33,538 nt of DNA. Origin: Frankia sp. AgB32 (GTDB lineage Bacteria > Actinomycetota > Actinomycetes > Frankiales > Frankiaceae). Positions within the stretch are counted from its first letter, which is position 1, and every line of letters begins with the position of its first letter. The DNA is taken from the NCBI RefSeq assembly GCF_023243045.1, contig NZ_JALKFX010000099.1:1-33538 (forward strand). Reading direction: 5' to 3'. Shown in pieces: positions 1 to 33,538 of this stretch. The position numbers and the translations under genes were made by a program. The notes under the pieces are model-generated. The model was given only the letters and a program-made list of their open reading frames with translations. It was not told the DNA's origin and made no database searches.

Positions 1-35
1 ATCCCGGCGCGCGCCAGGATCGCGGCGCTGGGCCG

Positions 36-1469
36 GTGCCCCCGGTCGACCCCGGCGCGCGCAGCGCGGGGCGAGGCCAGAGCCGTCAGCCAGGGCGCTA
101 TGACGACCGCCCCGACGGGCGTGATCGCCATGACGACGTGGACGGGTACGCCGGCGCCGATCCATACCGGGATCACCACGTCGCACGGGACCCTCGTCGC
201 GCCGCTGCGGGCGTTCCGCCGACGCGGCCCGATCTTCCCGACCTCGACGAGCCGCCCGCGGCGCCGCGGCGTGGCGGTGCGCGCCGCGGGCTGACCATGA
301 TCGCAGCGGCGCTGGCCGCGATCGTGCTGCTGCTCGCCACCACCGGCTGGGCCGTGCTGCGTCACTACGACGGCCGGGTGCGCCACGTGCCGCTGACCTT
401 CTCCTCCGGCGTCGACCGACCGTCGGCGGCGGGTAGCGGAACGCAGAACATCCTGTTGGTCGGGTCGGACTCCCGGTCGGGCACGAACGGTGAGTTCGGC
501 AACGCGGAGGGGCAGCGGTCGGACACGACGATCCTGGCGCACCTCGACGCCAGCGGCTCGACGACGCTGATCTCCTTTCCCCGGGACCTGTGGGTGCGCC
601 TCCCCGCCTACACCGACGCCAAGGGCACCCGGCACGACGCGCAGCGCTCGAAGCTGAACTCGGCCTACTCCTACGGCGGCCCGTCCCTGCTCGTGTCGAC
701 GATCGAGGGCCTCACCGGAATCAGGATCAACCACTACGTCCAGATCGACTTCGTCGGTTTCCAGGGCATGACCGACGCCCTGGGCGGCGTCACCGTCTGC
801 ATCAAGGAACTACCGCCCGAGCTGAAGGCGCGGGGTTTCGACAACCTGCACGACCACTACTCCGGCTTCTCCGGACAGGTGGGGGAGAACCGGCTCAACG
901 GCGCGCAGGCCCTCGCGTTCGTCCGCCAGCGCTACGGTCTGCCGGAGAGCGACATCGACCGGATCCGCCGCCAGCAGCAGTTCCTGGGGGTCGTGTTCAA
1001 GCGGATCGCCTCCTCGGACACCCTGTTCAACCCGTCGAAGCTGATCAACGTGGTGGACGCCGCGACCTCGGCGCTGACCCTCGATGAGGGGACGTCCCTC
1101 GGTGATCTGCGCGGCCTGGCGGTGCGCATGCAGTCCATCGGCACCGGCGGGGTCGCCTTCGCCACGGTGCCCGCGGCAGCCGCCACCCGGGCGGGCCAGA
1201 GCGTCCTCCTGACGGATCCGGCCCAGCTCGGGGCATTCCTCAAGCCCTTCGGCGGCCGGGTCGGCGAGGAGAGCACGACCGGCGCCCTTCCGGCCAGCCC
1301 GGCCGGTGCGCCCGCCCACGCGGTACCCGCCACCTGGTCCGGGTCGGCCTCGGTACAGGCGGCGGCCCTCGCCGCGTCCTCGGCGACCGCGTCCTGGGCG
1401 ACCGCGACCTCGACTGCGGCGGCTGCCACCCAGGAGGCCGCACCGGCGGGCGTCGGCTGTACCTACTGA
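36..1469 (+). CDS. LytR-CpsA-Psr (LCP) family protein, possibly 5'-partial
   Basis: LCP proteins are membrane-anchored enzymes that transfer undecaprenyl-linked glycopolymers (teichoic-acid-like polymers, arabinogalactan) to peptidoglycan outside the cell. The product has an Arg/Asp/Pro-rich cytoplasmic tail (about residues 1-87), one membrane segment (about 88-106), then the LCP domain from about residue 138. The domain shows NILLVGSDSR, the RSDTTIL strand with its Asp, SFPRDLWV, and the conserved Arg-rich stretch DIDRIRRQQQFL. These are the positions that bind pyrophosphate and Mg in characterised LCP proteins. A Pro/Ala/Ser-rich tail follows and ends GVGCTY. The start used is GTG at 36. 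The frame stays open to the window edge and no clear ribosome site is visible, so the gene may begin upstream. It converges on the YihY-type gene, with a tandem duplication across the join. Family assignment is secure; the polymer is unknown. Confidence 0.88.
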   Translation: MPPVDPGARSAGRGQSRQPGRYDDRPDGRDRHDDVDGYAGADPYRDHHVARDPRRAAAGVPPTRPDLPDLDEPPAAPRRGGARRGLTMIAAALAAIVLLLATTGWAVLRHYDGRVRHVPLTFSSGVDRPSAAGSGTQNILLVGSDSRSGTNGEFGNAEGQRSDTTILAHLDASGSTTLISFPRDLWVRLPAYTDAKGTRHDAQRSKLNSAYSYGGPSLLVSTIEGLTGIRINHYVQIDFVGFQGMTDALGGVTVCIKELPPELKARGFDNLHDHYSGFSGQVGENRLNGAQALAFVRQRYGLPESDIDRIRRQQQFLGVVFKRIASSDTLFNPSKLINVVDAATSALTLDEGTSLGDLRGLAVRMQSIGTGGVAFATVPAAAATRAGQSVLLTDPAQLGAFLKPFGGRVGEESTTGALPASPAGAPAHAVPATWSGSASVQAAALAASSATASWATATSTAAAATQEAAPAGVGCTY

Positions 1470-1503
1470 CCTGACGGCGCCGCCTACTGACCTGACGGCG
1501 CCG
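1462..1503. repeat. 21-bp perfect tandem duplication at a convergent gene junction
   Basis: The unit CCTACTGACCTGACGGCGCCG occurs twice in direct tandem (1462-1482 and 1483-1503, described by position). The first copy contains the TGA stop of the LCP gene. The second contains the TAG stop of the minus-strand YihY-type gene. Each copy carries both stop triplets, so loss or gain of a copy would leave both proteins nearly unchanged. Confidence 0.9.
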
Positions 1504-2623
1504 CGAGACCGGAGGCGGACGTCGGATCCTCGCGCGCGCGGTGGCGTTCGTCCAGCGCGGCGTTGAGCTCGGCGCCGAACAGCACCGCGAGCGCTGTGAT
1601 GTAGAAGAACAGCAGTGCGGCGACCGGCGAGGCCAGCGAGCCGTAGACCAGCTCGTTGCTGAACACCACCTCAAGGTAGAGCCGCAGCAGGTAGCTGCCC
1701 ACCAACCAGCACAGCAGCGCCAGCGTCGCCCCCGGCAGCGCGCGCCACCACGCTCGGCGAACTGGAAGCGAAAGGTGGTAGAGCGACGTCAGCATCGTCA
1801 GCGCGAGCAGGCCCACCAGCGGCCAGAACAGCAGGGTGAGCAGGCGGTCGACGACCGGATGCCGGTCGGCGTCGAGGATCCGGGAGATGATGCCGGGACC
1901 GAGGACGAGCGCCGGCAGGATGATCATTCCGCTGGTCACCTGGGCCAGGAACAGGCCGAGGGCCAGCAGCCGGCTGCGGACCGCCGAGCGCAGATCACGC
2001 TGCCCGTAGGCGATGGTGATGGTGTTTACGAACGTGGCCATAGCGGTGGATCCCGTCCACAGCGACAGGATGAAACCGATGGAGATCACGTCCGGGCGGC
2101 CGCGGGAGAGGATCTCGTCGACCGTGGGACGGACGGCGTCGTCGACGACGGACTCGGTGAGCAGATCGCCCGCCCCGCGCAGGATGCTGCCGCGGATGGT
2201 GCCGAGCGCGTTGTGGCCGATCGCCTCCGCCACATATCCGAGCGCGCCGAGCAGCGACAGCAGCAGCGGGGGGAGGGACAGCAGCTGCCAGAAGCCGGCC
2301 TCGGCCGCCAGGCCCAGCACCCGGTGCCGCCAGGCGTTGGCGACGGTGCGTCGGACCAGCCGCACCGGTCCCCGCGGTACGCGCCGACGCTGCCGGTCCA
2401 GCTTGCGAAAGGCTGAGCTGCGCCGCACCCGGGCCCGTGCGGTCGCGTTCCGACGACGGGCCTGCGTCACCAGATCGGGGGCGACGCCGACGGCTGCCCG
2501 GCGCACCAGCGGAAGCCAGCGACCCCGACCCGGACCGGGCGCCACGGGAGCAGTCGCGTCATTTCCCGTGGCGGCCACGAGCCCACCGTATGGCCTGGTG
2601 ACGGCCGCGGAGGTCAACGGCAC
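1484..2623 (-). CDS. YihY/BrkB family inner-membrane protein
   Basis: This is a polytopic membrane protein of the YihY/virulence factor BrkB family (COG1295), whose biochemical role is not settled. After a basic N-terminal region of roughly 100 residues come several hydrophobic segments. They include AGFWQLLSLPPLLLSLLGAL, a stretch around IGFILSLWTGSTAMATFVNTI (the family's SxG-type loop before a YGQRD motif), LALGLFLAQVTSGMIILPALV, LLTLLFWPLVGLLALTML, LPGATLALLCWLVGSYLL, and a last one ending FFYITALAVLFGAELNA. The GAELNA motif near the C-terminus is typical of the family. The start at 2623 is GTG with a weak ribosome site. An in-frame GTG 15 codons downstream, preceded by GGTGGG, is also possible. 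It stands alone, convergent with the LCP gene. Confidence 0.85.
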   Translation of the reverse strand: MPLTSAAVTRPYGGLVAATGNDATAPVAPGPGRGRWLPLVRRAAVGVAPDLVTQARRRNATARARVRRSSAFRKLDRQRRRVPRGPVRLVRRTVANAWRHRVLGLAAEAGFWQLLSLPPLLLSLLGALGYVAEAIGHNALGTIRGSILRGAGDLLTESVVDDAVRPTVDEILSRGRPDVISIGFILSLWTGSTAMATFVNTITIAYGQRDLRSAVRSRLLALGLFLAQVTSGMIILPALVLGPGIISRILDADRHPVVDRLLTLLFWPLVGLLALTMLTSLYHLSLPVRRAWWRALPGATLALLCWLVGSYLLRLYLEVVFSNELVYGSLASPVAALLFFYITALAVLFGAELNAALDERHRAREDPTSASGLAAPSGQ

Positions 2624-2729
2624 CCGGGCGACCGACCACGCCCCGTAGCCTGATCGGGCGGTCCAGCGTCAGACCGCCGGTGTGCACCGCTACCTGGGAT
2701 CGGTTCCGACTTCGGTACGGGTAGCGAAA

Positions 2730-2759
2730 GGGGCACCCCACGGCGTCGTGGCGTGCCCC
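2730..2759 (-). terminator. Stem-loop downstream of the small zinc-ribbon gene
   Basis: Two 13-base arms (2730-2742 and 2747-2759) pair with a single mismatch around a 4-base loop. The structure starts about 22 bases after the TAA stop of the 66-residue gene. On the minus strand a short T run follows the stem. This fits an intrinsic terminator separating that gene from the YihY-type gene further along the same strand. Confidence 0.7.
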
Positions 2760-2781
2760 CGGAAATTACTGAGTGCGATTG

Positions 2782-2982
2782 TTAGGAGACGCTGAGCTTA
2801 TCCGTCTCGTCGTGGTACTCGACGGCCATCTCCCGGAGCTTGGAGTCGTGAGACTTGGCGTGATGCCGGCAGAAGAGCAGGTCTCCACCGCCCGGTAGCA
2901 CCACCCGCACGTATGCCTGGGCACCGCACCGGTCGCAACGATCGAGGTTGGTCAGCGTCGGCTTCGTGGTAGTCCCTGTCAC
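2782..2982 (-). CDS. Small zinc-ribbon protein (DUF7455-like)
   Basis: The 66-residue cytoplasmic protein has a probable zinc-binding set: CDRCGAQAYV near residues 16-19 (CxxC), then FCRHHAKSH near residues 38-42. An acidic C-terminal tail follows. Small proteins of this form are common in actinobacteria next to housekeeping genes and have no assigned function. The start is GTG at 2982, chosen because GGAG lies five bases upstream. The gene stands alone between sepH and a strong terminator-like hairpin. Base use is less extreme than its neighbours around the promoter. The DUF name is from memory; the zinc-ribbon reading rests on visible Cys/His spacing. Confidence 0.75.
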   Translation of the reverse strand: MTGTTTKPTLTNLDRCDRCGAQAYVRVVLPGGGDLLFCRHHAKSHDSKLREMAVEYHDETDKLSVS

Positions 2983-3140
2983 ATCTACTCCAACTGTGTT
3001 AGGCGGTCAGACGTTCCAACTGACCATGTGACGGTTTACTCACAGCCGGCTCTCGTGGCGTCATTGCATCCAGAGCGGCGTGGTGCCCGCGGCCTGGCGT
3101 CGTCCGCGGGTGGGTCACTCCTCGGTCTCATGGGGCCCGA

Positions 3141-5267
3141 TCAGGTCCGTCGAGCGCCGAAGACGATGTCGTCCCATGCTGGCACTGACTTGCGCCCGCG
3201 TCGACCGCCTGCGGGACGTTCCCCCCCACGGGTGCCGTTGTTCTGGCGTCCCCGTGACGTAGAGCCTGCATCCGACTGCTCTGCGTTCGCGTCATCGTTG
3301 CCGTCCGTTGTGGACTGCTCCTTCTGTGTGGAGCTCGGTCCACTCCCGGCCTCCGCCGTGGCCTGGGAGGGTCGCCGCCTGCCGGTCTCGGCAACGGCCG
3401 CCGGTGGCCGCACCTCGGTGGTGGCCGCGGGCGCCGACGGGGCCGTCGCGCGCTCGGCGTCGGAAGTCGAGGGTGGCGTGGATTTCGCTGCCGGAGCGGG
3501 ATTCTTCGCTGCGGCGGGGGGCCCCGCCGGCCTGCCGGGCGGGGCGCCGGCGGTGCGGCCGGCGCCGTCCGACGCGCCTGTCGGCGCCGATCCGGCGGCC
3601 CCGCCCGGCGTGGATGTGGCGGAAATCACACTCGACGGGCTGGCCTGGGCGACGGCCGCACGGGGATTTTCCTCGTTTCGTCCCGCGCTCCGGGCGACCG
3701 CCGCCGCTGGAGCCGCTGATGCCGCTGGCGCACCCGGCGCCGGTCGGGCCGCCGGCCCACCGCGCCCGGTGGTGGCCGGCGCGGTGCCGCCCCGGCCCGG
3801 TTCGAGGGCGACACGCCGGCCGGTGTTGCGCGGCAGCGAGCTGACTCGGCTCGCGGCCGTGCGCCGCGGCGGCTGCGGATCGGGTCGGCGTGGAGCCGCG
3901 GCGCCGACGCCGTCCACGTCCGCAATACCGACCGGGTCGGCGTCGTCCTCGAACTCGGCGGCGTCATCGACGGGCCGGCCGTCATCCACGGCCGGGCCGT
4001 CGTGACGGCCGGCGGGGGCGCTCGCGGAGGCAGGGGGGCCGGCGAGGGCAGCAGCCGCCGGCTCGGCGTCGACGGGCGGGTAGGACTCGCCGGGAAGGTC
4101 GGCGTACGCCGCGTCCCGCGAGAGCGCGGCGTACTCCCGTCCCGTAGGTGCCGGCGGGTACGCGACGTTGACACGGTCGGCGCCGCTGTGCGCGCTGGGG
4201 GCACCGACGGGCGAGCGGAAACCGGCTGCGGCGATGCCGGCCGCGCCGATGCCCGCACCGCCCTCGATCGCACCCCCCGGCAGACCGGCGGCGGTGAACC
4301 CGGCGGCCGGCGTGGCCGCGGTCTCGGCCGCGAGCGGGCCACCGTGCGCGGGCGTCGCCTCGACGCTCGGTCGCCGGCCGGCGCCGGGGACCTCGGACTG
4401 GACGGAGTCGTCCCACTGCTGGGCGGGAGTCGGCTGCCAGCGCGGGTCCGGGCGGGACGCCGGGTTGCGCAGCGTGGCGGCCGGGCGCTGGGGCTGTCCG
4501 TCGCCGCCCGGATGGGCGGCGGGGGCGGGCGCGAAGGCGGCGGGCTGCGGGTAGGCACGCGGGTCGGAGTCGGCGCCGGGCAGGGCCGCGGCGGGCCGGA
4601 CCGGCATCGCCGGCACGCCCTGGTCGGACACCAGCGTCAGCGCGGGTCCGGCGGTGCGCGGCGGGAGGGCGGCGGGCGGCGCCGGGCTCGGCGCGGGCTG
4701 CTCGGCGCCCTCGGGGGCGACGAGCGCGCGCGCCGCGTCGTCGTGCGGGCGGACTCGGCGCACGACCGGATCCCACGTCCACCGTGCGCAGCGGCTCTCC
4801 GAGGTGAGCTGGACCAGCCAGATGCCGTCGACGCGACGCCAGGCGTCCCACTGCGCCGCGGCCGGATTGTCCTGGGCGACGACCAGGCGGGCGTCGACGA
4901 CCTCGCCTAGGGGCCGGCCCGGCACCCCGCCGGGGTCCTTGGGTAGCAGCGCGGCTCGCGCCTCCTGGACGACGCGGGCCCGTTCGGCCAGCACCGGACC
5001 CTCGTAGCGTTCGACCCGTTCCACCGGAATACCCGCCGCGCGGGCCACCTCGGCGGCTGTCTCGCCGGCCCGCAGCCTGGCCTGGATCTCCCGCGGCGTC
5101 AGCGCGCTCTCGGTACGCACCTCGTTGCGCCGGACCCCGCGCAGGGCAGCCCGGAGTCGATCGTCCACCGGCACGCGGAACTGCTCGCCGTCGGTCCTGC
5201 CGGCCGCGTCCGCGAGCACGAGGTAGCCGCCGTCCTCGCTGAGTGCGACCGCCCGCAGCTCACGCAT
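3141..5267 (-). CDS. sepH: SepH septation protein (DUF3071), with a very long disordered linker
   Basis: SepH is an actinobacterial cell-division protein that stimulates FtsZ assembly at the septum. The N-terminus matches the family: MRELRAVALSEDGGYLVL, then a helix-turn-helix (about residues 55-90, TPREIQARLRAGETAAEVAR) and a conserved region through WDAWRRVDGIWLVQL and RWTWDPVVRRVRP (to about 195). The C-terminus keeps the conserved short motif RKSVPAWDDIVFG. Between them lie about 490 residues of Ala/Pro/Gly/Arg-rich low-complexity sequence. The 708-residue length is about twice what I recall for Streptomyces SepH. The start at 5267 is chosen over an upstream in-frame ATG at 5366 because AGGAGG sits directly before it and the family N-terminus begins here. 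ppgK lies upstream on the same strand, 246 bases away. Confidence 0.92.
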   Translation of the reverse strand: MRELRAVALSEDGGYLVLADAAGRTDGEQFRVPVDDRLRAALRGVRRNEVRTESALTPREIQARLRAGETAAEVARAAGIPVERVERYEGPVLAERARVVQEARAALLPKDPGGVPGRPLGEVVDARLVVAQDNPAAAQWDAWRRVDGIWLVQLTSESRCARWTWDPVVRRVRPHDDAARALVAPEGAEQPAPSPAPPAALPPRTAGPALTLVSDQGVPAMPVRPAAALPGADSDPRAYPQPAAFAPAPAAHPGGDGQPQRPAATLRNPASRPDPRWQPTPAQQWDDSVQSEVPGAGRRPSVEATPAHGGPLAAETAATPAAGFTAAGLPGGAIEGGAGIGAAGIAAAGFRSPVGAPSAHSGADRVNVAYPPAPTGREYAALSRDAAYADLPGESYPPVDAEPAAAALAGPPASASAPAGRHDGPAVDDGRPVDDAAEFEDDADPVGIADVDGVGAAAPRRPDPQPPRRTAASRVSSLPRNTGRRVALEPGRGGTAPATTGRGGPAARPAPGAPAASAAPAAAVARSAGRNEENPRAAVAQASPSSVISATSTPGGAAGSAPTGASDGAGRTAGAPPGRPAGPPAAAKNPAPAAKSTPPSTSDAERATAPSAPAATTEVRPPAAVAETGRRRPSQATAEAGSGPSSTQKEQSTTDGNDDANAEQSDAGSTSRGRQNNGTRGGERPAGGRRGRKSVPAWDDIVFGARRT

Positions 5268-5513
5268 GGCGCCTCCTGTTCTCTCGAAGCCGTCCCGCCG
5301 TCCTCGGCCGGTCCCGGGCGCACCCGCTGGGTGCGTCGGTGGACCGGCCTGAGGGCAGGTCGACATGACGCACCCGAACCCGCCTTCGGTACGTGCGTCC
5401 CGGTAGGTGACAGCCTGCCATCGATAACGCCGGTCGGGTGGGTGGCGGCAGGCGACACGCGCAGTCTGACCGAGTCGGGCCTGTCCGGTCGGGCCGGCGA
5501 AGGCCGGATCGTC

Positions 5514-6383
5514 CTAGGGCCGCCGGCCGCCGGGCGGGCGGGTCGCCGGGCCGCGGCGCCGTGCGGCCCGGGCTGGCGGGCGCGGCCGGCCCTGGTCGGT
5601 CAGGCCGGCCATGGCGGCTCCGATGATGCCCGCCTCGTTCTGCAACTGCGCCGGAACCACGCGGGTACGGACATCGAGCTCGTCGAGGAACCGGTCGGCC
5701 TTCTTGCTGACGCCGCCACCGATGATGATCAGATCGGGCCAGAGCAGCGCCTCGAGGGTCCGCAGGTAGCGGGTGACCCGCTTGGCCCACTTCTCCCAGG
5801 ACAGGTCGTCCCGCTCCCGTGCCGCGTCGGACGCCCTGGTCTCCGCGTCGTGCCCTTGGATCTCCAGGTGGCCCAGCTCGGTGTTCGGGACGAGCTGGCC
5901 GTGCAGGAACAGCGCCGTCCCGATGCCCGCGCCGAACGTCGTCATGATCACCAGGCCGCCGGTGTCCCGGCCGGCACCGAAGGCCATCTCGGCGATACCC
6001 GCCGCGTCCGCGTCGTTGACCGTTGTGACATCCGCCGCGGCGGGCACCCCGCCGCCCGGGGCTGGCACGGAGGTGGGGGTCACGCCCGCGGCGCCGAGGG
6101 CCGCGGACAGCACCGCGACGGCGTCCGTGCCGATCCAGGCCGGGTCGATGTTCGCGGCCGTCATCGCCACGCCGTTCCTGACGACCGCGGGCAGCGCCAC
6201 CCCGACCGGTCCGGTCCAGCCGAAGTGGCCGACGACCTCGGCCACGGTGCCGGCGACGGCGGCGGGGTCGGCCGGCTGCGGAGTCGGGATGCGGTGCCGA
6301 GGCGCGGCCAGTGAACCGTCCTCGACGTTGACCGGAGCGCCTTTGATGCCGGTCCCTCCGACGTCAACCCCGAAGACCTGCAT
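5514..6383 (-). CDS. ppgK: Polyphosphate glucokinase (ROK family)
   Basis: This cytoplasmic enzyme phosphorylates glucose to glucose-6-phosphate using polyphosphate or ATP (EC 2.7.1.63). Visible motifs are the N-terminal phosphate loop [10 protein letters not shown] (residues 6-15), VNDADAAG with the catalytic Asp, [12 protein letters not shown], the substrate-binding [16 protein letters not shown], and [14 protein letters not shown] near the C-terminus. The [14 protein letters not shown] block and the following WEKWAKRV segment resemble polyphosphate glucokinases rather than ATP-only ROK kinases. The usual ROK zinc motif (CxCGxxGC) is absent, as expected for this branch. The ATG at 6383 is preceded by GGGAGGGG. 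The C-terminal 25 residues are Arg/Pro/Gly-rich and may be a disordered addition. Confidence 0.92.
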
Positions 6384-6697
6384 GGTCGAGCCCCTCCCGC
6401 GCCGATGTGCCGTCAGCGGGAACGGCGCCGCCGGTCCCGCGCGGCCGGGCGCGCACGGCTCCGTCCGTCGCCGGGCTGGCGATGGCGGGCCGGTTTCCTC
6501 GACCGCTGGGAATCAAGTCTCGCAGGCTCGGGCGCCGCCGTGGCGTCCGCCTGCCCGGCGCGGGCCGCGGCGCGGTCGGGACGGACCGCGCAGGCGCGCC
6601 CGGCCGGGGTCGATCCGGTGCCCGCGGCTGGCCGCCCGCTGGGCACACCGGTCGGTGTCGGGTCGATCCGTGCAGGTCAGCTGGGTACCCTGAAGGG
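6384..6697. other. Divergent intergenic region between ppgK and moaA
   Basis: These 314 bases hold no convincing gene. The only signals seen are the ppgK ribosome site next to 6383 and a TANNNT hexamer (6686-6691, TACCCT) six bases before the moaA GTG. No cofactor riboswitch fold was recognised. Confidence 0.5.
6686..6691 (+). promoter_or_regulatory. Candidate -10 hexamer for a leaderless moaA transcript
   Basis: TACCCT fits the actinobacterial TANNNT -10 pattern and ends six bases before the GTG at 6698. Transcription could therefore begin at the start codon itself. The only purine-rich ribosome-site candidate (GAAGG) is one base from the start codon, too close to work. No good -35 is visible, so this is tentative. 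Confidence 0.4.
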
Positions 6698-7684
6698 GTG
6701 GACCTCGCCGACACCTTTGGTCGGGTGGCGACCGATCTGCGGGTGTCGTTGACCGACCGCTGCAATCTGCGCTGCACCTACTGCATGCCGGCCGAAGGCC
6801 TGCCCTGGCTGCCGTCCGAACGGATGCTGACCGACGGCGAGATCGTCCGGTTGGTCGGGGTCGCGGTCCGGCTGCTCGGCGTCACCGAGATTCGGCTCAC
6901 CGGCGGCGAGCCCACGCTGCGGCCCGGGCTGGCCGACCTGGTGGGCCGGCTCGCCGCGCTGCGGCCTCGGCCGCAGCTGTCGCTCACCACCAACGGGCTG
7001 TCCCTGGCCCGGCTCGCCGCCCGGCTGCGCGCCGCCGGGCTGGACCGGGTCAACGTCTCGCTGGACACCCTCGATCCTGTCCGCTTCGCTCGCATCACCC
7101 GCCGTGACCGGCTTGGTGACGTTCTGGCGGGGCTGCGGGCCGCCGCCGCGAGCGGCCTGGCGCCGGTGAAGGTCAACAGCGTGCTCCTGCGCGGGGTCAA
7201 CGACGATGAGGCGCCGCGCCTGCTGCGCTGGTCCCTTGCCGAGGGTTACGAGCTGCGGTTCATCGAGCAGATGCCACTTGACGCCCAGCACGGCTGGCGG
7301 CGCTCGACGATGGTGACGGCGGGGGAGACGCTGGCCGCGCTGCGGGCCGAGTTCACCCTGCGACCGTTGCCAGGCCGGGGCAGCGCGCCCGCGGAGCTGT
7401 TCGAGATCGACGGGGGATCCGGCCGGGTGGGCGTGATCGGCTCGGTGTCGGCGCCGTTCTGCGCGGCCTGCGACCGGGTCCGGCTGACCGCCGACGGTCA
7501 GGTGCGCAACTGCCTGTTCGCCCGCGAGGAGAGCGATCTGCGCCTTGCGCTGCGGGCCGGCGCCGATGACGAGCGGCTCGCCGACCTGTGGCGCGCCGCG
7601 GTGCGCGGCAAGCACGCCGGCCACGGCATCGACGACGTGACCTTCCGCCAGCCCGACCGGCCGATGTCGGCGATCGGCGGATGA
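6698..7684 (+). CDS. moaA: GTP 3',8-cyclase MoaA
   Basis: MoaA is a radical-SAM enzyme. With MoaC it converts GTP to cyclic pyranopterin monophosphate, the first step of molybdenum cofactor synthesis. The radical-SAM cluster motif CNLRCTYC gives Cys22, Cys26 and Cys29. The C-terminal cluster is Cys255, Cys258 and Cys272 (CxxC then 13 residues then C), as in MoaA. LTGGEPTLRP (SAM binding), NVSLDTLD and FIEQMPLD are also present. The protein ends PMSAIGG; a terminal Gly-Gly is conserved in the family. The GTG at 6698 is chosen over the longer open frame because the family N-terminus (DTFGRVATDLRVSLTDRCN) begins here. It overlaps mobA by four bases (ATGA), so the two are co-transcribed and probably translationally coupled. 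Confidence 0.95.
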   Translation: MDLADTFGRVATDLRVSLTDRCNLRCTYCMPAEGLPWLPSERMLTDGEIVRLVGVAVRLLGVTEIRLTGGEPTLRPGLADLVGRLAALRPRPQLSLTTNGLSLARLAARLRAAGLDRVNVSLDTLDPVRFARITRRDRLGDVLAGLRAAAASGLAPVKVNSVLLRGVNDDEAPRLLRWSLAEGYELRFIEQMPLDAQHGWRRSTMVTAGETLAALRAEFTLRPLPGRGSAPAELFEIDGGSGRVGVIGSVSAPFCAACDRVRLTADGQVRNCLFAREESDLRLALRAGADDERLADLWRAAVRGKHAGHGIDDVTFRQPDRPMSAIGG

Positions 7685-8277
7685 CGTCCGACTGGAGTGC
7701 CGTGATCTGCGCGGGCGGTGCGGCCCGCCGGCTCGGGGGCCGGGACAAGCCCGCGGTCGTCGTCGGCGGGGCCACGCTGCTGGACCGGGTGCTCGCGGCG
7801 GCGGCCGGCGCCCGGCAGCGGGTGGTCGTCGGGCCCGTCCGGGACCTCGCGGCGACGCCGGGTGCGCCGGTGCGGTGGCGGCGGGAGGATCCGCCGGGCG
7901 GGGGCCCGGTCGCCGCGATCGCCGCCGGATTCGCCGTGGTCGACACCCCGCTCGTCGCTGTGCTCGCCGCCGACCTGCCGTTCCTGACCGATCGGGAGCT
8001 GGACCTGCTTCGGGGCGGCGTCGAGCGGCCGGGCCTGGACGTCGCCGTGCTCGTCGATCCGGCCGGCCGGCGGCAGTACCTCGCCGCGATGTGGCGCGCG
8101 GACCGGCTGCGCGCCGCGCTGCCCGCGGATCCAACCGGGCGGTCCGTGCGTTCCCTGCTCGCCGGCCGGGCGGTGCGCGAGGTCCCGGCGGGCGAGCTGG
8201 CCTGCCTCGACTGCGACGAGCCGGGTGACGTCGAGCGGGCGCTGCGATGGGCCGCCCGGCCGGGCGCGGCGGGCTGA
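7681..8277 (+). CDS. mobA: Molybdenum cofactor guanylyltransferase MobA
   Basis: MobA transfers GMP from GTP to molybdopterin, giving the guanine dinucleotide form used by DMSO-reductase-type enzymes. The 198-residue product has the nucleotidyltransferase signature near its start (ICAGGAARRLGGRDKP, with the Gly-rich loop, Arg and Lys). Further on it has DLPFLT with the metal-binding Asp, and a VLVDPAGRRQYLAAMWR segment. The ATG at 7681 shares its last two bases plus G with the TGA of moaA (ATGA overlap). No separate ribosome site is obvious, which fits coupling. Other NTP-transferase-3 proteins (CTP:molybdopterin transferases) look similar, but pairing with moaA favours the MobA role. The gene converges with a small membrane-protein gene 25 bases beyond its stop. 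Confidence 0.88.
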   Translation: MTSDWSAVICAGGAARRLGGRDKPAVVVGGATLLDRVLAAAAGARQRVVVGPVRDLAATPGAPVRWRREDPPGGGPVAAIAAGFAVVDTPLVAVLAADLPFLTDRELDLLRGGVERPGLDVAVLVDPAGRRQYLAAMWRADRLRAALPADPTGRSVRSLLAGRAVREVPAGELACLDCDEPGDVERALRWAARPGAAG

Positions 8278-8302
8278 TCCCGCCGGCGTCGCGCCCGGCG
8301 CG

Positions 8303-8725
8303 TCAGCCCATCCGGCCGGGCCCCGCCTCGTCCAGGTAGCCCCGCATGTCGATGGCCATGGTGCGCACCGCGTCCTGGTCCGGCTCCTCGTACTGTTCGC
8401 CCGGACTGGCTGCCCGGGCATAGCCGAAGGTCAGCCGCGGCAGTACCTGGGTCGGGGTGTCGAGGCCGCCGTCCCACGCCGGTTCGTCGCCGGCGAAGGC
8501 GGCCGGGCCCGACGGCAGGTCGGCCGCGCCGGGAGCGGCGGTGACGATCGCCCAGTCGACCACCGCGAACACGAGGATCACGCCCAGCGCGGGCAGGGCC
8601 GCGACCGGATTCCACGCGGTGAGACCCACCAGGGCGAAGACCGCGACGACCATCACACCGCCGACGAGGTGGCGGCGAGTGGGACGAAGTGCCGGAACCT
8701 TTCGCCCACGCCGATAGTGCGCCAT
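8303..8725 (-). CDS. Small two-helix membrane protein of unknown function
   Basis: The 140-residue protein has a basic N-terminus (MAHYRRGRKVPALRPTRR), then two adjacent hydrophobic segments (about residues 21-55: VGGVMVVAVFALVGLTAW, then VAALPALGVILVFAVVDWAIV). A polar tail follows, containing PTQVLPRLTFGYARA and an acidic PGEQYEEPDQDAVRTMAIDMRGYLDE stretch. The helical hairpin predicts both ends in the cytoplasm. I do not recognise the family. ATG at 8725 has no clear ribosome site, so the start is uncertain, but the membrane segments lie immediately after it. Transcription converges with mobA. Confidence 0.6.
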   Translation of the reverse strand: MAHYRRGRKVPALRPTRRHLVGGVMVVAVFALVGLTAWNPVAALPALGVILVFAVVDWAIVTAAPGAADLPSGPAAFAGDEPAWDGGLDTPTQVLPRLTFGYARAASPGEQYEEPDQDAVRTMAIDMRGYLDEAGPGRMG

Positions 8726-9178
8726 AGCGACAGTGTGCCCCAGTCTGCGGCGCGCTTCGGGCCGGCCTGTGTCCAGATGTGGCCCGGGCCGCGCTGTCCC
8801 GGTGTGGGGGCCGCGCCGTGATGCACCATCCGTGGCGGGTCGGCGTGGCGAGGGTCACGGTGCGGACAGGTGGCTGGTCGGGTGACGCCCGGAGCGGGTG
8901 AAGGGGCGCGTTGGTGCCGGCGGCCAGGTTCGGCTGATGCCGGTCGGGTAGTGCTCCGGCAGGCATCCGCCGGACGGTCTCGGCGCCTGTTTGCCTGGAA
9001 ACAAAGGGTGGATGGTGGGCGTCCCCCCGGCCGGCGATCGCGGAGGGTTAAACAGCTCGTCAAATCTGGTGAACGCGGTGCATTTTGGCTGCCTTCTGAG
9101 TCACACTTCCCAAGAATGTGAAGGACCATGGCCCGACGCCGCACCATGGGTTCGACCTCGCGAGGCTGGAGGTTTGCC
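8726..9178. other. Gene-free divergent region of about 450 bases
   Basis: No coding region is supported here. The right half (about 8985-9125) is less GC-rich than its surroundings and should hold the lipoprotein promoter, although no good -35/-10 pair was found. A small operator-like inverted repeat, TGTTT-N6-AAACA, lies at 8988-9003. The ribosome site GGAGG at about 9168 decides the next start. Confidence 0.5.
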
Positions 9179-9913
9179 GTGGAGGCTCGACGTCGGACGG
9201 TCAGTCCGCGCCGAAAGTCCCTGTCAGGCACGTTGCTTGTGCTCACCGTAGCGACGGTGCTGCTGTCGGTCGGCGGCTGCGGCTCGCCGAGTTACAGATA
9301 TGTGACAAACAAGAAGGATGGTGTTTTCCTGCGGGTTCCGAACGACTGGAATCACCAGGAGATGCCGGGCCCCGCCCTGTTCGGGATCGACGCGCGAAGC
9401 GTCAGTCCCGAGATGTTGCAGGGCCTGATGTCGCGTGAATGGGTCGTCGGTATCGATGCCGCCGCGCGATTTGACGCCACCCAGCTGCTGGTGCCGGATG
9501 CGTTGCAGCCAAAGGGATTCGTGCAGGTTCGTCACCTCCTGCCGGAGGAGGCGAACGCGGTGTCGACCAACTCCCTGCGCAACCTCGTGGTGGCCGTCGA
9601 CGATGCCGAGGCCGACCAGGAGAAGGCGGTCCGGGAGAACCCCTACAGCGCCCGGCTGACGCCGAACTTCCTGCTGCTGGCGGACAGCCCCGTCCGCGAC
9701 AGGGACGGTGTGCACGGGGTGCACCTCGTCTATCAGGTCCGGACCGACGCCGGTCTGGTCACCATCGACCAGACGAGTCTGCTCGACACCGCGCAGACCG
9801 TGCTCTACCAGCTCGTACTCGCATGTTCGTCGCTGTGCTACGCCCAGCACGGGCAGCAGATCGGCGACGTCGCCAAGTCCTTCACGATCGAGCCGACGGA
9901 CCGAGGGCAGTAG
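9179..9913 (+). CDS. Lipoprotein of unknown function, paired with the FtsH-like gene
   Basis: The N-terminus is a lipoprotein signal: Arg-rich start, hydrophobic LSGTLLVLTVATVLLSVGG, then Cys34 in the lipobox VGGC. The mature protein (about 210 residues) would sit on the outer face of the membrane. Its body has KKDGVFLRVPNDWN near the start, a pattern seen in secreted PsbP/LpqN-like proteins, but I cannot assign a family. GTG at 9179 is preferred because GGAGG is six bases upstream. Upstream in-frame ATGs at 9128 and 9146 have poor ribosome sites and would add residues before the signal. The stop is two bases before the start of the FtsH-like gene, so the two form an operon. This suggests a periplasmic-side partner or substrate adaptor (inference). 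Confidence 0.75.
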   Translation: MEARRRTVSPRRKSLSGTLLVLTVATVLLSVGGCGSPSYRYVTNKKDGVFLRVPNDWNHQEMPGPALFGIDARSVSPEMLQGLMSREWVVGIDAAARFDATQLLVPDALQPKGFVQVRHLLPEEANAVSTNSLRNLVVAVDDAEADQEKAVRENPYSARLTPNFLLLADSPVRDRDGVHGVHLVYQVRTDAGLVTIDQTSLLDTAQTVLYQLVLACSSLCYAQHGQQIGDVAKSFTIEPTDRGQ

Positions 9914-9915
9914 GA

Positions 9916-12471
9916 ATGGGCGTGATGGACCACACGGACCGGACCGCGGACGAACTCGACCCGTCGGCCCGCGTGGCGACGCGGGCGGCCGCGATGCAGC
10001 CCGGCGGGAATCCGGCACCGGCCGGTGGTCCCGGGCCGTCCACCGACGCGGCGCAGGCGTCGACGGCTTCGGAGCCCGCCGATCTCGACCGACCGCGGCG
10101 GCGGCCGCTGTCGCTGTGGGACCGGGTGAAGTTCCTCCTGCTGCTCGGCGCGGTCTTCCTGTTCGTGGTCGCCGCGGAGGTCTCCGGGGACCCGTTGATG
10201 ACCTGGAGCGACGCACTTCGTATCGAATCCCGCAAAAGCTCGTGGGTGCTGGTGCTGCTGGGCCTGGAAGTGGCGCGCCAGCTGCACATGTTCGTCGGTG
10301 AGCGATGGTCCGCCTACCATGTGTTCTGGACCGATCGGGTGTTCGGCCGCATGGAACGCCGGATGCTTCGGCTCAACGACTGGAACCGTTATCGGCTGAG
10401 TCGCACGGCGAAGTGGATCGCGGGCCTGGCGCTCGCCCTGTTCGTGTATGCCCGGCTGTCCCACACCTCGGTGTTTGACGCCCTTGTGAACGTTCCCGGG
10501 GACCTCTGGAAGGCCATCCCGGTGGTCCTCCAGATCGTGCTGTTGATGGTGCTCGTCGTCGGCCAGTTCGTGGTGATGTTCTGGTTCCTGTCCAAGGGCG
10601 GCGTCGACACGTACTTCCCCGAGGACATCACCACCCGCTTCGCGGACGTCTGGGGTCAGGACCACGTCGTCAGCCGGGTGCAGGAGAACGTCTTCTACCT
10701 CGAACGGCCGGAGGAGATCGAGAGCCGTGGCGGCCACGTGCCGGGCGGCATCCTGCTGTGGGGGCCGCCGGGCACCGGCAAGACGCTGCTCGCCGAGGCC
10801 GTTGCCGGCGAGACCGGCAAACCGTTCGTCTTCGTCGACCCGGGCGCGTTCTCGGCGATGTTCGTCGGCGTCGGGATCCTCAAGGTGAAGTCGCTGTTCC
10901 GCAAGCTGCGCAAGCTCTCCCTGCGGTACGGCGGCGTGATCGTCTTCTTCGACGAGGCGGACACGCTGGGCAGCCGCGGCGCGCTCAACGGCGGGTTCGG
11001 CGGCGGTGTCGGCGCGGGGGCGCGGTCCTGGCTCACCAGCCAGAGCGCGCCGGCGTCCCGCGTCACCGCGGCCGGGGCCGGCGGCCCTGGTCGGCTCGGC
11101 CGGGAGTTCGGCGGGAGTGAGCCCGGACTGGGCTGCAACGGCACTTCCTATCTCAGCGCCGCGGCCCGCGCGGAGATCGGCCGGGAACAGGCCCGCGAAC
11201 AGTTCGTCATGGGCGGCGGGGGCGGCGGAGGCGGTGGGTTCGACGGCACCCTGCAGGCCCTGCTGACCGAGATGTCCGGCCTGAAGAAGCCCCGCGGCTT
11301 CCTCAACCGGGTGGTCCGCCGTGCGCTGGGCATGCGGCCGAAGCCGCCGCCGAAGTACCGGATCCTGGTGATGATGGCGACCAACATGCCGCAGTCGCTG
11401 GACGAGGCGCTGCTGCGGCCCGGCCGCATCGACCGGCAGTACAAGGTCGGCTATCCCAGCAAGGAGGGTCGCATCCGCACCTTCGAGGGATATCTCGCGA
11501 AGGTGCAGCACGAGCTGACCCCGGAGCAGATCGACCGGCTCGCCGTCATGAGTCCGGAGGCGACCGGCGCGACGATCAAGGACACCGTGAACGAGGCGCT
11601 GGTGCAGGCCGTCAAGGACGGTCGCGAGGTCATCACCTGGCAGGACATTCTGCGCGCCCGGGTGATCAAGGAATACGGCCTTGCCGACGACCACCAGCAC
11701 ATCGACCGGGAGCGGCACAGCATCGCGCTCCACGAGGCGTGCCACGCCGTGGTCGCCTACCGGATGCAGCGCGGCCGGGTGATCGACCTCGCGACGATCG
11801 AGCGGCGCGGCGGCGTGGGCGGCTTCGTCGCGCACGTGGCGGTCGAGGACCGCATGTTCATGTGGAAGTCCGAGATCGAGGTCCAGGTCATGGTCTCGCT
11901 GGCCTCGCTCGTCGGAGAGCGGATGTTCTTCGAGGGCGACAACACCGTCGGCGTCGGCGGTGACCTGCGCACCGCGACGATCCTCATCGCGAACTACCTG
12001 TCGTCCGCGGCCATCGGTGACACCCTGTCGTCGCGGCTGGCCCTGGTCGAGCAGCAGATGGGCACGCTCTCGCTCGACGCCGACCGGCCTTTCGGCGAGC
12101 AGGTCGAGGCGAAGCTTCGGGAGCTCTACGAGCGCACCGAAGGAGTGCTGAGCGCGAACCGCCGGGAGGTCCTGGCGCTCACCCACGCGCTGGAGACCCA
12201 CAAGACGATCACCGGCGAGGATGTCGAGGCCATCATGGAGGGCACCAGCGGGCCCACCGTCGACGGCCGCCGCTACCACGACTCGGACTTCCTGCGGGTG
12301 GCCGAGAGCTACCACTCCGAGGCCGTCCGCGAGCATCGCGGTCAGCGGCACGATCTGCACAAACTGCCCGAGCTCGGGCGCGCCGCAGCCAGCAGCCACG
12401 CGGAGGCCTCAAGATCGTCCGGTGCCGGTCCGGTCAGCGGAACCGCCGGCCAGGAGGCCGCCGCGGGCTGA
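9916..12471 (+). CDS. Divergent FtsH-like membrane AAA+ zinc metalloprotease
   Basis: This predicted ATP-dependent membrane protease has 851 residues. A Pro/Ala-rich N-terminal tail is followed by hydrophobic segments FLLLLGAVFLFVVAAE, IAGLALALFVYA and VVLQIVLLMVLVVGQFVVMFWF. The AAA+ domain has Walker A GPPGTGKT (283-290), Walker B VIVFFDEAD (341-349), and the second region of homology MMATNMPQSLDEALLRPGRIDR (from 486, arginine fingers present). The M41 peptidase domain has HEACH (606-610, the HExxH zinc motif) and Asp683 in GVGGDLRTAT as third zinc ligand, so both activities look intact. About 90 extra Gly/Ala/Ser-rich residues, including a run of nine glycines, separate Walker B from the second region of homology. 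ATG 9916 follows the lipoprotein stop by two bases; ATG 9925 is an alternative. It is probably a paralogue of the housekeeping ftsH. Confidence 0.88.
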   Translation: MGVMDHTDRTADELDPSARVATRAAAMQPGGNPAPAGGPGPSTDAAQASTASEPADLDRPRRRPLSLWDRVKFLLLLGAVFLFVVAAEVSGDPLMTWSDALRIESRKSSWVLVLLGLEVARQLHMFVGERWSAYHVFWTDRVFGRMERRMLRLNDWNRYRLSRTAKWIAGLALALFVYARLSHTSVFDALVNVPGDLWKAIPVVLQIVLLMVLVVGQFVVMFWFLSKGGVDTYFPEDITTRFADVWGQDHVVSRVQENVFYLERPEEIESRGGHVPGGILLWGPPGTGKTLLAEAVAGETGKPFVFVDPGAFSAMFVGVGILKVKSLFRKLRKLSLRYGGVIVFFDEADTLGSRGALNGGFGGGVGAGARSWLTSQSAPASRVTAAGAGGPGRLGREFGGSEPGLGCNGTSYLSAAARAEIGREQAREQFVMGGGGGGGGGFDGTLQALLTEMSGLKKPRGFLNRVVRRALGMRPKPPPKYRILVMMATNMPQSLDEALLRPGRIDRQYKVGYPSKEGRIRTFEGYLAKVQHELTPEQIDRLAVMSPEATGATIKDTVNEALVQAVKDGREVITWQDILRARVIKEYGLADDHQHIDRERHSIALHEACHAVVAYRMQRGRVIDLATIERRGGVGGFVAHVAVEDRMFMWKSEIEVQVMVSLASLVGERMFFEGDNTVGVGGDLRTATILIANYLSSAAIGDTLSSRLALVEQQMGTLSLDADRPFGEQVEAKLRELYERTEGVLSANRREVLALTHALETHKTITGEDVEAIMEGTSGPTVDGRRYHDSDFLRVAESYHSEAVREHRGQRHDLHKLPELGRAAASSHAEASRSSGAGPVSGTAGQEAAAG

Positions 12472-12498
12472 TCGCCGCGGGCTGATCGGCGCGGTCGA

Positions 12499-13932
12499 TC
12501 AGGCTGCCGACGCGGCTTCGCGCCGCAGGGAGGCCAGCGCGTACAGCGCGGCGGCCAGGGCGGCGGCGCCCGCGAGGACCAGTCCGGCGCGGGCGCCGAA
12601 GGTCTGCGCGACCCACCCGGCGATCGGTCCACCGAACGGGGTGGTACCGAGGAAGGCGACCGACCACAGGGCCACCACCCGGCCCCGCATCGCCGGATCG
12701 GCGGTGAGCTGGACGGTCGCGTTACCGGTGGAGATGAAAGCGACGCTCGTGGCGCCGACCAGCACCAGGGCGGCGACCTCCACCGGCAGGGTGGGCGCGG
12801 CGGCGGCGAGCAGCAGCAGCCCGCCGAAGATCCCCGCGATGACCCCGAGCGGTCGGACCCCGATCCGCCGCCGGCGGGCCACGGCCAGTCCACCGACCAC
12901 CGCACCCGCGCCCATGGCCGCGGTGAGCAGACTGTAGGTCGCCGCGGTGCCGCCGAAGGTCTGCCGGGCCACCAGCGGCAGCACCACCTGGAACTCGTAG
13001 GACAGGGCTCCGATGACCACCATCATGATCAGAGGCACGCGCAGCGCCGGCGTCCGCCAGGTGTAGCCGAGCCCGGCGCGCAACTGGCCCGGCGCCCGGT
13101 GCACCGGGCGCCGGGCGTGCAGTGCCGAGACGTCCATCCGGCGAAGGGCGATCAGCACCGCGCCGAACGACGCCGCGTTGAACAGGAAGCATCCCGCCGT
13201 CCCGATGGCCAGGATGATCACCCCCGCCACCGCCGGGCCGACGATCCGCGCCGCGTTCATCGTCACCGAGTTCAGCGTGATCGCGTTCGGGAGATGGTCG
13301 GGGCCGACCATCTCCTGGACGAAGGTCTGGCGGGTCGGGTTGTCGACCGCGTTGCACAGGCCGATGAGCGCGGCCGTCAGCGCCACCATCCACAACCGTG
13401 CCACGCCCGTCAGGTCGAGCAGGCCGAGGCCGAGCGCGGCGAGCCCGGAGCAGGTCTGGGTGATCATCAGAAGGTGTCGGCGATTCATCCGGTCGGCGAG
13501 GAGTCCGCCGTATGGACCGAACAGCAGCACCGGCAGGAACTGCGCCGCGGTCACCAGGCCGAGCGTGGTACCCGAGGCGCCGAGGGACAGCACGAGCCAG
13601 CCCAGCGCGATCGTCTGCATCCAGGTCCCGCACAACGACACGATCTGGCCGCCGAGGAACAGCCGGAAGTTGTGGATCCGCAACGCCGCGAACGTGCCGC
13701 CGGACCGCGCGGGAGTCCCTGCGTCGACGGACTGTGCGGCGTCGACGGACTGTGCGGCGTCGACGGTTTGCGCGGCGTCGGTCGTGCTGGTCGCGCCGGT
13801 CGCGTCCGCCGCCTTCGTCGCGTCCGCCGCCTTCGTCGCGTCCGCCGCCTTCGTCGCGTCGACCGCTGCCGGGTCGGGCGCCAGCGGGACGGCGGCTGGT
13901 GGCCGCCTGGCCATGTCCACCTGCGGGGTCAT
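12499..13932 (-). CDS. MFS exporter (EntS/DHA3-like) with a repetitive N-terminal tail
   Basis: This major facilitator superfamily transporter probably exports small molecules by proton antiport. After a cytoplasmic tail of about 80 residues the transport core begins at FAALRIHNFRLFLGGQIVSLCGTWMQ, the hallmark of the EntS/DHA3 branch (enterobactin and drug exporters). The loop motif FGPYGGLLADRMNRRHLL lies between helices 2 and 3. About twelve hydrophobic segments are visible, ending GLVLAGAAALAAALYALAS. The tail carries ATKAAD repeats and AQSVDA-type repeats encoded by 18-bp tandem units. GGAGGTGG precedes ATG 13932 at good spacing. A pair of small palindromes lies upstream (13971-13996). 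It is not in an operon. The substrate cannot be read from sequence. Confidence 0.85.
   Translation of the reverse strand: MTPQVDMARRPPAAVPLAPDPAAVDATKAADATKAADATKAADATGATSTTDAAQTVDAAQSVDAAQSVDAGTPARSGGTFAALRIHNFRLFLGGQIVSLCGTWMQTIALGWLVLSLGASGTTLGLVTAAQFLPVLLFGPYGGLLADRMNRRHLLMITQTCSGLAALGLGLLDLTGVARLWMVALTAALIGLCNAVDNPTRQTFVQEMVGPDHLPNAITLNSVTMNAARIVGPAVAGVIILAIGTAGCFLFNAASFGAVLIALRRMDVSALHARRPVHRAPGQLRAGLGYTWRTPALRVPLIMMVVIGALSYEFQVVLPLVARQTFGGTAATYSLLTAAMGAGAVVGGLAVARRRRIGVRPLGVIAGIFGGLLLLAAAAPTLPVEVAALVLVGATSVAFISTGNATVQLTADPAMRGRVVALWSVAFLGTTPFGGPIAGWVAQTFGARAGLVLAGAAALAAALYALASLRREAASAA
13721..13774. repeat. 18-bp tandem repeat inside the MFS gene (3 copies)
   Basis: Two perfect copies of GCGTCGACGGACTGTGCG (13721-13738, 13739-13756) and a third with three changes (13757-13774). 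In frame, they encode six-residue repeats in the cytoplasmic N-terminal tail. Confidence 0.9.
13801..13854. repeat. 18-bp perfect tandem repeat inside the MFS gene (3 copies)
   Basis: Three identical copies of CGCGTCCGCCGCCTTCGT (13801-13818, 13819-13836, 13837-13854) and a degenerate partial fourth. On the coding strand they give DATKAA-type hexapeptide repeats. Copy-number change would keep the frame. Confidence 0.92.
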
Positions 13933-13970
13933 GCATCCACCTCCACCCGCACAACGCGCGGAGGCAGATC

Positions 13971-13996
13971 GTTATTTCGCATCAGATAACTATCTC
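13971..13996. promoter_or_regulatory. Overlapping palindromes upstream of the MFS gene
   Basis: GTTATTTCGCATCAGATAAC (13971-13990) is an imperfect inverted repeat with GTTATyT arms. It overlaps AGATAACTATCT (13985-13996), with perfect 5-base arms around AC. The pair lies about 40-65 bases upstream of the MFS start in locally AT-richer DNA. This looks like an operator for a MarR- or TetR-type regulator, but no such gene is adjacent. Confidence 0.45.
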
Positions 13997-14029
13997 GGCG
14001 GCCGGATGGTGACGCGGTTGAGCGGCCGT

Positions 14030-14073
14030 TTGGTTTTCCGCGGGCAGCGATCTATTATTCGAACACACGTTCG
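14030..14073 (+). promoter_or_regulatory. Promoter overlapped by a LexA-type SOS box
   Basis: A -35 TTGGTT (14030-14035) and -10 TATTAT (14053-14058) are separated by exactly 17 bases. CGAACACACGTTCG (14060-14073) follows, a perfect palindrome matching the Gram-positive/actinobacterial SOS box CGAACRNRYGTTCG. The box covers the expected transcription start, the usual place for LexA repression. The downstream gene is a DUF222 protein, a family with SOS-induced members in mycobacteria. Confidence 0.75.
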
Positions 14074-14163
14074 GAACGTGGGTCGTGGTGGGGATCGGCT
14101 GGCCGTCGCCGTGCAGGCGTGGCCCGCGGTCCGCCCTGCGGCGCACCGGTGCGGGAGGTGTTG

Positions 14164-14637
14164 GTGATCGTGATCGATGTCGAGTCGTTGCTGGCCGGGG
14201 TCGTCGCGCTCGACGGGCACGAGCTGCCCGACGTCGAGGTCGCGCAGTCGGTCGTCGAGCTGCGCCGCCTGGTCGATGCCACCGACGCGTTGTGGATCCG
14301 GCTGCTCGGCGAGTTCGACCGGCGCGAACTCTGGCAGCCCGACGGCGCGCGCTCGGCCGCGGCGTGGCTGCGCCGGGAGTGCCGCCTGGTGCACCCGACG
14401 ACGGCCACCGCCCTGCTCGTGGCGCGTGCGGCCCGGGCGCTGCCCGCCTCCGGCGCGGCCTTCCGAGCCGGCACGATCAGTTTCGAGCACATGCGTGCGA
14501 TCGTGCCCGCCGCCGAACCGGCCCGGCGTGAGGTGGCGCTGCGGGCCGATCCGATCTTCGCGCGGGCGGCGCTCTGGATGAACGCGCGGCAGATGAGCAA
14601 CGTCGTGCGCACCTGGCTGCAGCTGGCGGACGGGTGA
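14164..14637 (+). CDS. Truncated DUF222 (13E12 repeat family) protein lacking the HNH nuclease domain
   Basis: The 157-residue product matches the N-terminal part of DUF222 proteins: helical start VESLLAGVVALDGHELPDVEVAQSVVELRRLVDATDALWIRLLGEFDRRELW, then ARSAAAWLRRECRL, AARALPASGAAFRAGTISFEHMRAIV, and a late ARQMSNVVRTWLQLADG. Full-length members continue past this point through the rest of DUF222 into a C-terminal HNH endonuclease domain. Here translation stops at LQLADG, and only 77 bases remain before the accD stop, with no HNH remnant. GTG 14164 is chosen for the GGGAGG five bases upstream; GTG 14119, 14158 and 14170 are alternatives. The SOS-box promoter lies about 90-135 bases upstream. 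It is either a decayed remnant or a small stand-alone DUF222 protein. Confidence 0.7.
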   Translation: MIVIDVESLLAGVVALDGHELPDVEVAQSVVELRRLVDATDALWIRLLGEFDRRELWQPDGARSAAAWLRRECRLVHPTTATALLVARAARALPASGAAFRAGTISFEHMRAIVPAAEPARREVALRADPIFARAALWMNARQMSNVVRTWLQLADG

Positions 14638-14714
14638 GGCCGCCGCCGGCTCGGCCCCAGGGTCAGTGGGGTCCGAGGGCGTCGGGGCGCGTGGTGCGCC
14701 TGCCGGGCGCGGCG

Positions 14715-16118
14715 TTACAGCGGGATGTTGCCGTGCACGTTCTTGTGTGCGCGGGCGTCGGCGAGCGCGCCTGCGAGTGCCGAGGCGATGGCGCCCCGGG
14801 TCGCGGCCGGGGTGACGACCGCGTCGACGACTCCCAGCTCCACCGCGCGGTCGATGCCGCCCACCGTGCGGATGTGTTCCTCGGTCAGCTCGGCGAGCAC
14901 GCTGGGCCGGCGCTGGGCCGGCACCTCGGCGAGCGTGCGTCGGTGCAGGATGCCGACGGCGGCCTCGGCGCCCATCACGGCGATCTGCGCGGTCGGCCAG
15001 GCGAACACCGCGGTGGCACCCAGCGACGTGGAGTTCATGGCGATGTAGGCCCCGCCGTACGACTTCCTCGTCACCACCGTCACCCGCGGAACCGAGCACT
15101 CCGCGAAGGCGTAGAGCAGCTTCGCGCCGCGGCGGACGACGCCGTCCAGCTCCTGACCGACGCCCGGCAGGTAGCCCGGCGTATCGACGAGGACGACCAG
15201 CGGCACGCCGAACGAGTCGCACATCCGCACGAAGCGCGCCGCCTTCTCGGCGGAGGTCGTGTCGAGGCAGCCGCCGCGGCGCAGCGGGTTGTTCGCGACG
15301 ACCCCCACGGTGCGCCCGCCGAGCCGGCCCAGCGAGGTCACGATGTTCGGCGCCCACTTCGCGTGCAGTTCGACGCCCTCGCCGTCCAGCACCCGGTTGA
15401 CCAGTGGGCGCACGTCGTAGGCGCGTCGCGGGTTCTCCGGCAGCAGCTCGGCGAGCTCGCGGCTGTCGACCTGGCCTACGTCGCGCTGGTCGGCCAGCAG
15501 CTCCGCGAGCGCGCGGGTGCGCTCCATCGCCTCGTCCTCGGAGCCGCACGTCACGTGCGCGACGCCGCTGCGCCTGCCGTGCACCTCGGGACCCCCGAGG
15601 CTCGTGGCGGTGCACTCCTCGCCGGTGACGGAACGCACGACGTCCGGGCCGGTCACGAAGACCTTCGCGTCCGGGCCCATGATGACGATGTCGGTCAGCG
15701 CCGGGCCGTAGGCCGCGCCACCCGCCGCCGCGCCGAGCACCAGCGAGAGCTGCGGGATGCGGCCGGAGGCCCGCACGGTGGCGGCGAAGATCCGGCCGAC
15801 GCCGTCGAGGGAGGCAACGCCCTCCTGCAGCCGCGCCCCGCCGGAGTGCCAGATGCCGACGACCGGGCAGCCCAGCCTTACCGCCGACTCGATCGCGTGG
15901 ACGATGCGGGCGCATCCGTCGCGGCCCATCGCGCCGCCCTGTATGGTCGGGTCGGTCGCGAAAGCGACGACCTCGTTGCCGCCGACGAGCCCCTGACCGG
16001 CGATGACTCCGGAGGAGTCGGCGGCGGCGAACAGGGACAGGCTGTCGGGGTCGAAGAACCTGGAAAGCCGAGCCTCGGGCGTGCGCGGGTCGACTCGGTC
16101 GAGCGTGGACAGACTCAC
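14715..16118 (-). CDS. accD: Acyl-CoA carboxylase carboxyltransferase (beta) subunit
   Basis: This subunit moves CO2 from carboxybiotin to acetyl- or propionyl-CoA, supplying malonyl-CoA or methylmalonyl-CoA. The 467-residue protein has both crotonase-like halves. The N-terminal half has GIWHSGGARLQEGV and LGAAAGGAAYGPALTDIVIM. The C-terminal half has VDTPGYLPGVGQELDGVVRRGAKLLYAF and RKSYGGAYIAMNSTSLGATAVFAWPTAQIAVMGAEAAVGIL. An Ile follows GGAY, where propionyl-CoA-specific subunits usually have Asp, so acetyl-CoA use is favoured (from recalled work on Streptomyces AccB/PccB). GTG 16118 is chosen because AAGGAG lies seven bases upstream; the longer open frame has no family match. It is the last gene of the fatty-acid cluster, 258 bases after fabF, with stem-loops between. 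The biotin-carrying alpha subunit is elsewhere. Confidence 0.9.
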   Translation of the reverse strand: MSLSTLDRVDPRTPEARLSRFFDPDSLSLFAAADSSGVIAGQGLVGGNEVVAFATDPTIQGGAMGRDGCARIVHAIESAVRLGCPVVGIWHSGGARLQEGVASLDGVGRIFAATVRASGRIPQLSLVLGAAAGGAAYGPALTDIVIMGPDAKVFVTGPDVVRSVTGEECTATSLGGPEVHGRRSGVAHVTCGSEDEAMERTRALAELLADQRDVGQVDSRELAELLPENPRRAYDVRPLVNRVLDGEGVELHAKWAPNIVTSLGRLGGRTVGVVANNPLRRGGCLDTTSAEKAARFVRMCDSFGVPLVVLVDTPGYLPGVGQELDGVVRRGAKLLYAFAECSVPRVTVVTRKSYGGAYIAMNSTSLGATAVFAWPTAQIAVMGAEAAVGILHRRTLAEVPAQRRPSVLAELTEEHIRTVGGIDRAVELGVVDAVVTPAATRGAIASALAGALADARAHKNVHGNIPL

Positions 16119-16158
16119 CGTGCGTCTCCTTGCCTGAACGGCACCGGATCGGATCAGC

Positions 16159-16181
16159 GGGGGGTCGACGCGCGACCCCCC
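16159..16181 (-). terminator. GC stem-loop just upstream of accD
   Basis: Perfect 9-base arms (16159-16167, 16173-16181) enclose a 5-base loop. It lies about 40 bases before the accD start in the direction of transcription. It may be a terminator of the fabF transcript, an attenuator or an RNA-processing site. No T run follows. Confidence 0.45.
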
Positions 16182-16228
16182 GGGGGTACGCGCCGGTTTC
16201 CGTCGGGTTCGCGGTCCGGCGACCATGG

Positions 16229-16251
16229 GCACCCGTCGGTGGGACGGGTGC
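16229..16251 (-). other. Stem-loop in the fabF-accD gap
   Basis: Perfect 9-base arms GCACCCGTC and GACGGGTGC (16229-16237, 16243-16251) lie around a 5-base loop. It is the middle of three hairpins in the 258-base gap. Confidence 0.45.
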
Positions 16252-16322
16252 GGCCGTGTCGGCGGGGGGGCGGCCGGCGTCACGGCGATAGATGGACAAG
16301 TACGGTCCTGCATTGCGGGTGG

Positions 16323-16340
16323 CCGGGCCTGGGGGCCCGG
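16323..16340 (-). terminator. Stem-loop 36 bases downstream of the fabF stop
   Basis: Perfect 7-base arms CCGGGCC and GGCCCGG (16323-16329, 16334-16340) enclose a 4-base loop. Its position right after fabF suits a terminator or transcript-stabilising 3' structure. Confidence 0.45.
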
Positions 16341-16376
16341 AGGCCGTGCCGGGGGACCGAGCTGCCCGGCACGGGA

Positions 16377-17603
16377 TCAGACCGTGAAGGCCAGACAGAC
16401 GTCGTGGCCGCCGAACCCGAACGAGTTCGACAGGGCAGCGCCCGAGCCGATCTTCCGATTGTCGATGCTCACCACGTCGAGCGCGATCTCGTCGTCGAGC
16501 GCGTCGAGGTTGCGAGTCGCCGGGACGATGCGCTCGCGCAGCGCCAGGATGCTGGCAACCGCCTCAAGCGCGCCGGCCGCACCGAGCAGGTGACCGGTCA
16601 TCGACTTCGTCGCCGTCACGGCGACGGAGTCGACGTGGTCGCCGATCGCGGTGCGCAGCGCCAGCGCTTCGGCCAGGTCGCCGCTCGGCGTCGAGGTGGC
16701 GTGCGCGTTGATGTGGATGACGTCGGTCGGCGCCAGCTCCGCGGAGCGCAGCGCGGCGCGCACTGCCCGCGCGGCGCCGGCGCCGGTGGGGTCGGGGGCC
16801 GCGATGTGGTAGGCATCCGAGCTGATCCCGGCGCCGGCCAGCACACCGTGGACCCGCGCGCCCCGGGCGGCGGCGTGCTCGGCCGCCTCCAGGACCAGGA
16901 TCGCCGCACCCTCACCGAGCACGAAGCCGTCCCGGGCCTTGTCGAACGGCCGGGATGCTGTCTGCGGCGTCTCGTTGCGGCGGGACAGCGCCTGCATCTG
17001 GGCGAAACCCGCTATCGGCAGCGCCGCGATCGCGGCCTCGGTGCCGCCGGCGATGACGACGTCGGCCCGGCCGGCCCGGATGATGTCCAGGCCGAGAGCA
17101 ATCGCCTCCGAACCGGACGCGCAGGCGCTGACCGGCGCGTGCACGCCGGCCTTCGCGCCGAACGCCAGGCCCACGGTGCTGGCCGGCCCGTTCGGCATCA
17201 GCATGGGCACCACGTGCGGCGACACCCGCCGCGGCCCCTTCTCCCGCAGCACGTCGTGCTGGGAGAGAAGGGTGGTGACCCCGCCGATACCCGAGGCCAC
17301 GCAGGCCGCGAGACGCTCCTGGTCGACCTCGGGCGAGCCGGCGTCGGCCCATGCCTCCCGCGCGGCGACCAGAGCCATCTGCTGGCTTCGGTCGAGGGTC
17401 CGGGCCTCCACCCGGCCCAGCGGCGGCTCCACCGCGAGCGGCGCGGCGATGTGGACCGGAAGTACCTGGATCCAGTCCTCGGTGATCCGCCGGACGCCGG
17501 AGCGGCCAGCGAGCAGCCCCTCCCACGTGGAGGCGACATCGCCACCGAGGGGAGTGATTGCCCCGAGGCCGGTGACGACGACCTGCCTAGGGGTCGTGGT
17601 CAC
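16377..17603 (-). CDS. fabF: Beta-ketoacyl-ACP synthase II
   Basis: FabF elongates acyl-ACP with malonyl-ACP in type II fatty acid synthesis. The 408-residue protein begins RQVVVTGLGAITPLGGD. It has the catalytic triad: Cys161 in VSACASGSEAI, His301 in NAHATSTPSGD and His338 in KSMTGHLLGAAGALEA. The C-terminal NSFGFGGHDVCLAF glycine loop is intact. The GTG start overlaps the acpP stop by four bases (GTGA), giving tight coupling. The intact triad rules out a chain-length factor. A stem-loop follows 36 bases after the stop. Confidence 0.95.
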   Translation of the reverse strand: MTTTPRQVVVTGLGAITPLGGDVASTWEGLLAGRSGVRRITEDWIQVLPVHIAAPLAVEPPLGRVEARTLDRSQQMALVAAREAWADAGSPEVDQERLAACVASGIGGVTTLLSQHDVLREKGPRRVSPHVVPMLMPNGPASTVGLAFGAKAGVHAPVSACASGSEAIALGLDIIRAGRADVVIAGGTEAAIAALPIAGFAQMQALSRRNETPQTASRPFDKARDGFVLGEGAAILVLEAAEHAAARGARVHGVLAGAGISSDAYHIAAPDPTGAGAARAVRAALRSAELAPTDVIHINAHATSTPSGDLAEALALRTAIGDHVDSVAVTATKSMTGHLLGAAGALEAVASILALRERIVPATRNLDALDDEIALDVVSIDNRKIGSGAALSNSFGFGGHDVCLAFTV

Positions 17604-17845
17604 GCGGCCACACCCGCCCGCTGGATGTACGACACCGCGTCGCCGACGGTCTTGAGCGACTTCACGTCGTCGTCCGGAATCTTGACGGTGAACTTCTCCT
17701 CGGCCGCCACCACGACCTCGACCATGGACAGCGAGTCCACGTCCAGGTCGTCGATGAAGGTCTTGTCCGGGGTGACGTCCGCGGGGTCGACACCGGCGAC
17801 CTCTTCGAGAATGACGGCGAGACCGGCAAGGATGTCCTGGGACAT
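17600..17845 (-). CDS. acpP: Acyl carrier protein
   Basis: The 81-residue acidic protein carries growing acyl chains on 4'-phosphopantetheine. The attachment site is Ser38 in DLDVDSLSMVEV. The DDLDVDSLSMVEVVVAAEEKFTVKIPDDD core is typical of FAS II carriers. ATG 17845 has a strong ribosome site (AGGAGGT). The 175-base gap after fabH contains a small hairpin. The stop overlaps the fabF start. Cluster context identifies it as the housekeeping carrier rather than a polyketide one. Confidence 0.95.
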   Translation of the reverse strand: MSQDILAGLAVILEEVAGVDPADVTPDKTFIDDLDVDSLSMVEVVVAAEEKFTVKIPDDDVKSLKTVGDAVSYIQRAGVAA

Positions 17846-17882
17846 TGCGCTACCTCCTGTGAGAGCTGGACTGGTGGGCGCT

Positions 17883-17900
17883 GGCGATCAGACGATCGCC
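17883..17900 (-). other. Stem-loop in the acpP leader
   Basis: GGCGATC and GATCGCC (17883-17889, 17894-17900) form perfect 7-base arms around AGAC. The structure lies 38-55 bases upstream of the acpP start, within the fabH-acpP gap. It could be part of an internal transcript end or a processing site that raises acpP expression. The role is unproven. Confidence 0.35.
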
Positions 17901-18020
17901 GCGGGCACCCGCCAGGATGTCGCTGGTACCTGGGTCAGGGGAGTGGCGGCCGCGGCCGTCGGCTGGCGACGGCACGCGGGACACCGTGTCACGACGTCAT
18001 GGTGGTCGGGCACGGCATGG

Positions 18021-18962
18021 TCAGGGGCATCGCACGACCTGCCCGCAGAAGGTCAGTCCGGCGCCGAAGCCGAACAGCAGAACGGGGTCTCCCCGGCGGA
18101 TCTCACCGGTTTCGAGCAGGCGGGCAAATCCCAGCGGGATACTCGCGGCAGAGGTGTTGCCCGAGTCGACCACGTCGCGGGCGACGACGGCGTTCGTGGC
18201 GCCGATTCCCGTCGCGAGTGCCTCGACGATCCGCAGGTTGGCCTGGTGCGGCACAATACCCGCGAGCTCTTCCGGTGCCACGCCGGCGCGTTCACAGATC
18301 TGCCGCACGGTCGGGACCAGCGAGATCGCCCACCGGAAGACCGCCTGGCCTTCCATGCGGAACATGTTGTCGTCGCCGCCGGGAACGCGGATGACGTCCG
18401 GCCGCGAGCCGTCGTGGCCCCACACCGCCGGCCCGATCTCGTCGGTCTCGGCCGGGCCGACCACGGTTGCGCCCGCCCCGTCCGCGAGCAGGATGCAGGT
18501 GGAGCGATCGTCCCAGTCGGTGTAGTCCGACAGACGCTCGGTGGCGACGACGAGCACGTGCCGCGCACCGCCCGCGCGGACCATGTCCGCGGCGGCGGAC
18601 ACACCGTAACTGAAGCCGGCGCAGCCGCCGTTGATGTCGAACGCGCCGGCGCGGCCGGCGCCCACCCGGTGGGCGATCTGCGGACCGGTGCCGGGAATCT
18701 GCGACGGCGCGGTGCACGTCGCACCGATGACCAGATCGATGGCGTCCGGGGTCAGACCGGCGGCGGCGAGTGCCTTCTCCGCGGCCGCGGCCCCCATGGC
18801 GACCGTGGTCTCCTCGTCGTCGGCGATCCGCCGGGTCGCGATGCCGGTGCGAGACCGGATCCACTCATCCGAGGTGTCCACCCGCTGGGCGAGTTCGTCG
18901 TTGGTGACGACCCGGGCCGGGCGGTACACGCCAAGGCCGAGCAGCCGGGCTCCGCCAGTCAC
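18021..18962 (-). CDS. fabH: Beta-ketoacyl-ACP synthase III
   Basis: FabH starts fatty acid synthesis by condensing a short acyl-CoA with malonyl-ACP; its primer choice sets straight or branched chains. The 313-residue protein has all three catalytic residues: Cys114 in INGGCAGFSYG, His239 in VPHQANLRI and Asn269 in DSGNTSAASIP. TGIATRRIADDEETT near the N-terminus and the C-terminal GFGAGLTFCGQVVRC loop are also typical. GTG 18962 overlaps the fabD stop by four bases (GTGA). A 175-base gap separates it from acpP. Confidence 0.95.
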   Translation of the reverse strand: MTGGARLLGLGVYRPARVVTNDELAQRVDTSDEWIRSRTGIATRRIADDEETTVAMGAAAAEKALAAAGLTPDAIDLVIGATCTAPSQIPGTGPQIAHRVGAGRAGAFDINGGCAGFSYGVSAAADMVRAGGARHVLVVATERLSDYTDWDDRSTCILLADGAGATVVGPAETDEIGPAVWGHDGSRPDVIRVPGGDDNMFRMEGQAVFRWAISLVPTVRQICERAGVAPEELAGIVPHQANLRIVEALATGIGATNAVVARDVVDSGNTSAASIPLGFARLLETGEIRRGDPVLLFGFGAGLTFCGQVVRCP

Positions 18963-19972
18963 GCCTGCACCCCCGCGAGCAGCTCGTCGTCCGCGGGCTG
19001 CCGTGGAGCTGGGTTGGCTGGTGGGAAGCGCAGGTACTGCTCGCCGACGTGCTCGGCGACAAGCTCGCGCGCGGCCGGCAGGTCATCCGGGCTCTTGACC
19101 GCCAGGATCCGCACGCCGGGCAGTTCGCGCCGGGCGATCCCCGCGAGGGTGCCGGCCGGCGGAAGCTCGATGACCGCGCTCACCCCGAGCTCGCGCAGCG
19201 TCGCCAGGCACAGGTCCCACCGCACCGGCGCGGCGACCTGGGCGACCAGCCGCGAGACGAGCTCGGACGGCTCGGTGATCTGCGTCCCGTCGGCGTTGGA
19301 GAGCGTGGTGACCAGCGGCGCGGCCGGCCGGATGCCACCCGCCACGGCGGCGAGAGCGTCGCGGGCGGGAGCCATGTGGTGGGTGTGGAAGGCGCCGGCG
19401 ACCGACAGCGGGCGCAGCCGGACTCCTGTGGGCGGCTCCGCTGCCAGCCGGGCGAGGTCCGCGGCTGTGCCGGCGGCGACGATCTGGCCGGCGCCGTTGC
19501 GGTTCGCGGCGGTCAGGCCCAGCTCGTCCAGCTGGGCGGTGACGGTCTCCGGGTCCCCGCCGAGCAGGGCCGTCATGCCGGTCTGCGCCCGGGCGGACGC
19601 TTCGGCCATCGCGCGGCCCCGCAGCGCCACGAGGACCAGGGCCTCCTCCGCGGACAGGGCGCCCGTGAGCGCGGCGGCGGTGATCTCGCCGACGCTGTGG
19701 CCGGCGAGGACGAGAGACCCCGTGCCGACAGGCGCGGTGATCGTCAGCCCGAGCTGCTCGGCGGCGAGCAGTCCGCTGGCGACGATCAGCGGCTGGGCGA
19801 TTGCGGTGTCGCGAATCGTCTCGGCGGGTGCCTCGCAGCCCACCTCCAGCAGATCGATGCCGGCCGCGGCCGACCACCAGCGCAGCCTGTCCTCTGCCCC
19901 GGGCAGGCCGCTCCACGCGGAGAGCTGTCCGGGGGTCTGCGCACCCTGTCCGGGCGCGAGGATCGCAAGCAC
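18959..19972 (-). CDS. fabD: Malonyl-CoA:ACP transacylase
   Basis: FabD loads malonyl groups from CoA onto ACP. The 337-residue protein begins VLAILAPGQGAQTPG and has the nucleophile Ser93 in LAGHSVGE. It also has NRNGAGQIVAAG and FHTHHMAPARDAL, whose first His (196) is catalytic. The start used is GTG at 19972, where family similarity begins; the upstream open frame to 20155 is unrelated sequence. The ribosome site is weak (TTAGGTAG). It is the first gene of fabD-fabH-acpP-fabF. The 216-base upstream gap separates it from fasR and contains a perfect palindrome. The C-terminal 40 residues after about 295 look less conserved. Confidence 0.93.
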   Translation of the reverse strand: MLAILAPGQGAQTPGQLSAWSGLPGAEDRLRWWSAAAGIDLLEVGCEAPAETIRDTAIAQPLIVASGLLAAEQLGLTITAPVGTGSLVLAGHSVGEITAAALTGALSAEEALVLVALRGRAMAEASARAQTGMTALLGGDPETVTAQLDELGLTAANRNGAGQIVAAGTAADLARLAAEPPTGVRLRPLSVAGAFHTHHMAPARDALAAVAGGIRPAAPLVTTLSNADGTQITEPSELVSRLVAQVAAPVRWDLCLATLRELGVSAVIELPPAGTLAGIARRELPGVRILAVKSPDDLPAARELVAEHVGEQYLRFPPANPAPRQPADDELLAGVQA

Positions 19973-20040
19973 GTCTCTACCTAACCCTTCGAGGGGAGTC
20001 CTTGTCGCTGGCGGCCACTCACCGATGTGCCGACCGGGTG

Positions 20041-20057
20041 TTGTAGGTGCCCTACAA
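20041..20057. promoter_or_regulatory. Perfect palindrome upstream of fabD, candidate FasR operator
   Basis: TTGTAGGTGCCCTACAA has perfect 7-base arms around three bases. It lies 69-85 bases upstream of the fabD start codon, between fasR and fabD. In Streptomyces FasR activates the fabD promoter, so this is the natural candidate site. No convincing -10/-35 pair was placed next to it. Confidence 0.5.
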
Positions 20058-20188
20058 ATCGAGCTGACCCTGCCGGAGGTTCGTTCCCGCTGTGCGTATC
20101 GGCCGGGTTTCGGGCGACAGGCCAGTGAGGTGGCTAGATGTGACGGGCCTCGCACGTGTGCGGGCCGGTGCCGCGACAGAAAAGTTGA

Positions 20189-22042
20189 TCATGGTTTCCC
20201 TGTAGATAACGTACCGTCGAGCCGGCCCAGGACGAGGGCGACGTGCAGGATGAAGCGCTCGCGGTGATCGACGGGATCGAGCCCGCAGACCTCGGCGGCC
20301 TTCCGGAGTCGGTACCGCACCGTGTTCGTGTGAAGGTAGAGCGCCCGGGCCGTGGCTTCCAGGGAGGAACCGAAATCCAGGTAGGCGCCCGCGGTCTCCA
20401 GCAGCGGGGTGCCGGCGTCGCGCAGCGGGAGATAGACCTCCTCGATGAGCGCGCGCCGGGCGTCGGCATCCCCGGCGAGGGCCAGCTCCGGCAGCAGCGC
20501 GCGGGCCAGCACCGGCCGAGGCGCCGCTGGCCAGGCGGCCACGACGTCGGTCGCGGCCAGGGCGATCCGGGCAGCCCGCGGTGCCTTGGTGAGGTCGTTG
20601 ACCACCGGCCCGACGACCACCGGGCCTGGCCCGCACGCGGCCATCAGGGCCCGGGCCGCGTCGAGCTCGGTGTGCACCATGTTCGTCAGCCCGCGCCGGC
20701 GAGCCGCGCTGGGCGGCGGGTCGTCGCCGCCCGCGCCAGCACCGCCCGGCCCGGCGCCGCTGCCGGCGGAGCCTTTGGCGGCGCCGGTCGGGCGGGTCGC
20801 GGTGGCCGACCGCGGGCTGGCCTCGGCGCCGGCCAGGCCCGGGTCCGGCCCACCGGCCGGGGCGTCCTCCGGGCGGCCGATGCCGTCTCCCGCGGTCGCG
20901 AACCGCCCGCCGACGACCATCACCAGCCGCTCGTGATGCACCCCGGCGAGCACCTCGAGGCCGGCCAACCGGGCCAGCCGGTGCGCCTCGTCGACGACGA
21001 CCTCCGGCGCGTCGCGGCCGGCGCGACCGACGATGACGGTGACGGCCGGCGGGTTGCGCCAGCCCACCGCGGCGGCCCGGGACGGCAGTGCGCGGTCCAC
21101 CTCGCCGCGGACCACATGGTCGACGACCAGCGCCTCCAGCCGGGCGTCCCAGGCACCGCGCTCCTCGGCCGCCCGGGCGTAGACGACCGCGCCGGCGAAC
21201 GCGATGTCGCGGGAGTAGCGCAGCACGTCGGCGAGCAACAGCTGTTCCTGGCCAGGGCCGGCGAGGTTCGGCACCTCGGCCTCGATCGCCTCCACCGCGA
21301 CCCGGACGAGGTCGACCAGCCGGCGGAACGTCACCGCCCGCACGAGTTCGCGCGGCGCGACCCGGAAGACATCCTCGGACAGTTCCCGGGCGTGTTCCGG
21401 CCGCCGGCACCACTCGACGAACGAGGAGATGCCCGCCTGCACCACGAGTTGGATCCCGGCCCGGTGGCTCGCGGACATCGCGGGGAACCAGGGAAGGACC
21501 TGACCCATCCGGGCCGCGGCCCGGGACGCGAGCATCCCGCTCGACAGTTCGACCTGCCGGACCGTCTCCGCACTGGTGCCCCTCGACAGGACGGGCACGT
21601 CCGCGGAGGCATCCGCCGCGGTCGTGGCCGGGCGTGCCGAGCGCAGCTCGTCCAACCGCTGGATGCGCTGGTCGGGGAAGTCGTCCAGGGCGGGAAGCTC
21701 GCCTGGCGCCGCGGTGCCGAGGGGAGGAGTACGCACCCCCGCGCGTGGCGCCCGTGCGCGGGACGGGCGCCGCCGCGCCGTTGTCTCGTCCTGGGCTGTC
21801 GTCTCGTCCTGGGCTGTCGTCTCGTCCTGGGCCGTTGTCTCGTCCTTCGTCGTCGTCTTGCCGCGCTTCGTCGTCCCGCCCTGTGCCGTGGCGTCGGGCG
21901 GCGCAGCCGAACGCGGGACGGTGCCGGCGCGCCGCGTGGACGGCCAGGATCCGGTCGCCGGCGCGGGTGTAGGGGAGGGCTCGCCATCCGGGTTGGCCCG
22001 GTCCGGCGGATCCGAGGTATCACCTGCCACGCCCGCCAGCAT
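20189..22042 (-). CDS. fasR: PucR/CdaR-type transcriptional regulator of fatty acid synthesis (FasR-like)
   Basis: It is a probable activator of the fabD-fabH-acpP-fabF operon, by position and by analogy with FasR of Streptomyces. The C-terminus carries a PucR-family helix-turn-helix (LEATARALYLHTNTVRYRLRKAAEVCGLDP). The N-terminal 130 residues are low-complexity and include four TTAQDE-type repeats encoded by 18-bp units. The central region (from about 160) has the helical SSFVEWCRRPEHARELSEDVFRVAPRELVRAVTFRRLVDLVRV segment. A GGDEF-like/CdaR middle part is interrupted by a Gly/Pro/Ala-rich insert of about 60 residues. At 617 residues it is longer than most relatives because of these additions. 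ATG 22042 has a poor ribosome site, and an in-frame GTG four codons later is possible. The gene diverges from the S4-protein gene. Confidence 0.85.
   Translation of the reverse strand: MLAGVAGDTSDPPDRANPDGEPSPTPAPATGSWPSTRRAGTVPRSAAPPDATAQGGTTKRGKTTTKDETTAQDETTAQDETTAQDETTARRRPSRARAPRAGVRTPPLGTAAPGELPALDDFPDQRIQRLDELRSARPATTAADASADVPVLSRGTSAETVRQVELSSGMLASRAAARMGQVLPWFPAMSASHRAGIQLVVQAGISSFVEWCRRPEHARELSEDVFRVAPRELVRAVTFRRLVDLVRVAVEAIEAEVPNLAGPGQEQLLLADVLRYSRDIAFAGAVVYARAAEERGAWDARLEALVVDHVVRGEVDRALPSRAAAVGWRNPPAVTVIVGRAGRDAPEVVVDEAHRLARLAGLEVLAGVHHERLVMVVGGRFATAGDGIGRPEDAPAGGPDPGLAGAEASPRSATATRPTGAAKGSAGSGAGPGGAGAGGDDPPPSAARRRGLTNMVHTELDAARALMAACGPGPVVVGPVVNDLTKAPRAARIALAATDVVAAWPAAPRPVLARALLPELALAGDADARRALIEEVYLPLRDAGTPLLETAGAYLDFGSSLEATARALYLHTNTVRYRLRKAAEVCGLDPVDHRERFILHVALVLGRLDGTLSTGKP
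21783..21836. repeat. 18-bp tandem repeat inside fasR
   Basis: Two perfect copies of GTCTCGTCCTGGGCTGTC (21783-21800, 21801-21818), a third with two changes (21819-21836) and a degenerate fourth. They encode the TTAQDE repeats of the N-terminal tail. Copy-number change keeps the frame. Confidence 0.9.
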
Positions 22043-22139
22043 GCCTCAGCGCCGCGCCGGGCAGGGGGATTGCCGACACCGGGGAGGCGATCGGTGGGCC
22101 ACCGGCCACCCGACGTCGGCGACCCGGGATGCTGGGGGT

Positions 22140-22346
22140 ATGCGTGAGGTGAGCATTCAGGGTGACGGGATACGGCTGGGGCAGTTCCTCAAGCTCGCTG
22201 ATGTCGTCGGTGTCGGCTCGGACGTCAAGGGTCTGCTGACCGGTGGTCTGGTGCGGGTCAACGGTGAGGTCGAGAGTCGTCGGGGACGCCAGCTCGCCCC
22301 CGGCGACGAGGTCCAGGTGGCGGGGGAGCAGCTGCGGGTCTCCTGA
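22140..22346 (+). CDS. Small S4-domain RNA-binding protein
   Basis: The 68-residue protein is essentially one S4 domain: IRLGQFLKLADVVGVGSDVKGLLTGGLVRVNGEVESRRGRQLAPGDEVQV. The VRVNGEVESRRGRQLAPGD segment is the conserved S4 RNA-binding loop. Proteins of this YbcJ/YaaA-like type bind structured RNA, probably ribosomal or tRNA; no specific job is known. ATG 22140 follows a G-rich stretch (CTGGGGG). It diverges from fasR (97-base gap), so the two share a control region. Confidence 0.85.
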   Translation: MREVSIQGDGIRLGQFLKLADVVGVGSDVKGLLTGGLVRVNGEVESRRGRQLAPGDEVQVAGEQLRVS

Positions 22347-22392
22347 CCGTCGGCGTGCCCGTCCCGAAGTAGCGGGTGGGCGGGGGCAGGCG

Positions 22393-22917
22393 TCAGAGCT
22401 GGTCGGCGAAGGCCGCTGCCCAGGTGTTCACCCGGCTGACGTAGGTCCGGGTCTCGTCGATGTCGGGTACGCCGCCGGCCGCACGCACCGCGTCCGGGCC
22501 GGCGTTGTACGCCGCGAGGACGAGCGAGACGCGGTCGCCGGGCAGGTGCTCCACCAGCCGCGCCAGTGTCGACTCGTAGCGGGCGGCGGACGGGATGGCG
22601 TCGCGTGGATCCATCGGGTCGGCCCGGCCGTCGTGGTTGCCGTCGATGCCGAAGTCAGCCCAGGTGGACGGGAGGAACTGCATCATGCCGCGGGCGCCGG
22701 CGCGCGACACCGCCTGCGCGTCGAACTTGCTCTCCACCCGTGCCTGGGCGGCGAGCTGGGCGGCGGTGAGCAGGCCGTAGGTGGCTGCGGCCGCCTGGAA
22801 CACGGGTATCAGGTCGTCGGGGACATGGTGGGTCTCCCGCCGCAGGCCGCAGCCGGCTACCAGCGCGACGACTGCCAACGCGGCCATGACGGCCCGTGCG
22901 GACACCCGACTGATCAT
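22393..22917 (-). CDS. Lytic transglycosylase-like lipoprotein
   Basis: This is a predicted membrane-anchored muramidase that cleaves peptidoglycan glycan strands. The signal peptide ends in lipobox LVAGC (Cys23). The SLT domain starts near residue 45 and holds catalytic Glu62 in ARVESKF. It continues with SRAGARGMMQFLPSTWADFG (the G-hMQ-PsTW block) and ends with LVLAAYNAGPDAV. NHDGRADPMDPRDAI matches the loop found in MltB/SCO-type actinobacterial members. ATG 22917 is preceded by GGAGAGGA. A short gap separates it from the phosphatase gene on the same strand. Confidence 0.88.
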   Translation of the reverse strand: MISRVSARAVMAALAVVALVAGCGLRRETHHVPDDLIPVFQAAAATYGLLTAAQLAAQARVESKFDAQAVSRAGARGMMQFLPSTWADFGIDGNHDGRADPMDPRDAIPSAARYESTLARLVEHLPGDRVSLVLAAYNAGPDAVRAAGGVPDIDETRTYVSRVNTWAAAFADQL

Positions 22918-22991
22918 CTACGTCCTCTCCGTGCCGGGCCCGTCGTGGCGCGGACCTGCCCGGCTCGCCGGCCGGCGCGGCCCGCCGGCCG

Positions 22992-23747
22992 CTAGCCGAC
23001 CAGCCGCTGGCGCAGCGCCTGCAACTCCGGGTCGGTGACCCCGGCCTGGCGGGCCCAGGCCGCCGACCCGCCCCACGCGGCGTCCACGCCGTCGAGGAAC
23101 CCGCGCATGACCTCGGGCCGGCAGACCAGTTCGTCGGCGGAGGCGGAGACCACTACCCGGCGGTACGACGGGCGGTCGGCGAGCCGTGCGTAGACGCGCG
23201 CGATCCGCTCGTTGGTCTGCGCGTAGTCGTCGATGATCGCGCTCTGCTCGACGCCGGCGATGTCGAGCACCAGGGCGGCGAGGACGCCGGTCCGGTCCTT
23301 CCCGGCGGCGCAGTGGAACAGGGCCGGTCCCGCGGCCGGACTGGCCAGCACCCGCAACGCCTGGGCCACGGCGTCCCCGGCGGAGCGCAGATAGTTCAGG
23401 TAGTGCTCGATGCGGTCGACGGAGTCGAGGTCCTTCACGATCGCGGGATAGCGCGGATCGTCGGGCATCACCCACTCGCCGGGCAGGAACGACAGGTGGT
23501 GGTAGTCGATGGGCTCGTCGGCGAGTGGGCCGCGCCCCTCGCGCAACGCCTCCTCCCTGGCCCGCAGGTCGATGATTGTCCGTAGCCCGAAGGTGTCCCG
23601 CAGAAGAGTGACGTCGTCGGCGGAGGCGGTCTGCACCGAGTCGGCCCGCAGCAGCGCACCGTAGCGCGTGAGCGAACCGTCGGCCGTCGGCAGACCACCG
23701 AGATCACGAACGTTGTCGCAGCCTGTGAGGTTAAACCAGCGATCCAC
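22992..23747 (-). CDS. Tyrosine/dual-specificity protein phosphatase (MptpB-like)
   Basis: The 251-residue protein has the CX5R phosphatase loop HCAAGKDRTGV with nucleophile Cys146 and Arg152. The N-terminus LTGCDNVRDLGGLPTADG and the LRTIIDLRAREE segment are typical of the MptpB/tyrosine phosphatase family. The Lys and Asp inside the loop (AGKDRTG) mark the MptpB branch, which can also act on phosphoinositides. No signal peptide is seen. GTG 23747 has AGGA eight bases upstream. It lies upstream of the transglycosylase on the same strand and about 4 kb from the Wzc-like tyrosine kinase. It could reverse that kinase's autophosphorylation (inference). Confidence 0.87.
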   Translation of the reverse strand: MDRWFNLTGCDNVRDLGGLPTADGSLTRYGALLRADSVQTASADDVTLLRDTFGLRTIIDLRAREEALREGRGPLADEPIDYHHLSFLPGEWVMPDDPRYPAIVKDLDSVDRIEHYLNYLRSAGDAVAQALRVLASPAAGPALFHCAAGKDRTGVLAALVLDIAGVEQSAIIDDYAQTNERIARVYARLADRPSYRRVVVSASADELVCRPEVMRGFLDGVDAAWGGSAAWARQAGVTDPELQALRQRLVG

Positions 23748-23834
23748 ATGCTGATCCTAGGGTGACCGGCACCATTTGTACGGGCCAAAGCTGGCGATTT
23801 CAATGATGGAACGCCGCTTTCCGATTGCTGCCGA

Positions 23835-24632
23835 TCAGCCCGGTGCGTGCGTGTCCCGCCCGGCCAGGCTCGCGTCGTGCTGGTCCGACCCGAGCTGATC
23901 GGGTCCTGGCAGCTCACGCGTCGGCTGGGAACCGGGTGGCTGGGAACCGGGTGGCTGGGGTGCTGTTGGCTGGGGGGGTGCGGCGTTGACGGGGCGGGCC
24001 GGCGCGCCGGCGACGACCTCGGCCGCGTGGATGTCGTCGGTGACGACGGCGCCGGCGCCGACGACGGCCCGGTCGCCCACCTGCCGGTGCCCGACGATGC
24101 TCGCCTGCATGCCGATCCACACCTGGGCGCCGACCGCGACCCCGCCGGAGATCCGCGCTCCCGGCGCGACGGTGACGTAGTCGCCGAGTCGGCAGTCGTG
24201 GGCGACGCTTGCGGCGACGTCGACGACCACGTGCCGTCCGGTGCGGACGTTGGTGGTGATGCTGGCCAGCGCGCAGACCACGGTGCCCGGGCCGAGCCGG
24301 ACGTCGCCGCCGAGGCTTGCCCGCGGATGGACCAGGGTGGCGGGGCGCCGGCCGTGGACGGAGGCGTACCGGTCGACGTGCTGGCGGGCGGCGGCCTCGC
24401 CGAGGCCGATCAGATAGTCGGCGTCGAGCCGGCAGAGCAGGTCGAGTCCGCCGAGCAGCGGCGCGCCGCGCCGGGCCACCGGGTCGGGGTCGGCGGATCC
24501 GTCGTCGAGGAAGCCGAGGAACGCGTAGCGGGCGGACGCGCCGGCCGCGTTGACCGCCTCGACGACGTCGAGCAGTTCCCGACCGTGGCCGCCGGCGCCC
24601 ACGATCACCAGGGAGCGTGGCAGGTCGGGCAC
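23835..24632 (-). CDS. NeuD-type sugar O-acyltransferase
   Basis: NeuD/PglD-type enzymes acylate a sugar or sugar-nucleotide during surface-polysaccharide synthesis. The N-terminal part is a Rossmann-like PglD_N domain (SLVIVGAGGHGRELLDVVEA, residues 7-26, with a GGHGRE motif). The C-terminal part is a left-handed beta-helix of hexapeptide repeats from about residue 105 (ASLGGDVRLGPGTVVCALASI, then HDCRLGDYVTVAPGARISGG). The active-site His is the one in SVAHDCRLG. A 50-residue Pro/Gln-rich tail with PQPPGSQ repeats follows. GTG 24632 sits six bases after a -10 hexamer, so the message is probably leaderless. It diverges from the epimerase gene. Confidence 0.85.
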   Translation of the reverse strand: MPDLPRSLVIVGAGGHGRELLDVVEAVNAAGASARYAFLGFLDDGSADPDPVARRGAPLLGGLDLLCRLDADYLIGLGEAAARQHVDRYASVHGRRPATLVHPRASLGGDVRLGPGTVVCALASITTNVRTGRHVVVDVAASVAHDCRLGDYVTVAPGARISGGVAVGAQVWIGMQASIVGHRQVGDRAVVGAGAVVTDDIHAAEVVAGAPARPVNAAPPQPTAPQPPGSQPPGSQPTRELPGPDQLGSDQHDASLAGRDTHAPG

Positions 24633-24638
24633 CGGGCG

Positions 24639-24667
24639 ACCGTAGAGCGTTACCTCTATGTGTTCAA
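24639..24667 (-). promoter_or_regulatory. Promoter of the NeuD-type gene (leaderless)
   Basis: Read on the minus strand: -35 TTGAAC (24667-24662), a 17-base spacer, and -10 TACGGT (24644-24639). The GTG start codon at 24632 follows six bases later, so transcription should begin at or near the start codon. No ribosome site is present, which fits. Confidence 0.65.
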
Positions 24668-24671
24668 CTCA

Positions 24672-24684
24672 ACACTCAGAGTGT
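24672..24684. promoter_or_regulatory. Palindrome between the NeuD-type and epimerase genes
   Basis: ACACTCAGAGTGT has perfect 6-base arms around one base. It lies four bases beyond the -35 of the NeuD promoter. Its core ACTCAGAGT matches the centre of the Streptomyces BldD box (ACNCWGNGT), but the outer T and A of that box are missing. It is a candidate operator for the divergent pair. Confidence 0.45.
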
Positions 24685-24792
24685 CCGATGGCGGGTCTGG
24701 TGATCGTGTCGTCGCCCGGAGCGTGGCGCACTGAAGGTGACCTCGAAGCGACTACTATCGGCATCCTTCTGACTTCGAAGGGTGATGAAACG

Positions 24793-25788
24793 GTGAAGGT
24801 AGTCGTGACGGGAGGTGCCGGTTTCATTGGCGCTCACCTGACCAGGGCCCTGCTCGGCGCCGGCGCCGAGGTGGTTGTGATCGACGATCTCAGTACCGGC
24901 GCGGTGTCGAACCTGACCGGCCTGCCGGTGAAGCTGGTGATCGGCAGCGTCACCGACCGCGCCACGGTCGAGGAGGCGTGCACCGGTGCGGACAGCGTCG
25001 TGCATCTGGCCGCCCGGCCGTCGGTGGAGCGTTCGCTGCTCGACCCGATGGCCACCCACGCCGTCAACGCGACCGGCACCCTCACGGTGCTCGACGTCGC
25101 CCAGCGCGCCGAGACGCACGTCGTCGTCGTGTCCTCGTCATCGGTGTATGGCGGGGCGGGCCCGATGCCGCGCGGGGAGGACGCGCCGTGCCGGCCGCGC
25201 AGCCCCTACGCGGCGTCGAAACTCGCCGCCGAGGGGTACGCGCTGTCCTACGGCGCCGCCTTCGACCTGCCGGTGCTCGCCGTGCGGTTGTTCAACGTCT
25301 TCGGGCCCTTCCAGTCGGCGGGCCACGCCTACGCGGCGGTGATCCCCACCTTCATCGAGGCGGCGCTCGCCGGCCGGCCGTTGACGATCCACGGCGACGG
25401 CCGCCAGACGCGCGACTTCACCTACGTCGCGGGCGTCGCCGGAATGCTGTGCGACGCGGCGCTGCGGCGGCTGAGCCATCCGCACCCGGTGAACATCGCC
25501 TTCGGTACGCGGACGGATCTGCTCACCGTCGTCGCCGAGCTGGAGCGGGCCCTCGGCCGTCGGCTCGAGGTCCGCCACGACGCGCCGCGCAACGGCGACG
25601 TCCGCGACTCCCAGGCGGCCACCGCCACGATGCGCGAGCTGTTTCCCGACGTGGTCGGGCCGGAGTTCCCCGACGCGCTGGAGGCGACGCTCGCCTGGTA
25701 CTCCGAGCGGGGCCCGGCCGCGCCGGCCGACCACTCGGCCTCGGCCGGCAGCGGCGGAGCCGCCCCGGCCGCGCCGGAACGGCACTGA
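24793..25788 (+). CDS. NAD-dependent sugar-nucleotide epimerase/dehydratase
   Basis: This short-chain dehydrogenase of the extended type probably acts as a UDP-glucose/UDP-GlcNAc 4-epimerase or related enzyme, supplying activated sugar. Residues 1-13 are MKVVVTGGAGFIG (NAD-binding Gly motif), followed by VVVIDDLSTG. The catalytic set is Ser in VSSSSVYGG and Tyr139/Lys143 in SPYAASK. RLFNVFGPFQ and the HGDGRQTRDFTYVAGVA substrate block are conserved. GTG 24793 is used because the Rossmann fold begins there; the longer open frame adds unrelated residues. An Ala/Pro-rich tail ends the 331-residue protein. It converges with the dehydratase gene, six bases apart. The substrate is not determined by sequence. 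Confidence 0.88.
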   Translation: MKVVVTGGAGFIGAHLTRALLGAGAEVVVIDDLSTGAVSNLTGLPVKLVIGSVTDRATVEEACTGADSVVHLAARPSVERSLLDPMATHAVNATGTLTVLDVAQRAETHVVVVSSSSVYGGAGPMPRGEDAPCRPRSPYAASKLAAEGYALSYGAAFDLPVLAVRLFNVFGPFQSAGHAYAAVIPTFIEAALAGRPLTIHGDGRQTRDFTYVAGVAGMLCDAALRRLSHPHPVNIAFGTRTDLLTVVAELERALGRRLEVRHDAPRNGDVRDSQAATATMRELFPDVVGPEFPDALEATLAWYSERGPAAPADHSASAGSGGAAPAAPERH

Positions 25789-25794
25789 CCACCG

Positions 25795-27801
25795 TCAACG
25801 GGTTGGTGTCTGGCGCCCGTCGGCGGCCCGTGCCACCGGCTGCCGGGGAATCAGGTCCGTGATCTGGCCGGCGGCCGCGGGGGCCTGGTCGGTGGCGGGG
25901 TCGCCGGTCGGCGTGGCGCCGCCTGCCGGGGTGGCGCCGACCAGCACCTGCTCACCCGCGAGCGCCGCGAGCTCGGCGAGCACCGTCGCCGGCGGCGCCC
26001 ACGGGTCGAGGTCGAGTGCCCGGTTCGGATCCAGGGCGGGCACGTCCACGTGGGAGATGAGGGGATGGTGGGGCCGCTGGTCGGACTCGCCGGCGCCGAG
26101 CAGCTCCTCGTGCAGCTTCTCGCCCGGGCCCAGCCCGGTGTAGACGATCTCGATCGGCCGGGACTCCCGCGCCGCGAGACGCCGGGCCACGTCGTCGATT
26201 CGCACCGGCTCGCCCATGTCGAGGACCAGCGCCTCGCCGGGGGCGCCGAGGGCACCGGCCTGCAGGACGAGCTGGACCGCCTCGGGGATGGTCATGAAGT
26301 AGCGGGTGACGTCCGGGTGGGTGACGGTGATCGGGCCGCCGGCGGCGATCTGACTGGCGAAGACCGTCAGCACCGAGCCGTTGGACGCCAGCACGTTGCC
26401 GAAGCGCACGCTGACGAACGTGCCCGTCGCCTCGCGGGCCACGGCCGCGGTGAGCCGCTCGGTGATCCGCTTGGAGAAACCCAGCGCGCTGGTCGGATTG
26501 GCTGCCTTGTCCGTCGAGATGTTCACCAGGCGTTCCACCCCGCAGGCCGCGGCCGTCCGCAGGATCGCGAGCGTGCCCCAGACGTTCGTCTTGACCGACT
26601 CACCGGGAAACCGTTCCAGCAGCGGGAGGTGTTTGAGCGCGGCGGCGTGGAAGACGACCTGCGGGCGGCGCTGCGCGAACAGCTTCGTCATCAGGTCGAG
26701 GTCGCGGATGTCGCCGAGCACGATCGCGTCGTCGTCGAGCATCGCCTGGCCCGTGATGGACAGCTGCACCGCGCGCAGGGCTGACTCGTCCCGGTCCAAC
26801 ATGATCAGTTCGGCCGGTTCGAAGGTGGCGATCTGGCGGCACAGCTCCGAGCCGATCGAACCGCCGGCACCGGTGACCAGGACGCGGCGCCCCACGAGGT
26901 AGCCGGCCGCCGCAGCCATGTCCGTGCTGATCTGTCGCCGGCCGAGCAGATCGGCCAGGTCGAGGTCGCGGATGTCACCCACGCCGACCCGGCCGTCGAT
27001 GAGATCACTGACTCTGGGCAGGACCTTCACGGCGAGTCCGGCATCCTCGGCGATTCTGTTGACCTCCCGGAGCAGTTCGGCATCGGCGCTCGGGATGGCC
27101 ACCAGCAGCGTGCGGGCCCCGGTGGCCGCGGCGACCGCGGCGATCGCGTCCCGTCCGCCACGCACCCGCACGCCGAACAGGCGCAGGTTGTGCAGCCGGG
27201 GGTCGTCGTCGAGCAACGCGATGGGGTAGTAGGGGCTGTCCTGGGTGCGCAGCATGGCGGCCAGGACGCTCTCACCGCCCTGGCCGGCGCCGAAGACGAG
27301 CACCGGCTCGGCCTGGTCGCGGTCCGGTCGGCGCAGCCGTTCCTCGAGCAGCCGCCACAGGTATCGCACGCCGAACATCACCACGAGTGTCACCGTGCCG
27401 CCCAGCGGCGGGACGCTCAGCGGCATCGGCCGCGGCGGGCCGAAGGCGGCGATGACGACGAGCAGCCCGACGATGGTCAGCAACACCGCCACGAGCAGGC
27501 AGAGCACTTCCTCGAAGCCGCCGAACCGGTAACGCCCCAGATAGAGGTGCAGGGCCGTGCCGAGGAAGTGGAGCAGGCAGACCGCGAGCGCGCTGATCAC
27601 CCAGAACCCGAGGCTGGACAGCGCGCTGAGCGAGTAGTCGAACCTGCCGATCTGTGCCGCGGTAAGGCCGACGACCATCGCCACGCTGTCGAGGGCGATC
27701 TGCAACCCGACCCGTTGGCGGAGGTCGAGGCGCGACACGCGCCGCGCGAGCTGCGCTGTCCACCGGCCGTGGGCTGGGCCGTCTACTCTACGTCTCCACA
27801 T
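25795..27801 (-). CDS. WbpM/CapD-type membrane sugar-nucleotide 4,6-dehydratase
   Basis: This large polysaccharide-biosynthesis dehydratase/epimerase makes 4-keto-6-deoxy amino sugar precursors from UDP-GlcNAc (WbpM/FlaA1/CapD family). The 668-residue protein has four membrane segments in the first 150 residues. A CoA-binding-like Rossmann domain follows (VLVFGAGQGGESVLAAML). The catalytic SDR domain has NAD motif GAGGSIG (311-317), FHAAALKHLPLLE, and SxDK-type NISTDKAANPTSALGFSKR with Lys432. It also has VRFGNVLASNGSV, YFMTIPEAVQLVLQA and GLGPGEKLHEELL. The usual catalytic Tyr is replaced by this SxDK arrangement in the membrane-bound group. ATG 27801 has no ribosome site, and TACTCT on the minus strand (27815-27810) could serve as a -10. 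It diverges from the tyrosine kinase. Confidence 0.92.
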   Translation of the reverse strand: MWRRRVDGPAHGRWTAQLARRVSRLDLRQRVGLQIALDSVAMVVGLTAAQIGRFDYSLSALSSLGFWVISALAVCLLHFLGTALHLYLGRYRFGGFEEVLCLLVAVLLTIVGLLVVIAAFGPPRPMPLSVPPLGGTVTLVVMFGVRYLWRLLEERLRRPDRDQAEPVLVFGAGQGGESVLAAMLRTQDSPYYPIALLDDDPRLHNLRLFGVRVRGGRDAIAAVAAATGARTLLVAIPSADAELLREVNRIAEDAGLAVKVLPRVSDLIDGRVGVGDIRDLDLADLLGRRQISTDMAAAAGYLVGRRVLVTGAGGSIGSELCRQIATFEPAELIMLDRDESALRAVQLSITGQAMLDDDAIVLGDIRDLDLMTKLFAQRRPQVVFHAAALKHLPLLERFPGESVKTNVWGTLAILRTAAACGVERLVNISTDKAANPTSALGFSKRITERLTAAVAREATGTFVSVRFGNVLASNGSVLTVFASQIAAGGPITVTHPDVTRYFMTIPEAVQLVLQAGALGAPGEALVLDMGEPVRIDDVARRLAARESRPIEIVYTGLGPGEKLHEELLGAGESDQRPHHPLISHVDVPALDPNRALDLDPWAPPATVLAELAALAGEQVLVGATPAGGATPTGDPATDQAPAAAGQITDLIPRQPVARAADGRQTPTR

Positions 27802-27918
27802 GAGGCCATAGAGTAAGCGTAACGGAGAGTAAAATATTGACTACTCACCAGGTATGTTGGGGGGGTCCTCAATAACGGTGAGTGGTCGGAACGTTCATCC
27901 CGGGAGGGTGGTCGACGA
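27802..27918. promoter_or_regulatory. Divergent control region of the dehydratase and the polysaccharide kinase
   Basis: These 117 bases are locally AT-rich around 27810-27880. They contain an 11-base inverted repeat with one mismatch (GACTACTCACC 27839-27849, GGTGAGTGGTC 27877-27887). The motif ACGGAGAGTA (27822-27831) recurs in the surface-protein promoter. An 8-base palindrome GAACGTTC lies at 27889-27896, and the GGGAGGG ribosome site of the kinase gene at about 27902. No clean -35/-10 pair was found for the plus strand. Confidence 0.5.
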
Positions 27919-29718
27919 GTGGAACTGCGCGACTATGTCCGCGTCCTTCGCCGCAGTTGGATGCTCATGTTGGCCTTTGTCGTGCTCGGCGGCGTACTCG
28001 CCGTCGCCGCGACCTGGCGGACCACGAAGCAGTACGCCGCATCGGTGACCATGGTCGTCTCCTCGCCGGACAGCACCGACGGCGCGGCCGGGGCCTACCA
28101 GGGGAGTCTGCTGTCCCAACAGCGCGTGAAGTCCTACGCCAACCTGGTGTCGAGTGACCGGGTGGCGGGCGCCGTCATCGACCGGCTGCACCTGAAGGCC
28201 ACGCCGGAGGACCTGCGCGGGCACATCGTCGCCGCGGCGGTCCCGGACACGGTGCTGCTGAAGGCAACTGTGCGGGAGCGGGACCCGCGTCAGGCGCAGA
28301 TGATCGCCGACGCGGTCGGCGCCGAGTTCACCCGCGCCGTCGCCCAGATCGAGGCGCCCTCGAACGACCAGCCGCCCTCGGTGCGGGTGAGTGTGTGGGA
28401 ACGCGCGAAGCGGCCGGACTCGCCGGTCACGCCCCAGCCGACCCGCAACGTCGCCCTGGGCATCCTGCTCGGCCTGATCCTCGGGATCTCCGCGGCGATC
28501 ATCCGGTTCCGCCTCGACACCAGCATCACCGGACCGGACGACGCCGCGGACGCCACCAACCTGCCCAACCTGGCGACGATCGGCTATGACACCGACACGG
28601 TGCGCCGGCCGCTCATCACCGAGGCCCGGCCGCACTCGGCCCGCGCCGAGGCCTTCCGCCAGCTACGCACCAACCTCCAGTTCGTCGACGTCGACGCCGG
28701 CCCGCGGTCGATCATCGTCACCAGCTCGCTGCCGGGCGAAGGCAAGACCACCACGGCCTGCAACCTCGCGATCAGCCTCGCGCAGAGCGGGCACCGGGTC
28801 TGCCTGATCGAGGGCGACCTGCGCCGGCCGTCGTTCGGCGCCTACCTCGGCGTCGAGTCCGCCGCCGGGCTCACCTCCGTGCTCATCGGCGCCGCCGATC
28901 TTGACGACGTGTTGCAGCCCTGGGGCGAGGGGCGGGTCGGCGCCGGCAAGGTCGAGGTGCTTGCCTCCGGGCCGGTCCCGCCGAACCCCTCCGAACTGCT
29001 CGGTTCCAAGAACATGGCGGAGCTCATCGAGCTGCTGCACTCCCGGTTCGACTACGTGCTCATCGACGCGCCGCCACTGCTGCCGGTCACCGACGCCGCC
29101 GTGCTTGCCACCCGCACCGACGGCGTGCTGCTGGTGGCCCGGGTCGGCCGGATCCGCCGCGAGCAGCTTCGCCGCGCCACCGACGCGCTGCGCGCGGTGG
29201 ACGCCAGAATGGTCGGCACGGTGCTCAACATGGTTCCGACCAGGGGCCCGGATGCTTACTACTACGGCCAGTACAGCAGCTACGCGCCGCGGGGCCGACA
29301 CGCCCGGGCGAGCGCCGAGCGTGCGGCGCTGAGTGCGGCGTCGGATGCCGGCGTCCGGCCGGCCCGGCCGGTCGGCGCCGGGCCGGACGGCTCCCCGCGC
29401 GCCACCCGTGAGGCCGGGGCGGTGCCGGCCGCCCGCAGGCCCGGCGAGGGCCGCCGGGCCAACCCGGCTGGATCCGGCCGGGGCAAGGCGGGCCCGAACC
29501 CGGCAGGCGGGGCGCGGACGGGCACCCGCGAGCCCGCCGGGGCGGCCGGAGCCGCACCGCGCGCCGCCGCCGACCCCAGCGGCCGCGGCATGCGGCGGGG
29601 CACGGCCCAGCCCGCTGACGGCGGGCGCCCGGCCGAGGCCACCGACGAATCCGCGTCACCCGAGTCCGGGACGGCGCCAGGCGGCCAGGCCGCCGCCCGG
29701 CCGCCGTCCGGTCGGTGA
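27919..29718 (+). CDS. Wzc-like polysaccharide co-polymerase and bacterial tyrosine kinase
   Basis: It combines a chain-length (Wzz) domain and a BY-kinase domain in one polypeptide, controlling polymer length and export at the membrane. Residues 1-35 carry the Wzz start (MELRDYVRVLRRSW) and first membrane helix. A second helix lies near 185-200 (NVALGILLGLILGISAAII). The kinase has Walker A SSLPGEGKTTT (from about 268), Walker A' CLIEGDLRRP (Asp300) and Walker B VLIDAPPLLP (Asp383). The Tyr cluster DAYYYGQYSSY (Tyr447-455) is the expected autophosphorylation site. A further 140 residues are Ala/Pro/Gly/Arg-rich and unusual. GTG 27919 follows GGGAGGG by about ten bases. The stop overlaps the DUF4012 gene start by four bases. 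Confidence 0.92.
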   Translation: MELRDYVRVLRRSWMLMLAFVVLGGVLAVAATWRTTKQYAASVTMVVSSPDSTDGAAGAYQGSLLSQQRVKSYANLVSSDRVAGAVIDRLHLKATPEDLRGHIVAAAVPDTVLLKATVRERDPRQAQMIADAVGAEFTRAVAQIEAPSNDQPPSVRVSVWERAKRPDSPVTPQPTRNVALGILLGLILGISAAIIRFRLDTSITGPDDAADATNLPNLATIGYDTDTVRRPLITEARPHSARAEAFRQLRTNLQFVDVDAGPRSIIVTSSLPGEGKTTTACNLAISLAQSGHRVCLIEGDLRRPSFGAYLGVESAAGLTSVLIGAADLDDVLQPWGEGRVGAGKVEVLASGPVPPNPSELLGSKNMAELIELLHSRFDYVLIDAPPLLPVTDAAVLATRTDGVLLVARVGRIRREQLRRATDALRAVDARMVGTVLNMVPTRGPDAYYYGQYSSYAPRGRHARASAERAALSAASDAGVRPARPVGAGPDGSPRATREAGAVPAARRPGEGRRANPAGSGRGKAGPNPAGGARTGTREPAGAAGAAPRAAADPSGRGMRRGTAQPADGGRPAEATDESASPESGTAPGGQAAARPPSGR

Positions 29719-31916
29719 CGGCTGGCGGGTCGGGGGACGAGACCAGCGCGGGTTCCGGCGACCGCCGGCCCGCTGACCCGGCGGCCACCGGCGCCATCCC
29801 GCGCCAGGCGGGAGCGCGCGCGGCGCCGGACGGCACCCAGCGCCACGCCGAGGCCCACAACGGTGCTGCGGGCACCCGCCCGGCCGGCCGACCGCCAACC
29901 GGGCTGCCCCGTCAGCCCGGCGCCGGTCGGCCGATCCGGCCGGGCACCATCGGCGCCGGGCGGGCGGCGCAGGACGCCGATCTCGTCGGCGCGCCAGCGC
30001 TCGGTGAGGTCCCGGCGGCTGGCCCGGCGGCTGTTTCCGGCACCGCGGCCGCGGCGGGAGACGGCACGCCCGCCGCCCCGGCGGGCGAAACCGGCGAGGG
30101 CGGGCCGCGGCGGCCCCAGGGGCGTCGGCGCTGGCTCGTCGGCGGTGGCGCGCTGGTGTTCGCCGTGCTCGTCGGCCTGGTCGGCTGGGTGGCGGTCCGC
30201 GGCCTGATGGCCCGTACGCAGCTCGACCAGGCCCGGTCCCGCATCGCCGCGCTGCAGCAGCAGGCACTGGCGGGACACCTCCCGCCGGACGCGGAACTGC
30301 GCGCGCAGGTGGCGGCGATCGGCGAACGGGCCCGGGCCGCCCGCTCGCTCACCGGGGACCCGGTGTGGTCGGCGTTCGGCCATCTGCCGTGGGCCGGCTG
30401 CCCGTTGCGCTCCGCGGCGGGTCTGGTCCAGGCCGTCGACACCGTGGCGGGCACCGGACTGCCGGCGGTCGCCGACCTCGGCAGCACGCTGAACCCGAGC
30501 CGCCTGCGGCATGAGATGACCGTTGATGTGGCCGCGCTGGCCGCGGCCCGCGCGCCGGCGCAGCGGGCGACGGCCGCCCTCGACACGCTGCGGGCCGCGG
30601 CCGAGCGGACTCCGGTGTGCGGCTGGACGGGTCGGGTCAGCGGCGTCGACGACGCGCGGGCGGAGCTGATCCACCGGGGCACGACGCTCTCCGGGGCCCT
30701 GGACAACGTGGCGCTGGCCGCGCGGATCGGGCCGGACATGCTCGGCGCCACCGGGCGGCGGCGCTACCTGCTGGTCGTCCAGAACCCGGCCGAGTCGCGG
30801 GCGGACGGCGGGATCATCGGCGGCTACGGTCTGCTGACGGCCGACCGCGGCAAGCTGTCGCTGGACGGCATCTCCGGGAACGGTTCGCTGCCGGGCGGCC
30901 CGACGCAGGCGAGCTCGACCGCGGACCTGCCCGCGCCGTTCGCGGCCCGCTACGGCTCGTTCTGGCCGGACCGGGTCTGGGCGAACGCCAACCTGACGCC
31001 CGACTATCCGACCGCCGGCCGCCTCTACACCGGCCTCTACCGGGCCGGAACCGGTATCGAGGTGGACGGGACCATCAGCGTCGACCCGACGACGCTGTCG
31101 TACCTGCTGGCCGCGAGCCGGCCCGCCGTCCTGCCCGGCGGTCAGGTCGTCACCGCGAACAACCTCGTCGACCTGGTCGAATCCAAGGTGTACGAGCAGG
31201 TGCCGACGGTGGACGGCCGGGACCGTTTCTTCGCGCAGGTGGGTCAGGCCGTCTATGCGTCGGTGGTGTCCGGCGCGGGCGACACCACCAGGCTTCTCAC
31301 CGGACTCGCGAAGGCGGCCCGAGAAGGACGCCTGACCGTGTCAAGCAACCACGCCGATGAACAGGACGTGCTTTCGGCGACGGCCCTGGGGGGAGCGCTG
31401 CCCACGGGTAACGGTCCGTATCTCGCCGTCGTCACCCAGAACGCCGCGGCCAGCAAGCTCGACTACTGGCTTCGCCGGCAGACCACCTACCGCGTGCAGC
31501 GGATGCCGGGTGGCGCCGGGGCGGTCACCATCGTGATCAGGCTGACCAGCGTGGCCCCGGACCACCTGTCGGACTACGTGCGCAACCGGGAGGACGAGGC
31601 GCGTCCCAACGGTAACCCCACCGGCCAGAACAACATCTGGCTGTCGGTGTACACGGGGCGGGACAGCCTGTTCGCCGGGGCCAGCCTCGACGGCCAGCCG
31701 ATCGGCCTGGCCACCGGGTCCGAGAACGGCCTGCCGGTGGTCTCCACCTACCTGACGGTCGACCGCGGCCAGACCCGGACCCTTGAGATCAAGGTGCTCG
31801 AACCGAAGGCGGGCCCCGCCCTCGCGGTCCGGCCGCAACCGCTGCCCGTGCCGGAGCGCCTCGACGTCGAGGGGGTACCGGTCACCTCTCCATGGTCACG
31901 CAGCGTTAGAAACTGA
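29715..31916 (+). CDS. DUF4012 membrane protein of the polysaccharide operon
   Basis: The 733-residue protein has a disordered Ala/Pro/Gly/Arg-rich cytoplasmic part (about 1-137), one membrane helix (about 141-162, WLVGGGALVFAVLVGLVGWVAV), and a large extracytoplasmic region. That region includes RRYLLVVQNPAESRADGGIIGGYGLLTADRGKLSL and WANANLTPDYPTAGRLY, the signature of DUF4012 proteins. These occur in actinobacterial capsule and exopolysaccharide loci; a role in export or attachment is suspected, not shown. The start codon overlaps the kinase stop (GTGA), so the two are translationally coupled. It ends in a region with DRGQTRTLEIKVLEP, a beta-rich C-terminal part. A palindromic promoter follows 12 bases after the stop. 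Confidence 0.85.
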   Translation: MTAGGSGDETSAGSGDRRPADPAATGAIPRQAGARAAPDGTQRHAEAHNGAAGTRPAGRPPTGLPRQPGAGRPIRPGTIGAGRAAQDADLVGAPALGEVPAAGPAAVSGTAAAAGDGTPAAPAGETGEGGPRRPQGRRRWLVGGGALVFAVLVGLVGWVAVRGLMARTQLDQARSRIAALQQQALAGHLPPDAELRAQVAAIGERARAARSLTGDPVWSAFGHLPWAGCPLRSAAGLVQAVDTVAGTGLPAVADLGSTLNPSRLRHEMTVDVAALAAARAPAQRATAALDTLRAAAERTPVCGWTGRVSGVDDARAELIHRGTTLSGALDNVALAARIGPDMLGATGRRRYLLVVQNPAESRADGGIIGGYGLLTADRGKLSLDGISGNGSLPGGPTQASSTADLPAPFAARYGSFWPDRVWANANLTPDYPTAGRLYTGLYRAGTGIEVDGTISVDPTTLSYLLAASRPAVLPGGQVVTANNLVDLVESKVYEQVPTVDGRDRFFAQVGQAVYASVVSGAGDTTRLLTGLAKAAREGRLTVSSNHADEQDVLSATALGGALPTGNGPYLAVVTQNAAASKLDYWLRRQTTYRVQRMPGGAGAVTIVIRLTSVAPDHLSDYVRNREDEARPNGNPTGQNNIWLSVYTGRDSLFAGASLDGQPIGLATGSENGLPVVSTYLTVDRGQTRTLEIKVLEPKAGPALAVRPQPLPVPERLDVEGVPVTSPWSRSVRN

Positions 31917-31928
31917 CTGCGGAGGTCG

Positions 31929-31964
31929 TAGACACGGAGAGTAGTCGTCGATACTCTCCGTGTC
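31929..31964 (+). promoter_or_regulatory. Promoter of the surface-protein gene embedded in a 13-base-arm palindrome
   Basis: A -35 TAGACA (31929-31934, five of six to consensus) and a -10 TACTCT (31952-31957) are 17 bases apart. They are covered by a perfect inverted repeat: GACACGGAGAGTA (31931-31943), 8-base spacer, TACTCTCCGTGTC (31952-31964). A dimeric repressor or activator binding here would span both promoter elements. Alternatively the hairpin ends the DUF4012 transcript; no T run follows. Confidence 0.6.
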
Positions 31965-32014
31965 GTCAATCGTTCATCTGCTTGACCTGATCATCTCGCA
32001 GGGAGAGTGCCTGT

Positions 32015-33406
32015 ATGAAGTTCCGACCTCTCGGAGTCGCGCTGGTGGCAGGCGGCGGCGTGGCGCTAGCCGCCCTGCCGGCCTCTCCAGCCGCTGCACT
32101 CAACGACGACCAGCCCCTCATCAGCGACAACGCCTACCCGCCGGTCAGCTGCGCCGGTGCCACCGGCACGGGCACAGTCAGCAAGTCCGTGGTGCTCGCC
32201 GGCGAGAGCGTCGTGTTCAGCGGCTGCGGATTCGTCCCCGGAACCGCCGTCAGCATCGAGGTCAACGGCGTCCCACGCACGACCACGATCGCGGGCCACT
32301 CCGGTGCCTTCAGCGTCCCTCTGAACTTCCCGACCGCCGGCCAGCAGCACCTCTCCGCCTCCGGCAGGGGACTGCTGACCACGGGAACGACCGCGGTCGG
32401 GCCCGGAACGGGGAGGCCGCCCGTCAAGGACGCCCCGATCCTCGGTGACGACACCGGCGGCGGCCTGTTCGATGACAAGGATGGTCACGGCGGCGGCCTG
32501 TTCGATGACAAGGATGGTCACGGCGGCGGCCTGTTCGATGACAAGGATGGTCACGGCGGCGGCGGCCGGTACGACGGCGAGGACGCGCCGGTCCTCCTGC
32601 CCGCCCCAGGCACGGCGGCTGCCCCGGTGACCACGCCGGCCGGTCCGGCCACCGGAGGCGTCGCCGCGCCGGGTACCGGCGTTGTTCCCCCGGCGCCCGG
32701 CACCGCGCCGGCGCCGGCCCCCGTCGGTCCGGTCGTCCCGCCGATCAACATCGGCCTGGCCGCGTCGCTCGACCCGGCCGCGTCGTGGAGGCCGACGACA
32801 CGCATCGTCACCGCGAACGTGCTGGTCATCGGCATTGACGAGGATGGCATCCACGGCCTGCCCTTCGACCCGCGCTGGATCCCCAACTTCATCGGCAGCT
32901 TCCTCGACAAGGACAAGGACCACGACAAGGACCACGACAAGGACGGCCACGGCGGTGGCGGTGTCGGCAACTGCTTCGGCAATGTCGGTGGTGACAGGGA
33001 CGGCAAGGACGGCAAGGACAACTGGGGCGACAAGAACGGGACCAAGGACGCCCAGGCCTCCGAACTCAGCGACAAGGACGGCAAGGACGGCAAGGACTTC
33101 GCCGACAAGGACGGCAAGGACGGCAAGGACTTCGCCGACAAGGACCACAAGGACGGCGTGGACGGCAACGGCGTCCCGTGTGTCGTCGCCGGAGTAGGCG
33201 TCGGCGTCGTCGGCGGCGGCGGCGGTGTGGGTGCCGGCGCGGCTGCGCCCGGCGGCGGCGCACTGCCGTTCACCGGAGTCGAGACCGGGGCGCTGGCCTC
33301 GATCGCGGTAGCTCTGCTCGGCGGAGGCGCGCTGCTGCGGGTCGCCGCCCGTCGCCGCCGCATCGTCGGCGCGACCCCGGCCACCGTGACCAGGACCGAG
33401 GCCTGA
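32015..33406 (+). CDS. Sortase-anchored Asp/Lys/Gly-repeat surface protein
   Basis: The secreted, wall-linked protein has a Sec signal (MKFRPLGVALVAGG...PAAA, cleavage near residue 28). An N-terminal Ig-like domain with two Cys (SCAGATG and FSGCGFVPG) follows. Three identical 11-residue repeats GGGLFDDKDGH come next (residues 148-180), then a Pro/Ala linker. A region of DKDG/KDGKD repeats runs from about residue 295 to 385, with two further Cys (GNCFGNVGG, VPCVVAG). The C-terminus has LPFTG (417-421), a hydrophobic helix and RRRR, a sortase signal, with an extra 14 residues after the Arg cluster. DxDG-type repeats could bind calcium (inference). ATG 32015 has GGGAG about nine bases upstream. 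No similar named protein is recognised. It lies beside polysaccharide genes with its own promoter. Confidence 0.85.
   Translation: MKFRPLGVALVAGGGVALAALPASPAAALNDDQPLISDNAYPPVSCAGATGTGTVSKSVVLAGESVVFSGCGFVPGTAVSIEVNGVPRTTTIAGHSGAFSVPLNFPTAGQQHLSASGRGLLTTGTTAVGPGTGRPPVKDAPILGDDTGGGLFDDKDGHGGGLFDDKDGHGGGLFDDKDGHGGGGRYDGEDAPVLLPAPGTAAAPVTTPAGPATGGVAAPGTGVVPPAPGTAPAPAPVGPVVPPINIGLAASLDPAASWRPTTRIVTANVLVIGIDEDGIHGLPFDPRWIPNFIGSFLDKDKDHDKDHDKDGHGGGGVGNCFGNVGGDRDGKDGKDNWGDKNGTKDAQASELSDKDGKDGKDFADKDGKDGKDFADKDHKDGVDGNGVPCVVAGVGVGVVGGGGGVGAGAAAPGGGALPFTGVETGALASIAVALLGGGALLRVAARRRRIVGATPATVTRTEA
32456..32554. repeat. 33-bp perfect tandem repeat (3 copies) in the surface-protein gene
   Basis: Three identical 33-base units (32456-32488, 32489-32521, 32522-32554) encode GGGLFDDKDGH each time. 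Absence of even silent changes points to recent expansion or ongoing homogenisation. Confidence 0.95.
32906..33156. repeat. Degenerate GACAAGGAC-type repeat tract encoding Asp-Lys-Asp/Lys-Asp-Gly
   Basis: Units such as GACAAGGACCAC, GACGGCAAGGAC and the longer block ending KDFADKDGKDG recur through this stretch. They encode an alternating acidic/basic/Gly sequence with internal duplication (KDGKDFAD occurs twice in a row). Confidence 0.8.
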
Positions 33407-33427
33407 TCCAGGCCGGTCCCTCCCGGT

Positions 33428-33538
<111 letters not shown>

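Follow-up and report, generated by a model that had tools for sequence, protein, structure and literature searches.

A gene near the end of a Frankia sp. AgB32 contig may encode the wall-anchored partner of DUF4012, the product of the gene immediately upstream in a polysaccharide cluster; DUF4012 would load polysaccharide onto this LPFTG protein or dock it there, a model to which we give a little less than an even chance. The export, anchoring and gene linkage of the LPFTG protein are predicted from sequence, the presence of an LCP-type glycopolymer-transferase domain in DUF4012 is supported, not proven, and glycan transfer by DUF4012 is proposed by analogy with the LcpA–GspA pair of A. oris. 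Judged by homology and gene order, the LPFTG protein is one member of a broader family that has no name in the libraries searched and whose genes accompany DUF4012 in a polysaccharide locus. This family had been overlooked in an earlier, sequence-only reading of the window (the whole stretch of DNA analysed, 33,538 nucleotides of contig NZ_JALKFX010000099.1), in which the following features lie.

24658..25788, forward strand: NAD-dependent sugar epimerase/dehydratase (PF01370, 1.6e-58)
25795..27801, reverse strand: polysaccharide biosynthesis dehydratase, divergent (PF02719, 2.1e-98)
27919..29718, forward strand: Wzz/tyrosine autokinase, polysaccharide chain-length control (PF02706, TIGR01007)
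29715..31916, forward strand: DUF4012 protein (PF13196, 2.4e-41)
about 30747–31382, forward strand: LCP-like part of the DUF4012 gene (structure match, hhalign)
about 31395–31895, forward strand: C-terminal beta domain of the DUF4012 gene (structure match)
31917..32014, forward strand: intergenic leader between the DUF4012 and LPFTG genes (80% mean column identity)
31931–31943 and 31952–31964: perfect 13-bp inverted repeat in the leader, with an 8-bp loop
32015..33406, forward strand: predicted LPFTG wall-anchored protein, 463 aa, ATG start (ORF)
about residues 1–28 of the LPFTG protein: signal peptide (called by eye)
32135..32380, forward strand: Ig-like domain, about residues 41–122, with Cys46/Cys71 (AF2, Foldseek, orthologue Cys spacing, HMM)
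32455..32563, forward strand: three identical 33-bp repeats, GGGLFDDKDGH (TRF, 3.3 copies, 100%)
32789..32854, forward strand: beta-hairpin, residues 259–280, RIVTANVLVIG... (AF2, alignment)
32906..33163, forward strand: Asp/Lys/Gly polyampholyte tract, residues 298–383 (composition, AF2)
32972..33181, forward strand: Cys320 and Cys389, near the two tract ends (orthologue comparison)
33263..33361, forward strand: sorting signal with LPFTG (417–421), hydrophobic stretch and RRRR (nearly invariant in 14 aligned orthologues)

The Wzz/tyrosine kinase, DUF4012 and LPFTG genes form a conserved Frankiaceae block, with the LPFTG gene last. A canonical LCP gene opens the window (3–1469; PF03816, 1.8e-42). 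At the other end, the contig closes on about 90 bases that are nearly all C (33449–33538), probably a sequencing or assembly artefact.

Inspection by eye finds in the LPFTG protein a signal peptide, an LPXTG motif, a hydrophobic stretch and a basic tail, Arg-rich after the hydrophobic stretch, as in a sortase substrate, and the PF04203 sortase domain scores over its cut-off at three places in the same genome. The Ig-like domain is modelled with a pLDDT of 94–96 across residues 51–120 (AF2). Foldseek gave it no match at E<=0.001, its top matches being weak ones to Ig-like, CARDB and intimin-type domains (from E 1.8e-3). A proline/alanine linker lies between the repeats and the beta-hairpin; the hairpin reaches a pLDDT of about 95, dropping to 84 (AF2), and is also visible in the alignment. 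The open reading frame, the Ig-like domain, the three perfect 33-bp repeats, the Asp/Lys tract and the LPFTG signal, all called earlier from the letters, were confirmed by ORF analysis, TRF, AF2 and orthologue alignment. The view that this architecture falls outside the named families also held up in profile searches. A Pfam scan of the protein returned zero matches, and an NCBIfam scan returned only two, both over the Ig-like domain and both weak and below threshold: Ca_tandemer NF033510 (17.1 bits against a cut-off of 50) and GxPGS_dom NF058592 (16.3 bits against 45). Membership in a named protein family was rejected on these grounds.

Relatives of the LPFTG protein were found in 29 of the 58 genomes searched, all within the same family (29/35, against 0/23 for other families), the named ones being Frankia, Parafrankia and Pseudofrankia. 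Because of this distribution, the sequence comparison identifies a Frankiaceae-wide protein family and a real gene, not a chance reading frame. An alignment of 14 orthologues (mean column identity 35%) shows strong conservation at both ends, in the signal peptide and in the anchor with its LPFTG, hydrophobic stretch and RVAARRRR; the middle is variable, and low-complexity regions differ widely. In 24 of the 29 matching Frankiaceae genomes, DUF4012 is followed immediately by this gene. One of the five exceptions is a contig that starts inside the gene (G012); the others belong to a single Frankiaceae genus (G020, G023, G026, G029; loci L070–L073), in which DUF4012 is followed by a small, anchor-less Ig-domain protein and, in G023, by a further Ig protein with a variant LPVSG signal (L167, 12362–13102). 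Six of the 35 Frankiaceae genomes have no match to the LPFTG protein. DUF4012 is still present in four of these (G003, G010, G015, G018), with the partner reduced to a decayed 5' remnant in G003 (L142, 9059–9274) and no partner gene in G010 (L143), while G006 and G014 have neither. The orthologue L062 is a short form, without an Ig domain, that consists of a signal peptide, a charged tract and an anchor; L046 is listed with it as a short Ig-less form. A second DUF4012 gene occurs in four Frankiaceae genomes (L160, L161, L162, L163), and there the gene lists show no neighbour with a plausible sorting signal.

The perfect repeats had been taken as a sign of recent change, and the orthologues bear this out: GGGLFDDKDGH occurs in one of 24 syntenic orthologues, the window protein itself, and in 0/23 others. 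Since it is missing from those 23, the repeat is, on this comparison, a lineage-level addition and not a defining feature of the protein. Another 33-bp array lies in the same gene at 33070–33157 (96% match, TRF), and in orthologues L057, L065 and L066 LFDDK motifs are repeated ahead of the Ig domain, at a different site from the window's repeats. Repeat variation in a surface protein, serving evasion or escape from phage, would account for perfect repeats confined to one lineage and for the wide divergence of the low-complexity regions, but the ends of the protein are conserved and the gene keeps the same locus; we consider this explanation very improbable.

The linkage to DUF4012 extends beyond the Frankiaceae. 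DUF4012 itself is present in 80 of 148 genomes of the host's actinobacterial class. Forty non-Frankiaceae DUF4012 regions of up to 12 kb were taken among the higher-scoring matches with flank room, and a further 17 regions were of unequal length (3–15 kb, three genomes occurring twice); an ORF with a sorting signal was present in 29/57 (20/40 and 9/17). Control regions came from the same contigs, tens of kb away; five genomes each supplied two controls out of the 40, and five DUF4012 regions had no control of their own. Only 1/40 contained such an ORF, which looks spurious. The comparison of 20/40 with 1/40 gives a Fisher p of 1.1e-6, a value that is too small given that genomes of one family are not independent. 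A looser rule gave 22/40 against 2/40, where one of the extra DUF4012 matches (L233) and both control matches look spurious. The sorting-signal ORFs come from 8 of the 13 families in the 40-region set and share the strand of DUF4012 in 19/20 cases. The gap to the DUF4012 match is 3–391 bp in 18/20, one ORF overlaps it in an open frame, and one lies 1.9 kb away. Within 1.5 kb of the domain, such an ORF was found at 17/40 DUF4012 regions versus 0/34 canonical LCP loci, 22 of those 34 being Frankiaceae. The remaining 28/57 regions have no strict sorting-signal neighbour, and L207, L217 and L241 have neighbours with variant signals that fall outside the strict rule. A linkage of sortase genes to DUF4012 regions was discarded as not meaningful (3/40 vs 1/40).

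Homology of the partners adds to this. An HMM built from 23 Frankiaceae Ig domains, searched against 9,174 frames from 105 regions, gave 11 matches at E<1e-3, nine in non-Frankiaceae DUF4012 regions and two in one Frankiaceae region, with 0 matches in the 40 control regions. Were the LPFTG protein an unrelated surface protein, and its gene no more than a neighbour or operon companion of the polysaccharide genes, the absence of the gene from G010 would fit, as would its own highly conserved leader, which suggests separate transcription; however, cross-family linkage and Ig homology are hard to ascribe to chance, and we hold this explanation to be quite unlikely.

That leader is far better conserved than the protein (80% mean column identity in 14 sequences, short flanks included, against 35%), and the core of its inverted repeat occurs once in the genome. 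It is a candidate promoter or operator. An RNA element was rejected, an Rfam search of the leader giving no match. Passages of PMC5650626 describe the MtrA site as GTnAC-N5-GTnAC. In a comparison of 14 leaders, these repeats are absent from that of the window, occur loosely at the inverted-repeat site in three (L040, L043, L044) and lie further upstream, again loosely, in two more (L036, L037). An MtrA-type operator was set aside, as a lead.

Is DUF4012 an LCP-like enzyme? Its AlphaFold model is mediocre (pLDDT 66.5), and the LCP-like match spans model residues 174–385. The top structural alignments are to 3pe5 (Z 9.7), the LytR LCP domain 8qty (9.0) and A. oris LcpA 5v8c (8.4), with 167–184 residues aligned in the top LCP rows and with the aligner's caveat that Z below 8 may reflect a common arrangement. 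The untitled entries 3pe5 and 3okz, and those titled 'transcriptional regulator', we take to be LCP proteins. Profile comparison by hhalign of DUF4012 with actinobacterial LCP proteins gave scores of 33.3–36.6 (P 4.2e-4 to 2e-3, probability 14–34%), against 15.2–19.9 for reversed profiles and 12.9 for a sortase profile; global mode failed. The LCP Pfam model PF03816 matched 0/26 DUF4012 sequences at E<=10, and a DUF4012 profile matched nothing among PDB sequences. The predicted fold is thus like that of the LCP family (PF03816: TagT, Cps2A, LytR), from which DUF4012 differs in lacking a Pfam match and in its marginal sequence similarity. Taken together, model and profiles suggest that DUF4012 is probably a remote LCP homologue. 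An identity as an M1 aminopeptidase, ranked first by Foldseek, was rejected, the match falling on the C-terminal part. This C-terminal beta domain (31395–31895) aligns with oligosaccharyltransferase chains (8pn9_E and 6s7t_E, both Z 7.8) as well as with M1 aminopeptidase domains, a likeness that could reflect a common fold.

The arginines that matter in LCP enzymes give a mixed picture. R331 of the DUF4012 model, Arg in 23/26 sequences, is aligned by hhalign, marginally, to an invariant LCP Arg, which we infer to be LcpA R266. According to passages of PMC6381275, LcpA R149 is needed for catalysis, and we take it as the arginine of the PRD motif; no clear counterpart of the PRD arginine was seen in DUF4012. 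R191 of the model is a further conserved arginine.

The closest known system is that of A. oris, in which, in the portions of PMC6381275 consulted, lcpA lies next to gspA, whose sortase-anchored product GspA is glycosylated by LcpA. What the two share is a gene for an LCP-fold enzyme (here predicted) beside one for a sortase-anchored protein in an actinobacterium. This adjacency of enzyme and sortase substrate was found at 24 Frankiaceae loci; outside the family, 29/57 regions contain such a substrate gene, in most cases next to DUF4012 where the distance was measured. DUF4012 differs from LcpA in falling outside PF03816, in its extra C-terminal beta domain and in having no obvious PRD arginine. 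A second precedent is the EPS locus of B. longum 105-A, where, in sections of PMC5412050, DUF4012 (PF13196) adjoins wzz, as it does here; the words 'sortase' and 'LPXTG' are absent from the main text of that paper.

By this analogy, DUF4012 would take the polysaccharide made by the cluster from its lipid carrier and transfer it onto the LPFTG protein, or dock it there. Sortase would fix the LPFTG protein to peptidoglycan after or during glycan loading, making it the anchor of a sugar coat. The Ig domain may serve as a recognition module, and the Asp/Lys tract, probably a disulfide-closed loop, as a spacer or acceptor region of mixed charge, flexible and hydrated, that would push the glycan outward.

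The tract of the window protein is 86 aa long (D25 E1 K16 R1) and has a pLDDT below 50 over most of its length (AF2), i.e. it is modelled as disorder. Summed over 24 orthologues its composition is D653 E36 K287 R197, with a median net charge of −0.10 per residue; it is a weakly acidic polyampholyte, modelled as disordered. All 21 orthologues whose tract reaches 30 aa have a cysteine near each end of it, and besides this pair and the Ig pair their mature proteins have no cysteine before LPFTG; Cys320 sits 22 residues inside the tract of the window protein. The Ig pair is spaced by exactly 25 residues in 21/24 orthologues. The natural inference from these pairs is two disulfides, one of which would turn the greater part of the tract into a closed loop. 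A collagen-like reading was rejected, the longest Gly-X-Y run being 2 in the tract of the window protein; in the orthologue L062 it reaches 16.

Binding of metal or polymer had been an early guess for this region. An adhesin made of Asp/Lys repeats that binds calcium or self-associates would be in keeping with an Asp-rich tract and its extreme preference for Asp over Glu (653 vs 36). The motif D-x-[DN]-x-[DN]-G, however, is not enriched (9 observed vs 12.4 expected from shuffles, 21 tracts), which led us to reject calcium-binding loops of EF-hand or thrombospondin-3 type. Lys and Arg balance about 70% of the acidic residues (484 against 689), and the short Gly-X-Y run of the window tract also speaks against such an adhesin, which we judge improbable, a shade more so than an unrelated neighbour. 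The guess thus loses its canonical calcium loops and keeps polymer binding, the best fit to the polysaccharide context.

Polymer binding could also be non-covalent. The LPFTG protein would then be a scaffold that holds or spaces polysaccharide through charge and hydration, and DUF4012 would join the glycan to peptidoglycan like ordinary LCP enzymes. A polyampholyte modelled as disorder suits such a scaffold, the linkage of DUF4012 to sorting-signal ORFs fits it equally, and some partners from other families have Asp- or Glu-rich stretches. The tract, however, is almost missing in L075 and short in L063 and L064, and an Asp/Lys tract is absent from the partners shown for other families; charge pairing is therefore unlikely as the shared function. 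We regard the scaffold as unlikely, albeit the least so of the alternatives.

The loading model, which we prefer, has its own points against it: chiefly the lack of a clear counterpart of the PRD arginine, then the mediocre DUF4012 model, the low hhalign probability with its failed global mode, the want of any match to the LCP Pfam model, the 28/57 regions without a strict neighbour, and the occurrence of DUF4012 beyond actinobacteria too, reported in passages of PMC6744442. The four Frankiaceae genomes with DUF4012 and no LPFTG match, and the partners elsewhere without an Asp/Lys tract, also weigh against it. In its more general form, which we think doubtful as a whole, DUF4012 would be a second, unrecognised class of LCP-like glycopolymer transferase, and the adjacent Ig-domain sortase substrate would serve it as a dedicated acceptor in actinobacteria. 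Capsule-like polysaccharide would then be placed on a protein and not directly on peptidoglycan, and the Frankia member would add its disulfide-closed Asp/Lys loop as a spacer or attachment region.

In the portions of the searched literature that mention it, DUF4012 is described as an unknown or auxiliary envelope protein, in two cases within a polysaccharide cluster. No earlier report of its pairing with a sortase substrate was found in the literature searched, and titles and abstract openings on Frankia with sortase or LPXTG contained nothing on the LPFTG protein. A recurrent partner and an LCP-like fold give DUF4012 a role that is directly testable. If the model is true, polysaccharide anchored on a wall protein would be a common arrangement among actinobacteria and no peculiarity of a single oral species; Frankia, a nitrogen-fixing symbiont, would have a known attachment point for its coat.
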